Shown: positions 1 to 64,000 of the stretch, piece by piece | How the letters are laid out: the number at the start of each line of letters is the position of its first letter | Position numbering within the stretch: position 1 is the first letter of the stretch | Assembly (NCBI RefSeq): GCF_007625205.1 | Contig: NZ_VMNI01000010.1 | Span: 62,001 to 126,000, forward strand | From: Denitromonas ohlonensis | Lineage (GTDB): Bacteria; Pseudomonadota; Gammaproteobacteria; Burkholderiales; Rhodocyclaceae | Reading direction: 5' to 3' | Length of the DNA stretch: 64,000 bases | Position numbers and translations under genes: made by a program | Notes under the pieces: model-generated | The model's input: the letters and a program-made list of their open reading frames with translations, nothing else | The model's database searches: none | What the model was told of the DNA's origin: nothing

Positions 1-347
1 CAGGATATGCCGTGGCGCTGGACGATTTCGGTACCGGGTATTCGTCGCTGTCGCATCTGCGCCGTCTGCCCGTCGATGAGCTGAAGATTGATCGTCAGTT
101 TGTGGCCGGCGTGTGCACCGATGAGCAAGACCGCGCCATGGTCGAAGCCTTGCTGGTGATGGCGCGTGCGTTCAAGCTGCGGGTTGTCGCCGAGGGCGTT
201 GAGACCGAAGCGCAGGCGAGCCTGCTGACGGAAATGGGCTGTGATCGCTTGCAGGGCTACTTTTTTGCCCGGCCCATGAATGTTGAGGCGTTTGTGCGGT
301 GGTGGCGCGCGCGCTATGTTCAGCCGGTCGTGCCGCTAGGGACTTGA
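1..347 (+). CDS. EAL-domain protein, C-terminal fragment (c-di-GMP phosphodiesterase)
   Basis: Open from the window edge (codons in phase with base 3) to a TGA at 345-347. About 115 residues remain, and they match the last part of an EAL domain. DDFGTGYSSL is the metal-binding DDFGTG motif. It is followed by LKIDRQF (the catalytic-site lysine), then VVAEGVET with the conserved glutamates, then the closing GCDRLQGYFFARPM. EAL domains hydrolyse cyclic di-GMP to pGpG. The N-terminal sensory or GGDEF part lies outside the window. Metal-binding residues in the visible part are intact, so an active enzyme is likely. Confidence 0.9.
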   Translation, partial: GYAVALDDFGTGYSSLSHLRRLPVDELKIDRQFVAGVCTDEQDRAMVEALLVMARAFKLRVVAEGVETEAQASLLTEMGCDRLQGYFFARPMNVEAFVRWWRARYVQPVVPLGT

Positions 348-360
348 CGCCGCGGCGGGT

Positions 361-738
361 TCACGGGCGGCGGCTGTAGCGCGGGCGCGGTGCGTCGGGC
401 TCGGCCGCATGCGCCTCGGGGGCGGCAGTTTTTGTTTCGTCCGATTGGGTCGGGTCGGGTGTTTCGGTCATTGTCGGTGGCACCACGTCGATCTTGTTTT
501 CGACCATGTAGTCGTTCATATTCCGCCACCCGTTGAACACGTCGGCTTTGGACGCTTTGGGGTTGAGCGAAAAACAGTCCTCCAGCGCGCGGCCGGCGTG
601 GCGGCAGGCGCTGCCGATGGCTTCGCCTTCGGCCTGCGCCCGGGCAGCTTCTTTTACCGGATCGGGAATGCCCAGTTCCTCGCAGCCGGTGAGGGTGGCG
701 ATCAGCGCAAAGGCAATGGCGGCAGATTGAAGTGTCAT
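361..738 (-). CDS. Small predicted lipoprotein, unknown function
   Basis: 125 aa. I chose the ATG at 738 because it gives a lipoprotein signal: a hydrophobic stretch (SAAIAFALIATL) ending in the lipobox LTGC, with Cys near residue 18. Upstream extensions of the frame are not protein-like. The mature part is hydrophilic, with two more cysteines and an acidic, proline-rich tail. It is probably an outer-membrane or periplasmic lipoprotein. No family is recognised. It is transcribed divergently from the solute-binding protein gene, and bases 739-864 hold the promoters. Confidence 0.6.
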   Translation of the reverse strand: MTLQSAAIAFALIATLTGCEELGIPDPVKEAARAQAEGEAIGSACRHAGRALEDCFSLNPKASKADVFNGWRNMNDYMVENKIDVVPPTMTETPDPTQSDETKTAAPEAHAAEPDAPRPRYSRRP

Positions 739-864
739 GGTGAATACCAAATAGGGTCCGACGATGAAAGATATCGTCGCCCCAGGCAAAATCTTGAGCG
801 GCGTTGCCGCGCAAAATTTCGGATCAAGCGAGTTGTCCGCGCACATCGCGGGAGGAAGGTTCTG

Positions 865-2109
865 ATGTTGATGCAATCGATGTCGAAAATGTGGCGCTAT
901 GGGCTGGTCGCAGCGCTGGCGTCCGCGGGGCTGACACACGCAGCCGGCGAGCCACATGTGGTGAGCTTGTCGCATGTTTTTGATGCAGAGCGGGCCCAGC
1001 AACTCGAGACCTTGGTCGAGCGCTTCAACGCCTCGGATCGCGGTGGGCGGGTGCGTGTCGTGGCTGACCCCACGGCCGAAGCGGAAGCGGCGATTCAGAT
1101 CGTGCAAGGCGATGCCGAGCAGGCCTTGCGCAAACGCGGCGCGTACCGACCGCTCTATCAGGTCATGGCGGAGTCCGGCATGGCGCTTGGCCGCGACAAG
1201 GTGCTGGCGGCGTTTGACCGCGACACCACCGATTCACGAGGCCGTCGCGTGGCCTTGCCGGTGGGCATGCACACGCCGGTGCTGTTCATCAATCGCCAGG
1301 CCTTCATCGGTGCCGGGCTCGACCCGGATGCGCCGCCGCGGACATGGCGTGAGCTGCAGGACGCGCTCGGCAAGCTCTTTGATGCCGGACAGGCGTGCCC
1401 CGGTACCGTGTCCAATCCCAGCTGGGTCATGGTCGACAACGTCAGCGCGCGCCAGAATGTGGCGGTCACCCGGCAGGCCGGGCGCAAGGAAGAGCTGTCG
1501 GTCAACGGCATGCTCCAGATCCGCCACATTGCGCTGATGGCCAGCTGGGTGCGTGCGCGCTATCTTCACCTGCACGGCGCGGGCGCTGAGCCACTTGAGC
1601 GATTCAAGCGCGGCGAGTGCGCAGTGATTGCGGCAGAGTCAGCGCATTGGCCCGAATTCCGCCAATCGGCGGGGTTTGACGTCGGCGTCAGCGAATTGCC
1701 TTTTTATGACGACTTTCCCGGTGGCGTGGGCGCGACCCTCGCGGATGGCCCGACGCTGTGGGTGGCCAAGGGCAAGAAGCGCGACGACTACAAAGTCGTC
1801 GCCCGCTTTGTGCGCTTTTTGCTGAAGCCCGAAAACCAGCTGGCCTGGCAGCGTGGCACCGGCTATTTGCCGATGGACGAAAAAGGCAGCGTGGCCGGCG
1901 GCGGTGTGGCCAGCGATCAGCCCAATCTGGTGGTGGCCCGTAAACAACTCGGCGCGAGTGCCAAAGGCAGCCCTGCCAGTACCGAGCTGCCCCGGCAAGC
2001 CCGCGTACGGACCATTCTCGACGAAGAACTCGAAGGGGTCTGGACCGATCGCCAACCCGCCAAACAGGCGCTGGACAACGCCGTGACCCGGGTGAGCAAC
2101 GAAAAGTGA
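865..2109 (+). CDS. Extracellular solute-binding protein, family 1 (UgpB-like)
   Basis: 414 aa. The ATG at 865 follows a strong GGAGGAAGG site (851-859) and gives a clean signal peptide (WRYGLVAALASAGLTHA). The frame is open further upstream, but that part is the antisense of the lipoprotein gene. The body has the periplasmic binding-protein pattern of family 1 (VVSLSHVFDAERAQQLETLVERFN, LPVGMHTPVLFINRQAF, PPRTWRELQDAL, WVAKGKKRDDYKVVARFVRFLLKPENQ). It resembles UgpB, the glycerol-3-phosphate/glycerophosphodiester binding protein. Its stop overlaps the start of a glycerophosphodiester phosphodiesterase gene, which supports that substrate class. No ABC permease or ATPase genes lie alongside it. 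Confidence 0.85.
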   Translation: MLMQSMSKMWRYGLVAALASAGLTHAAGEPHVVSLSHVFDAERAQQLETLVERFNASDRGGRVRVVADPTAEAEAAIQIVQGDAEQALRKRGAYRPLYQVMAESGMALGRDKVLAAFDRDTTDSRGRRVALPVGMHTPVLFINRQAFIGAGLDPDAPPRTWRELQDALGKLFDAGQACPGTVSNPSWVMVDNVSARQNVAVTRQAGRKEELSVNGMLQIRHIALMASWVRARYLHLHGAGAEPLERFKRGECAVIAAESAHWPEFRQSAGFDVGVSELPFYDDFPGGVGATLADGPTLWVAKGKKRDDYKVVARFVRFLLKPENQLAWQRGTGYLPMDEKGSVAGGGVASDQPNLVVARKQLGASAKGSPASTELPRQARVRTILDEELEGVWTDRQPAKQALDNAVTRVSNEK

Positions 2110-2852
2110 GCGCACGCGCCGCCCACCGCTGGCCATGGCCAGCGGTGATCGCCCATCGCTGCGGCGGCCTGCTTGCGCCTGAAAATTCGATTGAAGGCCT
2201 GGTGCGCGCGCAGGCCATTGGCTGTCGCGGTGCCGAGTTCGACGCCATGCTCGCCGCCTGCGGCACCCCGGTGCTGATGCACGATGAAACGCTGGAACGC
2301 ACCACCACCGGGCGCGGCCGGGTGGCACAGACGTCGTGGGCTGCGCTGTCGCAGGTCGCGCTGAAAACGCGTGACGGCAGCGTGTCGGCGGAGGGCGTCC
2401 CCAGCCTGGCGATGGCGCTCGATGCCTGCTTGCGCCTCGGGATGACGCCCAATATCGAAATCAAACCCTCGGCCGGCGCGGACCATGCGACGGGGCGTGT
2501 CGTGGCAGAGGTGGCCGCCGCGCTGTGGCAGCGTTCGGGCGTGACGCCGCCCTTGTTGTCTTCGTTTTCTCCCGCCGCGCTAGCGGCCGCGGCACTGGCT
2601 GCGCCGGCGCTGCCCAGGGCCCTGCTTCTTGAGCGCGTGCAGGACGACAGTCTTGTCGTGGCACACGCGCTGGGATGTGTGGCGGTGGTCGTCGAACAAA
2701 CCCAGCTCGGCCCGCAGCTGATCGCGCAGGCGCATGCTGCCGGTCTTGGCATCGCCATCTACACCGAGAACGATGCCGAGCGCGGGCAGCAATCGCTGGC
2801 CTCGGGTCTGGATGGGCTGATCACCGATCGACCGGAGCGGTTTTTGCGCTGA
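2106..2852 (+). CDS. ugpQ: Glycerophosphodiester phosphodiesterase
   Basis: 248 aa. The GTG start at 2106 overlaps the upstream TGA (GTGA), so translation is probably coupled to the binding protein. Family motifs are visible: IAHRCGGLLAPENS (active-site His and the PENS loop), GAEFDAML (metal-binding E and D), VLMHDETLERTT (second catalytic His), NIEIKP, and the closing GLDGLITDRPERF. It has no signal peptide, so it is cytoplasmic like UgpQ. It hydrolyses glycerophosphodiesters to glycerol-3-phosphate and an alcohol. The middle is alanine-rich and divergent, but catalytic residues are present. Confidence 0.85.
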   Translation: MSARAAHRWPWPAVIAHRCGGLLAPENSIEGLVRAQAIGCRGAEFDAMLAACGTPVLMHDETLERTTTGRGRVAQTSWAALSQVALKTRDGSVSAEGVPSLAMALDACLRLGMTPNIEIKPSAGADHATGRVVAEVAAALWQRSGVTPPLLSSFSPAALAAAALAAPALPRALLLERVQDDSLVVAHALGCVAVVVEQTQLGPQLIAQAHAAGLGIAIYTENDAERGQQSLASGLDGLITDRPERFLR

Positions 2853-2947
2853 CAGCCGCCGTGCCGGGCGCTGGCTTGACCATCCGGCTTGACGCTCTGG
2901 TGTCCCGCTCATACCATCGCCCTTTTCCTGCTCGCCGCGGTCCCATT

Positions 2948-3916
2948 TTGTCAGCCCAGCACCTCTTCGCTCCGATCGCCGACGATATGGCGGCCGTGAA
3001 TCAAGTTATCCGCCAACGGCTCCACTCCGAAGTGGTGTTGATCCGGCAGATCGCCGAATACATCATCAACAGTGGTGGCAAACGCCTGCGCCCCGCGCTG
3101 GTGCTGTACACCGCACGCGCCATGGGGTATCAGGGCACGGCGCACCACGAGCTGGCGACCGTTGTCGAGTTCATTCATACGGCGACGCTGCTGCATGATG
3201 ACGTGGTCGACGAGTCCTCCCTGCGCCGTGGTGCCAAAACTGCCAATGCCCTGTTCGGCAATGCCGCCTCGGTGCTGGTGGGCGACTTCCTCTATTCCCG
3301 CGCCTTCCAGATGATGGTGTCCGTTGGCGACATGCACATCATGGAAGTGCTGGCGGATGCGACCAACACCATCGCCGAAGGCGAAGTGCTGCAGCTGCTC
3401 AACTGTCACGACGCCGATGTCTCGGTGGATGCGTATCTGAAAGTGATTCGCTACAAGACCGCCAAGCTGTTCGAGGCGGCCGCGCGCCTTGGCGGCATCC
3501 TCGGCGGCGCCAGCCCCGACGTCGAAGCGCAGCTCGGTCGGTTCGGCATGCATCTGGGCACGGCTTTCCAGCTGATCGACGACGTGCTCGACTACTCTGG
3601 CGAAGAAGCGGCCACCGGCAAGCACCTTGGCGATGACCTCGCCGAAGGCAAGCCCACCTTGCCGCTGATCCACGTCATGCAGCACGGCACGCCGGCGCAA
3701 GCCGCGCTGGTGCGCAAAGCCATCGAAGAAGGCGGGCGCGATGCGTTCTCAGAGATCCACGCGGCCATTCTGGCCACTGGCGCGCTCGAGGCGACGCGCG
3801 AGTACGCCAAGCGTGAATCGAAACTCGCAATCGACGCATTGAGCGTACTTCCAGCTTCCCTTTTCAAGGATCGTCTGCTAGAATTATCGGACTTTGCAGT
3901 TGGGCGAGATCACTGA
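2948..3916 (+). CDS. ispB: Octaprenyl (all-trans polyprenyl) diphosphate synthase
   Basis: 322 aa from a TTG at 2948, which gives the usual N-terminus (SAQHLFAPIADDMAAV). The next ATG is at 2987 and would cut conserved residues. It is a trans-isoprenyl synthase: the first aspartate-rich motif is LLHDDVVDESSLRRG, the second is FQLIDDVLDYSG, and GGKRLRPAL and EGEVLQLL are also present. It makes the side chain of ubiquinone by adding isopentenyl diphosphate to farnesyl diphosphate. It is followed 23 bp later by tRNA-Pro. Confidence 0.92.
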   Translation: MSAQHLFAPIADDMAAVNQVIRQRLHSEVVLIRQIAEYIINSGGKRLRPALVLYTARAMGYQGTAHHELATVVEFIHTATLLHDDVVDESSLRRGAKTANALFGNAASVLVGDFLYSRAFQMMVSVGDMHIMEVLADATNTIAEGEVLQLLNCHDADVSVDAYLKVIRYKTAKLFEAAARLGGILGGASPDVEAQLGRFGMHLGTAFQLIDDVLDYSGEEAATGKHLGDDLAEGKPTLPLIHVMQHGTPAQAALVRKAIEEGGRDAFSEIHAAILATGALEATREYAKRESKLAIDALSVLPASLFKDRLLELSDFAVGRDH

Positions 3917-3939
3917 TCTTCTCAGCTGCAAAAATGCGT

Positions 3940-4016
3940 CGGGGAATAGCTCAGCCTGGTAGAGCACTGCGTTCGGGACGCAGGGGCCGGAGGTTCGAAT
4001 CCTCTTTCCCCGACCA
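3940..4016 (+). tRNA. tRNA-Pro (anticodon CGG)
   Basis: 77 nt with encoded CCA. The acceptor stem CGGGGAA pairs with TTCCCCG (4006-4012), followed by A-CCA. The anticodon stem is CTGCG/CGCAG around the loop TTCGGGA, so the anticodon is CGG, reading CCG. The T arm contains GGTTCGAATCC. The 3' part, from the anticodon loop onward, is duplicated at 19325-19374 and is the integration site of the island. The intact gene is at this (integrase) end. Confidence 0.97.
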
Positions 4017-4020
4017 AAAA
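3971..4020 (+). repeat. attL: 50-bp direct repeat, tRNA-Pro 3' part
   Basis: It is identical over 50 bases to 19325-19374. The identity starts at the anticodon stem/loop (GTTCGGGACG) and ends in the A-run after CCA. The bases before the two copies differ (ACTGC here, AACGG at the other copy). Tyrosine recombinases of islands typically use such tRNA 3' ends as attachment sites. Confidence 0.95.
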
Positions 4021-4082
4021 ACCCAAGCAAATCAATAACTTGGTTTGCAGGTTGCGGGAAGTTGGCTCAAAAGAAACACTGT

Positions 4083-4102
4083 TTGAGCCAGTCTTGCGCC
4101 AA
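4083..4102 (+). repeat. Island left-end copy of a 20-bp subterminal repeat (possible integrase arm site)
   Basis: TTGAGCCAGTCTTGCGCCAA, 18/20 identical and in the same orientation as 19200-19219 near attR. Its first half also forms a perfect 9-bp inverted repeat with 4063-4071 (TGGCTCAAA facing TTTGAGCCA). Pairs of sites inside both ends are typical for integrase arm or excisionase binding. The role is inferred. Confidence 0.6.
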
Positions 4103-4110
4103 CCCGAGAA

Positions 4111-4143
4111 AAAGCCCACCGTTTATCGGCGGGCTTTTTTTTG
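4111..4143 (+). terminator. Rho-independent terminator downstream of tRNA-Pro, island-supplied
   Basis: Arms 4111-4121 and 4127-4137 pair (AAAGCCCACCG with CGGCGGGCTTT, one mismatch) around the loop TTTAT, followed by a T run to about 4142. It lies inside the island, so the tRNA transcript now ends in island DNA. It also insulates the integrase gene. Confidence 0.85.
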
Positions 4144-4157
4144 TTCACTGCCTCTTT

Positions 4158-4168
4158 GTAGCTATACG
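4158..4168 (+). promoter_or_regulatory. Shared island motif GTAGCTATACG upstream of integrase
   Basis: It lies 34 nt before the integrase GTG. The same 10-mer GTAGCTATAC lies 29-30 nt before two other island genes (6544 and, on the minus strand, 7839-7830). TATAC could be part of a -10 box; here TTGTTC at 4141 is a possible -35 with a 16-nt spacer. Alternatively it is an operator. Confidence 0.5.
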
Positions 4169-4202
4169 GCACTCCATTTTTTTAGAAAAAAAGGAGTTCG
4201 CT

Positions 4203-5561
4203 GTGGCTGTCAAAAAGAACACTAGTAACATCATCAACCGCTCGCCATGGTTCGTCAGCGTGCGCGGGCGTCCGGAGCTTGGCCGGCAGTTCTCGTACCC
4301 GAAAAAAGCAGAAGCAGACGCGTACCAGAACATGTTGCACGACAAGGGCCTGATCGCGAGTGTGCGACAGCTTGAGACATCGTTCCAGTTGCGCATCAGG
4401 AGAAAAGGCGTGCGCGTGCAGCGCATCACCTTCGATACTTATGCAGCAGCAGAGCAAGCGCTTCGCAAGATCGAAAGCGACTTGTCTGTCAGCATTGTTC
4501 GCGACTATGCCATCGCTGCTCAAACTAGTTTCCGGGATATCGCTGACCGCTACATTGCTGAAGTTGCGCCAAAGCACAAAGGCGGGGAGATCGAAATCGG
4601 TCGCTTGAAGAAGATCTTGCGCGACCAGTCGTTTGTCGATAAGCCGCTAGCTGCTCTCCGGACCGAAGACCTTCAGGACTTTATCGGCGAACGGTTGGCT
4701 GATGTCCGACCCGCGACAGTCGATCGCGATATCGATGTCATTTCCCAAACGCTTCGCTACGCGAGCGACGTTTGGAAAATCGGGCCTGCCGAAAGTCCTT
4801 TGCTTGGGTTGAAGCGCCCGAAGTACTTCAATGAGCGCGATCGTCGGCTTGGCAGTGGGGACGAGAGGAGGTTGCTGGAAGCGGCGCGTGCGGACGAAAA
4901 CGAATACATCGAGCCGGTGATCATCTTGGCGATTGAGACGGCGATGCGTCGCAGCGAAATCTTGTCGTTCTCTGCGCGTGACGTCGACTTCGATCGCCGT
5001 TTTATCTTGTTACGCGAAACCAAGAATGGCCAGTCGAGGAAAGTGCCGCTTACGAGGCGCGCAATGTCCGTGCTACGTGGACTGCCTGACCGGGGCGATG
5101 CGCCGCTGCTCAAACTCACGGCGAACGCCGTCAAGAAAGCCTTTTTTCAGCGCGTGTTGCCCGCCGCGGGGATCGCAGATCTTCATTTTCACGACCTGCG
5201 CCACGAGGCGATATCGCGTTTTGCAGAAACCGGTAAGTTCGAGTTGATTGACCTGCTGGCCATTTCTGGTCATCGCGATCCGCGCATGCTGCAACGCTAT
5301 GCGCACCTGTGTTCGAAGAAGCTTGCGCAGAAAATGGATGGGGTAGAACGCGAAGACGAGATCGAAGAAGCTTACATCCATCGTGGGCGAAAACGGACCC
5401 TCCGGCGTAAGTGCGATGCGACGTTCCAAGTGGCAAACGGTCAGGCGGTCGAAGTCGAAATGTCGTCTGAAAACGTCGACGCGGACCCCGTGGTCTTCAG
5501 TGCAAGCGTGATCGATTTTGCTGCAATCCGCGCACGTCGTGTTGGCGGGAGGTCCGAATAA
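4203..5561 (+). CDS. Tyrosine-type site-specific recombinase (integrase)
   Basis: 452 aa. I chose the GTG at 4203 because AAGGAG (4191-4196) lies 6 nt upstream. A longer frame upstream runs through the terminator. The N-terminal arm-binding and core-binding regions are followed by a catalytic domain with all key residues: R249 (TAMRRSEIL), H330-D-L-R333, H357 (ISGHRDP) and nucleophile Y366 (QRYAHL). About 85 residues beyond the tyrosine form a hydrophilic tail, longer than usual. It integrates or excises the island at tRNA-Pro and overlaps the next gene by one base (TAATG). Confidence 0.93.
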   Translation: MAVKKNTSNIINRSPWFVSVRGRPELGRQFSYPKKAEADAYQNMLHDKGLIASVRQLETSFQLRIRRKGVRVQRITFDTYAAAEQALRKIESDLSVSIVRDYAIAAQTSFRDIADRYIAEVAPKHKGGEIEIGRLKKILRDQSFVDKPLAALRTEDLQDFIGERLADVRPATVDRDIDVISQTLRYASDVWKIGPAESPLLGLKRPKYFNERDRRLGSGDERRLLEAARADENEYIEPVIILAIETAMRRSEILSFSARDVDFDRRFILLRETKNGQSRKVPLTRRAMSVLRGLPDRGDAPLLKLTANAVKKAFFQRVLPAAGIADLHFHDLRHEAISRFAETGKFELIDLLAISGHRDPRMLQRYAHLCSKKLAQKMDGVEREDEIEEAYIHRGRKRTLRRKCDATFQVANGQAVEVEMSSENVDADPVVFSASVIDFAAIRARRVGGRSE

Positions 5562-6055
5562 TGAAGAGCCCGCACACACAAGAGGATCGGCGCTATTACC
5601 CTGTCCTCCCATCGATCGAATCTCAAACAGTCGCGTTTGTCCTCGCAGCTCGGGCTGTGCGCGAAATCCGCCCATCTTATGCTGCGCTACTTGAGTGGCA
5701 AGGCTTCGAAGCGTACCTGCGCTACCACGCGTGTTGGCAGTGGGGGAGTCTCGTGTCTGTCGGCGAAGTCGTGACAATCGCGCGTGTCGACGTGCCCGAA
5801 GCGTTTCAAAAACGAGGCTGGTTTATGCGCTACGTTCAGTTGTGTCACGCGCTCTCGGCAGGTGGTGTGGTGATCGAAAGCGTCTTCAATTCGCATCTGC
5901 TCAATGCGTTGCGACGCCGTGATTTCATGGTTGAATTCGAGCCTCATTGCTTCTTTTTGCCGCGATCTGTGGCCTCGGGAGTGATTGTGGATCCGAGTCC
6001 CCTTTGCATTCGCACGACGCTGCAAGCGAGGGGACTGCCGGGCATGAAGCGTTAG
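5561..6055 (+). CDS. Hypothetical protein, possible GNAT-fold acetyltransferase
   Basis: 164 aa. The ATG at 5561 overlaps the last base of the integrase stop. The stretch VTIARVDVPEAFQKRGWFMRYVQLCHAL followed by VVIESVFNSHLLNALRRRDFM has the order of GNAT motifs: the acetyl-CoA loop after a beta strand, then a strand with N and a C-terminal helix. The canonical RGxGxG loop is only partly kept (QKRGWFM). Coupling to the integrase suggests expression with the mobility module. Substrate is unknown. Confidence 0.5.
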   Translation: MKSPHTQEDRRYYPVLPSIESQTVAFVLAARAVREIRPSYAALLEWQGFEAYLRYHACWQWGSLVSVGEVVTIARVDVPEAFQKRGWFMRYVQLCHALSAGGVVIESVFNSHLLNALRRRDFMVEFEPHCFFLPRSVASGVIVDPSPLCIRTTLQARGLPGMKR

Positions 6056-6583
6056 TCCGGGCAAGAGAAAATCGGGGCTGCACTGGCAGCCTCGATTGCT
6101 TTTCTACGTCCAAAATATCACTCGTTCCAGGCGCCCGCAGGGCTGCGTAGCAAAGCCGATAGGCGTCTTGCGGAGCGGCCGGCAGCCCCCCAGGGAGGCC
6201 GGCGCCCTTTGGGGGGAGCCGTTTTGCGTACGACGCGCCGTCCAGGCGTGTCGAGCCGCCCCAGCGGCGTTAGCAAAAAGGGGGGCGAGTTAGCCCCCGC
6301 AGGCCGGACGCGCGCAGGGCGGGGGGCCCCATGCTCAGTCGGTCCGCAGGGCCGGCGCGTCCTGAGCGTGGGGCCCCCCGGCCGGCGGCAACGACGGGTG
6401 GGCGGCCTGCGCAATACGGAAGCGGGGCCCAAGCCCCGCAGCGACTGGCCGTGCGTTCAGCGCGGGAAAAGGAGCGGTTCCGGACCCCGTTCCCAGAGGC
6501 AATTCCAGAAAAAAGAACGGGCGAGGGGACTTGCCACGGAACAGTAGCTATACGTGTTTTCCAACTCCAAAAGGAGAACACGC
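6056..6583. other. Non-coding, GC-rich block of consecutive hairpins
   Basis: 528 bp without a convincing gene. At least four perfect or near-perfect stems lie in a row: 6255-6268 (GCCGC/GCGGC), 6281-6298 (GGGGGC/GCCCCC), 6320-6380 (19-bp arms with one mismatch around a 23-nt loop) and 6422-6439 (GCGGGGC/GCCCCGC). A looser stem lies at 6184-6217. The block sits directly before the replication-relaxation-like gene, so an origin, transfer site or structured RNA is possible. None is demonstrated. Confidence 0.6.
6544..6554 (+). promoter_or_regulatory. Shared island motif GTAGCTATACG upstream of replication-relaxation gene
   Basis: An identical 11-mer to 4158-4168, 29 nt before the ATG at 6584. 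No good -35 is seen at the standard distance, which favours an operator or activator-dependent promoter. Confidence 0.5.
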
Positions 6584-7453
6584 ATGACGTTTCAAAAAGA
6601 CCAGCAGAGCAAAGATGGGCGCGCGATCGCACAAATTAACGAACAACGTGTGCTCAAAGTTGTGCACGATTTCGGACACATCCGCGTGCCTGAACTTGCA
6701 GCCGCCGTGTGGCCAGCCTCGAGCGTGGAATCAGGCGAAAAAATGGCGCGGAGAACGACACGACGCCTGCTCGATGCCGGCCTGTTGTTGGCCCGCACCA
6801 ACGCGTTCGGCACGACAAGCTTTGTGTTGTCCGCGCGCGGCGCTGCCAGCCTATCAGCGCGCGGGATCGACGCGCGCGACGGATACGATATTCAAGGTGT
6901 GAGCGGGCCCACATTTGCGCACCGTACCTTGGGCACAGCGGTGCTTGCCAAGCTGCACGGCGGTGGAGGTACGGTATGGGGCGAGTACGCGGTCAACCAT
7001 GATCGCGCGCCATTCACCATTGCAGAGCTAAGGCAGCGCTACGGAAAAATTCCGGATGGGGTCGTTGTTGGAGAAGTTCAGCAGCCGCACGATGCCACCC
7101 CGGTAACGTACTTGCGTTGGATCGAAGTCGAGAACACGTTCAAGTCAAACACAGAGCTCGACCGTGTAACCGATCTCATGAACACGTTCGCTGACGAAAT
7201 GGACGCCCCTGGCGCAATCCGTTTTGCGTGGCTGTGGATCGTTGTGCCGACGGGCTGCCGGCACGAAGAACGGATCGTCGAGAGTTTCGGGCGGGTGCTT
7301 CCGAAATGGCGTCCAGAGGCGGCGGACATGGTGCACATCGTGCGGGTCGATGTCGTGCCGCCGCTGCGCATACAGCGTATCGAACTCGTGTCGCTGCGCG
7401 ACCTCGCCGAGAGCGTCGGGCGGGGCGCGATACTTCCAGCATTCGAATACTAG
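6584..7453 (+). CDS. Replication-relaxation family-like protein (winged helix plus nuclease-like C-terminal part)
   Basis: 289 aa. The ATG at 6584 has AAGGAG (6571-6576) at 7 nt. Residues 15-85 look like a winged helix (INEQRVLKVVHDFGHIRVPELAAAVW, RRTTRRLLDAGLLLAR, SFVLSARGAASL). The second part has FAHRTLGTAVLAKL, then IPDGVVVGEV and YLRWIEVENTFKSNTEL, the D...E-x-E...K order seen in the Replic_Relax family of plasmids and islands. The assignment rests on this layout, not on a search. A role in island maintenance or regulation is inferred. Confidence 0.55.
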   Translation: MTFQKDQQSKDGRAIAQINEQRVLKVVHDFGHIRVPELAAAVWPASSVESGEKMARRTTRRLLDAGLLLARTNAFGTTSFVLSARGAASLSARGIDARDGYDIQGVSGPTFAHRTLGTAVLAKLHGGGGTVWGEYAVNHDRAPFTIAELRQRYGKIPDGVVVGEVQQPHDATPVTYLRWIEVENTFKSNTELDRVTDLMNTFADEMDAPGAIRFAWLWIVVPTGCRHEERIVESFGRVLPKWRPEAADMVHIVRVDVVPPLRIQRIELVSLRDLAESVGRGAILPAFEY

Positions 7454-7459
7454 GGGAAG

Positions 7460-7497
7460 GGCACCCGGGGGCCCCGGGGCCGATGCCCCCGGGTGCC
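7460..7497 (+). other. 12-bp perfect hairpin after the replication-relaxation gene
   Basis: GGCACCCGGGGG (7460-7471) pairs with CCCCCGGGTGCC (7486-7497) around a 14-nt loop. There is no T run on either strand, so it is not a standard terminator. It may stabilise the 3' end or separate the convergent alpA transcript. Confidence 0.6.
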
Positions 7498-7554
7498 ATC
7501 AACTGACGCGGGTGCGTGCTAAAAATTGGCGAGTCGGCTACCGCGCGGTCTGCA

Positions 7555-7800
7555 TCAAGAAGGAAACGCGGCGCGCGGGCGTCCGCGCCGTTTCTTGCTC
7601 GAATCAATGGCCGCCGCTTGCCCCGGTGTTACGCCGAATTGGGCATCGATCCATGCCGCGACATCCGCGCCGCGCCAGTACAGGCGCCGGCCGATCTGCG
7701 TGTGCATCGGTAGTTCGCTCTTTGAGATCATCGTGTCAATCGTTCGCTTCGACACTTGCAGCAATTCTATGAGGTCTTCTTTCGTCATCAGCGTTTTCAT
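7555..7800 (-). CDS. AlpA-family / helix-turn-helix DNA-binding protein
   Basis: 81 aa from the ATG at 7800. An in-frame TTG at 7812 is an alternative, and neither has a clear ribosome site. MTKEDLIELLQVSKRTIDTMISKSELPMHTQIGRRLYWRGADVAAWIDAQFG is the MerR-like winged helix of AlpA and excisionase proteins. A basic tail (KKRRGRPRA) follows. Such proteins activate integrase genes or direct excision of P4-like islands. It is convergent with the replication-relaxation gene. Confidence 0.8.
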   Translation of the reverse strand: MKTLMTKEDLIELLQVSKRTIDTMISKSELPMHTQIGRRLYWRGADVAAWIDAQFGVTPGQAAAIDSSKKRRGRPRAAFPS

Positions 7801-7829
7801 CGCCCGTGCCAATTTGGTTGAGGGGCGAT

Positions 7830-7839
7830 GTATAGCTAC
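7830..7839 (-). promoter_or_regulatory. Shared island motif GTAGCTATAC upstream of alpA-like gene
   Basis: Read on the minus strand, it lies 29 nt before the alpA ATG, the same distance as in front of the other two genes. TTGCGC 19 nt before TATACA could be the -35. A partial copy (GTAGCTATC) lies at 7988-7996. Confidence 0.5.
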
Positions 7840-7996
7840 GCGAACACAGCGATGCGCAAGTCAATGAAAAATTGTTGGAGATTAATGGGAAGCTGATATG
7901 AGTGTGATCCCAAATCCCAGTCGTGGCTTGGGCGTATGAGGCAGATCACGGGAACTCTGGTTCCTGTACAAATCGTCAAAATGCATAGTAGCTATC

Positions 7997-8521
7997 ATGC
8001 GCCGGCGTGACCTTGACCTGGTCCGAAAGCCCCGGAGCAGGTCAAGCGGGCAGGTGGGCGCGCAGCGCCGCAATCCGGACGACCCCGAGCTTCGTCTGGA
8101 TTTTGTGACCCCGGTGCAGCGCGATGGCAGGCCAGTCGTGATGCCAGAGCTTAACTTCGCATTCGAACCACAGAAGTTCATGGAGTAGTTGATTGCTGAG
8201 CCGGTGCAGGCTTGTGTTTTTTCCAACCGGGCCGCCTGTGTTGTGATGGTGCCAGCCCCAGCGCGGCTTGCAGTCCATAATCTCATCTTTTGCGGGGAGC
8301 GTCCTGGGCGAGAGCGAACCAAATCAGCCAAGAAAGTCCTTCAGAGTGCTTCATTGATCAGCTATTTCCTGCAAGACGGTCAAGCTGCGGTGGGCAACCT
8401 AGCCTGGCGTGAGGCGCTGGCCAGAGGCAAGGGGTGGCGTATCCGTGCGCTTCAAGGCAAAGACGCACTGTTACGCCTTGCTCCGGAGCTCTATGAATCG
8501 CGTTTTGGCACTTGTGAGTAA
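7997..8521 (+). pseudogene. Remnant of a GSU2403-type nucleotidyltransferase gene, with in-frame TAG
   Basis: One continuous frame with a TAG at 8186-8188. Before it: VGAQRRNPDDPELRLDFVTPVQRDGRPV ... EPQKFME. After it: VPAPARLAVHNLIFCGERPGRERTKSAKKVLQSASLISYFLQ ... RGKGWRIRAL. Both halves recall the C-terminal half of the GSU2403-type nucleotidyltransferase family (LDF.TP, LQPLKFMEF, P.PARFALHKL...K..KD..QA..L), from memory. The catalytic N-terminal half is absent. This is a truncated, decayed gene. The region from 8522 to 8706 shows no gene and probably holds the hsdM promoter. Confidence 0.6.
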
Positions 8522-8706
8522 CTTATTGGGCGCCAGAATGGCACGTCCTTGGCCGGAGCGGCCTGATGATGCTGGCTTTGATATAGTCCGCAATCGGTAT
8601 AAAACCGTCCTTCAGATTTCCCTTCCCATTTGTATGATGGCAGGATGTCTCAAGTTTTCAATTCGTACCAATAAGTAGTTCGTAAACACGAAAGGTCATA
8701 ACGCTG

Positions 8707-10269
8707 ATGGCTAGCAACAATGGTAGAGAAAAATCCCTCGAATCATGGATATGGGACGCTGCCTGCTCCATCCGTGGTGCCAAGGACGCACCGAAATACA
8801 AGGACTACATCCTCCCTCTCATCTTCACCAAGCGCCTCTGCGACGTCTTCGACGATGAGCTGAACCGCATCGCCGTCGAAGTCGGCTCGCGCAAGAAGGC
8901 CTTCCAGCTTGCCAAGGCCGACCACAAGCTCGTTCGCTTCTACCTGCCCCTCGTGCCGGATGATCCCGAGCAACCGGTCTGGTCCGTCATCCGCAAGCTG
9001 GCAGACAAAATCGGCGAAGGCGTCACCACCCACATGCGTGCCATCGCCCGCGAAAATCCGCTGCTGCAGGGCATTATCGACCGCGTTGACTTCAACGCCA
9101 CCACCCACGGCCAACGCGATCTCGACGACGACCGCCTGTCCAACCTCATCGAGGCCATCAGCACCAAGCGCCTCGGGCTCGAAGACGTCGAAGCCGACAT
9201 CATCGGCAAGAGCTACGAATACCTCATCCGCAAGTTCGCCGAAGGCGGCGGCCAGAGCGCCGGCGAGTTCTACACCCCGCCCGAGGTCGGCACCATCATG
9301 TCCCGCGTGCTCCAGCCCGAGCCCGGCATGGAAATCTACGACCCCACCTGCGGCTCTGGCGGTCTGCTCGTGAAATGCGAGATCGCCATGGAAGAAAACG
9401 CCAAGGGAAAAAAGCGTACCGTCGCCCCGCTGAAACTGTTCGGCCAGGAGTTCACCCCCGAGACCTGGGCCATGGCCAACATGAACATGATCATCCACGA
9501 CATGGAAGGCCAGATCGAGATCGGCGACACCTTCAAGAACCCCAAATTCCGGAGTAAAGGCAAGCTCCGCAGCTTCGACCGCGTCGTCGCCAATCCCATG
9601 TGGAACCAGGACTGGTTCGCCGAGGCCGACTACGACAACGACGAACTCGACCGCTTCCCCGCCGGGGCCGGCTTCCCCGGCAAATCCTCCGCGGATTGGG
9701 GGTGGGTGCAGCATATCCACGCCAGCCTGAACGCCACCGGCCGCGCCGCCGTCGTCCTCGACACCGGCGCTGCTTCGCGCGGCTCGGGCAATGCCGGCAC
9801 CAACAAGGAAAAGACCGTCCGCCAATGGTTCGTTGATCACGACCTGATCGAGAGCGTGCTCTACCTGCCCGAAAACCTCTTCTACAACACCACCGCTCCG
9901 GGCATCGTGTTGTTCCTCAACAAGGCCAAGACCAAGGTGCGTCAGGGCAAGGTCTTGCTCGTCAATGCATCCCAGGTCTTCGAAAAAGGCGACCCCAAGA
10001 ACTTCATCCCCGAAGCCGGCATCCAGCGCATCGCCGACACCCTCATCGGGTGGACCGAAGCGGAAAAACTCAGCCGCATCGTCGACCACGCCGAACTGAA
10101 GAAAAACGACTACAACATCTCCCCCAGCCGCTACATCCACACCTCGGATGCCGAAACCTACCGGCCCATCGCGGAGATCGTCGAGGAGCTGGCCGTAATC
10201 GAGGCTGAGGCGCGGGAGACGGACGAGGCATTGCGGAGCATCCTGAAACAACTGGGCGTGTCGGCATGA
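8707..10269 (+). CDS. hsdM: Type I restriction-modification system, DNA adenine methyltransferase subunit
   Basis: 520 aa. The N-terminal HsdM_N-type helical domain (LESWIWDAACSIRGAKDAPKYKDYILPLIFTKRLCD) is followed by the N6-adenine methylase domain. The SAM-binding motif is DPTCGSGG at 212-219. The catalytic motif is NPMW at 296-299, where NPPY/F is more usual; some HsdM clades have this variant. EFYTPPEVGTIMSRVL precedes the methylase core. It methylates adenine in the target chosen by HsdS and forms M2S, or R2M2S with HsdR. Its stop overlaps the rhuM start (ATGA). Confidence 0.95.
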   Translation: MASNNGREKSLESWIWDAACSIRGAKDAPKYKDYILPLIFTKRLCDVFDDELNRIAVEVGSRKKAFQLAKADHKLVRFYLPLVPDDPEQPVWSVIRKLADKIGEGVTTHMRAIARENPLLQGIIDRVDFNATTHGQRDLDDDRLSNLIEAISTKRLGLEDVEADIIGKSYEYLIRKFAEGGGQSAGEFYTPPEVGTIMSRVLQPEPGMEIYDPTCGSGGLLVKCEIAMEENAKGKKRTVAPLKLFGQEFTPETWAMANMNMIIHDMEGQIEIGDTFKNPKFRSKGKLRSFDRVVANPMWNQDWFAEADYDNDELDRFPAGAGFPGKSSADWGWVQHIHASLNATGRAAVVLDTGAASRGSGNAGTNKEKTVRQWFVDHDLIESVLYLPENLFYNTTAPGIVLFLNKAKTKVRQGKVLLVNASQVFEKGDPKNFIPEAGIQRIADTLIGWTEAEKLSRIVDHAELKKNDYNISPSRYIHTSDAETYRPIAEIVEELAVIEAEARETDEALRSILKQLGVSA

Positions 10270-11333
10270 AAAAGAAACCGGACAACAAGGAAACTTCCCT
10301 GACGCGTTCCTCCGCCGTCGAATACCTCACCTTCGTCGCGGTACAGGGTCAAGGTGGCGTCGAGGTGGTTTATGCCGACGAGGACATCTGGCTGACGCAA
10401 AAAATGATGGGCGTCCTCTACGACGTGAAGACCCCCACCATCAACTACCACCTCAAAACCATCTTCGCCGACAACGAACTCACAGAGGATTCAGTTATTC
10501 GAAAATTTCGAATAACTGCCGCCGATGGCAAAAACTACGACACCGGCCACTACAACCTCTCCGCCATCATCGCCGTCGGCTACAAGGTCAACTCCGAGCG
10601 GGCCGTTCAATTCCGCAAATGGGCGACCACCGTGGTCAAGGAGTTCACCGTCAAGGGCTTCGCCATGGACGACGAACGCCTCAAGGCTGGCGGCACCGTC
10701 CTGACCAGGAAGTACTTCGAAGAACAACTCCAGCGCGTCCGCGAAATCCGCCTCAGCGAGCGCAAGTTCTACCAGAAGATCACCGACATCTACGCCACCG
10801 CCATCGACTACGATCTCAGCGCCACGGCCACCCAGCGCTTCTTCGCCACCGTGCAAAACAAGCTCCATTGGGCCATCCACGGCCACACCGCCGCCGAGGT
10901 CATTGTGGACCGGGCCGATGCCGGGAAACAGCACATGGGCCTGACCACATGGAAAGATGCGCCCCATGGAAAAATCCAGAAATTCGATGTCAGCGTCGCC
11001 AAGAACTATCTGACCGAACCGGAGATGGCGCAACTCTCCCGCCTCGTCAACGCCTACCTCGATGTCGCCGAAGACATGGCCCAGCGGCAGATCCCCATGA
11101 CCATGCAGGACTGGGAAACACGGCTCAACCGCTTCATCGAAGCCACCGACCGGGAAATCCTGCAGGACGCCGGCAAAGTCACCGCCGAAATCGCCAAAGC
11201 CCACGCCGAAACCGAGTTTGAGAAATACCGCATCGTCCAGGATCGCCTGTTTGTCTCGGATTTCGACGCCGAAGTCATGCGGATCGCAAGGAATGATGAG
11301 GAAAGCGGGAACGAGGAAGGCGGTGCGGAGTGA
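10266..11333 (+). CDS. rhuM: RhuM-family protein in type I RM operon
   Basis: 355 aa, start overlapping the hsdM stop. It has the RhuM layout: EVVYADEDIWLTQKMMGVLYDVKTPTINYHLKTIFADNEL, a DNA-binding-like N-terminus as in Bro-N/KilA-N relatives, then GHYNLSAIIAVGYKVNSERAVQFRKWAT, then a helical C-terminal region ending in coiled, charged sequence. The family is named after a Salmonella pathogenicity-island gene, and its biochemical function is unknown. Members often sit between hsdM and hsdS, as here, which suggests a linked accessory role. Confidence 0.85.
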   Translation: MKKKPDNKETSLTRSSAVEYLTFVAVQGQGGVEVVYADEDIWLTQKMMGVLYDVKTPTINYHLKTIFADNELTEDSVIRKFRITAADGKNYDTGHYNLSAIIAVGYKVNSERAVQFRKWATTVVKEFTVKGFAMDDERLKAGGTVLTRKYFEEQLQRVREIRLSERKFYQKITDIYATAIDYDLSATATQRFFATVQNKLHWAIHGHTAAEVIVDRADAGKQHMGLTTWKDAPHGKIQKFDVSVAKNYLTEPEMAQLSRLVNAYLDVAEDMAQRQIPMTMQDWETRLNRFIEATDREILQDAGKVTAEIAKAHAETEFEKYRIVQDRLFVSDFDAEVMRIARNDEESGNEEGGAE

Positions 11334-11407
11334 GCGCCAAACGGAGCGGGGACATCGCGTCCGCTGTAGCCCCGGCGAAGGAGATTCTGGAGAAGATCGG
11401 GGTATGA
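11330..11407 (+). CDS. 25-codon linker ORF coupled to rhuM and hsdS
   Basis: GTG at 11330 overlaps the rhuM TGA (11331-11333), and its own TGA at 11405-11407 overlaps the hsdS ATG at 11404. The product would be MSAKRSGDIASAV followed by APAKEILEKIGV. GAAGGAGATTCTGG inside it supplies the hsdS ribosome site. The double overlap suggests a real coupling ORF, but it is very short and the peptide may have no role of its own. Confidence 0.4.
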   Translation: MSAKRSGDIASAVAPAKEILEKIGV

Positions 11408-12621
11408 GTGACCACGCGCAAAATGGCTGGATAAAAACTAGCATTCGAGAGCTTGAACACGCCGGCGACATAGTGCTCGGGCGCGGAAAGGTCATCTCGC
11501 AAAAGGACATTGAGGCCGATCCCGGCGACTACCCGGTTTACTCCTCGTCAGCCAGAGGCAACGGTGAGTTCGGTCGCTACGGCAAGTACATGTTCGACGA
11601 GGAACTCGTGACGTGGTCCGTGGACGGCGGGGGCAAATTTTTCTACCGACCGAAGAGCCGATACTCGATAACGAACGTCAGTGGTTTTCTCCGCGTCACC
11701 GCGAAGGAGAAGCTCGATACCTACTACACGTGGGCGCACCTATTCAGCATCTGGCTGACAATGACCTTTAATTACACGGAGAAGCTCCACCCGAGCATTC
11801 TTCGTGAAAGGTTTTCTTTCGCCTACCCTCCACTCCCCGAGCAGAAGAAGATCGCGCACATCCTTTCGACGGTGCAGCGGGCAATCGAAGCGCAAGAGCG
11901 GATCATTCAGACCACCACCGAGCTGAAAAAAGCCCTCATGCACAAGCTCTTCACCGAAGGCCTCCGCAACGAACCCCAAAAACAAACCGAAATCGGCCTC
12001 GTCCCCGAAAGCTGGGGGGTGTGCAAAGTTGGTGAAGTGGCGAAGATCCAGAGCGGCGGAACCCCCACACGTGAGGCCGCAGAAAACTGGATTGGCGGAA
12101 CAATCCCGTGGGTGAAGACCGGTGAGATCAACTACTGCGTGATCCACAACACGGAAGAGAAAATCACACCAACTGGCCTTGCCAATTCTGCCGCACGACT
12201 TTTCCCAAAAGGAACCTTGCTAATGGCGATGTATGGCCAAGGAATCACTCGCGGGCGGGTAGGCTTGCTGGGGATTGAAGCCGCAACAAACCAAGCCTGT
12301 GCGTCGATCACGCCGACCGACAAGAAGCGGATTTCTTCAGTCTTCCTGTATTACTTCTTTGAGTATCACTACGAAGACCTGCGAAAGCTCGGTCATGGAG
12401 CGAACCAGCGGAACATGAATGCCGCTTTGATTCGAAGCTTCCCCCTCGCATTCCCGAAGCAGGACGAACAGACTGCTGTCGTGACCGCATTCGAGTCACT
12501 TGATCAGAAACGCGCCCTACACGAGCGTAAGAAGACTCAACTCCAAGACCTCTTCCGCACGCTCCTTCACGAACTGATGACCGCGAAGACCCGCGTTCAT
12601 GATTTCGAATTTACAGCGTAA
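11404..12621 (+). CDS. hsdS: Type I restriction-modification system, specificity subunit
   Basis: 405 aa. I chose the ATG at 11404 (GGAG about 10 nt upstream, overlap with the linker ORF). It has two target recognition domains. TRD1 covers about residues 1-140 and ends in YPPLPEQKKIAHILS. A conserved helical spacer follows (TVQRAIEAQERIIQTTTELKKALMHKLFTEGL). TRD2 begins TEIGLVPESWGVCKVGEVAKIQSGGTPT and ends with a second helical region (LDQKRALHERKKTQLQDLFRTLLHELM). It picks the bipartite DNA target. The 5' half has lower GC than hsdM, as is common for exchanged hsdS genes. Confidence 0.93.
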   Translation: MSDHAQNGWIKTSIRELEHAGDIVLGRGKVISQKDIEADPGDYPVYSSSARGNGEFGRYGKYMFDEELVTWSVDGGGKFFYRPKSRYSITNVSGFLRVTAKEKLDTYYTWAHLFSIWLTMTFNYTEKLHPSILRERFSFAYPPLPEQKKIAHILSTVQRAIEAQERIIQTTTELKKALMHKLFTEGLRNEPQKQTEIGLVPESWGVCKVGEVAKIQSGGTPTREAAENWIGGTIPWVKTGEINYCVIHNTEEKITPTGLANSAARLFPKGTLLMAMYGQGITRGRVGLLGIEAATNQACASITPTDKKRISSVFLYYFFEYHYEDLRKLGHGANQRNMNAALIRSFPLAFPKQDEQTAVVTAFESLDQKRALHERKKTQLQDLFRTLLHELMTAKTRVHDFEFTA

Positions 12622-12642
12622 TCGAGAGGAGCAACGAACCAC

Positions 12643-13821
12643 ATGGATCCGATCGCAAAAGACAATCTAGCCCAACTCGACAACCTGCTTGCTGCAAGCA
12701 ACCAGTCATGGCTATTTGGAGCGGGCATCAGTCTCGATGCTGGAATTCCGCTGATGTGGCCTCTCACGGACCGCGTCTTTGCGAGAGCCAAAGACGAAGG
12801 TGAAGCGAACGACCTCAAGGTTCTGGAATTCATCAGAAGTCAGCTTTTCGATGACTCGCATATCGAGCACATATTGAGTCACCTCGGCGATCACCGCGCG
12901 ATTGCCGACCGTTCAAAGGACAAGAACGTTACATTCGATGGAGTGACTCTGTCAGTTGATGAATTAGATGCACTTCACCAGCGCGTACTCACATGGATAG
13001 CTGAAACTATCCGGTGGGGATACAAGCCTGAGAAAGCTGACGGAACGCCAGAAGTAGTTGGAACCCACGAAGCGCGAATCGTCATAATCGACAACCACTC
13101 TGCATTTGTATCCGCGCTCTTCAATCGAAGCCAGGCTGGCGTAGCAGAGCGCCGACGGGCAGTCAGACTGTTCACGACCAACTACGACACTTTGCTAGAA
13201 GATGCACTCGCACTTGGAGGGTTCTCTTACTGGGACGGATTCTCTGGCGGAGCAGTCGCGTATCGTAGTCACCGGTATGGGGACGAAGAACCCAATCTCC
13301 GGGATAGGGCGCACGTTATCAAACTTCACGGATCGATTGATTGGCACATGGGTGAAGACGACCGCGTTTGGCGCGTTCGAGATGGTGATCTCTATCCAAA
13401 GAAAGTTTCTCGCGTTCTGATATACCCACAATCAACCAAATACCTCGCAACCCAACGAGACCCATTCGCCGCCCAATTTGATCTATTTCGTCGGGCGCTT
13501 GGCGCACGAGAGGAAAACGTTCTCGCGACATGCGGATACAGTTTTGGAGATGAACACATCAATCAAGAGATTGAATTAGCCCTCCAGCGCCCTGAGAACA
13601 AAACGACGATTCTCGCCTTTGCTCGAGGGATTAACCCCACGCTCGAACGATGGAGAACAGGAGCGTGGGGTAAACGAGTGTACGTCATCGCCGAAGATGG
13701 CCTTTATGTAGGCACTGATGGCCCATTTGCAGGTCCCGTCGCAGGTGGGAAACGCGACTGGTGGACGTTTGAGGGCGCAACCAAAATTCTCAATAGTGGT
13801 GCGGAGGCATGCGCGCTATGA
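12643..13821 (+). CDS. SIR2-family NADase of SIR2-HerA (Nezha-type) anti-phage system
   Basis: 392 aa, with a GAGAGGAG ribosome site upstream of the ATG. SIR2 motifs: GAGIS at 26-30 (NAD-binding loop), FTTNYD at 177-182 (catalytic N180 and D182) and KLHGS at 227-231 (catalytic H229), with GYSFGDEHIN later. The next gene is HerA and overlaps by ATGA. In known SIR2-HerA systems the SIR2 protein depletes NAD+ when HerA-bound complexes sense phage. GC is about 50% in a sampled line, unlike hsdM and hsdR at about 67%, suggesting a separate origin. Confidence 0.88.
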   Translation: MDPIAKDNLAQLDNLLAASNQSWLFGAGISLDAGIPLMWPLTDRVFARAKDEGEANDLKVLEFIRSQLFDDSHIEHILSHLGDHRAIADRSKDKNVTFDGVTLSVDELDALHQRVLTWIAETIRWGYKPEKADGTPEVVGTHEARIVIIDNHSAFVSALFNRSQAGVAERRRAVRLFTTNYDTLLEDALALGGFSYWDGFSGGAVAYRSHRYGDEEPNLRDRAHVIKLHGSIDWHMGEDDRVWRVRDGDLYPKKVSRVLIYPQSTKYLATQRDPFAAQFDLFRRALGAREENVLATCGYSFGDEHINQEIELALQRPENKTTILAFARGINPTLERWRTGAWGKRVYVIAEDGLYVGTDGPFAGPVAGGKRDWWTFEGATKILNSGAEACAL

Positions 13822-15668
13822 ATACCTTCGACTTAATTCCTGATTTGAGGATTGGGCACATTGTTGAAGTGTCAGGCACGGCGATTCGAGTGGAGCTGTC
13901 CGGTGATGTCACCGAACTCACCCGAACATATGAAGGACGTGTCTACCCCATAGGGCAAATTGGAAGCATCGTAAAAGTCCACTTCGGAAGACGCCTCGTG
14001 TTTGGTTTTGTAACCCTCTTGCGCATGCGCTCAGAGGAGCTACACGAGATCACGAAGCCCATTCCCCCTGATGCAGATCAAAGGTTGATGGAAGTCGAAC
14101 TGTTCGCGGAAGGGATATGGAACGCTGCTGATCAAAAGCTGAGGTTTGTGCGTGGTGTCACCACATATCCTCTGCCGCGACAGAGCGTGCACCTTCTCAC
14201 TCGTGAAGAGACCAGCCAGATATACTCGGCGGCGGAAGGTCAACAGAATGACGGCACCTATAGCCCACTTGTCCCCTTCGCTCACTACGTTGGCGCGGAC
14301 AACGCGATTTGTCGTGCAAACGTGGACAAAATGCTGGGTATGCATTGTGCCGTCCTCGGGTCCACGGGCTCGGGCAAATCTGGTGCCGTTGCGGCCCTGC
14401 TGCACAGCATGCTTGATCACAAGCCAGAGCCGGATTCCGTCTGTCATCCGCGAATCCTCGTCATCGACCCGCACGGAGAATATGGGCACGCGTTCAAAGA
14501 GCGTGCGATCGTATATCGCGCCTATGATCCGCTTGGCAACGAGGAAACTGCCGGATCGCCAATTAGCCTTCCGTACTGGCTAATGTCAGCGGATGAGTTT
14601 CGATCTTTGGTCATTGGTAAGACGGAGCAAGAGGCAACTTCGCAGAACAACATCATCTATAAGGCAATCACCTATGCGCGAATGGTCGCGGCTGGCTTAA
14701 TAGAGCCGTCGCCGACAGCATATGGCGGACCAGCCCCAACAGATGGACTGGATCACGATACGCCACGACCAAAGGACGGAGTAACCCTTGAGCAGTTGAT
14801 TGAGTTTGATCACGACAAGCCACGGCCTTTTAGTCTTCAAGAGTTTTACAACCACATTTTCTACTTGCAGGCTGCGCGCGTACAAGGCGGAGTACTACAG
14901 AGCGTTACGGCGTCTGATTTCGCCACAAAATTCAAATCGATGCTGGACAAACTCTCAGTACTAAGGCGTGATCCGAGAATCCGTTTCATGATGCGCGAAT
15001 GGAACAATCAAAGTCCTCCACTTGAGCACATCATTGCCCAGCTGGTCGGAAAACTCCAAGGGGAGGGCGGCGCCGATCAAGATATTCGCATTTTGGATAT
15101 CTCGGGACTTCCGAACGAAGTTGCCGGGCCTCTTGCAGCGATGTTGGCTCGCTTGGTGTTCCAATACAAGGTCTATCAAACGACAGAAGAGCGGAGGCGT
15201 GACCCTGTTGTTCTCGTTTGTGAAGAGGCTCACCGATATGTCCCCGATAGAGGGGATGCAGAGTATGCAGTCGCACAAAATGCCATTCGCAGAATTGCAC
15301 GAGAAGGCAGAAAATACGGGATAGGCCTCATGCTTGTAAGTCAGCGGCCCGCAGATGTGGAGAGCACAGTGATTTCTCAGTGTGGCACCTGGCTTGTCCT
15401 GCGACTCACCAACGCGGCAGATCAACAACACGTTTCTCGATTCTTGCCAGACGGACTTTCAGGCATGACAAAAGCGCTACCAAACCTTGCCCAGCAGGAA
15501 GCTATTTTCGTTGGCGAAGGGGCTGCTATGCCTGCTCGAGTTCGAATAAGAGATCTTTCGGAAGATAAACTTCCTAAATCGGAGACCGCGAAGTTTGCGA
15601 GGGGATGGATACTTGACCGACTCTCTGAAGCGGAGATTGCTGCAATAGCGAACAGAATGGCCGGCTAA
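13818..15668 (+). CDS. HerA-type hexameric ATPase/translocase of the SIR2-HerA system
   Basis: 616 aa. The ATG at 13818 overlaps the SIR2 stop and has GGAGG 10 nt upstream. The ATG at 13809 would place that site too close. Residues 1-110 form a HAS-barrel-like beta region (GHIVEVSGTAIRVEL ... YPIGQIGSIVKVHFG). Walker A is GSTGSGKS at 181-188. Walker B is VVLVCEEAHRYV with E469/E470. LVSQRPADVESTVISQCGTWLVLRLTN is the HerA/FtsK sensor region. It assembles as a hexameric ring that carries the SIR2 partner. Confidence 0.9.
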   Translation: MNTFDLIPDLRIGHIVEVSGTAIRVELSGDVTELTRTYEGRVYPIGQIGSIVKVHFGRRLVFGFVTLLRMRSEELHEITKPIPPDADQRLMEVELFAEGIWNAADQKLRFVRGVTTYPLPRQSVHLLTREETSQIYSAAEGQQNDGTYSPLVPFAHYVGADNAICRANVDKMLGMHCAVLGSTGSGKSGAVAALLHSMLDHKPEPDSVCHPRILVIDPHGEYGHAFKERAIVYRAYDPLGNEETAGSPISLPYWLMSADEFRSLVIGKTEQEATSQNNIIYKAITYARMVAAGLIEPSPTAYGGPAPTDGLDHDTPRPKDGVTLEQLIEFDHDKPRPFSLQEFYNHIFYLQAARVQGGVLQSVTASDFATKFKSMLDKLSVLRRDPRIRFMMREWNNQSPPLEHIIAQLVGKLQGEGGADQDIRILDISGLPNEVAGPLAAMLARLVFQYKVYQTTEERRRDPVVLVCEEAHRYVPDRGDAEYAVAQNAIRRIAREGRKYGIGLMLVSQRPADVESTVISQCGTWLVLRLTNAADQQHVSRFLPDGLSGMTKALPNLAQQEAIFVGEGAAMPARVRIRDLSEDKLPKSETAKFARGWILDRLSEAEIAAIANRMAG

Positions 15669-15672
15669 ATCC

Positions 15673-18594
15673 ATGCCCACACCCGGAGAACACAAAACCG
15701 TTCAGTCCCGAATCCTCGGCTATGCTGAAGCCATCGGCTGGACGTTTGTGTCCCGCGAGGAAGCCGAGCAGCGGCGCGGTTTTGATCCGGAAGTGCCACC
15801 TGCCGACCGCGCCAGGAACCGTTCGCTGTTCTTCGACGATCTGCTCGACGCCAAGCTGCGGGAATTTAACCCGCGCTACGCCGAGGCCGAGGGTGCCTTG
15901 CTCGGAGCTTTCCGCCATCTCCACACCGACATCTACGGCAACCGGGAATTCGTCGAGCACCTGCGCAACCGGGGCAAGTTCTTCGATCACGAGGACAAGC
16001 GCGAACGCGACCTGATGCTGATCGATTACGACGATCCGGCACGCAATGTTTATGAAGTGACCGAGGAGTGGGCCTTTCATAACGGCCACTACGGCACGCG
16101 GGAGGATGTGGTCTTTCTGATCAACGGCATCCCGGTGCTGGTGATCGAGTGCAAGAACGCCAACAAGGACGAGGCGATTGCGCTGGGGGTGGACCAGATT
16201 CGTCGTTATCACCGCGAGACGCCGGAGCTGTTTGTGTCGCAGCAGTTGTTCACCGCCACCGACGCCATCGGCTTTTCCTACGGCGTCACCTGGAACACGG
16301 TGCGGCGAAACATCTTCAACTGGAAGGATGAGGAAGTCGGCAAGCTGGAGGCCAAGGTGAAGAGCTTCTGCGCCATCGGGCAGGTGCTCGCCTTTCTGAA
16401 GGACTACATCGTCTTTGCCGAGAAGGACGAGGAACTCAACAAATACATCCTGCGCCAGCACCAGACCGGCGCGGTGGACGCGACTGTCGGCCGTGCCCTC
16501 GAACCTAATCGCACGCGCGGCCTGGTCTGGCACACCCAGGGCAGCGGCAAGACCTTTACCATGATCAAGACGGCGGAGCGGCTGTTCCGCGCGCCTGAGG
16601 CGGACAAGCCGACCGTGTTGCTGATGATCGACCGCAACGAGCTGGAAGATCAGATGCTGAAGAACCTCGCCGCGCTTGGCCTGGGCAATCTGGAACACGC
16701 CAGCAGCATCGCCCGGCTGAACCAGCTGCTGCGCGACGACTACCGGGGCATCATTGTGACGATGATCCACAAGTTCCGTGACATGCCGGCGGACTTGAAC
16801 ATGCGCGCGAACATCTACGTCCTGATCGATGAAGCCCACCGCACCACTGGCGGCGACCTCGGCAACTTCCTCATGGCCGGCCTGCCGAATGCGAGCTTCC
16901 TCGGGTTCACCGGCACGCCGGTGGACAAGACGGTGTATGGCAAGGGCACCTTCAAGACCTTCGGCTGCGAGGATGACCAGGGCTACCTGCACAAGTATTC
17001 CATCGCCGACAGCATCGAGGACGGCACCACGCTGCCGCTGTACTACCAGCTCGCCCCCAACGAAATGCTGGTGCCGCATGAGACGCTGGACAAGGAGTTC
17101 CTGTCGCTGGTCGAAGCCGAGGGTGTGGCCGACATCGAGGAGCTGAACAAGATTCTCGAACGGGCGGTGAACCTGAAGAACTTCCTCAAGGGCAAGGAGC
17201 GGATTCAGCAGGTGGCGCAGTTCGTCGCCAAGCACTACCGCGAGAACGTTGAGCCGCTTGGTTACAAGGCTTTCCTCGTCGGGGTCGACCGCGAAGCCTG
17301 CGCGCATTACAAGCATGCGCTCGACCAGTTTCTGCCGCCGGAGTATTCCGAAGTGGTTTACACCGGCAGCAACAACGACGCCAAGCTGCTGAAGGAGTTC
17401 CACCTCGACCCGAAGAAGGAGCGGCAGATCCGCAAGAGCTTCGGCAAGCTCGACCAGATGCCGAAGATCCTCATCGTTACCGAGAAGCTCCTCACGGGCT
17501 TCGATGCGCCGGTGCTCTACGCGATGTATCTCGACAAGCCGATGCGTGACCACACCTTGCTGCAGGCGATTGCCCGGGTGAACCGCCCCTACGAGAACGA
17601 GATGCAGGAGATGGTGAAGCCACACGGCTTCGTGCTGGATTTTGTCGGCATCTTCGACAAGCTGGAAAAGGCGCTGGCCTTCGATAGCGAAGAGATTAAC
17701 GCCATTGTCAAAGATCTCAAGCTGCTCAAGGTGCTGTTCAAGAACAAGATGGAGACCAAGGCCCCGGACACCCTCAGGCTGATCGAGCGCAACTTCAACG
17801 ACAAGGACGTCGACACCCTGATCGAACACTTCCGCGATCCTGAGCGGCGCAAGGAGTTCTTCAAGGAATACAAGGAAATCGAGATGCTCTACGAGATCAT
17901 CTCGCCCGATGCCTTTCTGCGCCCGTTCATCGACGATTATGGAACGCTATCGGCGATCTATCAGGTCGTCCGCAAGGCCTACACCAAGACCGTGATGGTC
18001 GACCGCGAGTTCCAGGCCAAGACCAACCATCTGGTGCAGGAGCAGGTGAGTACTTATGGCGTGGGCGGCCTGGGTGAGATTGTTGCGATTGATGGCAATA
18101 CGATTGAGCTGATCAAGAACAAGCGCGGTGGGGACGGCACCAAAGTCATCAACCTGATCAAGAGCATCGAAAAACTGGCCGAGGAAGGCAGTGATGACCC
18201 GTGCCTCATTGCCATGGCGGAGCGCGCCAGAGCGGTGCAGGAGAGTTTCGAGCAGCGCCAGACCAGCACAGCCGAGGCACTGGCGGCACTGCTTCAGGAA
18301 GTTGAAACGAACGAGATTCGCAAAAAGGAGCAGGCCGAGAAGTCGTTCGATGGCCTGACTTATTTCGTCTATCGCAGCCTGCTCGACGCGAAGATTGAGA
18401 ACGCCGAGGCGGTCAGCCGCAAGATTCGCCAGGCCTTTGCTGATTTCCCGAACTGGAAGCGAAGCGAAAACGCCCTCCGCGAGCTCAGGAAGAAAGTCAC
18501 CTTCGCCATCTTTGCGGAAACTGACGATCTGGATCGGGTGACAGCGATGGTGAACGAGCTGTTCACCCTGCTGGACAAGGCAGACCGGATTTGA
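15673..18594 (+). CDS. hsdR: Type I restriction-modification system, endonuclease/translocase subunit
   Basis: 973 aa, starting 4 nt after herA. The N-terminal PD-(D/E)xK nuclease has DVVFLINGIPVLVIECKN (E159, K161). The superfamily 2 motor follows: TQGSGKT at 288-294, DEAHR at 386-390, GFTGTPV, LLTGFDAP and QAIARVNRPY. A helical C-terminal part, probably for HsdM contact, closes the protein. HsdR pulls DNA past the bound complex and cuts at a distance. GC is back to the hsdM level, so hsdM and hsdR look like one original operon split by the SIR2-herA insertion. Confidence 0.95.
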   Translation: MPTPGEHKTVQSRILGYAEAIGWTFVSREEAEQRRGFDPEVPPADRARNRSLFFDDLLDAKLREFNPRYAEAEGALLGAFRHLHTDIYGNREFVEHLRNRGKFFDHEDKRERDLMLIDYDDPARNVYEVTEEWAFHNGHYGTREDVVFLINGIPVLVIECKNANKDEAIALGVDQIRRYHRETPELFVSQQLFTATDAIGFSYGVTWNTVRRNIFNWKDEEVGKLEAKVKSFCAIGQVLAFLKDYIVFAEKDEELNKYILRQHQTGAVDATVGRALEPNRTRGLVWHTQGSGKTFTMIKTAERLFRAPEADKPTVLLMIDRNELEDQMLKNLAALGLGNLEHASSIARLNQLLRDDYRGIIVTMIHKFRDMPADLNMRANIYVLIDEAHRTTGGDLGNFLMAGLPNASFLGFTGTPVDKTVYGKGTFKTFGCEDDQGYLHKYSIADSIEDGTTLPLYYQLAPNEMLVPHETLDKEFLSLVEAEGVADIEELNKILERAVNLKNFLKGKERIQQVAQFVAKHYRENVEPLGYKAFLVGVDREACAHYKHALDQFLPPEYSEVVYTGSNNDAKLLKEFHLDPKKERQIRKSFGKLDQMPKILIVTEKLLTGFDAPVLYAMYLDKPMRDHTLLQAIARVNRPYENEMQEMVKPHGFVLDFVGIFDKLEKALAFDSEEINAIVKDLKLLKVLFKNKMETKAPDTLRLIERNFNDKDVDTLIEHFRDPERRKEFFKEYKEIEMLYEIISPDAFLRPFIDDYGTLSAIYQVVRKAYTKTVMVDREFQAKTNHLVQEQVSTYGVGGLGEIVAIDGNTIELIKNKRGGDGTKVINLIKSIEKLAEEGSDDPCLIAMAERARAVQESFEQRQTSTAEALAALLQEVETNEIRKKEQAEKSFDGLTYFVYRSLLDAKIENAEAVSRKIRQAFADFPNWKRSENALRELRKKVTFAIFAETDDLDRVTAMVNELFTLLDKADRI

Positions 18595-18598
18595 CGTG

Positions 18599-18934
18599 AT
18601 GACTGCGATCGATCAAAAGCGGGCGTTCAAGCAATGTGTCCGCCGGTGGGCCAATAAGCTGGAGGTGAAAGTTGTTTGGCTGGGCGTCCGTCCCATGCGT
18701 AACAAGTGGGCGTCATGCTCCACCAGCGGCCACCTGAACTTCAATGCCGAACTGCTCGACCTGCAACCCGAGCTGTGGGATTACGTTATCGTCCACGAGC
18801 TGCTTCACTTCTTTGTTCCAAACCATGGAAGGCTTTGGAAAAGCTTGATGCGTGCCCACCTGGGTGACTATGAGGCACACGAAGACGAGTTAAACCGTAT
18901 AGCGCAAAACGCTTCGAAACAGCGGGCGCGCTGA
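18599..18934 (+). CDS. YgjP/DUF45-type M48-like metallopeptidase
   Basis: 111 aa, 4 nt after the hsdR stop (ATG 18599; a GTG at 18596 is also possible). The zinc motif is VIVHELLHFFVPNHGRLWKSLM, the HExxH of the YgjP family with the second His in PNH. MRNKWASCSTSGHLNFN is the typical preceding strand. Such genes often end type I RM operons. The protein is shorter than E. coli YgjP and holds mainly the catalytic core. Substrate is unknown. Confidence 0.85.
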   Translation: MTAIDQKRAFKQCVRRWANKLEVKVVWLGVRPMRNKWASCSTSGHLNFNAELLDLQPELWDYVIVHELLHFFVPNHGRLWKSLMRAHLGDYEAHEDELNRIAQNASKQRAR

Positions 18935-19324
18935 CGCACTCCGTTGGGTTTTTCGTTGAATGACCACGTCGGTGCAAACCGCATCACGGTTGTGGGCCAA
19001 GGACCGGATGGAATCAAACTGACGCTTGATTAGCCGCTCCGGCAGGGGGCCGGTCGCTGGTAGATCTTTGGTAAAAACGTCGTTCTCAATGTGCCTAGCA
19101 GGCGAGTGAACGCCAGGTGATGGCGTCAAATTACGTCACGGTCATAGAACTTTTGGAAAAACGTCGAAACCTGCATGGGATATGCAAATATCGTTTTCCT
19201 TGAGCCAATTTTGCGCCAATTATTCCGGTTGTGGTTGCATTTTGCTGCATGCAGGTGCATGCTAACGCACTGAAATCTATGGATTTCTAATTTTGTGTCG
19301 TAGGCTAAAAGTGGGCCGAAACGG
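18935..19324. other. Island right-end non-coding region with repeats
   Basis: 390 bp with no gene. It holds two near-copies of TTTGG(T)AAAAACGTCG at 19067-19082 and 19152-19166, differing by one inserted T and spaced about 85 bp. It also holds the subterminal repeat at 19200-19219 and a TGCATG-rich stretch (about 19235-19262). AT content rises towards attR. This is probably the recombinase/excisionase assembly region. Confidence 0.6.
19200..19219 (+). repeat. Island right-end copy of the 20-bp subterminal repeat
   Basis: TTGAGCCAATTTTGCGCCAA, matching 4083-4102 at 18 of 20 positions. It is about 105 bp inside attR, while the left copy is about 62 bp inside attL. Confidence 0.6.
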
Positions 19325-19374
19325 GTTCGGGACGCAGGGGCCGGAGGTTCGAATCCTCTTTCCCCGACCAAAAA
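19325..19374 (+). repeat. attR: 50-bp direct repeat, partial tRNA-Pro copy
   Basis: A perfect copy of 3971-4020 without the tRNA 5' half, so it is not a functional tRNA. It is followed at 19383-19412 by a strong terminator, which was probably the tRNA-Pro terminator before insertion. Confidence 0.95.
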
Positions 19375-19382
19375 CCGTTAGC

Positions 19383-19412
19383 AAAAAAGCCACTCGAAAG
19401 AGTGGCTTTTTT
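19383..19412 (+). terminator. Strong terminator downstream of attR (ancestral tRNA-Pro terminator)
   Basis: A perfect 13-bp stem (AAAAAAGCCACTC with GAGTGGCTTTTTT) closed by a GAAA tetraloop, with U-rich ends in both directions. It can therefore also stop glnE transcripts from the other strand. Confidence 0.9.
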
Positions 19413-19487
19413 GTTTTCTGGCGTGGCTCTGCGCCAGCGGGTACCGCCCTGGCGCAGATTTCCAGCGATGTGGTTGGCGGTGGCCGC

Positions 19488-22175
19488 TTACGGCTCAAGC
19501 ACGAGCGACCATAGCTGGCTCACCGCCTCACGGTGTGCGCTGATCGGCTCGGCGGGGACTTCGACCCGCAGCCCGTTGAGGCGTTGGCGGTGTTGCAGGC
19601 GGCGGAATTCGCGGTAGGTGTCGCCGCTGCGCTGTGCCAGTTCGGGAGGGATCAGGCCCAACTCACCAGCGATGCGCAGCAAGGCGATGTTGCCGAGGTT
19701 GCCGGCGAGTTCGGGGTGCTGGTGGGCGTGGGCGAGCACGAGGTACTGGACGATGAACTCGACGTCGACCAGGCCGCCGCGATCATGCTTGAGGTTGAAC
19801 AGCGCGCTCTTGTTGCTGTGCGCCTCCCTCATTTTTTTGCGCATGGCAATCACCTCGGCACGCAGGGTGTCGTGGTCGCGTGCCTGGCGCAGCACATCGA
19901 TGCGGATGGCTTCGAAGGCTTCGCCGACGCGCGGATCGCCCGCCGAGAAACGGGCGCGCGTCAGTGCCTGATGCTCCCAGCGCCAGGCAGACTCGAGTTG
20001 ATATTTCCGGAAGGCGTCGACGCTGCAGGCGAGCAAGCCTGAATCGCCATTGGGGCGCAAGCGCAGGTCGGTTTCAAACAGCTGGCCGGCGGCGGTCTGG
20101 CTGGAGAGCCAGGTGTTGATGCGCTGGGCGAGGCGTGAGTAGTGCTCGGCGGCTTCGGGGTGCGGGTCGTCGTAGAGGAAGACGATGTCGAGGTCTGAGG
20201 CGTAGCCGAGTTCTTTGCCGCCAAGTTTGCCGTAGCTGACGATGGCAAAGGCGGGGGCCTCTTCGTGGTGGCGGCGACGGATCTTGCGCCAGCACAGCGG
20301 AATGGTGATGTCGAGCAGGACGTCGGCAAGTGCGGAGAGGTGGTCCGACAGGGCTTCGACGGTGAGGACGCCGGCGAGGTCTTGAGTGAGTAGCCGGAAG
20401 GCCTGGGTGTGATGCTGCTCGCGCATCAGATCCATCTGGCGTTCCATGTCGGGCTCGATGTTGTCGCATTGCTGGCGCAGATCGGTGGCAAAGGCCGGCC
20501 AGTCGGGCTGGCTTTCGAGCTGGCGGGCATCGAGCAGTTCGTCGAGCAGAATCGGGTGGCGGGCGAGGTATTGCGCCGCCCAGCGTGAAGCGGAAACCAG
20601 TTCGGCCACTTTGTTCAGGGCTTGCGGGTATTGCTGGAGCATGGCGAGGTAGGCGCCGCGGCCACCGATGGCGTCGAGCAGGTCGAGGCAGCGCGACAGG
20701 GTGTCGTCGGCGTTGCTGGCTTCGGCCGCGGCGTCGACCACGCGTGGCACCAGGGCGTCGAAGCGGCTTTTGATCTTGGGCGGCAGTTGCTGGTAGCGGG
20801 TGCCGCGGTGCAGGCTCTGAAGCCGACGGGCGGAGGTCTCGGGCTCGGCGTAGTTGAGTTTTTCGAGCAGGGGCACGATGGTGGGGATGTCGTCGGCTTC
20901 GAGCCAGACGGCGTCCAGGTCGTGGCCATCTTCATCCGGGTCGCCAAAGACCATGCTGAAGTGCTGGGTGACCTTGGCGCGGTGACGGTCGAGTTCGGCG
21001 AGCAGCGCGTCGTAGTCGTCAAAGCCCATGGCGCGTGCGATCAGCGCCTGATCATCGGGCTGAACCGGCAGGTCATGGGTTTGCGCGTCGTCGAGGTACT
21101 GGAGTCGGTGCTCGAGCCGACGCAGGAAGACGTAGGCCTGTTTGAGGCTGGTGACGACATTGGGGTCGAGCACGCCTTGCCCGGCCAGGAGGTCGAGCAC
21201 CTTCTGGGTCGGCTTGATCTGCAGCTGTTCTTCCCGCCCGCCGCGAATGAGCTGAAACACCTGGGCGATGAATTCGATCTCGCGAATGCCGCCGGGGCCG
21301 AGTTTGATGTTGTTGGCGCGTTCCTTGCGCGCGACTTCGCGGCGAATCTGCGCGTGCAGGTCGCGCATGGCGTTGATGGCGCCGAAGTCGAGGTATTTTC
21401 GGAACACAAAGGGGCGGGTGATGGCGTTGAGTTGCTCAAAGCGCTTGCCGAGCATGACGCGTGCCTTGATCCAGGCGTAACGCTCCCACTCGCGGCCCTG
21501 GGCGATGAAATAGTTTTCGAGCATGTCGAAGCTGCACACCAGCGGGCCGGAGTCGCCGTTGGGGCGCAGGCGCATGTCGACCCGGAAGACCTGGCCGTGC
21601 TCGGTGATGTCGGCCAGCGCCTGGATGATGCGCTTGCCGAGGCGTTCAAAAAACTCGAAATTGCTGATGACCTTGCCGCCGCCGGTGTCGCCGTCGTCGG
21701 GGTAGACAAAGATGAGGTCGATGTCCGAGGACACGTTCAACTCGCGTCCGCCCAGCTTGCCCATGCCGACGATCAGCAGTTCCTGCTCCCAGGCGCCGGG
21801 CGCCAGTGGCAGGCCGTGGCGCTGCACCAGGGCTTCGCGCTCGATGTCATGCGCGACGCGCACCGCGTAGTCGGCGAAGGCGCTCATGGTTTCGGTGACT
21901 TCGGCCAGATCGGCGTCGCCAGCCAGGTCGCGCACGGCCAGGTGGCAGAGCACCCAGGTGCGCAGTCGGCGCAGTGCGGCGCGCATGCTGTCGCGGTCGA
22001 GGCTGGGTGGGTCGACAAAGGCGGCCATGGCGGCGGTGTCGAGTGGCGCATCGAGATGACTCGCCAGTTGCCCGGCCAGCCAGGTGCGGCTTTGCAGCAT
22101 CTGCTTCAGATAGCGTGAGAAGGGTAGTGCGGCACGAATTTTTTCAGGCAGCTCGGCCTGTTCGATCAGGGACAT
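19488..22175 (-). CDS. glnE: Bifunctional glutamine synthetase adenylyltransferase / adenylyl-removing enzyme
   Basis: 895 aa from the ATG at 22175 (MSLIEQAELPEKIRAALPFSRYLKQ). The open frame upstream is antisense to yhdP and not protein-like. Two nucleotidyltransferase domains are seen: the N-terminal adenylyl-removing one has GKLGGRELNVSSDIDLIFVYPDDG, and the C-terminal adenylylating one has YGKLGGKELGYASDLDIVFLYDD. RLRPNGDSG occurs in both halves, as usual. It adds AMP to or removes it from GlnA under PII control. Slightly shorter than E. coli (about 946). Confidence 0.95.
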   Translation of the reverse strand: MSLIEQAELPEKIRAALPFSRYLKQMLQSRTWLAGQLASHLDAPLDTAAMAAFVDPPSLDRDSMRAALRRLRTWVLCHLAVRDLAGDADLAEVTETMSAFADYAVRVAHDIEREALVQRHGLPLAPGAWEQELLIVGMGKLGGRELNVSSDIDLIFVYPDDGDTGGGKVISNFEFFERLGKRIIQALADITEHGQVFRVDMRLRPNGDSGPLVCSFDMLENYFIAQGREWERYAWIKARVMLGKRFEQLNAITRPFVFRKYLDFGAINAMRDLHAQIRREVARKERANNIKLGPGGIREIEFIAQVFQLIRGGREEQLQIKPTQKVLDLLAGQGVLDPNVVTSLKQAYVFLRRLEHRLQYLDDAQTHDLPVQPDDQALIARAMGFDDYDALLAELDRHRAKVTQHFSMVFGDPDEDGHDLDAVWLEADDIPTIVPLLEKLNYAEPETSARRLQSLHRGTRYQQLPPKIKSRFDALVPRVVDAAAEASNADDTLSRCLDLLDAIGGRGAYLAMLQQYPQALNKVAELVSASRWAAQYLARHPILLDELLDARQLESQPDWPAFATDLRQQCDNIEPDMERQMDLMREQHHTQAFRLLTQDLAGVLTVEALSDHLSALADVLLDITIPLCWRKIRRRHHEEAPAFAIVSYGKLGGKELGYASDLDIVFLYDDPHPEAAEHYSRLAQRINTWLSSQTAAGQLFETDLRLRPNGDSGLLACSVDAFRKYQLESAWRWEHQALTRARFSAGDPRVGEAFEAIRIDVLRQARDHDTLRAEVIAMRKKMREAHSNKSALFNLKHDRGGLVDVEFIVQYLVLAHAHQHPELAGNLGNIALLRIAGELGLIPPELAQRSGDTYREFRRLQHRQRLNGLRVEVPAEPISAHREAVSQLWSLVLEP

Positions 22176-22250
22176 GGCGAATCCGGCTTGGTAGAATGTG
22201 CGGGATGCGTTTGGCCTCATCCGGCATGCCGGTGGGTGCAACGCAACCCC

Positions 22251-25200
22251 ATGGTGCTCCCAGTCCTTCAGGATACTCAAATCACTTCCGCCGTGCCTAC
22301 TGCCGAGTCTGCCGCGCCGCGCCCCCCTCGCCGGTGGCGCCGCCGCATACTGACCGGTTTGCTGATCCTGTACTTCCTGTTTGGTGCGGTGATCCTTGTG
22401 CTGCGCTACGGCGTGCTGCCCGACATCGAGCGGTGGCGCGCGCCCATCGCGCAACAGGCGGCGGCCGCGCTGGGCGTGCCGGTCAGCATCGCGTCGATCG
22501 AGGCGGACTGGTCGGGGCTTCGGCCGCGTTTGCACTTGAAGGACGTGGTGCTGCGCGACAGTGAGGGCGAGCCCGCATTGGTGTTGCCGCAAGTCGACGC
22601 GACCCTGGCCTGGTCCTCCCTGCTCAAGCTGAAGCCGTATTTTCATCGGCTGGAGGTCGTCGCCCCCGAGTTACATATCGCGCGCAACGAGGCGGGCCTG
22701 TTGTCGGTGGCCGGGCTGCCGGTTACCGCCAGCGGTGAGGATGACGGCGAAGCGCTGCACTGGCTCATGGCGCAACGGCAGATCGTCATCCGACAGGCGA
22801 CCGTGGTGTGGCGCGATGCCTTGCGTCAGGCGCCGCCGCTGCGGCTGGCGGATGTGAATTTTCGGTTGGTCAAAGGTTTTGGCAAGCATTCCGTGGGGCT
22901 GACCATGGCGCCTGAGGGGCCGCTGGCCGAACGGGTGGATGTGCGCGTCGATTTACGCGAGTTCGACGAGCGCGCGCCGACGGCGTGGACCGGGCGTGTG
23001 TTTGCGTCGGTCACCCGCGCTTCGCTCGATAGCCTTCACGCCTGGGTGGATGTGCCCGCCGCGCTGACCGGCTTTGGCAATGCCCGCGTCTGGATCGATC
23101 TGCTGGAGGGGCAGCCGACGCAGGCGACGGCCGATCTGGCGCTGCGCGATGCGCGCGCACAATTGGGCGAGGCCTTGCCGGCCTTGTCCTTGAATCGTCT
23201 CGGCGGGCGCATCAGTGTCAAACGCAGCGCGGCCGAGATGGCGCTGAGCACACAGCACCTGGCGCTCGAAACCCGCGACGGCGTGGTGGTGGATCCGACG
23301 GATTTGCGCGTCAGTCGTGGTGGTGCGGCGGCCAGCCAAGTCACGCAGTTTGAGGTCAATCAGCTTGATCTGGCGGCCTTGTCGGCCTTGGCCGTGCATC
23401 TGCCCCTGGACGAAGCCATGCGCGAGCGCCTGGCGGGGCTCGCACCGACGGGGCGTTTTACTCAGGTGGCGCTGCAGTGGACCGGCGATGCGGCAGCGCC
23501 CGCGGCGTGGCAGGTGTCGGCGGATTTCGATGGTGTCGGCATGCAGTCACGCGACAGCTTGCCCGGCTTGGCCGGGGTCAGTGGGCACATTGCCGGCAGC
23601 GAGGCCACGGGGCGTTTCCTGCTCGACAGCAAAGCCATGGCGCTTGATTTGCCCGCGGTGTTTGAAGCCCCCCTGGGTTTCGACACATTGTTTGCCGAAG
23701 GGGGCTGGCAACGGCGCGAGGGGGCGATGCGGATCGCGCTCGACAAGGCGCATTTTGCCAACGCCGATGCCGATGGCGAGGCCAGCGGCTACTACGAGCC
23801 GGTCGTGGACGGGCCGGGGGTGATCGATCTGCAGGCGCGCCTGAGCGAGGCGGACGGCACCTCGGTGTGGCGCTACATGCCCAAGGTGGTCAATCTCGAC
23901 ACCCGGCAGTGGCTGCGCGACAGCATTACCGCCGGGCGCGGGCACGATGTCCGGCTGCGCTTGCAAGGCGATCTGGCGGATTTTCCGTACCGCGAAGGCG
24001 GCGGCATTTTTCTGATCACCGGCAAGATCAGCCGCGCCAAGCTGGACTACGCGTCGGCTTGGCCGAAAATCGAAGCCATCGAAGGCGGGCTGCGCTTCGA
24101 GGGCGCACGCATGGAAATCACCGCCAGTCAGGGCCGGATTTTTGGCGTGCGTCTTGGCAAGGTGAAAGTCGTGCTGCCGGATCTGGATGTGCCCGACGAG
24201 GTGATCACCATCACCGGCGTGGCGAACGGCGGCACGCAGGATTTCCTGCGCTTTGTTGGCGACAGCCCGGTGCGCGAGCGCATCGACGGCTTTACCGACG
24301 ACATGCGGGCCGAAGGCGACGGCAGCCTCGATCTCAAACTGGTGCTGCCGCTGCGGCACGTGGTGGATACCGAGGTGGTCGGGCGCTACCGTTTCAAGGA
24401 CAACACGCTGACGGTGGTGCCGGGTCTGGCGCCGATCATCGAGGCGGCAGGTACGGTGAACTTCACCGCGAGCGAGCTGAGTATCCCGCAGGCCTCCGGG
24501 CAGTTGTTCGGCAAGCCGATGACACTCAGCGCGGCCACGCTGGCGGACCGCGGCGTGCGTTTCGATGCTTCGGGTGCGGCGCAATTGTCGGCCGTGAGCG
24601 CGGCGTATCCCTTGCCGGTGTGGCCGCATCTGTCGGGCGAAACGCCATGGACGGCGCAGATTACCGTGCGCGGACGGCAGGCCGATGTGGTGGTCGAGAC
24701 GCCCCTGACAGGTGTCTCCAGCAGCTTGCCATCGCCGTTCAACAAGTCGGCCACGGAGCCTTGGCCGACGCGGGTCACGCTGCAGATGCCGCCCGACAGC
24801 CCCGTCAAACTCAGCGCCAACCTGGCCGACCGGATGAGCGTGCAGGTGGCGATCCCGCGCGGCAAGAACGCAGCGCCCGTGTCCGGTGGCGTGGGTATTG
24901 GTGCGCCGGCGCCGGCCAGCGAGCGCGGTGTGCTGGTGGCCATCGAGCAAGCGCATGTCGATGTGGACGCCTGGCGCATGGCATTGTCGGCCGCGTCGGC
25001 GTCGGCGTCGGGGGCGTCATCGCTGCCGCTGGCCCGGGTCAAACTGAACACGCCGCGCCTGAGTGTTTCCGGGCTGGATCTGACGGGGGTGGCGGCCGAG
25101 GCCAGACAAAGTGACGATGGATGGCGGGTGACGCTCAAGGCCAGGGAGGCGGCGGGCGTTGTCGATTGGTTGCAGGCGGGCGAGGGAAGCGTGCACGCCC

Positions 25201-26105
25201 GCTTTTCTCATGTGCTGCTTGGCAAGGGCGCGGAAGACGCCGCGGAGGCGGTTGATTTCAAACCCCCCGAGTCCTTGCCGGCGCTGGATGTGGTGGTCGA
25301 ACGCTTCGGTCTGCGCGGCTTGGAGTTGGGGCGGCTCGATGTGCAAGCCTTCAATCGTGGCGGCCTGTGGCATCTGAATCGACTGACCCTGGGCAGTCCC
25401 GACGGTGTGCTTGCCGGGAGCGGTTTGTGGTGGCCGCAGGCGCCGGTAAAAACCGAGCTGGACTTCACGCTCGAAAGCCCCGATGTCGGTGCCCTGCTCA
25501 AACGCCTCGGCTATGCCGACGCGGTGCAGGGCGGGCGCGCCACGCTGGGGGGCAAGGTGGCGTGGCAGGGCGCACCCACCGATGTGGATGTGGCCTCGAT
25601 GACGGGCGTGCTGAAACTCTCGGCCGAGGAGGGGCAGTTCCGCAAGCTTGAGCCCGGCGTGGGGCGTTTGCTCGGTGTGCTCAGCCTGCAATCCTTGCCG
25701 CGCCGTATCACGCTCGACTTCCGCGACGTGTTCAGCGAAGGATTCGCCTTCGACAGCATTTCCGGTAGCATCGATGTCGATCAGGGCGTGCTGCGGACCG
25801 ATCCGCTCGACATCCGCGGGCCGGCGGCGAAGGTGCAGATGCGCGGCTCGGCCAGTGTGCCGAACGAAACCCAGGATCTGCATGTCACAGTACAACCGAC
25901 CCTGAGTGAAACCGTGGCCGTTGGCGCCGCGCTGGGGGCCGTCAATCCGGTGGCCGGCGTCGTGACCTATCTGGTGCAGAAGGCCTTGAAAGATCCGCTG
26001 GAAAAAGTCTTTGCCTTCGAATACGACATCACCGGCACCTGGACCGAGCCGGTGGTGACCAAGACCTCATCCGCGCCGCCCAAGAGCGGTGCAGGGAGCC
26101 AATAG
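22251..26105 (+). CDS. yhdP: YhdP/AsmA-like phospholipid transport protein
   Basis: 1284 aa from the ATG at 22251. The ribosome site is weak, and a GTG at 22293 is an alternative. One membrane helix near residues 32-54 (ILTGLLILYFLFGAVILVL) anchors a very long periplasmic region rich in beta strands, typical of YhdP (DUF3971 and AsmA-like C-terminus). Recognisable parts are DIERWRAPIAQQAAAALGVPVSIASIEADW and the C-terminal TVQPTLSETVAVGAALGAVNPVAGVVTYLVQKALKDP. Relatives form bridge-like channels for lipid movement to the outer membrane. Divergent from glnE. Confidence 0.9.
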   Translation: MVLPVLQDTQITSAVPTAESAAPRPPRRWRRRILTGLLILYFLFGAVILVLRYGVLPDIERWRAPIAQQAAAALGVPVSIASIEADWSGLRPRLHLKDVVLRDSEGEPALVLPQVDATLAWSSLLKLKPYFHRLEVVAPELHIARNEAGLLSVAGLPVTASGEDDGEALHWLMAQRQIVIRQATVVWRDALRQAPPLRLADVNFRLVKGFGKHSVGLTMAPEGPLAERVDVRVDLREFDERAPTAWTGRVFASVTRASLDSLHAWVDVPAALTGFGNARVWIDLLEGQPTQATADLALRDARAQLGEALPALSLNRLGGRISVKRSAAEMALSTQHLALETRDGVVVDPTDLRVSRGGAAASQVTQFEVNQLDLAALSALAVHLPLDEAMRERLAGLAPTGRFTQVALQWTGDAAAPAAWQVSADFDGVGMQSRDSLPGLAGVSGHIAGSEATGRFLLDSKAMALDLPAVFEAPLGFDTLFAEGGWQRREGAMRIALDKAHFANADADGEASGYYEPVVDGPGVIDLQARLSEADGTSVWRYMPKVVNLDTRQWLRDSITAGRGHDVRLRLQGDLADFPYREGGGIFLITGKISRAKLDYASAWPKIEAIEGGLRFEGARMEITASQGRIFGVRLGKVKVVLPDLDVPDEVITITGVANGGTQDFLRFVGDSPVRERIDGFTDDMRAEGDGSLDLKLVLPLRHVVDTEVVGRYRFKDNTLTVVPGLAPIIEAAGTVNFTASELSIPQASGQLFGKPMTLSAATLADRGVRFDASGAAQLSAVSAAYPLPVWPHLSGETPWTAQITVRGRQADVVVETPLTGVSSSLPSPFNKSATEPWPTRVTLQMPPDSPVKLSANLADRMSVQVAIPRGKNAAPVSGGVGIGAPAPASERGVLVAIEQAHVDVDAWRMALSAASASASGASSLPLARVKLNTPRLSVSGLDLTGVAAEARQSDDGWRVTLKAREAAGVVDWLQAGEGSVHARFSHVLLGKGAEDAAEAVDFKPPESLPALDVVVERFGLRGLELGRLDVQAFNRGGLWHLNRLTLGSPDGVLAGSGLWWPQAPVKTELDFTLESPDVGALLKRLGYADAVQGGRATLGGKVAWQGAPTDVDVASMTGVLKLSAEEGQFRKLEPGVGRLLGVLSLQSLPRRITLDFRDVFSEGFAFDSISGSIDVDQGVLRTDPLDIRGPAAKVQMRGSASVPNETQDLHVTVQPTLSETVAVGAALGAVNPVAGVVTYLVQKALKDPLEKVFAFEYDITGTWTEPVVTKTSSAPPKSGAGSQ

Positions 26106-26106
26106 C

Positions 26107-26922
26107 ATGCGTTTTGACGCGCCCGTTCGCATCGCTGCGATTCAGACCGTTTCGGGCCCGAATGTGGCCGAAAACCTGGCGATTGCCGGCGATCTGGTGG
26201 CCGAGGCCGCGCAGGCCGGCGCGGTGGTGATCGCGCTGCCCGAATACTTCCCGCTGATCAGCAGCGATGAAGACGACAAGGTACGCCTGCGTGAGCGCGA
26301 CGGCAGCGGCCCGATCCAGCAGTTTTTGCAGGAGGCGGCCAAGCGCCACGGCGTCTGGCTGATCGGCGGCACCTCGCCGCTGGTGGCCGATGCCGGCGAC
26401 AAAGTGCGCAATGCCACGCTGGTGTTCAACCCGGACGGCGAGCGGGTGGCGCGCTACGACAAGATTCACCTGTTCGGTTTCGACAACGGCGCGGAGCGCT
26501 ACGACGAAGCCGAGACCATCGAGCCGGGCGAGTCGGTGATCTGCTTCGACGCGCCCTGTGGCCGGGTCGGCCTGTCGGTGTGTTACGACCTGCGCTTTCC
26601 CGAGATGTTTCGTGCCATGGGCCCGGTCGATCTGATCGTCCTGCCCGCGGCGTTTACCTACACCACCGGGCTGGCCCACTGGGAAGTGCTGCTGCGTGCC
26701 CGCGCCATCGAAAACCAGTGCTACGTGATGGCCCCGGCGCAGGGCGGACGCCATCCCAGCGGGCGGCGCACCTATGGCGATACCCTTATCATCGACCCGT
26801 GGGGCGAGGTGCTGGCGCGACGGGCCGAAGGCCCCGGCGTGGTGCTCGCCGAGATGGACCCGGCGCGCATCGCCGATGTCCGAACCCGCTTGCCGGCGCT
26901 GTCACACCGCCGCCTTTCCTGA
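26107..26922 (+). CDS. Nitrilase-superfamily amidohydrolase (Nit type)
   Basis: 271 aa. The ATG at 26107 follows GGGAG. The catalytic triad is visible: E46 (LPEYFP), K119 (RYDKIHLF) and C159 (LSVCYDLRFPEMF). HWEVLLRARAIENQCYVMAPAQGGRH is the C-terminal signature of the Nit branch, which hydrolyses deaminated glutathione or related omega-amides as metabolite repair. It lies between yhdP and tldD, a standard betaproteobacterial order, and is probably in one operon. Confidence 0.88.
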   Translation: MRFDAPVRIAAIQTVSGPNVAENLAIAGDLVAEAAQAGAVVIALPEYFPLISSDEDDKVRLRERDGSGPIQQFLQEAAKRHGVWLIGGTSPLVADAGDKVRNATLVFNPDGERVARYDKIHLFGFDNGAERYDEAETIEPGESVICFDAPCGRVGLSVCYDLRFPEMFRAMGPVDLIVLPAAFTYTTGLAHWEVLLRARAIENQCYVMAPAQGGRHPSGRRTYGDTLIIDPWGEVLARRAEGPGVVLAEMDPARIADVRTRLPALSHRRLS

Positions 26923-26963
26923 ATTGACTGACCGGGTCGCGCCTCTGGCCGCGGCCCCACTGG

Positions 26964-28415
26964 ATGCTCATGACCCAACACGCCGAAGCGCTCACCATTG
27001 CCGAACGCCACCTCCTGACGCCGACCGGGCTCGACCTGTCGGTGCTCGAGCGGGTCTTCGGCCAGATGCACGCCCATCAGCTCGACTACTCCGACCTGTA
27101 TTTCCAGTACCACCGCACGGAGGCCTGGAGCCTGGAAGAAGGCATCGTCAAGTCCGGCAGTTTCAATATTGATCAGGGCGTTGGCGTGCGCGCCATCAGC
27201 GGCGAGAAAACCGCCTTCGCCTATTCCGACGATATCAGCCTGAACGCCTTGCTGGCCGCCGCCGACGCGACCCGCGCCATCGGTGAGGCCGGCGGCAGCG
27301 GCAGCACCCGCATCGGCAAGCCGATTGTGGTGCCCTCGCGCTACCGCGGTGTCGATCCCTTCCTGTCCCTGGCCGACACCGACAAGGTGCGTCTGCTCGA
27401 GCGCCTGGAGCAGTTCGCGCGCGCCGAAGACAGCCGGGTCAAAGAGGTGATGGCGCATCTGGTGGGTTCGTGGGAGACCATTCTGGTGGCGCGCAACGAT
27501 GGCCATCTGGCCGCCGATGTGCGCCCGCTGGTGCGGGTATCGATCTCGGTGATCATGGAAGAAAACGGCAAGCGCGAGCAAGGCAGTGGCGGCGGCGGTG
27601 GCCGTTTCGACTACGCCTGGTTCGACGATGAGCGCCTGCGTGAATACGCCCGCGCCGCCGTGCATCAGGCCAGCGTCAACCTGTCGGCCGATCCGGCGCC
27701 GGCCGGCACCATGACCGTCGTGCTCGGCGCCGGCTGGCCCGGCATTTTGCTGCACGAGGCCATCGGCCATGGTCTGGAAGGCGACTTCAACCGCAAGGGC
27801 AGCTCCGCCTTTGCCGGCCGCATCGGCCAGCAGGTGGCGGCCAAGGGCGTCACCGTGGTGGATGACGGCACACTGGCCGACCGTCGCGGCTCGCTCAGCG
27901 TCGACGACGAAGGCAACCCCACGCAATGCACCACCCTGATCGAAGACGGCGTGCTCACCGGCTACATGCAGGACATGCTCAACGCACGCCTGATGGGCGT
28001 GGCGCCGACCGGCAACGGCCGACGCGAGTCGTTTGCCCATCTGCCGCTGCCGCGTATGACCAACACCTACATGCTGAACGGGGGGCATGACCCGCAGGAG
28101 ATCATTGCCTCGGTCGATCGCGGGCTGTATGCGGTCAACTTCGGCGGCGGTCAGGTGGACATCACCTCGGGCAAGTTCGTGTTTTCGACCGCCGAGGCCT
28201 ATCTCATCGAGAAGGGCAAGGTCACCCGTCCGGTCAAGGGCGCAACCCTGATCGGCAATGGCCCGGATGCGCTCACCCGCGTGGCCATGATTGGCAACGA
28301 CATGACGCTCGACCCCGGTGTGGGCACCTGCGGCAAGGACGGCCAGAGCGTGCCGGTGGGCGTCGGACAGCCCACTTTGCGCATCGATCGGCTCACCGTC
28401 GGTGGCACCGCTTGA
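26964..28415 (+). CDS. tldD: Metalloprotease TldD
   Basis: 483 aa (ATG 26964; ATG 26970 also possible). The zinc motif [12 protein letters not shown] is in the middle of the chain. Other TldD features are [33 protein letters not shown] and the closing [38 protein letters not shown]. With PmbA (TldE), not in this window, it forms a protease that processes modified peptides and the CcdA antitoxin. Confidence 0.95.
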
Positions 28416-28504
28416 TCCAGATCAGCGGGCCGGTTGTTTTGTATTAAGGAATGAAAAAGCGCGTCGTTACACCATGCACGCTATTTGTGATTTGTGGTGA
28501 CGAG

Positions 28505-29323
28505 ATGACGCACAGAAGGGATGTAATCAAGGCCGTGCTCGGTGGCATGGGGGTGCTGGCAGTACCGCGTGTTTTTGCTGCGCCGGGCGATGCGCCGTTA
28601 GCCGCCGCAGCATCGCTGACACTGCCTGAGGCGATCAACAAGGCCGGTCGTCAGCGCATGTTGTCGCAGCGTTGCGCCAAGGCCTGGCTGATGCAAGGGC
28701 TGGCGGTGACGCCCGGCGTCGCCACCACGCTCCTGCAATCGTCAATGACACTGTTTGAGTCGCAGATGACGGAGTTGTCGCGCTTTGTGCCGACGGCCGA
28801 TGTGCAGGGCGCGCTGGTGCAGTTGAGCGCCGACTGGCAGAGCTATCGCGCGGCACTGCTGGTGCCGCCGTCGCCCGAGAGCGCGGCGCAGATCTATACC
28901 CGAAACGAAGCCGTGTTGAGCGCCGCACACGCCGCAACACAGGCCTACGAGCGCGCCTCGGGAACCACCGAGGGCCGGCTGATCAACGTGGCGGGCCGTC
29001 AGCGGATGCTCTCGCAGCGTATGGCAAAATTTGTTTACTTCGCCCGTTACGGGGTTGAGTCGCAGGCCTCGATTGAAGCGCTCGGCAAGGCGCGCGAGGA
29101 GTTCATCAAGGCGCTGGACCTGCTCAAGGCGGCGCCACAGAACACGGCACAGATCACCAACGAGCTTTCGCTGGTCGATCAGCAGTGGTTCTTCTTCCAG
29201 AACGCGCTCGGGCAGGGCAGCTCGCCCAAGGCGTTGCTGGCCATCGCCACGACCAGCGAGCGGATTCTCGAGCAGCTCAATCTGGTGGTCGGCTTGTACG
29301 AGTCCTTGGCCAGACCCGCCTAA
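28505..29323 (+). CDS. Exported PilJ-type (chemoreceptor N-terminal) domain protein
   Basis: 272 aa. I chose the ATG at 28505 because it gives a Tat-like signal (HRRDVIKAVLGGMGVLAVPRVFAAP). The ATG at 28451 sits too close to AAGGA. The mature part has two repeats of the PilJ N-terminal motif: INKAGRQRMLSQRCAKAW and INVAGRQRMLSQRMAKFVYF, each in a helical unit. There is no later membrane helix or signalling domain, so it is a soluble periplasmic sensor or binding protein. It converges with the radical SAM gene (4-nt overlap). Confidence 0.75.
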   Translation: MTHRRDVIKAVLGGMGVLAVPRVFAAPGDAPLAAAASLTLPEAINKAGRQRMLSQRCAKAWLMQGLAVTPGVATTLLQSSMTLFESQMTELSRFVPTADVQGALVQLSADWQSYRAALLVPPSPESAAQIYTRNEAVLSAAHAATQAYERASGTTEGRLINVAGRQRMLSQRMAKFVYFARYGVESQASIEALGKAREEFIKALDLLKAAPQNTAQITNELSLVDQQWFFFQNALGQGSSPKALLAIATTSERILEQLNLVVGLYESLARPA

Positions 29324-30381
29324 AACAAGCGGCCTTGCCGATCGGCACCCGGCGGCGTGAAGCGCTGGGTGTCGAGCGCCAGATGGCGCGGGGCGAGGCC
29401 GAGCTGCTTGCAGGCCAGCGCGAATCGCTGGCGGTAAAGATCGGCAAACAGGCCGGTGCCGCGCATGCGCTCACCGAAGCGGGCATCGTTCACCCGGCCG
29501 TCCCGCAGCTGACGGACCAGGCTCATTACATGCGCGGCGCGGCCCGGTGCGTGTTCGGCCAGCCAGTGCTCGAACAGCGGCCCGACTTCGCGCGGCAGTC
29601 GCAGCACCCCATAGCCCGCGGTGCTCGCGCCCTGCGCGCGCGACGCCGATAAAATCGTTTCCATTTCTTCGTCGTTCAGCGCCGGTATCAGCGGCGCGAA
29701 CAGCACACCGACCGGCACGCCCGCGTCGGCCAGCGTGCGAATTGTGCGTAGCCGGCGGTGTGGTGCGGTCGCGCGCGGCTCCAGCGTGCGGGCCAGTTCG
29801 GCAACGAGGGTGGTGACGGACACCATCACCTGCACCAAGCCGTCGCGCGCCATCGGCCCGAGAATGTCCAGATCCCGTTCGATGAGCGCCGATTTGGTGA
29901 TGATCACCACCGGATGCTGGCACTCGGCCAGCACCTTGAGAATCTCGCGCGTGACACCGAGCTGCCGTTCCACGGGCTGATAGGCGTCGGTGTTGACGCC
30001 CAAGGCGATGGGCGAGCAGCGATAGCGGCGGGCGGACAGTTCGGTGCGTAGCAGCGAGGCGGCATCCGGCTTCCATGCCAGTCGCGTCTCAAAGTCCAGC
30101 CCCGGCGACAGCCCCAGATAGGCATGGCTTGGCCGGGCAAAGCAATACACGCAGCCGTGCTCACAGCCGCGATAGGGGTTGATCGACTGCGTGAAGGGGA
30201 CGTCGGGCGACTGGTTGGTGGTGATCACGCTGCGGGCCGTGTCGATCTGCAGCTGCGTGCGAAACGCCGGCGTCGGCGCGTCCTGCGGCCAGCCGTCGTC
30301 GCTGGGCTCACGCTGCCAGTCGAGAAATCGGCTGTCTGGCGCGCGGGCGGTGCCGCGGCCTTTGGGGGGTGCTGTGTTCAT
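29320..30381 (-). CDS. PA0069-family radical SAM protein
   Basis: 353 aa from the ATG at 30381; an upstream ATG at 30405 is possible. The iron-sulfur motif is INPYRGCEHGCVYCFARPSH (CxxxCxxC). LGVNTDAYQPVERQLGVTREIL and VIITKSALIERDLDIL are typical of this SPL-like radical SAM group. The product is not a known spore photoproduct lyase, and the substrate is unknown. The gene overlaps the PilJ-domain gene tail to tail. Confidence 0.88.
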   Translation of the reverse strand: MNTAPPKGRGTARAPDSRFLDWQREPSDDGWPQDAPTPAFRTQLQIDTARSVITTNQSPDVPFTQSINPYRGCEHGCVYCFARPSHAYLGLSPGLDFETRLAWKPDAASLLRTELSARRYRCSPIALGVNTDAYQPVERQLGVTREILKVLAECQHPVVIITKSALIERDLDILGPMARDGLVQVMVSVTTLVAELARTLEPRATAPHRRLRTIRTLADAGVPVGVLFAPLIPALNDEEMETILSASRAQGASTAGYGVLRLPREVGPLFEHWLAEHAPGRAAHVMSLVRQLRDGRVNDARFGERMRGTGLFADLYRQRFALACKQLGLAPRHLALDTQRFTPPGADRQGRLF

Positions 30382-30507
30382 GATGTATGTCAGTGTCGCG
30401 AGCATCGGCCTGTGGGGTCAAGCCGGTGCGTTCAAGTTCGCGGCGTGGGTGCCGACATAGTGAGAGACGGCATGCCGCATGCCGTCGGAGGCCTCCGAGG
30501 AGAGGGC

Positions 30508-32190
30508 ATGACCGATCTGACTAATGCCGTCGCGCAACTTTCTAGCCAGGCCCTTGCCGAGGGCGGGTCGCTCAGTGCGGTTGAGATCAGTGTGCTGATG
30601 GACAATCTGCCGGTGGGTGTGGCGCTGGTCGATGACGCGTTCACCGTGCGCATCTTCAACCGCAAGGCGCGCCAGTTGCTCGATTTTCCTGACAGCCTCT
30701 TTGCCAGCCGAATGCCGACGCTGAGGGAGTTGTTTCTGTTCAACGCGCAGCGCGGCGAATATGGCGACGGTGACCCCGAGGTGCATGCCGATGCGCTGGT
30801 CGAGCGCAGTCGCAAGCGAGAGCCTCATCAGTTTGAGCGCGACCGACCTGACGGGTCGGTGCTGGACATCCGCGGCGAACCCCTGCCCGGCGGTGGCTTT
30901 GTGACAATCTGGACCGACATCACGGCGCGCAAGCGTGCCGAGCGTGAGGCCGAAGCGCGCGCGAGACAGCTTGATCTGGTGATGAACAAGGTGCCCGGCA
31001 AGCTGTCCTTTTTTGATGCGGATCTGCGCTGTGTGTACAGCAACCAGCGCGAACTGGTGTTCGGCGGGGTGGCGACAGGGGAGGAAGGCAAAACCTTGCG
31101 CGAGCTCGTTGGCGATGTCGTTTTCCCCGAGATCGAGGGCCACTTCCGGCGCACGCTCAATGGAGAGTCCACCGCCTATCATCGGCAGTTCACCCGCCCC
31201 GACGGCAGCGTGGGCTACCTGCAGGTCAGTTCGGCGCCGCATCGTGCGCCCAATGGCGACGTGATCGGAGTGTTCACCATCGGCCAGGATGTGACCGAGC
31301 TGATGCAGACAGAGGAAGCGCTCAAGCAGCGCAATGCCGAGCTTGAGGCCGCGAATGCGGCATTGGCGACGACGCATCAACACTTGGTGCAGACCGAAAA
31401 GCTCGCCTCCATCGGGCAGCTGGCGGCGGGCGTGGCGCATGAAATCAATAATCCGGTCGGCTTCGTCAGCGCCAATCTGTCGACGCTGGGCGGCTATGTG
31501 GGCAAGCTGCTCGCGCTGGCCGAGGTGAGCGAACGCAGCTTGCGCGAGGTGTTGCCGGCGGGCAGCCCGGCGCTCGTCGCGTTCGAGGCGGCCTGTGCGG
31601 ACGCCGATCTCGATTTTGTTCGCGATGACATCGTTGCCCTGCTCGACGAGTCTCGCGACGGGCTCGACCGGGTGCGTCGCATCGTCCAGGACCTGCGCGA
31701 TTTTTCGCGCGCGGGCGGCAACGACCAGTGGCAGATGGCTTCGCTCGAAGCGGGGCTCAATGCCACCGCCAATATCGCGCTGACCGACATGAAGCATCGG
31801 GTGACGGTGAGTCGGGAATACGGTGACATACCGGAGGTCGAGTGCCTGCCATCACAACTGAATCAGGTCTTTCTCAATCTGATCGTCAACGCTGGCCACG
31901 CCATCACGGACACCGGCACCATCAGCTTGCGCACCGGGATGAGCGAGGATGCCGCCGAGGTGTGGGTGGAGGTGGCCGATTCCGGCTGCGGGATTCCCGC
32001 CGAGAACCTCACCCGGCTGTTTGATCCCTTCTTCACCACCAAGCCCGTCGGGCAGGGGACCGGGCTGGGGCTGGCGCTGTCTTACGGCATTGTGGAAAAG
32101 CACGGCGGCCGGATCGAGGTGCGCAGCACCGTGGGCGAGGGGACGACGTTCCGCGTGTCGATCCCGCGCGAGCGCCCGACGCCCGACTGA
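30508..32190 (+). CDS. Cytoplasmic PAS-domain sensor histidine kinase
   Basis: 560 aa. The ATG at 30508 has GAGGAGAGG upstream. Two PAS domains (about residues 25-145 and 155-275) are followed by a short coiled coil (EALKQRNAELEAANAAL). The phospho-acceptor box has H311 (AAGVAHEINNP). The ATPase domain has FLNLIVNAGHAI (N box), DSGCGIP (G1), FDPFFTTKPVGQGTGLGLAL (F and G2). No transmembrane helix or receiver domain is present, and no response regulator gene is adjacent, so it is an orphan kinase. It is divergent from the radical SAM gene across 126 bp. Confidence 0.88.
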   Translation: MTDLTNAVAQLSSQALAEGGSLSAVEISVLMDNLPVGVALVDDAFTVRIFNRKARQLLDFPDSLFASRMPTLRELFLFNAQRGEYGDGDPEVHADALVERSRKREPHQFERDRPDGSVLDIRGEPLPGGGFVTIWTDITARKRAEREAEARARQLDLVMNKVPGKLSFFDADLRCVYSNQRELVFGGVATGEEGKTLRELVGDVVFPEIEGHFRRTLNGESTAYHRQFTRPDGSVGYLQVSSAPHRAPNGDVIGVFTIGQDVTELMQTEEALKQRNAELEAANAALATTHQHLVQTEKLASIGQLAAGVAHEINNPVGFVSANLSTLGGYVGKLLALAEVSERSLREVLPAGSPALVAFEAACADADLDFVRDDIVALLDESRDGLDRVRRIVQDLRDFSRAGGNDQWQMASLEAGLNATANIALTDMKHRVTVSREYGDIPEVECLPSQLNQVFLNLIVNAGHAITDTGTISLRTGMSEDAAEVWVEVADSGCGIPAENLTRLFDPFFTTKPVGQGTGLGLALSYGIVEKHGGRIEVRSTVGEGTTFRVSIPRERPTPD

Positions 32191-32228
32191 GCGGGTCGCC
32201 GGGCGGGGCCGACGGTGCGCCCCTCGCG

Positions 32229-35200
32229 CTACTTCCCGGCCACGACCGGGATGCCTTTGAATGCGGCAGTGTCGGTTGTGTGCGGTAGTTTTTTGAGCGC
32301 CTCGGCGAAAATCGCCGGGACACCCAGGGCTTTGGCCAGCGGTGCCTCGCGCATTGCGACGGCCTGCAGGTTGGCGTGCTTCACATGGCCGAAGCCGCGA
32401 AGCTGGCGGGGCAGGTCGGCCAGCGCGATGACTTTGTCGAGGTTCTCCGCGGTCAGTCGCTTGAGCAGGGCGTCGATCAGTTCGGCGTAGGTGTGGGTCA
32501 GTTCGCGCTCCATGCGGCGCTCGGCGGTGCGACCAAACAGGTCGAACAGGCCGCCGCGCAGGCGCTTGCCGCGGGCCAGCCAGGCCATGGCGCGCATCAG
32601 CCAGGGGCCGAAGTCGCGCTTGATCAGACGGCCGGCGGCATCCACCTTGGCCAGCAGCGGCGGCGCCATGTGGAAGCTCAGTTTGAGATCGCCCTCGAAG
32701 GTGTCGCGCAGCGCGTCCATGAAGCGGCCGTCGGTGTACAGCCGCGCCACTTCGTATTCGTCCTTGTAGGCCAGCAGCTTGGCGTAGCCGAAAGCCACCG
32801 CTTCGGTCAGCCGTAGCGGGGCGTCGGTGCCGACCAGTGCCGTCTCGGCGCGGCGCACTTGATCGACCCGCGTGGTGTAGCGGTCGGCGTAGGCGGCGTC
32901 CTGATAGGCGGTGAGGTGCGCCACACGATGGGCGATCAGCGCGTCCAGCGTCAGCGTCTTGTGGGCGGGCTCTTCGGCCAGTTCGAGCACCGCGTCGGGC
33001 TTTTCGGCCGCCAGCCGGCCGAGGTGGAAGGCCATGCGGTTGCTGTCGACCGCCACGCCGTTGAGGGCGATGGCGCGCTCCAACGCGGTGAGCGAGACCG
33101 GCACTCGGCCGCGCTGCCAGGCATAGCCGAGCAGCAGGATGTTGGCGCCGATCGCGTCGCCGAGCAGGCGCAGGGCAAGGTCGTAGGCATCGATGGATTC
33201 CATCGCGTCGTCGCCGGCGGCGAAGCGCAGCTTGTCGAGCAGGGCGTCGGCGTGCAGCTCGGCGTTCGGGTCGCGCACGAAGCGGTCGGTGGGGTTCTGG
33301 TGCTCGCTGGCAATGATGCGGGTGCGGCCGTGGCGTACGGTCTGCAGCGCTTCGGCCGAGGCGCCGACGACCAGGTCGCAGGCCAGCAGCAGGTCGGCCT
33401 GCTGGGTGTCGATGCGCACCTGGTTGAGCAACTCCGGCGTCTTCGCCCAGCGGATGAAGGCCAGCACCGCGCCGCCTTTTTGCGCAAAGCCCATGAAGTC
33501 GAGCTGCGAGCTGGCCAGGCCGTCGAGGTGGGCGGCCATCGACACCAGCGCGCCAACGGTGACCACGCCGGTGCCGCCGACGCCGGTGATCAGCAGGTCG
33601 TAGGGCGCGTCGTCGAGGTGGGTGTGCGGCACGGGCAGGTCGTGGATGAGGTGGGCCAGCGTGGCGGCGTCGAGCTTGCCGACGCGCTTCCTGAGCGTGG
33701 CGCCGGCCACCGACACAAAGCTGGGGCAGAAGCCCTGCACACAGGAAAAGTCCTTGTTGCACGAGGACTGCTCGATCTGGCGTTTGCGCCCGAGCGGGGT
33801 CTCCAGCGGAATCACCGACAGGCAGTTGGACTGCGTGCCGCAGTCGCCGCAGCCTTCGCACACTTCGGGGTTGATGAAGATGCGGCGGTCGGGGTCAGGG
33901 AAGGCGTTTTTCTTGCGCCGGCGGCGCTTCTCGGCGGCGCAGGTCTGGTCGTAGATGAGCGCGGTGACGCCTTCGATCTCGCGCAGGGTGCGCTGCACGG
34001 CGTCCATTTCACTGCGGTGGTGGAAGCTAGTGCCCGGCGGGAATAGCGCACCGGCGCCGTCATATTTTTCCGGTTCATCGCTGACCACGGCGAGGCGCTT
34101 GACGCCTTCTGCCTCGACCTGGCGGGCGATGCGCTCGACGCTGATCACGCCGTCGTGGGCCTGGCCGCCGGTCATGGCGACCGCGTCGTTGTACAGAATC
34201 TTGTAGGTGATGTTGGCGTGGGCGGCGATGGCCTGGCGGATGGCCAGACTGCCGGAGTGAAAATAGGTGCCGTCGCCGAGGTTCTGGAACACATGCGGCC
34301 GACGCGTGAAGCGCGCGTGGGCCGACCAGTCGGCGCCTTCGCCGCCCATCTGGATCAGGCCGGTGGTCTGGCGGTCCATCCACGAGGCCATGAAATGACA
34401 GCCGATGCCCGCCTGCGCCACCGAGCCTTCGGGCACCTTGGTGGAGCTGTTGTGCGGGCAGCCGGAGCAGAAATAGGGCAGGCGGCGCACGGCGTCGCCG
34501 GCGTTGGACAGCACCTCGGGGGCGGTGAAGTCGCACACATGGCTGAGCCGGTCGAGCGCCGGGCGGTGGTCGGCCAGCCAGCGGGCGAAGGCCGGCATGA
34601 TGCGCGAGGGGCGCAATTCGCCGAGCGCCGAGAGCAGCGGCGCGCCGTCGGTGTCGTGCTTGCCGATCACGCGCGGCCGGGCGCCGGGCCGGTTGAAGAG
34701 CAGGGTCTGGATCTGTTCTTCGACCACCGGCGCTTTTTCTTCGATGACCAGCACTTCGTCCAGGCCCTCGACCAGCGTGTCGATGCGCGTCGGTTCGAGC
34801 GGGAAGACCAGGCCGACCTTGTAGAGGCGGATGCCGGCTTCGGCCAGATCGTCGAGCGTGAGTTCGAGCCGGCGCAGCACTTCGAGGAAGTCGAAGTGCG
34901 CCTTGCCGACGGTGACGATACCGAGCGTGGCGTCTGGCGTGGCGCGGATCCAGCGGTCGATGCTGTTGACGCGGGCGAAGGCGCGCACCGCGTCGAGCTT
35001 GTCGGCCAGCCGCGCTTCGAGCGCCAGGCTGGGCAGGTCGGGCCAGCGGTAGTGCAGGCCGCCGGCGGGCGGGGTGTAGTCGGCCGGCGGCGGGAAATCG
35101 TGGCGCACGGCGTCGAGGTCGACCGTCATGCCGCTCTCGACCACTTCCGAAATCGCCTTGAAGCCCACCCAGTTGCCCGAGAAGCGCGACAGTGCCCACC

Positions 35201-35828
35201 CGTAGAGGCCGAATTCCAGATACTCGGCGACGTTGCCGGGGTGGATCACCGGCATGTGCCAGGCCTTGAGCGTGAGGTCGCTCTGGTGCGGCATCGACGA
35301 AGACACACAGCCGTGATCGTCGCCCAGCACGGCCAGCACGCCGCCGTGGGGCGAGGCGCCATAGGCGTTGCCATGCTTGAGCGCGTCGCCGGCGCGATCG
35401 ACGCCGGGGCCCTTGCCGTACCAGATGGCGAACACGCCATCGACGGTGCGCTGATCATCCGTTTCGACCTGCTGGCTGCCGAGCACGGCGGTGCCGCCGA
35501 GCTCTTCATTGATGGCAGGCTGGAAGGCGATGCCGGCCGCGTCGAGCTGCTTTTGCGCCTTGCCCAGCGCGATGTCGTAGCCGCCCAGCGGTGAGCCGCG
35601 GTAGCCGCTGATGAAGCCGGCGGTGTTGAGGCCGCGCTCGCGGTCGAGCCGGGCCTGCATCAAGGGCAGGCGCACCAGCGCTTGGATGCCGGTGAGGAAG
35701 ACGACGCCGTGCTCGGCCTCGAAGGCGTCGCTCAGGGTGTAGTCGGGGCGCGCCAGCATTGAATCCGGCTCGGCCTGGCAGGCGAGCGCGGCAGCCGGCA
35801 CGCTCACCCGGGGTTCGGGGTGGCGCAT
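32229..35828 (-). CDS. Indolepyruvate ferredoxin oxidoreductase, fused subunits
   Basis: 1199 aa. GGAGAGAG lies before the ATG at 35828. Thiamine-diphosphate-dependent 2-oxoacid oxidoreductase: the N-terminal part has GLNTAGFISGYRGSPLGGYD. The TPP-binding region has QNLGDGTYFHSGSLAIRQA and NDAVAMTGGQ. Cysteines follow in CSGCPHN and the cluster motif CEGCGDCG with a second cysteine group. The C-terminal gamma-type domain has ITGVGGTGVVTVGALVSMAAHLDG. It decarboxylates arylpyruvates from aromatic amino acids to acyl-CoA. A divergent Lrp/AsnC gene is the likely regulator. Confidence 0.92.
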   Translation of the reverse strand: MRHPEPRVSVPAAALACQAEPDSMLARPDYTLSDAFEAEHGVVFLTGIQALVRLPLMQARLDRERGLNTAGFISGYRGSPLGGYDIALGKAQKQLDAAGIAFQPAINEELGGTAVLGSQQVETDDQRTVDGVFAIWYGKGPGVDRAGDALKHGNAYGASPHGGVLAVLGDDHGCVSSSMPHQSDLTLKAWHMPVIHPGNVAEYLEFGLYGWALSRFSGNWVGFKAISEVVESGMTVDLDAVRHDFPPPADYTPPAGGLHYRWPDLPSLALEARLADKLDAVRAFARVNSIDRWIRATPDATLGIVTVGKAHFDFLEVLRRLELTLDDLAEAGIRLYKVGLVFPLEPTRIDTLVEGLDEVLVIEEKAPVVEEQIQTLLFNRPGARPRVIGKHDTDGAPLLSALGELRPSRIMPAFARWLADHRPALDRLSHVCDFTAPEVLSNAGDAVRRLPYFCSGCPHNSSTKVPEGSVAQAGIGCHFMASWMDRQTTGLIQMGGEGADWSAHARFTRRPHVFQNLGDGTYFHSGSLAIRQAIAAHANITYKILYNDAVAMTGGQAHDGVISVERIARQVEAEGVKRLAVVSDEPEKYDGAGALFPPGTSFHHRSEMDAVQRTLREIEGVTALIYDQTCAAEKRRRRKKNAFPDPDRRIFINPEVCEGCGDCGTQSNCLSVIPLETPLGRKRQIEQSSCNKDFSCVQGFCPSFVSVAGATLRKRVGKLDAATLAHLIHDLPVPHTHLDDAPYDLLITGVGGTGVVTVGALVSMAAHLDGLASSQLDFMGFAQKGGAVLAFIRWAKTPELLNQVRIDTQQADLLLACDLVVGASAEALQTVRHGRTRIIASEHQNPTDRFVRDPNAELHADALLDKLRFAAGDDAMESIDAYDLALRLLGDAIGANILLLGYAWQRGRVPVSLTALERAIALNGVAVDSNRMAFHLGRLAAEKPDAVLELAEEPAHKTLTLDALIAHRVAHLTAYQDAAYADRYTTRVDQVRRAETALVGTDAPLRLTEAVAFGYAKLLAYKDEYEVARLYTDGRFMDALRDTFEGDLKLSFHMAPPLLAKVDAAGRLIKRDFGPWLMRAMAWLARGKRLRGGLFDLFGRTAERRMERELTHTYAELIDALLKRLTAENLDKVIALADLPRQLRGFGHVKHANLQAVAMREAPLAKALGVPAIFAEALKKLPHTTDTAAFKGIPVVAGK

Positions 35829-35972
35829 GTCTCTCTCCGTGGGGTCGATCCTTGCCGGGGAGGCCCGGTCATGTCGCCCGTCATGATTTGTGGTGATAAC
35901 AGTTTAGGTGCCGGTGGCGGTCTGCGCGTTCCCCTCTTGCCAGGCATCGGCGAGAAATGAGAAGGTGCATTC

Positions 35973-35986
35973 TTGATTTATATCAA
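35973..35986. promoter_or_regulatory. Putative Lrp/AsnC operator
   Basis: TTGATTTATATCAA, 5-bp arms TTGAT/ATCAA around four AT bases, in the 166-bp divergent region 9 nt before the regulator start. Feast/famine regulators bind palindromes of this AT-rich type. It could control both the regulator and the oxidoreductase gene. Confidence 0.45.
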
Positions 35987-35994
35987 TTTGGAGA

Positions 35995-36471
35995 ATGAGT
36001 GTGCTTGAGCGATTTGTGCGCCGCATTCTGGCCGAGTTGCAGCGTGATGCACGCCAGTCGGTGCAGGAGCTCTCCGCGCGGGTGGGCTTGTCATCCACGC
36101 CCTGCTGGCGGCGCCTCAAGGAGATCGAAAAGGCGGGGCTGATTCGCCGCCACACGGTGCTGCTCGACCGCGAGGCGATCGGCCTGAAGGAATGCCTGCT
36201 GGCGCATGTGACGTTGGCGCGTCATGTGGGCACGGCGGTGGATGAGTTCGAACGCGCGGTGCTGGCGCACCCGGAGGTGATCGAGTGCTACTCGACCACC
36301 GGCGACGCGGACTACATCCTGAAGGTGGTGGTGCCCGACATGAAGGCCTACGACCACTTCCTGCACAAGCAGATTTTTGCCATTGCCGGCGTGGCCAATG
36401 TGCGCACCGCGGTGGTGCTGCGCGAGGTGAAGTACGACACGGTGCTGCCGATCGATACCGAGACCCCGTAA
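35995..36471 (+). CDS. Lrp/AsnC-family transcriptional regulator
   Basis: 158 aa (ATG 35995). GGAG is only 2 nt from it, so the GTG at 36001 is an equally good start. The N-terminal helix-turn-helix is ILAELQRDARQSVQELSARVGLSSTPCWRRLKEIEKAGLI. The RAM domain follows (CLLAHVTLARH ... VIECYSTTGDADYILKVVVPDMKAYDHFL). It is divergent from the indolepyruvate oxidoreductase gene, so it probably senses aromatic amino acids and controls their breakdown. Confidence 0.9.
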   Translation: MSVLERFVRRILAELQRDARQSVQELSARVGLSSTPCWRRLKEIEKAGLIRRHTVLLDREAIGLKECLLAHVTLARHVGTAVDEFERAVLAHPEVIECYSTTGDADYILKVVVPDMKAYDHFLHKQIFAIAGVANVRTAVVLREVKYDTVLPIDTETP

Positions 36472-36482
36472 GCTGCCGGCAA

Positions 36483-36507
36483 TAAAAAACCGCCCCGGAG
36501 GGCGGTT
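36483..36507 (-). terminator. Terminator of the dolP-like transcript (minus strand)
   Basis: Read on the minus strand: AACCGCC, six-base loop, GGCGGTT followed by TTTT. On the plus strand there is no T run after the stem, so it mainly serves the minus-strand genes. Confidence 0.75.
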
Positions 36508-36527
36508 GGGGGCGGCGACGGGTGGGC

Positions 36528-37151
36528 TCAGTTGTTGCGCAGCAGGTCCAGCCGGCGGGCCTCGGCGTCGCTGATGTACTCGAAGACACGAATCACTTTT
36601 TTGACGCCGTCGGTAGTGCGTGCCACCTGGGTCGCGGCATCGGCCTCTTGCTGGGTCACCAGCCCCATCAGGTACACCGCCGAACCTTCGGTGACCACCT
36701 TGATCTGGTTGGCTTGCACGCTGGCCGAATCAATCATGCGGGCTTTCACCTTGGAGGTGATCAGGGCGTCGTTGCTGCGCGAGGTCAGCGAGCTGTGGCC
36801 GGCAACTTGCACATCGTTGGTGACGCCGCGCACATTGGGCACCACCGAAATGAGTCGCGGCAACTGATCGCGCATGCCCGCATCAGGCGCCTCGCCGGTG
36901 AGCAGCACATTGCGATTGTAGGACGTGACGTTGACGTGCACATGGTCGCCGAGCTTCTCCTTGATCTGCGCGGCGGCTTTCCATTCGATGGCTTCGTCTT
37001 CCACATAGGCGCCGGAGCTGCGGCGGTCGGACACCATCAGCGCACCCGTGCCAACGCCGGTGGCGACCAGCGGGAAGCAGCCCTGCAGGGCTGGAACAAC
37101 GCCAGCGACCAGGGCCAGCGTCAGTACGGTACGGCGCAGGGATTGACTCAT
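36528..37151 (-). CDS. dolP: BON-domain outer-membrane lipoprotein (DolP/YraP-like)
   Basis: 207 aa. The signal peptide ends in the lipobox LQGC (Cys near 25). Two BON domains follow: about 55-120 (AAQIKEKLGDHVHVNVTSYNRNVLLTGEAPD ... VRGVTNDVQVAG) and 128-195 (ITSKVKARMI ... IKVVTEGSAVYLMGLVTQQEADAATQVARTTDGVKKVIRVFEYI). DolP relatives bind anionic phospholipid at division sites and protect envelope integrity. It is preceded by the diaA-like gene with no gap, as in the E. coli yraN-diaA-dolP order. Confidence 0.9.
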   Translation of the reverse strand: MSQSLRRTVLTLALVAGVVPALQGCFPLVATGVGTGALMVSDRRSSGAYVEDEAIEWKAAAQIKEKLGDHVHVNVTSYNRNVLLTGEAPDAGMRDQLPRLISVVPNVRGVTNDVQVAGHSSLTSRSNDALITSKVKARMIDSASVQANQIKVVTEGSAVYLMGLVTQQEADAATQVARTTDGVKKVIRVFEYISDAEARRLDLLRNN

Positions 37152-37826
<675 letters not shown>

Positions 37827-37834
37827 TTACATTC

Positions 37835-38233
37835 TCATCCGGTGTCGAAGGCGCTACGGATCCATTCGATGCGGGTGCTGTCGAGCGCGTCGAGCAACAC
37901 CACATCAAAGCGGCAGGGCGCGTCGGCAAGCCGGCCAGCCTGGGCCAGCCAGTGGCGTGCCGCGAGCACGATGCGCGCCTGTTTGCGCGGTGTAATGCTG
38001 GCCGCCGCGCCGCCAAAATCGCTGCGTCCGCGCAGGCGGACCTCCACAAATACCAGGGTCTTGCCGTCGCGGCAGACCAGGTCGAGTTCGCCGCCGCGGC
38101 AGCGGAAATTGCGCGCCAGCGTGTGCAGCCCGGCCGCGTTCAAATGCGCCTCGGCCATCTGTTCGGCGATCTGGCCGCGCTCGCCGGCTTGCCGTTGAGG
38201 GGCGAGGCGGTCGACAATGGCGGACTTGCACAT
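37835..38233 (-). CDS. YraN/UPF0102 family endonuclease-like protein
   Basis: 132 aa from the ATG at 38233. Upstream ATGs at 38251 and 38257 would overlap the rsmI start, and none has a good ribosome site. The restriction-endonuclease fold of UPF0102 is clear: RGQIAEQMAEAHLNAAGLHTLARNFRCRGGELDLVCRDGKTLVFVEVRLRG (E, D, ExR instead of the more usual ExK). The function is unknown. Divergent from rsmI. Confidence 0.88.
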   Translation of the reverse strand: MCKSAIVDRLAPQRQAGERGQIAEQMAEAHLNAAGLHTLARNFRCRGGELDLVCRDGKTLVFVEVRLRGRSDFGGAAASITPRKQARIVLAARHWLAQAGRLADAPCRFDVVLLDALDSTRIEWIRSAFDTG

Positions 38234-38249
38234 CAGAGCCAGGCGTTTC

Positions 38250-39125
38250 ATGGACATCAACGAATCACCGCTTTCCAGGACGCCGTCATTGTATGTGGTG
38301 GCTACGCCGATGGGGAATCTGCAGGACATCACCCTGCGCGCGCTGGCCGTGCTGCGGGCGGTCGACGTGGTGGCGGCGGAAGACACCCGTCACACCAAGG
38401 GGCTGCTCAGCGCCCACGGCATTGCCGCGACGCTGATGGCGGCGCATGAGCACAATGAAGCCCGGGCGGCCGAGCAGATCATCGGGCGCCTTGCGGCGGG
38501 TGAACAGGTGGCCTTCGTGTCGGATGCCGGCACGCCGGGCATCTCTGATCCCGGCGCACGTCTGGTGGCGGCGGTGCGAGCGGCGGGGCATCCGGTGGTG
38601 CCGGTGCCGGGGCCGAGCGCCGTGGTGACCGCGATGTCGGTGGCGGGGTTTGTCGAAGGCGGCTTCCACTTCGTCGGATTCTTGCCGCCCAAGTCCGGCG
38701 CACGCCGCAGCCGGCTCGACGCGCTGCGCGAGGGCACGGATGTAACCGTCTTCTACGAGGCGCCGCACCGGGTGCGCGACAGCCTGCGCGACATGGCCGA
38801 GGTGCTCGGCCCGGATCGCGAGCTGGTGGTCGCCCGCGAGCTGACCAAGCGTTTCGAAGAGATCGCGCGCCTGCCGCTGGGCGAGGCGCAAGCCTGGCTG
38901 GATGCCGACAGTAACCGCGAGCGCGGCGAGTTTGTGTTGCTGGTGTCCGGTGCGCCGCCCGTTGAGGGGCTGGATGTGGAGGCCGAGCGCGTGCTCAAGC
39001 TGCTGCTGGCCGAGATGCCGACCAGCGCGGCGGCCAAGCTGGCCGCTGAAATTACCGGTCAGCCCAAGAACGCGCTCTATCAGCGCGCGCTGGCCATCAA
39101 ATCAGAATCCGAGCCGGACTTATAA
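38250..39125 (+). CDS. rsmI: 16S rRNA (cytidine(1402)-2'-O)-methyltransferase
   Basis: 291 aa from the ATG at 38250 ([32 protein letters not shown]). Tetrapyrrole-methylase fold: [64 protein letters not shown] and the closing [19 protein letters not shown]. It methylates C1402 in the 16S decoding centre. In E. coli rsmI, lpoA, yraN, diaA and dolP are close together. Here rsmI is divergent and no lpoA lies between. Confidence 0.95.
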
Positions 39126-39154
39126 TCCGACCCGACGACCAACGAGGTTTACGC

Positions 39155-40189
39155 ATGCAAACACTGACCATTACCCGCCCCGATGACTGGCATCTGCATG
39201 TGCGCGACGGCGCCGCGCTGGCGGCGGTTGTGCCCGACACCGCCCGGCGCTTCGGCCGCGCCATCATCATGCCCAACCTGCGCCCGCCGGTGGTCAATGC
39301 CGAGCAGGCGCGCGCCTACCGTGACCGAATTCTCGCCGCCGTGCCGGCCGGTCTCAAGTTCGAACCGTTGATGACGTTGTACCTTACAGACAATACGGCG
39401 CCCGACGAAATCGACCGTGCGCTGGAGACCGGCTTCATCCCCGCGGTGAAGCTCTATCCGGCCGGTGCGACCACCAATTCGGATGCCGGCGTGACCGCCA
39501 TCGACACGGTCCGCCCGGCGCTCGAACGGATGGAAAAGTCGGGCATGGTGCTGTGTGTTCACGGAGAGGTGACCCATGCTGACGTTGATATCTTTGATCG
39601 CGAGCGTGTCTTTATTGACCGCGTGCTGGCACCGCTGGCAAAAGACTACCCGGCGCTGCGTATCGTCTTCGAGCACATCACCACGCGCGAGGCGGCGCAA
39701 TTCGTGACCGAAGCCGGCCCGAACGTGGGGGCAACGATCACCGCGCACCACCTGCTGCTCAACCGTAACGCGATCTTTGCCGGCGGCATCAATCCGCATC
39801 ACTATTGCCTGCCGGTGCTCAAGCGTGAGCTGCATCGCGAAGCGCTGGTGGCTGCGGCGATTTCCGGCAGCCCCAAGTTTTTCCTCGGCACCGATTCGGC
39901 CCCGCATGCCCGTGGCGCCAAAGAGTCGGCCTGCGGCTGTGCCGGCTGCTACACCGCCAACACGGCCATCGAACTGTATGCCGAAGCCTTCGACGCGGCC
40001 GGTGCGCTGGATCGTCTAGAAGGCTTTGCCAGCCATTTCGGGCCCGACTTCTACCGCCTGCCGCGCAACACCGACACCCTCACGCTGACACGCGCCGACA
40101 CCGCCGTGCCGGCGCAACTCGATTACCTGCCGGATGACCCGCTGATTCCGCTGCGTGCGGGCGGTACGGTCGCCTGGCAACTGAGCTGA
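39155..40189 (+). CDS. pyrC: Dihydroorotase (class II, homodimeric type)
   Basis: 344 aa, with CGAGG before the ATG. The zinc site is complete: [10 protein letters not shown] (HxH), [14 protein letters not shown] (carboxylated Lys), VHGEV, FEHITT and GTDSAPH (catalytic Asp). It closes carbamoyl aspartate to dihydroorotate in pyrimidine synthesis. It starts 29 nt after rsmI, so co-transcription is likely. Confidence 0.96.
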
Positions 40190-40204
40190 CCCACACCAAA
40201 AACC

Positions 40205-40627
40205 ATGATGCTTGACCGCCGCCTCCTGTTGTTGCCGCTCATGCTGCTCGGCCTGGCCGGCTGCGAGAACTCCGCCACCGCCTACAAGGTGGAGGGGTCC
40301 GAGCACGCCTTGATGCTGATGCGCGAGCAGCGCTATTTCTGGGCTGACGAAGTCGAGCAGGCGATTGTCGTTGCGCGCCTGCCCAAGTGCCAGCGTCGCG
40401 TCAGCATCTGGCCGGGCAGCGGTGACGGGCCGGTCATGGACGTCTATGAGGCCGGCTACCAGCTGTGGGCGCTGCAGCAAGGGCGCCGCTGGTATCTGGC
40501 CAGTACCGAGAAATGCCGGGTGCAGGACTGGGCCGATGCCCCTGCGACGCCGCCCGGCGCCTTGGTGGGCAGCTTCCGCATGCGCGATGGCGACATGGTG
40601 TTTGAACCCGCGTCGGGCGACAAGTGA
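40205..40627 (+). CDS. Predicted lipoprotein, unknown function
   Basis: 140 aa. The signal peptide LLLLPLMLLGLAGC has a lipobox and acylated Cys near residue 20. The mature part has two further cysteines (LPKCQRR, TEKCRVQDW) that could form a disulfide. No known family is recognised. The stop overlaps the next start by GTGA, so it is coupled to the DUF3025 gene. Confidence 0.75.
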   Translation: MMLDRRLLLLPLMLLGLAGCENSATAYKVEGSEHALMLMREQRYFWADEVEQAIVVARLPKCQRRVSIWPGSGDGPVMDVYEAGYQLWALQQGRRWYLASTEKCRVQDWADAPATPPGALVGSFRMRDGDMVFEPASGDK

Positions 40628-41487
40628 GCGACCGCCCGGACTACCTCGTGCCGGCGGCGCTGGCCAAGTGGCCATTGTTTGCGCCCCTGGCGGCGTTGCT
40701 TGAAGGCAGCGGTGACCGTTTGCCCGGCCTGCTGGCGCTTAACCAGCTGGTCGCCCAGACCGCCCCCGGCCTGGCAAGTGCCAGTGGTGAGGCAATTCGC
40801 TTTGTGGTGCCGGATGCAATCAGTGCCGACTACGAGCAGGCGGTCTTCGACAGCGGGCAGGTCGCCACGCGAGACGACAACTGGCACGACTACTTCAATG
40901 CGCTGGTGTGGGCGGCGTTTCCGCGCGCCAAGGCCGCGCTCAATGCCTGCCACATGCAGGAGACCGCGCTGGCGGGTGTGACCCGGTTGCGCGGTCGCGG
41001 CCCGGTGCGCGACGCGCTCACCCAGTTCGACGAGTGCGGCATGCTGGTGCTGGGCACCGACGACACCTTGCTGGCGGCCATGGCACGTCACGACTGGTTG
41101 TCGGCTTTCTGGGGTGCCCGTGCCCGCGTGAAGGCGATGACACGATTTCTGCTTTTCGGTCATGCGTCTTACGACCAGATGCGCACGCCGTTCAATGGAC
41201 TGTGTGCCAAAGCCATCTATATTTTGGTGCCCGAGTCGGTGCTGTCGATGCCTTTGTCCGAGCAAACTGCCTGGGTCGATGCGTGGCTCGCAACCCGATT
41301 GGCCGACAAGGGATTGCTGGCCTCGCCGCGCGATTTGTCGCCATTGCCGCTGCTCGGCATTCCGGGCGTCGTGCGTGAAAACGCCGTGCGCGAGTTCTAT
41401 GAAGACACAGCCCAGTTTCGCCCCTTGGGGGGGCGCGCGCCGGCGCCCGTAATCTCTGACGTGGAAGCGACCGCCGTCGCGCTATAA
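40624..41487 (+). CDS. DUF3025 family protein
   Basis: 287 aa with a GTG start overlapping the lipoprotein stop. DDNWHDYFNALVWAAFPRAKAALN is the family hallmark, followed by DECGMLVL and ARVKAMTRFLLFGHASYDQM. Cytoplasmic, function unknown. Its stop TAA lies inside the -10 box of the RNase P RNA promoter. Confidence 0.85.
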   Translation: MSDRPDYLVPAALAKWPLFAPLAALLEGSGDRLPGLLALNQLVAQTAPGLASASGEAIRFVVPDAISADYEQAVFDSGQVATRDDNWHDYFNALVWAAFPRAKAALNACHMQETALAGVTRLRGRGPVRDALTQFDECGMLVLGTDDTLLAAMARHDWLSAFWGARARVKAMTRFLLFGHASYDQMRTPFNGLCAKAIYILVPESVLSMPLSEQTAWVDAWLATRLADKGLLASPRDLSPLPLLGIPGVVRENAVREFYEDTAQFRPLGGRAPAPVISDVEATAVAL

Positions 41488-41488
41488 T
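41483..41488 (+). promoter_or_regulatory. -10 box of the rnpB promoter
   Basis: A consensus TATAAT about 8 nt before the RNA start. It overlaps the stop codon of the DUF3025 gene. No strong -35 is seen at 17 nt. Confidence 0.7.
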
Positions 41489-41495
41489 CCGCGCC

Positions 41496-41955
41496 GGGAA
41501 GTTCGCCAGGCAGTCGCGACACGCGCAAGCGTATCGAGGAAAGTCCGGGCCACATAGAGCAGGATGCCGGCTAACGGCCGGGCGCCATACGCCGAAAGGC
41601 TAAAGCGACGGAAAGTATTGCCCGAAGGGGTGATCATCTCGTGGATTGTGATCTGCGCCGCTTGCGGTGGGGAAACCCGAGCAGACACGGGGTGGCAACA
41701 GAAAATAAACCGCCGACGACCGCAGATGTCGGGTCAGGGTGAAACGGTGGGGTAAGAGCCCACCGCGGACGTGGTGACACGGACGGCATGGCAAACCCCA
41801 TCCGGGGCAAGGCCAAATAGGGGAGCATTGGCGTGGCTCGCGTCGCTCCCGGGTAGGCTGCTAGAGCGGCGTGGCAACGCGTCGCCGAGAGGAATGACTG
41901 CCCGGCGCCCGCAAGGGCGTTTGACAGAACCCGGCTTATCGGCGGACTTCCCACT
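41496..41955 (+). ncRNA. rnpB: RNase P RNA (bacterial type A)
   Basis: About 460 nt. The 5' end GGGAAGTTCGCC pairs with the 3' end GGCGGACTTCCC (P1). Conserved core elements are seen: GAGGAAAGTCCGGGC (CR-I) near 41536, AGGATGCCGGCTAACGGCCGGGC, GAAAGTATTGCCCGAAGG, ACAGAAAATAAACCGCC (CR-IV/J11-12 region) near 41699, GGTAAGAGCCCACCGC, and AGAGGAATGACTG near the end (CR-V). A T run follows at 41963. It processes tRNA 5' ends, with RnpA as its protein partner. Confidence 0.95.
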
Positions 41956-42154
41956 TCCCGCCTTTTTCTCTGCGCGCATCGATCAAATGCCCCCACCTTT
42001 CCCCACCACGGGGCGATGCGGGCGTGATCGTTTCGCGTGAAATCTCCAATACATTCCCGTTGTCATTGATTTGGCTAAGAAAATGCCTTTCTCGGCATTG
42101 TCGAAGCATTCGGTAAGTGGTTGTGTCCATTGGCAAAACCCTCGATTTGTGCGC

Positions 42155-42183
42155 TTGACCCCCCTTGCTCTATGCACTAAAGT
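42155..42183 (+). promoter_or_regulatory. Promoter of the mraZ / dcw operon
   Basis: TTGACC (42155-42160), a 17-nt spacer and TAAAGT (42178-42183). The rest of 41956-42252 holds no gene. Confidence 0.65.
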
Positions 42184-42217
42184 GGGGTCAAGTGCACAAA
42201 TGTGGGAGAGAGTGCAC
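42182..42217 (+). promoter_or_regulatory. MraZ-binding repeats, four units at 10-bp spacing
   Basis: GTGGGG, GTGCAC, GTGGGA and GTGCAC begin at 42182, 42192, 42202 and 42212, exactly 10 bp apart. MraZ is known to bind TGGGN repeats spaced by 5 nt in front of its own gene. They overlap the -10 box and start site, so binding would repress the operon. Confidence 0.7.
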
Positions 42218-42252
42218 CAAATCTCTCTTCCGAACCGTCCTGAGGGGGTGCG

Positions 42253-42696
42253 ATGTTCCAAGGCGCTGCAGCGCTCAGTCTCGATGCGAAGGGTCGCCTG
42301 GCGATCCCTGCGCGGCATCGTGACGCGCTGACCGCGGGCGCCGGCGAACTGGTGGTGACGGGGCATCCGCACCGCTGCCTGCTGATTTACCCCTCGGAGG
42401 CCTGGCAGCCGATTCGCGACAAAGTGCTCGCGGGCTCCAGCCTTGAGCCGCGCTCGGCGATGCTCAAGCGCTTGCTGGTCGGTTTCGCGCGCGAAGAGCG
42501 CCTGGATGGCGCCGGCCGAGTGCTGGTGGCGCCGGAGTTGCGGCAGTTTGCCGAGCTCGAAAAGTCGGTGTGGCTGGTCGGACAGGGCTCGCATTTCGAG
42601 TTGTGGTCTGACGCCGGCTGGCAGAAGCAGCAGGAACTCATGTTTGGCATGGGCGCCGATCTGCTGCCGCCGGGCCTGGAAGATCTGGCGCTATGA
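42253..42696 (+). CDS. mraZ: Transcriptional regulator MraZ
   Basis: 147 aa, with GAGGGGG upstream. Two SpoVT/AbrB-like repeats: [25 protein letters not shown] and [20 protein letters not shown], each with the DxxGR core. It forms a ring that binds the repeats at 42182-42217 and represses the dcw operon. Start of a chain of overlapping genes (ATGA into rsmH). Confidence 0.95.
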
Positions 42697-43625
42697 GCTC
42701 CGCTGCCACCCATGTCAGCGTCCTCCTCTCCGAAGCGATCGATGCACTGAATATCCGCCCGGACGGGTGCTACGTCGATGGCACGTTTGGTCGTGGCGGT
42801 CATAGCCGCGCCGTGCTCGAGCGCCTGGGCCCCAAGGGCCGCCTGGTGGCGTTTGATCGCGATCCGGTCGCCATCGCGGCCGGCGCAGAACTGAAAGACC
42901 CCCGTTTTCTTTTGATTCATGCCCCGTTCAGTGAAATGGCGCAGTCGCTCGATGCCGCAGGCATTGGCCAGGTCGACGGCATTTTGCTGGATCTGGGGGT
43001 GTCTTCGCCTCAGCTGGATGAGGCGGAGCGTGGCATGAGTTTCCGTTTCGATGCGCCGCTGGACATGCGCATGGATACGAGTCGCGGCGAGACCGTGGCT
43101 CAGTGGCTGGCCCGAGCGGAGGTCGGCGAAATTACCGAGGTGGTGAAGGACTATGGGGAAGAACGGTTTGCTTATGCGGTTGCAAAGGCGATTGTTGCTG
43201 CTCGGGCAGGGGGGGCTGTTGCAACCACTGGACAACTTGCCGCACTCGTGGAGAAAGCGGTCCGCACGCGCGAGCCGGGGCAGCACCCAGCGACGCGCAC
43301 CTTCCAAGCTCTTCGGATTTTCATCAACGCGGAGCTTGAGGAGCTGTCGGTAGTCCTGCCGCAGTGCATGGACCGCTTGGTGACGGGTGGCCGGCTGGTG
43401 GTGATCAGTTTTCACTCGCTTGAAGACCGCATCGTCAAGCGCTTCATGCGTGACGCGTCGGTGCCGCCGGCATTGCCGCGTGGCATGCCGGTGCGTGAGG
43501 CCGATCGTCCGGCACCGAAGCTGCGTCTGGCTTCCAAGGCGGTCAAGGCCGGTGAGGCCGAAGTGCGGGCCAACCCGCGTGCGCGCAGCGCCGTGATGCG
43601 TGTGGCCGAACGGACGGAGGCCTGA
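42693..43625 (+). CDS. rsmH: 16S rRNA (cytosine(1402)-N4)-methyltransferase
   Basis: 310 aa. [13 protein letters not shown], then the SAM motif [62 protein letters not shown] and [16 protein letters not shown]. It modifies the same base as RsmI, encoded 4 kb upstream. Confidence 0.96.
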
Positions 43626-43627
43626 TC

Positions 43628-43894
43628 ATGCTGCGTATCGATGTATTGCTCGTGGTGGTGGTGGTGGCCAGCGCACTGGGGGTGGTGGCTTCGCAGCATC
43701 AGGCACGCAAGCTGCACACCGAACTGGAGCGCGATCAGTCGCGCATGCGCCAACTCGAAGTGGAGTGGGGGCAGCTTCAGCTGGAACAAAGTACCTGGGC
43801 GGCGCATGTGCGCATCGAAAAAATCGCCCGCCAGCGCTTGCGAATGCAAGCGCCCGTGGCAGCGCAGATGCTGCTGGTGGAGGGCTCGCCATGA
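43628..43894 (+). CDS. ftsL: Cell division protein FtsL
   Basis: 88 aa, with a short N-terminus, one membrane helix (VLLVVVVVASALGVVA) and a periplasmic coiled coil (HTELERDQSRMRQLEVEWGQLQLEQ). With FtsB and FtsQ it regulates FtsWI. Position between rsmH and ftsI is diagnostic. Confidence 0.92.
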   Translation: MLRIDVLLVVVVVASALGVVASQHQARKLHTELERDQSRMRQLEVEWGQLQLEQSTWAAHVRIEKIARQRLRMQAPVAAQMLLVEGSP

Positions 43895-45639
43895 AAAAGC
43901 GAAGCGTCACTTTCAACCATAATCCGCTTCTCGCAAAAGGGCTGCCTGTCTGGCGGCCCCGTGTCGTTTTGTTGGCCCTGCTGTGTGGCTCCTTCGCGCT
44001 GGTGGCGCGGGCCGCCTACTTGCAGGGCGTGAATGATGAGTTTTTGCAGGCCAAGGGCGAGTCGCGCTATGCGCGGGTGATCGAGATCCCGGCGACCCGC
44101 GGCAAGATCACCGATCGCCACGGCACGGTGCTGGCGGCGAGCACGCCGGTCAAATCGATCTGGGCGATTCCGGGTGACGCCAAGCCGACGCCGGCCGAGG
44201 TGCGCAAGCTGGCCAGTCTGCTCGACATGGATGTGCGCGACCTGAACCACCGTCTGGCGCGCGACAGCGATTTTGTGTATCTCAAGCGCCAGGTGCCGCC
44301 CGAGGTGGCCGAGCAAGTGGCGAACATGAAGCTTGCCGGCATTCATGATCAGCGCGAGTATCGGCGCTACTACCCGGGCGCCGAGGTGATGTCGCATCTG
44401 CTCGGTTTTACCGGGGTGGATGATCACGGACAGGAAGGGGTCGAACTGGCCTACGACGGCCAGCTCAATGGCAAGCCGGGCTCGCGTCGCGTGATCAAGG
44501 ACCGCCGCGGGCAGATCGTCGAGGATGTGGAGTCGATCCGCACGCCGCAGGAGGGGCAGGACATTGCCCTGTCCATCGATGCCAAGATTCAGTACCTGGC
44601 CTACACCGCCTTGCAGCACGCGATGGAAACGCATCGCGCCAAGGCGGGCAGTGTGGTGGTGCTCGATTCGCGCAGCGGCGAGGTGCTGGCGATGGTGAAC
44701 GCGCCGACCTACAACCCCAACAACCGGGAGTCGCTCAGCGGTGCGCAGTTGCGCAACCGGGCGGTCACCGACACCTTTGAGCCGGGCTCGGTGCTCAAGC
44801 CGATCATCGCGGCGATGGCGCTCGAAAGCGGCAAGTTCCGGTTCGATACCGTCATCGACACCGGCAATGGCCGCATGGCGCTGGCCAATTCAACAATCTC
44901 GGACACCAAGCCGCATGGCCGGCTGACGGTCGCCGAGGTCATCCAGAAGTCGTCGAACGTCGGCGTCGTGCGCATGGCAATGACCTTCAAGCCCGACGAG
45001 ATGTGGCAGGTCTATGACGACCTGGGTCTGGGATCGTCGCTGCAACTGGGCTTTCCGGGCGAGGCCTCCGGGCGGCTGCGCCCCGCCAGCACCTGGCGCC
45101 CCATCGAGCAGGCCACCATGGCCTATGGCTATGGGGTCTCCTCCAGTTTGATGCAATTGGCGCGCACTTATCTGGCGTTTGCACGCGATGGCGATGTGAT
45201 CCCGGTGACGCTGACCCGTAGCGAGGTGCCGCAACTGACCGGCCGTCGCGTGTTCTCGGCGCAGACGGCGCGCGAGACCCGCGCCATGATGGAGATGGTG
45301 ACCCAGGAAGGCGGTACGGCGATTCACGGCCGGGTGCCGGGCTATCGCGTGGCCGGCAAGACGGGGACCTCTCACAAACTGGAAGGGGCAAAATACACCA
45401 GCAAGTACATCGCCTCCTTTGTGGGTCTGGCGCCGGTGAGTGACCCGCGCCTGGTGGTGGCGGTGATGATCGACGAACCGACCGGCAAGCAGTATTACGG
45501 CGGCCAGGTGGCGGGCCCGATCTTTTCGAATGTCATGGCGGGCGCCTTGCGTGCCTTGTCGGTGCCGCCCGATGCGCCGATCACGCCGATGCAGGTCGCG
45601 CGCAGCAAAGAAGAACTCGCTGCTCAGGGGCGCATGTGA
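43891..45639 (+). CDS. ftsI: Peptidoglycan D,D-transpeptidase FtsI (PBP3)
   Basis: 582 aa, ATGA overlap with ftsL. One N-terminal membrane helix (VVLLALLCGSFALVARAAYL), a dimerisation domain, then the transpeptidase with S300-V-L-K303, S354-S-N356 and K490-T-G-T493. It cross-links septal peptidoglycan together with FtsW. Confidence 0.96.
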   Translation: MKKRSVTFNHNPLLAKGLPVWRPRVVLLALLCGSFALVARAAYLQGVNDEFLQAKGESRYARVIEIPATRGKITDRHGTVLAASTPVKSIWAIPGDAKPTPAEVRKLASLLDMDVRDLNHRLARDSDFVYLKRQVPPEVAEQVANMKLAGIHDQREYRRYYPGAEVMSHLLGFTGVDDHGQEGVELAYDGQLNGKPGSRRVIKDRRGQIVEDVESIRTPQEGQDIALSIDAKIQYLAYTALQHAMETHRAKAGSVVVLDSRSGEVLAMVNAPTYNPNNRESLSGAQLRNRAVTDTFEPGSVLKPIIAAMALESGKFRFDTVIDTGNGRMALANSTISDTKPHGRLTVAEVIQKSSNVGVVRMAMTFKPDEMWQVYDDLGLGSSLQLGFPGEASGRLRPASTWRPIEQATMAYGYGVSSSLMQLARTYLAFARDGDVIPVTLTRSEVPQLTGRRVFSAQTARETRAMMEMVTQEGGTAIHGRVPGYRVAGKTGTSHKLEGAKYTSKYIASFVGLAPVSDPRLVVAVMIDEPTGKQYYGGQVAGPIFSNVMAGALRALSVPPDAPITPMQVARSKEELAAQGRM

Positions 45640-47141
45640 GCCAGGCAGAAGCCCTTCGCCTCCTCGACGCGCTGCGCGTGGCCGGCGTGAGCGTGCGTGG
45701 TCTGAGTGTGGACTCGCGTGCGGTGGCACCGGGCGATGTGTTTCTCGCCCATCCCGGCTTGCGCAGCGACGGCCGCGACTATATCGGCCAGGCCCTTGCC
45801 CGCGGTGCGGCGGCGGTTATCTATGACACTGCCGATGGCTTTTCGCCGCCTGCTGCCGGCGTGCCGATGCTGCCGGCGACCGGCTTGCGCGGCATTGCCG
45901 GCTATCTGGCCGATGCCGTGTTTGATTCGCCGTCGGCCAAGCTGTGGGTGGCCGGGGTGACCGGTACCAATGGCAAGACCACGGTCAGCCAGTGGCTGGC
46001 ACGGGCGATGGCGCTGCGCGGCGAGCCCTGCGGTGTGATCGGCACCCTGGGCAGCGGCTTCCCGGACCAGTTGATGGAAGGCCTGCACACCACGCCCGAG
46101 GCGGTGGCCGTGCATCGCACGCTGGCCTGGCTGCGCGGCGAAGGTGCGCGGGCCGTGGCGATGGAAGTGTCTTCGATTGGCTTGCATCAGGGCCGGGTTG
46201 CCGGTGTGCGCTTCGATGTGGCGATATTCACCAATCTGACCCGCGACCACCTCGACTACCACGGCGACATGCAAGCCTACGGTGAGGCCAAGGCAGACTT
46301 GTTTCGCCTGGATATCGATCACGCGATCATCAATCTCGACGATGCGTTCGGGGTCGAGCTGATCAAGCGACAGGTGGCCAAGGGCGCCTCGGTGATCGGT
46401 TACACCTTGATGGCTGAGAACGCCGCGCTGGCACCGGTCGGCCGCGCGCTGGTCGCCGAGTCGCTGAGCACCACGGCCGCCGGCGTGCGCTTTGTGGCAA
46501 GCTGGCAGGGACGCCGTGAGCCGGTGAATGTGCCCTTGGTGGCTGACTTCAACGTCTCCAATTTGCTGGCCGTGATGGGTGCGCTGCTTGCGCGCGGTGT
46601 GTCGCTGGAAGGCGCGGTTCAGGCTTGTTCGCGCCTCAGCCCGCCCGCCGGACGGATGCAGATGCTGGGCGGCATCGGCGAACCGCTGTTGCTGGTGGAC
46701 TACGCACACACCCCCGACGCGCTTGAGAAAGTGCTGGTGGCCGCGCGCAAGACCGCGCAGGCCCGCAAAGGTCGTTTGTTCTGCCTGTTCGGATGCGGCG
46801 GTGATCGGGATGCTGGCAAGCGCCCCCTGATGGGCGCCGTGGCCGCGGGCATCGCGGATGTGGTGTGGCTTACCAGCGACAACCCGCGCAGTGAAGACCC
46901 GGAGCAGATTCTGGATCAGGTCGCCCTCACGGCAGGCGCCAACATGCATCGCATGGCGGATCGCGCGCGTGCGATTCAGGCGGCTGTGGCTGCGGCGAGC
47001 GCTGATGATGTCTTGGTGATCGCGGGCAAAGGGCATGAGCCGTATCAGGAAATTCAGGGCGTACGCCATCCGTTTTCCGATGTGGAACACGGTCGCGCTG
47101 CCCTGGCGCAATGGGGCAGTGGCCACGGAGCGCACACATGA
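45636..47141 (+). CDS. murE: UDP-MurNAc-L-Ala-D-Glu:meso-diaminopimelate ligase
   Basis: 501 aa; GTG start overlapping the ftsI stop. ATP loop [27 protein letters not shown] and EVSSIGLHQGRV are MurE-type. TSDNPRSEDP carries the DNPR motif for meso-diaminopimelate. It adds the third stem-peptide residue. Confidence 0.96.
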   Translation: MSQAEALRLLDALRVAGVSVRGLSVDSRAVAPGDVFLAHPGLRSDGRDYIGQALARGAAAVIYDTADGFSPPAAGVPMLPATGLRGIAGYLADAVFDSPSAKLWVAGVTGTNGKTTVSQWLARAMALRGEPCGVIGTLGSGFPDQLMEGLHTTPEAVAVHRTLAWLRGEGARAVAMEVSSIGLHQGRVAGVRFDVAIFTNLTRDHLDYHGDMQAYGEAKADLFRLDIDHAIINLDDAFGVELIKRQVAKGASVIGYTLMAENAALAPVGRALVAESLSTTAAGVRFVASWQGRREPVNVPLVADFNVSNLLAVMGALLARGVSLEGAVQACSRLSPPAGRMQMLGGIGEPLLLVDYAHTPDALEKVLVAARKTAQARKGRLFCLFGCGGDRDAGKRPLMGAVAAGIADVVWLTSDNPRSEDPEQILDQVALTAGANMHRMADRARAIQAAVAAASADDVLVIAGKGHEPYQEIQGVRHPFSDVEHGRAALAQWGSGHGAHT

Positions 47142-48547
47142 TTGATTTGCAGACATCGGCTCGCGCGATCGGCGCACAAGCCACCGGCGCCGCGACATTT
47201 GATGCGGTGCTCACCGATTCGCGGGCGCTCACCGCCGGCTGCCTGTTCGTGGCCTTGCGCGGCGAGCGCTTTGACGGGCACGACTTTATTGATGCCGCCC
47301 GACAGGCTGGCGCGGCCGCCGCGATGGTCGATCGCGCCTATGCCGATGCGCATGCGCCAAGCGACGACATGCCCTGGCTGGTGGTGGACGACACCCGACT
47401 GGGGCTGGGCGCTCTGGCGGCCTGGTGGCGCCGGCAGTTCGACTTGCCGCTGATCGGTGTGACCGGCAGCAACGGCAAGACCACGGTCAAGGAAATGTGC
47501 GCCGCCATTGCCGCCGCGCGCGTCGAACGCGAGGGCGGCGATCCGGCGCTAGCCGTGTTGGCCACGGCCGGCAACTACAACAACGATATCGGCCTGCCGC
47601 TGACACTGCTGCGTCTGCGTGCCGAGCATCGCATCGCGATCATCGAAATGGGCATGAACCACCCCGGCGAGATCGCCTACCTCACCGGTCTGGCTGCGCC
47701 GACGGTGGCCTTGGTCAGCAATGCGTTGCGCGCGCATCTGGCGGGCTTGGGTGATCTGGACGGTGTGGCGCAGGAGAAGGGCGCAATCTACAGCGGACTG
47801 GTCGATGGCGGTGTCGCCGTGATCAACGCCGATGACGCGTTCGCCGACTACTGGCGTGGCGTCAACGCCGATCGCCAGACGCTCACTTTTGGCCTCGGCG
47901 CGTCGGCCGATGTGCGCGCCGACTGCGTGCTGCATGGTCTGGGCGTGCGCATGACCTTGCACGTTGGTAGCGAGGCGGCGAGTTTCCCCTTGCAGGTGCC
48001 GGGCTTGCACAACGCCCGCAACGCCTGCGCAGCGGCGGCGGCCTGCATGGCCGCCGGGGCGAGTCTGGCCGATGTGGTGGCCGGCTTGTCGGCCTACCAG
48101 GGCACGCGCGGGCGCCTCACCCAGCGCGCCGGCCTGAACGGCGCAACCGTGCTGGACGACACCTACAACGCCAACCCGGATTCGGCCCGCGTCGCCATCG
48201 ACGTGCTGGCCGCCACGCCGGGCCGCAAGGTGCTGGTGCTGGGCGACATGGGTGAGCTGGGAGAGACCAGCGCACAAATGCACGACGAGGTCGGCGGCTA
48301 CGCCAAGAGCCAAGGCATTGATTACCTGCTGGCGCTCGGTCAGGCCAGCGTCGTGGCGGCGCGCAACTTTGGTGCCGGCGGCGAACATTTCGAGCGCATC
48401 GACGACCTGGTCGCTGCGCTGAAAAAACTGATGGATGAGAACACGGTGGTGCTGGTGAAGGGCTCGCGCTTCATGCGCATGGAACGCGTGGCCAACGCGG
48501 TCGCGAACGGCACGATCGAGGCCGGGGAGGGAACGCATGCTGCTTGA
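47138..48547 (+). CDS. murF: UDP-MurNAc-tripeptide:D-Ala-D-Ala ligase
   Basis: 469 aa from the ATG at 47138, overlapping the murE stop. ATP loop [26 protein letters not shown] and [12 protein letters not shown] are MurF signatures. It adds D-Ala-D-Ala to the UDP-tripeptide. It overlaps mraY by 11 nt. Confidence 0.96.
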
Positions 48548-49625
48548 ATTCGCCCTGTGGCTCGGCCAGGACGTCCGGACCTTCAATGTGTTCGGCTACA
48601 TCACGCTGCGCGCGGTGCTGGCGGCACTGACGGCGCTGGCCATCTCCTTCATCTTTGGCCCGGCGGTGATTCGCTGGCTGGCCGCCAAGAAAATTGGTCA
48701 GGCGGTGCGCGACGACGGCCCCAAATCCCACCTCACCAAGGCCGGCACGCCGACCATGGGCGGCGCGCTGATCCTCATCGCGATCGGGTTCACGACACTG
48801 CTGTGGGGCGATCTGCGCAACCACTATGTGTGGGTGACGCTGCTGGTCACGCTCGGCTTTGGCGCCGTGGGCTGGGTGGATGACTGGCGCAAGGTGGTGC
48901 ATCGCGACCCGAAAGGGCTGGCCAGCCGCTGGAAGTATTTGTGGACCTCGGTGATTGCACTGGCCGGCGCGCTGGTGCTCGGCCTGACCGCCACCGACCC
49001 CGCGCAGACCACGCTGATCGTGCCCTTCTTCAAGGATGTGGCCTACCCGCTGGGCTTCGGCGGCTTCGTGCTGCTGAGTTATTTCGTGATTACCGGCACC
49101 AGTCACTCGGTGAACCTCACCGACGGCCTCGACGGCTTGGCGATCATGCCGACGGTGATGGTCGCCGGTGCGCTGGCGATCTTCGCCTACGTGGCAGGTC
49201 ACGCCGGCTTCTCTAAGTATCTCGGCGTGCCCTATATCGCGGGGGCTGGCGAGCTGGCGGTGTTTTGCGGCGCCATCGCCGGCGCCGGCCTCGGCTTTCT
49301 GTGGTTCAACGCCTACCCGGCGGAAGTGTTCATGGGCGACGTCGGCGCGCTGGCGCTGGGCGCCGCGCTGGGCACCGTGGCCGTGGTGGTGCGTCAGGAA
49401 ATCGTGCTCTTCATCATGGGTGGCCTGTTTGTGGCCGAGACCCTGTCGGTGATGTTGCAGGTCATCTATTTCAAGCTCAGCGGCGGCAAGCGCATCTTCC
49501 GCATGGCGCCGCTGCATCACCACTATGAACTGGGCGGCTGGAAGGAAACGCAGGTGGTGGTTCGCTTCTGGATCATCACCATCATGCTGGTGCTGTTCGG
49601 GTTGTCCACGCTGAAACTGCGCTGA
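48537..49625 (+). CDS. mraY: Phospho-MurNAc-pentapeptide transferase
   Basis: 362 aa, with about ten membrane helices. Catalytic motifs: [27 protein letters not shown] (DDxxK region), [13 protein letters not shown] and [12 protein letters not shown] (histidine cluster). It makes lipid I on the inner membrane. Confidence 0.97.
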
Positions 49626-49632
49626 GGAAAAC

Positions 49633-51015
49633 ATGGGCATGTGGCAAGGCAAACACGTATTGGTGCTCGGGCTGGGTGAATCCGGCCTGGCCCTCGCGCG
49701 CTGGTTGGCGCGAGAGGGGGCATCGGTGCGCGTGGCCGACAGCCGTGCCAATCCGCCCGGTGCCGAGGCCTTGTGCGCCGCGCTGCCCGGCGTGTCGCTG
49801 ACCGCAGGTGCGTTCGATCTCGATCTGCTCGTGGGTGTCGATGTGCTGGCGATCAGCCCGGGCCTCGATCCGCGCCAGCCGGTGATCGCTGCTGCGCGTG
49901 AGCGCGGCATCCCGGTCACCGGCGAAATTCAGGTGTTTGTGGATGCGCTGACCGCGCTCGGTGAGCGTGATCGCTGCCGCCTGATCGCCATTACCGGTAC
50001 GAACGGCAAGACCACCACCACGGCGCTGACGGCCGCCTTGTGTCGTGCGGCCGGGGCGGATGCGGTGGAAGCCGGCAACATCAGCCCGGCCACGCTCGCG
50101 GTGCTGCTCGACCGACTCAATGCTGGCCAGCCGCTGCCCGACTGCTGGGTGCTGGAGCTGTCCAGTTTCCAGCTTGAGACCGTGTCTGAGCTGCGTGCCG
50201 ATGCGGCCGTGGTGCTCAATATCAGCGACGATCACCTGGACCGCTACGATTCGCTGGCCGACTACGCCGCCACCAAGGCGCGCATCTTTGCCGGTGCGCG
50301 GGTGGCCGTGGCCAATCGCGATGACGCGCGGGTCGCCTCGATGCTTGGTGATGCCGCCAGCGCGACCTTCGGGCTCGACAAGCCGCATCGTGTGACTGAC
50401 TACGGCATCCGCGACGGCCATCTGGTTCGCGGTGATGAATCGCTGATCGCCATCGACGCGCTGCCCCTGGCCGGCCTGCACAATGCCGCCAACGCGCTGG
50501 CCGCGCTGGCGCTGTGCGAGGCGATCGGCCTGTCGACCGAGCGCCTGCTCGAGGGCTTGCGCAGCTTTCGCGGCCTGCCGCACCGGGTCGAGCGCATCGG
50601 CGAGCGTGACGACGGCGTCACCTATTACGACGACTCCAAAGGCACCAACGTCGGCGCCACCATTGCCGCGCTGGCCGGTTTGCAGCGCTCGGTGCTGCTG
50701 ATTGCCGGCGGCGACGGCAAGGGCCAGGACTTCTCGCCCCTGCGTGAGCCGGTCACCCGGCATGCACGGGCGGTCATTTTGATTGGCCGCGACGGCCCGC
50801 AGATTGCCGCCGCACTCGATGGCACCCATGTGCCGATCGAATTTGCCGCCGACCTGCCGCGTGCGGTGTTGCGCGCCGATGCCTTGGCGCAGCCGGGCGA
50901 CGCGGTGCTGCTGTCGCCGGCCTGCGCCAGCTTCGACATGTTCCGCAGCTACGTTCATCGCGCCGATGTGTTTGTCGAGGCGGTGCGCGCCTTGCCCCGG
51001 GTGGCGGCTGCATGA
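49633..51015 (+). CDS. murD: UDP-MurNAc-L-Ala:D-Glu ligase
   Basis: 460 aa. N-terminal [33 protein letters not shown] loop [49 protein letters not shown] and [12 protein letters not shown]. Seven bases separate it from mraY. Confidence 0.96.
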
Positions 51016-52241
51016 AACTGAGCCTCACACTCCCTTCCTTGCTGCCGCGTCGCAAAGCCGAGAATCCGGCGGCGCGTCGTGCGGTGCACCGTCTCGGCGC
51101 ACGGGAGGTCCACCCGCGCGAGCTCGATCCGATGCTGATCTGGTCGGCTGTGAGCCTGCTCATGATCGGCCTGGTGATGGTCTATTCGTCCTCCATCGCG
51201 ACGGCCGAAGGCCTGAAATATACCGGCCATCAAAGCACCTACTATCTGGTGCGCCACGGCGTGTTTCTGATGATCGGCGCGATCATCGGTGCGGTCGCTT
51301 TCCAGCTGCCGATGCGGGTGTGGCAGCAGTTGTCGCCGCATCTGTTCGTGGGCGGCGTGGTGCTGTTGATTCTGGTGGTGATCCCCGGCATTGGCCGGGA
51401 GGTCAACGGCGCCAGCCGCTGGCTGCCGCTCGGGCCGCTCAACTTCCAGCCCTCCGAGGCCATGAAGCTGTTCGCTGCGCTGTACGCCGCGGACTACACC
51501 GTGCGCAAGCTGCCGCACATGGCCAGCTTCAAACGCGCCTTCCTGCCCATGCTTGGCGTGGTGCTGCTGGTGGGCTTCTTGCTGCTCAAGGAGCCGGACT
51601 TTGGCGCCTTCGTGGTCATCACGGCGATCGCCTTCGGCATCCTGTTCCTGGGTGGCATCAATGTTCGTGTCTTCGCCCTGCTGGCGGTGGTGGCGCTGAT
51701 CGGCTTCATGTTGCTGATCTGGCTGTCGCCTTATCGGCGCGACCGCATCTTTGGCTTTATGGACCCGTTCCAGGACGCCTTCGGCAAGGGCTATCAGCTC
51801 TCGCACGCGCTGATCGCCTTCGGCCGTGGCGAATGGTTCGGCGTCGGCCTTGGCGCGAGCGTGGAGAAGTTGTTCTACCTGCCCGAAGCGCACACCGACT
51901 TCATCCTCGCCATCATCGCTGAAGAGCTTGGCCTGGTTGGCGTGCTGGTGGTGATCGCCCTGTTCGCCATGCTGGTGCATCGCGCCTTTGCGATCGGGCG
52001 CCAGGCGATCGATCTCGAGAAGTTCTTCGCCGGATTGGTAGCGCAAGGCATCGGCCTGTGGATCGGCGTGCAGTCCTTCATCAACATGGGCGTGAACATG
52101 GGCTTGCTGCCCACCAAGGGCCTGACCCTGCCACTCATGAGCTTTGGCGGTTCGGGCATCGTGGCCAACTGTCTGGCGCTGGCGATCCTGTTGCGGATCG
52201 ATTGGGAAAACCGCCAAATCATGCGCGGAGGTGGTGCATGA
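51012..52241 (+). CDS. ftsW: Peptidoglycan glycosyltransferase FtsW
   Basis: 409 aa SEDS-family membrane protein. After a basic N-terminal extension of about 40 residues come ten predicted helices. [42 protein letters not shown] (catalytic Asp), [28 protein letters not shown] and FVNMG-like [25 protein letters not shown] are SEDS signatures. It polymerises septal glycan with FtsI. It ends in MRGGGA just before an unusual junction to murG. Confidence 0.96.
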
Positions 52242-52264
52242 CACCGCAGCGCATGATTTGGCGG
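52211..52264. repeat. Perfect 16-bp inverted repeat across the ftsW stop
   Basis: CCGCCAAATCATGCGC (52211-52226) is the exact reverse complement of 52249-52264. The spacer (52227-52248) holds GGAGG, the ftsW stop and a small inner stem (GGTG/CACC). In RNA the hairpin would close over the first GGAGG. A second GGAGG lies at 52331-52335 for murG. Confidence 0.8.
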
Positions 52265-52345
52265 GATCAAAGGAGCATCGCATCGTGCGCAAGCGCGATG
52301 TGGAGCCAAAATCGCTTGTGCGCTCTCCGCGGAGGTGGCGCATGA
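52238..52345 (+). CDS. 35-codon ORF filling the ftsW-murG junction
   Basis: ATG at 52238 overlaps the ftsW TGA (ATGA), and its TGA (52343-52345) overlaps the murG ATG (ATGA). The product starts [11 protein letters not shown] and ends LRGGGA, echoing the ftsW end MRGGGA. It may be a coupling leader rather than a functional protein. Confidence 0.35.
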
Positions 52346-53421
52346 AGACGCTGATGGTCATGGCCGGCGGCACGGGCGGGCATATCTATCCGGGCATCGC
52401 GGTGGCCGAGGCGCTGCGCGCCGAGGGCTGGCGCATCGTCTGGCTGGGCAATGCCGACCGGATGGAAGGAAAGATCATTCCCGAGCTCGGCTACGAAACC
52501 GCCTGGATCCGCTTCGGCGCGCTGCGTGGCAAGGGTGTGATGGCCAAGCTGCTGCTCCCGCTCAACCTGCTGCGCGGTTTCTGGCAGGCACTCAGCGCGA
52601 TTCGCAGCAGCAAGCCCGATGTGGTGCTCGGCATGGGCGGCTATGTGAGCTTCCCCGGCGGCATGATGGCGGCGTTGATTGGCCGGCCGCTGGTGGTGCA
52701 CGAACAAAACTCGGTGGCCGGCCTGGCCAATCGCGTGCTGGCGCGGGTGGCCGATCGCATCGTCACCGGCTTTCCGAAAGTGATCAAAGGCAGCCACTGG
52801 TTGGGCAATCCGGTACGGGCCGACATTGTCGCGCTGCCGACGCCGGATGAGCGCTTCGCCGAGCGGGAAGGGCCGTTGCGCGTTTTGGTCATCGGCGGCA
52901 GTCTGGGCGCCAAGGTGCTGAATGACACGGTGCCGCAGGCGCTGGCCAGTCTGTCTGAATCGATCCGGCCGGTCGTGGTCCATCAAGCCGGCGCGGCACA
53001 GATCGACGCGCTGCGTGAAAGCTATGCAGCGGTGCGGATCGAGGGCGATCTGCGACCGTTTATCGAAGACATGGCGGCGGCCTATGCCGCGGCCGATGTG
53101 GTGATCTGCCGCGCCGGTGCGCTCACCGTGGCCGAACTCGCGGCGGCAGGCGTGGCGAGCATTCTGGTGCCCTTGCCGCATGCGGTGGACGACCACCAGA
53201 CCGGCAACGCACGCTTCCTGGCGGATCGCGGTGCGGCCTATCTGCTGCCGCAGAGCGAGCTGAGCCCCGATCGTCTGGCTGGCATTTTGCGCGGCCTCGA
53301 TCGCCGTCGTCTGCGTGACATGGCCAACGCGGCCCGTGCCCTGGCCCGCCCGAATGCGGCGGCCGAGGTGGCGCAGGTGTGCCGTGAGCTGGCCGGCGAG
53401 AAGGAGTCCAAAGGATCATGA
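52342..53421 (+). CDS. murG: UDP-GlcNAc:lipid I N-acetylglucosaminyltransferase
   Basis: 359 aa. The ATG at 52342 has GGAGG 6 nt upstream. GT28 motifs: [75 protein letters not shown] and [35 protein letters not shown]. It makes lipid II. The frame is open through the preceding 198 bases, but that is the antisense-free spacer and ftsW tail, not MurG. Confidence 0.96.
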
Positions 53422-54815
53422 AACACAAAGTCAAACACGTCCATTTTGTGGGCATCGGCGGCGCCGGCATGAGCGGTATCGCAGAAGTGTTGCTGAACCA
53501 GGGTTTCGCGGTGAGCGGTTCGGATCTGGGCGAGAGCGCGGCAACGCGCCGCCTGACGGCCATGGGCGCACGCGTCATGCGCGGGCACGATGCCGCCCAC
53601 GCGGCGGATGCCGATGTGGTGGTGGTATCCACCGCCGTCAAAGCCGACAACCCTGAGGTGCGCGCCGCGCGCGTGCGTCAGGTGCCGGTGGTGCCGCGTG
53701 CCCAGATGCTCGCCGAGATCATGCGCCTCAAGCAGGGCGTGGCGATTGCCGGCACCCACGGCAAGACCACCACGACGTCGCTGACCGCGTCGATTCTTGC
53801 TGAGGGGGGGCTGGACCCGACCTTCGTCATCGGCGGTCGCCTGAACGCGGCTGGCGCCAATGCGCGCTTGGGCAAGGGCGAGTTTCTGGTGGCCGAGGCG
53901 GACGAATCCGACGCCTCCTTCCTGTTGCTCAATCCCGTCATTTCGGTCGTCACCAACATCGACGCCGATCACATGGATACCTACGGCCACGACTTCGCGC
54001 GGCTCAAGCAGGCCTTCATCGACTTCCTCCAGCGCCTGCCCTTCTACGGCGTTGCCGTGCTGTGCGAGGACGACCCGCATGTGCGCTCGATCATGCCGCT
54101 GGTGTCCAAGCAGATCGTGCGCTATGGCTTCTCGCCGAACGCCAACATCCGCGCCGAGAATGTTCGCGCCGAAGCCGGCCGCATGGTGTTCGACGTGCTG
54201 CGCATCAACGGCACGGTGTCGCGTCTGCCGATCACCCTGAACATGCCGGGGACGCACAACGTCCTCAATGCGTTGGCGGCCATCGCGGTGGCCACCGAGG
54301 TGGGCGTGGCAGACGAGGCGATCATCCAGGCGCTGGCTGACTTCAAGGGCGTGGGACGGCGCTTCCAGCGCTATGGCGACATCGCCTTGCCCGCCGGCGG
54401 CAGTTTCACGCTGGTGGATGACTATGGTCACCACCCGGTCGAAATGGCCGCCACCATCGAGGCGGCGCGCGGTGCCTTCCCCGGGCGGCGTCTGGTGCTG
54501 GCTTTCCAGCCGCATCGCTATACCCGGACGCGTGATTGCTTCGAAGATTTCGTAAAAGTGTTGTCCACCGTCGATGCGCTGGTGCTCGCCGAGGTCTATT
54601 CGGCCGGCGAGGCGCCGCTGGTGGCGGCCGACGGTCGGTCGCTGGCGCGCGCGTTGCGCGTGGCCGGGCGGATCGAGCCGGTGTTTGTCGAACAGATCGA
54701 CGAGATGAGCCAAACCGTACTCGACGTGGTGCAGGACGGCGACGTGGTGCTGACCATGGGCGCCGGCACCATCGGCGCGGTGCCGGGTCAGCTGGCCGGC
54801 GAGGAGAGCGCATGA
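53418..54815 (+). CDS. murC: UDP-MurNAc:L-Ala ligase
   Basis: 465 aa, ATGA overlap with mur[26 protein letters not shown] loop [26 protein letters not shown] and [18 protein letters not shown]. It adds the first stem-peptide residue. Confidence 0.97.
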
Positions 54816-55630
54816 GCGCCCACGGCACCTGGTTGCGTGATGCCGGCATGGCCGAGCGCAGCGCCTGGGGCGTTGGCGGCACGGCGCAGTTTGTGTATAC
54901 GCCGAGCGATGCCGAGGACGTGCGCGGTTTTCTCGCAGCGCTGCGTCTGGACGAGCCGGTGCTGGTGAGCGGCACGGGTTCGCGCGTGGTGGTGCGCCAG
55001 GGCGGCATGCAAGGCGTGGTGATCGGTACGGCCAAGTTGAAGCGCATCCAATTCACCGACGACGGCGTGTATGTCGAAGCCGGCGCCCTGTGCGCAAGGC
55101 TCGGGCACGCCTGCGCGCAACATCATCACGGCGCGCTGGCGTGGCTGGCCGGCGTGCCCGGCTCCGTCGGCGGCGCCTTGCGCACCAATGTCAGCGTGGG
55201 TGAGCACGGGCTGTGGTCGCAGGTGAGGGCGGTGCACACCGTCGATCGACACGGCCATGCGCATGAGCGCGACGTGACCGAGTTTGGTCTCGACAGCACC
55301 TGGGCCGGTGCCACGCGTCACTCGGACGAGATGGTACTCGGGGTGTGGCTGATCGGCGGCAGCGAGACGACGCATGTGCCCGTGGCGATGGCCGGCGCGC
55401 GGGCGGTGACGCAACTGTTTGCGCCCGAGAGCGTGCCCCATGTGCTGGCCGCAGGGTCGACCCTGACGGGCGCGGTGCGCCTCGATGGTAATACGGCCCA
55501 ACTCCAACTGGATGAAACGGCCGAGGCGGCGGATCTCGAATCGGCGATTGAACAATTGTGCGCGGCTGCGAGCCAGCAGGCGGGGCGGTCGGTCAATTGC
55601 CGGCTTCGCTTCGTCGGGGCGCGAGGCTAA
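54812..55630 (+). CDS. murB: MurB-like protein, shortened and probably inactive (UDP-MurNAc dehydrogenase family)
   Basis: 272 aa, ATGA overlap with murC and 4 nt before ddl. The FAD half is recognisable: [47 protein letters not shown] and [15 protein letters not shown]. Compared with E. coli MurB (342 aa, recalled), the substrate half is badly reduced. The AGSFFKNP region reads AGSTLTGA, roughly 45-50 residues with the LID...LKG and GGAAVH parts are missing, and the final PEVRFIG, which holds catalytic Glu325, reads CRLRFVG with Arg instead. The YRDS motif reads TRHS. I expect little or no reductase activity. Position in the cluster supports a murB origin. Confidence 0.75.
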
Positions 55631-55634
55631 GGCG

Positions 55635-56570
55635 ATGAGCGAAATGACGGAAAGCATGCAGACACGATTCGGAAAAGTCGCGGTGTTGATGGGCGGTGCG
55701 TCCGCCGAGCGCGAGGTGTCGCTGATGTCCGGCAAGGCCGTGCTCGCCGCCTTGCAGGGCGCCGGCGTGGATGCGCACGCCTTCGACCCCGCCGATACCG
55801 ATCTGCATGTGCTCAAGGATGAAGGCTACGACCGCGCCTTCCTGGCGCTGCACGGCCGGGGCGGTGAAGACGGCACGGTGCAAGGCATGCTCGAGATGCT
55901 CGGCATCCCTTACACCGGCAGTGGCGTGATGGCCTCGGCGGTGTCGATGGACAAGTGGCGCACCAAGCTGGTGTGGCTGGCCGCGGGCCTGCCCACGCCG
56001 CGCTTTCACATCATCGACGAGACCAGCGACTGGGCCGCCGTGGCCGCCGACCTGGGGCTGCCGATCTTCGTCAAGCCGGTGCATGAAGGCTCGAGCATGG
56101 GCGCCACCAAGGTGACCGACGCCAGTCAGTTGGCCGAGGCCTGGGCGCTGGCGGCGCGCTACGACACGCTGGTGATCGCCGAGGAATTTATCGAAGGCCA
56201 GGAGCTGACCATCCCCTTCCTGGGCGACGAAGTGCTGCCGGTGGTGCGCATCGTGGCGCCGGACGGCAACTACGACTACCAGCACAAGTACTTCACCGAC
56301 GACACCCAGTACTTCTGCCCCAGCGGCTTGCCCGCCGCGCAAGAGGCCGAGCTGCAGGCGCTGATGCTGCGCGCCGCCAAGGTGCTGGCTTGCCGGGGTT
56401 GGGGGCGGGGCGACCTGATCCTGACCGCCGAGGGGAAGCCTTACCTGCTCGAAATGAACACCACGCCGGGCATGACCGGCCACTCGCTGGTGCCGATGTC
56501 GGCCCGCGTGGCCGGCTATGACTTTGCCGCCCTGTGCCTGTCGATTCTGGAGAAAGCACGCCTTGGCTGA
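55635..56570 (+). CDS. ddl: D-alanine-D-alanine ligase
   Basis: 311 aa. [92 protein letters not shown] and [20 protein letters not shown] are ATP-grasp Ddl signatures (DdlB type by context). It supplies D-Ala-D-Ala for MurF. Confidence 0.96.
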
Positions 56571-57390
56571 GATCCGCCCTCGTCCTGCTGCACGCAAGAG
56601 CGCCACCCGCGCTGCACGGGGTGGGCGGGTGCGCGTGGGCGTGTGGCATCGGCCGGCGGTGCTGAATCTGGTGTCGGACGCGCTGATGCTGATCGCGACC
56701 GCGATGATCGGCTACGCGGCGGTCACCTGGCTGGCAGCGCGGCCGGCCTTTCAGTTGCGCGAAGTGACGGTGCTCACGCCGCCGGCGCAGGTGTCGGCTG
56801 AACAACTGCAGTACGCCGCGCGCTCGGCGGTGAAGGGCAATTTCTTCACGGTGGATCTGGTGTCGGTGCGCGAGGCCTTTGAAAAGCTGCCGTGGGTGCG
56901 CCGCGCCCAGGTGCGTCGCCACTGGCCCGACATGCTCGAAGTGCGGCTCGAGGAACACCAGGCCGTGGCCTACTGGACGGTGAACGACAGCGGCGAGACG
57001 CGGCTGGTCAATCGCCAGGGCGAGATCTTTGTGGCTGCCAGCAACGCACACATGCCGGCCTTCATCGGGCCGGAGGGCTATGCCGGTTATGTGCTGGCCA
57101 GCCATGCACGCTTCTCCAAGCTGCTCGCGCCGCTGGGTCGGGAGTTGGTCGAACTGGGCCTGTCGGCGCGAGAGGCGTGGCAGCTGACGCTGGACGATGG
57201 TCTGGTGATCCGGCTGGGTCGGGATCGTGAAAAAGCGCATGTCGAAGAGCGCATGGCGCGTTTTGTCGAGGCCTACCCCAAGGCCTTGGCCAAGTCGCCG
57301 ATGACGGTCGCGGTGGCGGATTTGCGGTATCCGAATGGTTTCGCCCTCTTGCCGGTGGGCGACAAGAAGTCAGTGGAAAGCAAAAAATGA
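56563..57390 (+). CDS. ftsQ: Cell division protein FtsQ
   Basis: 275 aa. A TTG start at 56563 overlaps the end of ddl, with GGAG about 10 nt upstream. Basic N-terminus, one membrane helix ([19 protein letters not shown]), then the POTRA domain ([69 protein letters not shown]) and the FtsQ beta domain. It links FtsL-FtsB to the divisome. Confidence 0.94.
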
Positions 57391-58616
57391 GCAAGGAATA
57401 CAAAGACCTCGTCGTCGGGCTCGACATCGGCACATCCAAGACCACCTGCATGGTGGCCGAGGTGCGCCCGGATGGACAGTTCAACGTGATCGGCCTCGGA
57501 ACGCAGCCCTCCAACGGCTTGCGCCGCGGGGTGGTGGTCAATATCGAGGCCACCGTCGATGCGATCTCGCGGGTGATCCAGGAGGTTGAGCTGATGGCCG
57601 ACTGCAAGATCGGCGATCTCTACACCGGCATCGCGGGCAGTCACATCAAGAGCTTCAACTCGAATGGCATGGTGGCCATCAAGGACAAGGAAGTGTCCAC
57701 GATGGATGTGGAGCGGGTGATCGAAGTGGCGCGCGCCATGCCGATCCCGGCCGACCAGCAGATCCTGCACATCCTCACCCAGGAATTCATCATCGACGGC
57801 CAGGACGGCGTACGCGAGCCGATCGGCATGAGCGGCGTCAAGCTGGAAGTGAAGGTGCACATCGTCACCGGCGCCGTGTCGGCTGCGCAAAACGTGGTCA
57901 AGTGTGTGCGCCGCTGCGGGCTGGAGGTGATGGATCTGATCCTTCAGCCGCTGGCTTCGAGCTACGCCACGCTGTCTGAAGACGAAAAAGGCCTGGGCGT
58001 GTGCCTGGTCGATATCGGCGGCGGCACCACCGATCTGGCGGTGTTCACGCAAGGCGCGATCCGCCACACGGCAGTGATTCCGGTGGCGGGTGACCAGATC
58101 ACCAACGACATCGCCATGGCCTTGCGCACCCCGACTGCCGAAGCCGAAGAAATCAAGATCCGCCACGGCGTGGCGATGAGTTCGCTGGCCGATCCGAGCG
58201 AGATGATCGAAGTGCCCGGCGTCGGCGATCGCTCCGCCCGCAAGCTCTCGCGTCAGGCGCTGGCCGACGTGATCGAGCCGCGAGTGTCGGAATTGTTTGA
58301 ACTGGTGCAGTCGGAACTGCGTCGCAGCGGCTACGAAGAGCTGCTCTCGTCCGGCATCGTGCTCACCGGCGGCGCGTCGGTGATGGACGGCATGATCGAG
58401 TTGGGCGAAGAAATTTTCCATATGCCGGTGCGCATCGGCGCGCCGCAATACAAGGGTGGCCTGGCCGATGTGGTCTGTCAGCCGCGTTATGCCACCGCGA
58501 TGGGATTGATGGTCGAGGCCATGGCGCAGCGGCGCCGCGGGATTCAGGCGCGCGAGACACGCAACCTGCGCCAGATGTTCGACCGGATGAAGGGTTGGTT
58601 TGAACGGAATTTCTAG
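57387..58616 (+). CDS. ftsA: Cell division protein FtsA
   Basis: 409 aa, ATGA overlap with ftsQ. Actin-like ATPase: GLDIGTSKTTCMVAEV (phosphate 1), CLVDIGGGTTDLAVF (phosphate 2) and GIVLTGGASVMDGM (adenosine). The C-terminal amphipathic helix (LRQMFDRMKGWFERNF) tethers FtsZ filaments to the membrane. Confidence 0.96.
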   Translation: MSKEYKDLVVGLDIGTSKTTCMVAEVRPDGQFNVIGLGTQPSNGLRRGVVVNIEATVDAISRVIQEVELMADCKIGDLYTGIAGSHIKSFNSNGMVAIKDKEVSTMDVERVIEVARAMPIPADQQILHILTQEFIIDGQDGVREPIGMSGVKLEVKVHIVTGAVSAAQNVVKCVRRCGLEVMDLILQPLASSYATLSEDEKGLGVCLVDIGGGTTDLAVFTQGAIRHTAVIPVAGDQITNDIAMALRTPTAEAEEIKIRHGVAMSSLADPSEMIEVPGVGDRSARKLSRQALADVIEPRVSELFELVQSELRRSGYEELLSSGIVLTGGASVMDGMIELGEEIFHMPVRIGAPQYKGGLADVVCQPRYATAMGLMVEAMAQRRRGIQARETRNLRQMFDRMKGWFERNF

Positions 58617-58618
58617 GG

Positions 58619-58640
58619 CTCGCCCTCGGGCGGGGTTTTG
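58619..58640 (+). terminator. Possible weak terminator between ftsA and ftsZ
   Basis: A 6-bp stem (CTCGCC with GGCGGG, one G-T pair) and a 4-nt loop, followed by GTTTTG. The T run is short. ftsZ is 148 bp after ftsA, in an AT-richer spacer with a 7-bp inverted repeat CCGGTAT/ATACCGG (58669-58675, 58705-58711), so ftsZ probably has extra promoter control. Confidence 0.4.
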
Positions 58641-58764
58641 TATGAATTTGTAGTTCGTCTGTTGCTGCCCGGTATTTAGTTATAGAATGCCAAACTAATA
58701 CTAGATACCGGATAGCGCAGACGAGAAAGTGGCGTTAAAGCCGTTTTTCAAGGAGGCGAGGCAC

Positions 58765-59898
58765 ATGTTTGAAATCGTTGAAAAGGAACCGATCGGCACC
58801 ATCATCAAGGTGGTCGGCATCGGTGGCGCCGGCGGCAATGCCGTCGATCACATGATCCGCGAGAGCGTGCACGGCGTTGAGTTCATCACCGCCAACACCG
58901 ATGCGCAGGCGCTCAAGCGCAACCTGTCGACCCAGAAAGTGCAATTGGGTACGTCGGGCCTGGGCGCTGGCGCCAAGCCGGAAGCCGGCCGTTGCTCCGC
59001 GCAGGAAGCGCGTGAGCAGATCGCCGAGGCGATCAAGGGCGCGCACATGGTGTTCATCACTGCCGGCATGGGTGGTGGCACTGGCACCGGCGCTGCGCCG
59101 GTGGTGGCTGAAGTGGCCAAGGAAATGGGCATCCTCACCGTGGGTGTGGTGACCAAACCCTTCGACTTCGAGAATCGCGACCGCGTCGCCGACAGCGGCA
59201 TCGAAGAGCTGTCCAGTCATGTCGATTCGCTGATCGTTGTGCTCAACGACAAGCTGATGGAAGTGCTGGGCGATGACGCCAGCCTCGAAGATGGCTTCCG
59301 CGCAGCCGACAACGTTCTGCGCAACGCCGTCGGCGGGATTGCCGAAATCATCAATATTCCGGGTCTGGTGAACGTCGACTTCCAGGACGTGCGCACGGTG
59401 ATGGCCGAAATGGGCCGCGCCATGATGGGCTCCGCCGAAGCCGCCGGTATCGACCGCGCGCGCATCGCCGCCGAACAGGCTGCCGCCAGCCCGCTGCTCG
59501 AAGGGGTTGAACTGTCCGGCGCCCGTGGCGTGCTGATCAACCTGACCGCCAGCCGCTCGCTGAAGATGTCGGAAGTGAAGGAAGCCGTGAATACCGTGCG
59601 CGCCTTCGCCGCCAAAGATGCCTTCGTGATCTACGGCACCGTCTTCGACGAAGCCATGGAAGACCGCATCCGCGTCACCGTGGTCGCCACCGGCCTGGGC
59701 AACCCGGCCGTGTCGGCCAGCAAGCCGGTGATGCAAGTGGTGCAGGGCACGGGCACTTACGGCCCGTCCAGCGGCGCGCACGAAAATGATGTGCCGGCGG
59801 TGATTCGCAGCGGTCGTCGCACGACCGTCGAGGCGATGAGCGCCAGCGGTGTGGGCACTTACGATATCCCGGCCTTCTTGCGCAAGCAGGCAGACTGA
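58765..59898 (+). CDS. ftsZ: Cell division protein FtsZ
   Basis: 377 aa. The ATG at 58765 has AAGGAGG 8 nt upstream; an in-frame start at 58729 lacks one. [20 protein letters not shown] loop GGGTGTG at 103-109, and [11 protein letters not shown] with the T7 Asp. The C-terminal peptide [12 protein letters not shown] binds FtsA and ZipA. It is the tubulin-like ring polymer of division. Confidence 0.97.
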
Positions 59899-59916
59899 TC
59901 AGCATTCGTACTGCCC

Positions 59917-59972
59917 CGACGGGCGCCTTGCGCATGGACGATGCCTCCCGTCCGCGCGCAAGGCGCCCGTCG
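59917..59972 (+). other. 56-nt near-perfect hairpin between ftsZ and lpxC
   Basis: Perfect 17-bp arms (59917-59933 and 59956-59972). Inside, after a 2/2 bulge, GGACG (59936-59940) pairs with CGTCC (59949-59953) around an 8-nt loop. No T run follows on either strand, so it is not a textbook intrinsic terminator. It may limit read-through from ftsZ or protect its 3' end. Confidence 0.85.
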
Positions 59973-60070
59973 CCGTTAAAAAGCGCGTTGTGCGCCGCAT
60001 GCTAGACTTCAGCCTGATGCGCCTGCGTCATCTCCTGAACGGGCGCCAGGACCCTACACGGCGACGGATC

Positions 60071-60988
60071 ATGATCAAGCAACGCACGCTCAAATCGACA
60101 ATTTCGGCCACCGGCGTCGGCCTGCACGGGGGCCGCAAGGTGACCATGGTGCTGCGTCCCGCGGCGCCCGATACCGGCGTGGTGTTTCACCGGGTGGACC
60201 TCGATCCGCCGGTCGACCTGCCGGCAGACCCGTACTCCGTCGTCGATACCCGCTTGTGCTCCGGCCTGCAGCAAGGCGAGGCCAAGGTGGGTACCGTCGA
60301 ACATCTCATGTCCGCGCTGGCTGGTCTGGGTGTGGACAATGTGCATGTGGATGTGGACGCCGCCGAACTGCCGATTCTCGACGGCAGCGCCGGCCCCTTC
60401 GTGTTTCTGATTCAGTCGGCCGGGCTGGAAGAGCAGGCCGCGCCCAAGCGCTTTCTGCGTGTCAAGAAGGCGGTCGAATACCGCGAAGACGACAAATGGG
60501 TGCGCCTGGAGCCCTACGACGGCTTCAAGCTCGACTTCTCCATCGTCTTCAATCACCCGGCCATCAACCGCACCAAGACCGACGCCACCGTCGACTTCGC
60601 CGATCTGTCCTATGTGCAGGACGTATCCCGCGCGCGCACCTTCGGTTTCGTGCAAGACGTCGAATTCATGCGTTCCAACGGCCTAGCCTTGGGTGGCAGC
60701 CTCGACAACGCGATCGTGATGGACGAGTACCGCATCCTCAATTCAGACGGGCTGCGCTACAACGACGAGTTCGTCAAACACAAGGTGCTGGACGCCATCG
60801 GCGATCTCTACCTGGCCGGCAAGCCACTGCTGGCCGCCTACTCGGCACACAAATCGGGCCACGCGCTGAACAACCAGGTGTTGCGCGTGCTGCTTGAAGA
60901 CGAAAGTGCCTGGGAGGTCGTCACCTTCGAGGATCACACCCAGGCGGCCCCCGGTGTCGCCGGCATGTTCGAACCCGTGATGGGTTGA
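60071..60988 (+). CDS. lpxC: UDP-3-O-acyl-GlcNAc deacetylase
   Basis: 305 aa from the ATG at 60071. [26 protein letters not shown], zinc ligands H78 (TVEHLMSAL), H237 and D241 (HKVLDAIGD), and catalytic His in KSGHALNN. It performs the committed step of lipid A synthesis. Following ftsZ is the usual proteobacterial order. Confidence 0.97.
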
Positions 60989-60994
60989 TCGACG

Positions 60995-61183
60995 ATGTTC
61001 GTACTTCGACTGGTGGGCGCGCTGGCGCTGGTGATGGTGGGCGGCTCGCTGATCCTCTATCTGCTCTCGGGCAACCCCCGCTATCGCTACTGGGCCTGGG
61101 TGTTCACCCGTGTCGGCTTGGTCACCTTGTTGGTGTTTCTTGCGCTGATGCTCATCGAGCGCTTGCTGGCGCCGATTTTTTAG
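60995..61183 (+). CDS. Small two-helix membrane protein
   Basis: 62 aa, 6 nt after lpxC. Two hydrophobic helices (LVGALALVMVGGSLILYLL and VGLVTLLVFLALMLIERLL) flank a basic turn (SGNPRYRYW). No family name is recognised. The close spacing suggests co-expression with lpxC. Confidence 0.65.
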   Translation: MFVLRLVGALALVMVGGSLILYLLSGNPRYRYWAWVFTRVGLVTLLVFLALMLIERLLAPIF

Positions 61184-61233
61184 CTGCCGCCGCGCGCATC
61201 GACCGGTGCCGGCACTGCCCAAACCCCTTTGTG

Positions 61234-61668
61234 TTACGCCCCCCGGCTTCGCCGCACGAAGCGCTCGAGCGCGGCGCGCAGCGGGTCGTCGGCGGGCAGG
61301 TCGCTGGCGAGTGAGCGCAAGGCGTCTTGCGTTTGACCGCTCACCGTACGTTGCTCTGGTGGTTTCGGCGGGGGCGCGGGGTTCACCGGGCGGGTGGCAA
61401 TCTTGATGCTGCGGACCATCACGCCCTGCATTGCCAGGGTGTTGAGCAGGCGGGGCGTAGCCTGGCGCAGTTTGGCAGCGACAGCGCCGGTGGCGGCGTG
61501 AATCAGAAGCACGTCTTCCTTGAGGTTGGCCACATGACAGCTGTCGGCCAGGTAGGGCGGCAGCTCGGCCAGCACGATCTGCTGGAGCCGGCCCAGACGA
61601 CTGGCGTGGGCGCGCAGGCGGTCGAGGGCCGAGCCTTCTCCAGCAAAGCGATCAAGCCGTTGCGTCAT
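61234..61668 (-). CDS. DciA-like DUF721 protein
   Basis: 144 aa. The DUF721 core is LGRLQQIVLAELPPYLADSCHVANLKEDVLLIHAATGAVAAKLRQATPRLLNTL. A short proline-rich linker and a helical tail follow. DUF721 proteins of bacteria lacking DnaC load the replicative helicase. Divergent from secA across 111 bp. Confidence 0.8.
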   Translation of the reverse strand: MTQRLDRFAGEGSALDRLRAHASRLGRLQQIVLAELPPYLADSCHVANLKEDVLLIHAATGAVAAKLRQATPRLLNTLAMQGVMVRSIKIATRPVNPAPPPKPPEQRTVSGQTQDALRSLASDLPADDPLRAALERFVRRSRGA

Positions 61669-61779
61669 GGGTTGAATTGATGCATCTCAAGGGTTGGTGG
61701 CGACGGGGTGCACGGGACGGAGTCAGTTCTGCTGACCGTGCTAGTATTCGCATTTTGCCCCATCTCCCACGCCCCTGAC

Positions 61780-64000
<2,221 letters not shown>

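Follow-up and report, generated by a model that had tools for sequence, protein, structure and literature searches.

A SIR2-HerA pair inside a type I restriction-modification operon

The stretch of DNA that we analysed (the window) comprises 64,000 nucleotides from Denitromonas ohlonensis and contains seven genes that lie head to tail on the forward strand between positions 8707 and 18934, in the order hsdM-rhuM-hsdS-SIR2-herA-hsdR-ygjP, with all seven reading frames open. A type I restriction-modification (RM) system is represented by hsdM (8707–10269; Pfam N6_Mtase and HsdM_N), hsdS (11404–12621; Pfam Methylase_S) and hsdR (15673–18594; NCBIfam TIGR00348, 2.2e-141; Pfam HSDR_N and SWI2_SNF2), each of which is open and carries the domains of its family. 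The rhuM gene (10266–11333; Pfam Virulence_RhuM, 5.8e-110; PADLOC PDC-S05) is located between hsdM and hsdS and overlaps the former by 4 nt; no solved structural relative of RhuM was found. The last gene, ygjP (18596–18934; Pfam YgjP-like, 1.8e-26), encodes a short form of a YgjP-like metallopeptidase and adjoins hsdR, as it does in relatives.

The interval between the hsdS stop and the hsdR start (12622–15672, forward strand) is filled by a two-gene cassette consisting of SIR2 (12643–13821; Pfam SIR2_2; PADLOC SIR2 model PDLC04088, 1.9e-151) and herA (13818–15668; Pfam HerA DUF87; PADLOC HerA model PDLC04105, 2.2e-140). The gap between hsdS and SIR2 is 21 nt, SIR2 and herA overlap in an ATGA at 13818, and herA is separated from hsdR by 4 nt. 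A first-pass annotation of this DNA had described hsdM-rhuM-hsdS and hsdR as being split by these two genes; the reading frames, Pfam and PADLOC bear out that arrangement, the coordinates confirm the spacing that it quoted, and all of the motifs that it named for SIR2 and HerA are present.

The same annotation took the seven genes to form one transcript, for which the tight spacing speaks and a consensus scan for promoters and terminators less so. The sole forward-strand promoter-like site between 8300 and 19400 lies 5' of hsdM (8611–8638), and a terminator-like site on that strand coincides with the end of ygjP (18931–18947). Promoter-like sites, however, were at chance level (3, versus a mean of 3.7 in shuffled sequence), terminator-like sites were slightly above it (20, versus 13.4 in shuffles, SD 3.8), and further forward-strand terminator-like matches fell inside SIR2, herA and hsdR. 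With counts near chance and terminator-like matches within those three genes, the evidence for a single transcript is weak; the spacing suggests that all seven genes are probably co-transcribed from upstream of hsdM.

The operon as cargo of an island at tRNA-Pro

A 15.3-kb island, inserted at a tRNA-Pro(CGG) gene (3940–4016, forward strand; ARAGORN), carries the operon as its cargo. The island is bounded by a 61-nt direct repeat on the forward strand, one copy of which lies within the tRNA gene (attL, 3971–4031) and is 93% identical to the second (attR, 19325–19385). A tyrosine integrase gene (4062–5561, forward strand; Phage_integrase, 1e-20), the true start of which is likely somewhat inside that frame, lies beside attL. 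The att core is found in one copy in nine of nine same-genus genomes searched and in two copies in the window genome. In one same-genus locus (L081) the flanks match at 96–97% and run through a single uninterrupted site, which corresponds to the empty site.

In the available portion of PMC12255303, the RRDM island of EPEC starts with an RptR repressor, and TAGCTA is given as the RptR motif. RptR was sought in the window by this 6-bp site only, and no copy was found within 700 nt upstream of hsdM. All four copies in the window (4159, 6545, 7833 and 7989) lie inside the island, a number that 3 of 100 whole-window shuffles reach; one precedes a small HTH_17 gene (7555–7812, minus strand) by 21 nt.

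Assignment of the SIR2-HerA pair

The adjacency of SIR2-like and HerA genes, their catalytic residues and their relation to solved complexes place the cassette among SIR2-HerA (Nezha/GAO_19) systems. In alignments of 18 rows, N180 and H229 of SIR2 are invariant, as are the Walker lysine K187 and E469/E470 (CEEAH) of HerA; the roles of the SIR2 Asn and His were taken from the accessible part of PMC11559045, which covers SIR2 active-site mutants and the V. cholerae Nezha case, and their positions were matched by motif. Profile searches matched SIR2 to PDB entries 8w9l (7.8e-27) and 8j4u (5.2e-16), and HerA to 8wiv (5.6e-79) and 8j4u_M (3e-39), with matches of the two proteins falling in common entries such as 8wld and 8su9. 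Scores against the named NCBIfam anti-phage equivalogs were far under their cut-offs (NF042942, 63.8 of 500 bits; NF042944, 256.3 of 850; NF042943, 169.8 of 800), and we therefore describe the pair as being of the SIR2-HerA kind, a divergent subfamily that the PADLOC models cover, rather than as a named equivalog. It shares its gene order, families and catalytic residues with SIR2-HerA/Nezha/GAO_19 and differs in its divergence and in its nesting within an RM operon. By analogy with these families, SIR2 presumably hydrolyses NAD+ with HerA as its partner.

Contents of the hsdS-hsdR slot in related operons

Searches with HsdR gave hits in 13 of the 369 genomes examined from the class, in 4 of 200 from the order, in 1 of 17 from a different order and, in a phylum-wide draw, in 1 of 398, each count including the genome on which the search was centred. 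SIR2 was found in 3 of 398 genomes in such a draw, and both phylum-wide counts include the window genome. We fetched 15 further HsdR loci, to which a second hsdR fragment, in genome G603, does not belong. The slot can be seen in 12 of them and not in L049, L053 and L054, nor in L062, from viral contigs (HsdR 84% identical). It is occupied in nine of the 12 and empty in three (L057, L058 and L075).

Three operons (L075, L076 and L077) have the gene order of the window, with HsdR 93–94% and HsdM 92–96% identical, and in each of them identity to the window resumes at the hsdR start. Their slots are in three different states, beside which that of the window is a fourth: in L075 the slot is empty, 2 nt separating the hsdS stop from the ATG of hsdR, in L076 it holds an ABC-3C pair, and in L077 an AbiJ-like gene together with Septu PtuA/PtuB. 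The tail of hsdS is alike in the window, L075, L077 and L048, and partly in L076, and together with the start of hsdR bounds the exchange.

More distant operons extend this range. The slot of L048 (HsdR 86%, HsdM 88%) contains a SIR2-HerA pair that is only 27% and 30% identical to that of the window over the aligned parts, and the slot of L055 a pair of a lineage other than either, with approximately 1 kb without a clear reading frame between HerA and hsdR. Thoeris ThsA with two ThsB genes occupies the slot of L051, a Fic gene that of L050 and a DUF6119 gene plus Fic that of L052 (the intervals of L050, whose hsdS is truncated, and L052 also hold opposite-strand reading frames), while an NYN-domain gene is found in L059 and a DUF3800 gene in L056. 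In another type I family, a further gene stands between SIR2-HerA and hsdR, encoding an AbiP2-type reverse transcriptase in L015 and a GmrSD protein in L017.

Where HsdR is at least 70% identical and both hsdS and the hsdR start are visible, nine of ten operons contain cargo (the ten being the window, L014, L048, L050, L051, L052, L055, L075, L076 and L077, with HsdR of L055 compared over the 442 residues in view). The interval between hsdR and ygjP, by comparison, is without a gene in all nine operons of at least 70% HsdR identity in which it can be seen, the window and L014 included. Since YgjP directly trails hsdR in these nine close relatives, whatever the slot holds, we regard it as part of the RM family and not, as had been proposed, of a composite with SIR2. 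What distinguishes the slot is the presence of same-strand foreign defence genes inside the hsd operon, in near-identical operons of which it is empty or differently filled.

The content of the interval between hsdM and hsdS varies as well, with RhuM, DUF4062 proteins or both encoded there (window, 10266–11333; L051, L055, L075 and L077); rhuM itself is also present in L075 and L077.

Genomic settings of related SIR2-HerA pairs

A scan of genome contigs identified 19 SIR2 loci, in 18 of which herA follows SIR2 (in L013 as its 5' part only; the SIR2 gene of L018 has a stop). A type I neighbourhood accounts for seven of the 18, with an operon or part of one in L012, L013, L014, L015 and L017 and RM scars in L007 and L018. 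The pair lies beside type III RM in three (L009, L011 and L019), type IIG in two (L010 and, divergently, L005) and Wadjet in two (L008 and L021); RM was not recognised in the remaining four (L004, with an upstream view of 378 nt, L006, L016 and L020). The labels of L011, L005 and part of L019 were assigned through BLAST clustering with scanned proteins.

Same-lineage relatives are mostly 61–92% identical to the window pair (52–69% for L020 and L021; 82–92% for L004, L005, L006 and L008), with SIR2 and HerA at 86% and 92% in L004 and at 83% and 90% in L006. HerA proteins 87–92% identical to that of the window are found in four settings (type I scar, type IIG, Wadjet and none of these) and in four phyla, and nucleotide identity between the window and L004 or L006 begins in the first codons of SIR2 and stops at the herA stop. 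These two observations lead us to conclude that SIR2-HerA moves as a unit. No RM-specific part was visible in the aligned same-lineage SIR2 and HerA proteins (18 rows each).

A separate search of 369 genomes of the class for the HerA family gave hits in 18 of them, at 19 places in total, and each place was inspected (the window, L048, L055 and 16 others). SIR2 lies beside 11 of them and, recognised by eye, beside that of L089, which is cut at the contig start, giving 12 pairs; it was not recognised beside the other seven, among which L093 has adjoining type I genes. Four of the 12 pairs are nested in a type I operon: in the window, L048 and L055 the pair sits in the hsdS-hsdR slot, and in L098 (3614–13479) it occupies a different slot, that between hsdM and hsdS of another RM family, where five genes, all confirmed by Pfam, are joined by 4-nt overlaps. 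A fifth of the 12 (L092), from the window genome, comes after a separate hsdR. Seven of the 12 are without RM as recognised by a reference set built in this analysis, which may miss other RM kinds; L087 and L089 reach contig ends. On a HerA tree of 23 rows, which flags long branches, the seven nested rows require seven changes (4–7 with shuffled labels, mean 6.2). With the changes inside the range of the shuffles, the nested labels are scattered without a significant pattern; they occupy three or more distinct regions of the tree.

A phage origin of the cassette was considered and rejected: among 50,697 phage records, 3 matched SIR2, and none of these matches spanned half of the protein. Among viral contigs, four loci had SIR2 and ten HerA, partly the same. 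Spread by plasmids was likewise rejected: SIR2 matched 493 plasmid records, all below 60% identity, and the best match (Rhizobium, 45%) had no RM in its annotated neighbourhood. The single plasmid match to hsdR at a cut-off of 1e-100 was 31% identical, and a blastn search with hsdR matched 29 of 5,426 E. coli genomes, with only short stretches among the 20 matches listed. A conjugative Shewanella plasmid (L024, 3029–11053) carries hsdR-AAA-hsdM-hsdS-SIR2, with no HerA gene listed behind SIR2.

Junction remnants and base composition

Isolated copies of the hsdR start were detected at several cargo borders. L012 contains one (6103–6192; residues 1–30, 80% identical) directly behind HerA and before Fic, L018 one behind HerA (13036–13131; residues 4–35, 53%) and L049 one upstream of HipA and a full hsdR (9925–10008; residues 3–30, 86%). 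A weak match (7686–7630; residues 1–19, E 0.009) is located between DUF6119 and Fic in L052, and L006, in which SIR2-HerA-Fic occurs without RM, showed no scar of this kind. The positions of these remnants are consistent with cassettes having been added at the hsdR start, stacking on one another.

At the other junction, a Chlorobaculum metagenome-assembled genome (L007) retains a decayed hsdS tail upstream of SIR2 (9773–9976; score 37 versus a shuffle maximum of 11; tblastn 1.9e-7), with no other RM gene recognised nearby. Read from its sequence, this tail is a scar of former nesting. A tail in L018, picked out by eye, scored 10, below the shuffle maximum of 12.

The GC content at third codon positions (GC3) is 0.84 for hsdM, 0.78 for rhuM, 0.83 for hsdR, 0.67 for hsdS, 0.68 for ygjP, 0.51 for SIR2 and 0.53 for HerA. 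The low values of the cassette compared with hsdM and hsdR speak for its being cargo. Because hsdS and ygjP fall between the cassette and hsdM/hsdR, composition does not divide the operon cleanly.

Discussion

We consider it likely, from the comparison of loci, that SIR2-HerA is an autonomous and presumably NAD-depleting system carried as exchangeable cargo in the hsdS-hsdR slot of a mobile type I RM operon. A mobile hsdM-rhuM-hsdS-hsdR-ygjP operon, on its integrase island at tRNA-Pro, would provide the slot, and an autonomous pair of the Nezha/GAO_19 type would fill it here. RM would cut unmodified DNA, as its families predict; independently of RM, HerA with SIR2 would sense infection, and the hydrolysis of NAD+ by SIR2 would form a second, abortive layer. 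To judge by junctions and scars, the conserved 3' end of hsdS and the first ~30 codons of hsdR are probably where recombination brings cassettes in and out. We prefer the autonomous second layer because relatives of the pair persist elsewhere and near-identical RM cores do without it.

The nesting itself, head to tail in a type I RM operon as first proposed, is borne out and recurs in other genomes and RM families, and it has published counterparts. The EPEC RRDM island, as described in the accessible text of PMC12255303, is a seven-ORF island with DarTG2 in the same hsdS-hsdR slot, where the window has SIR2-HerA; its name includes an M48 peptidase, and the window operon has a YgjP-like metallopeptidase. 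TgvAB of V. cholerae VPI-2 is likewise a two-gene autonomous defence within a type I operon, of the GmrSD-like type IV restriction kind (PMC11411939, available sections). For S. thermophilus, the portion of PMC11514479 that is available places SIR2/HerA between or downstream of R/M systems, a description from which the exact slot and the exchange of cassettes are absent. That RM may be coupled to a suicidal effector, Sir2 enzymes linked to type I RM among them, was proposed earlier, as was the displacement of toxins (PMC3506569, as far as its accessible text goes). We found no description of slot exchange with SIR2-HerA in the literature searched, which covers few subscription journals.

Alternatively, the RM complex might keep SIR2-HerA latent until phage anti-restriction or unmodified DNA disturbs the complex and so frees it, with the slot dedicated to effectors that are wired to RM. 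The gene for PrrC lies between hsdS and hsdR in the PrrI operon. PrrC, an effector encoded with hsd genes and kept latent by the Hsd complex, is a published precedent in the accessible part of PMC3506569. An RM-specific interaction retains some probability because the slot is position-specific and many of its occupants come from families with an established or suspected abortive action (Thoeris, Fic, AbiJ-like, several SIR2-HerA lineages and, in L015, the AbiP2-type reverse transcriptase), and the type I nesting of four of the 12 surveyed pairs is in keeping with it. Against it stand same-lineage pairs that lie near type III RM, type IIG RM or Wadjet, or have no RM within the visible region, and that show no RM-specific part, the near-identical RM cores that lack SIR2-HerA, and nested TgvAB, whose protection does not depend on HsdR restriction activity according to the accessible part of PMC11411939. 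We therefore regard a guarded effector as unlikely. A broader proposal, to which we give similarly little credence, is that the hsdS-hsdR junction might be a dedicated, recombination-fed cargo bay, joined via the first ~30 codons of hsdR, into which unrelated effectors were repeatedly plugged since the restriction complex, or its phage-induced failure, would be their common trigger; SIR2-HerA would then have entered several times independently.

Defence genes generally cluster, and the position of the cassette might be unselected and its operon-like spacing incidental. The seven of 12 pairs without RM by our reference set would fit such clustering, as would the HerA tree, on which nested labels group together no more than shuffled labels do. 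The gap between hsdS and SIR2, however, is at most 21 nt or an overlap in seven loci (the window, L012, L013, L014, L015, L017 and L048), different cassettes occur at one junction yet nothing occurs between hsdR and ygjP, and the L098 pair is joined by 4-nt overlaps within its own operon, which together make ordinary clustering quite improbable. Least credible by far is the fixed new composite of RM, RhuM, SIR2-HerA and YgjP envisaged in the first-pass annotation: the order hsdS-SIR2-HerA-hsdR-YgjP does recur in a Verrucomicrobia locus (L014; HsdR 74%, hsdM side off the contig), but L075, L076, L077, L048 and L050–L052 keep the RM core with other cargo or none, close relatives of the pair are found where no type I RM is visible, and none of L048, L050, L051, L052, L055 and L076 gave a tblastn match to the window RhuM at E up to 1e-4, so that a fixed co-operon is contradicted.

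Under the favoured reading of SIR2-HerA as exchangeable cargo, the window and its closest operons form a natural, near-isogenic RM set (HsdR 93–94%) that differs by the nested cassette, one member being empty. Cassette swaps could therefore test directly if nested suicide systems are functionally tied to RM or are passengers, and the hsdR-start scars hint at how cassettes get added.

The window genome contains a second, different SIR2-HerA pair approximately 37 kb past the window end (L092, contig C25, 2490–10222). A different type I hsdR ends 88 nt before that pair, whose HerA gene is split by an opposite-strand DDE transposase gene.
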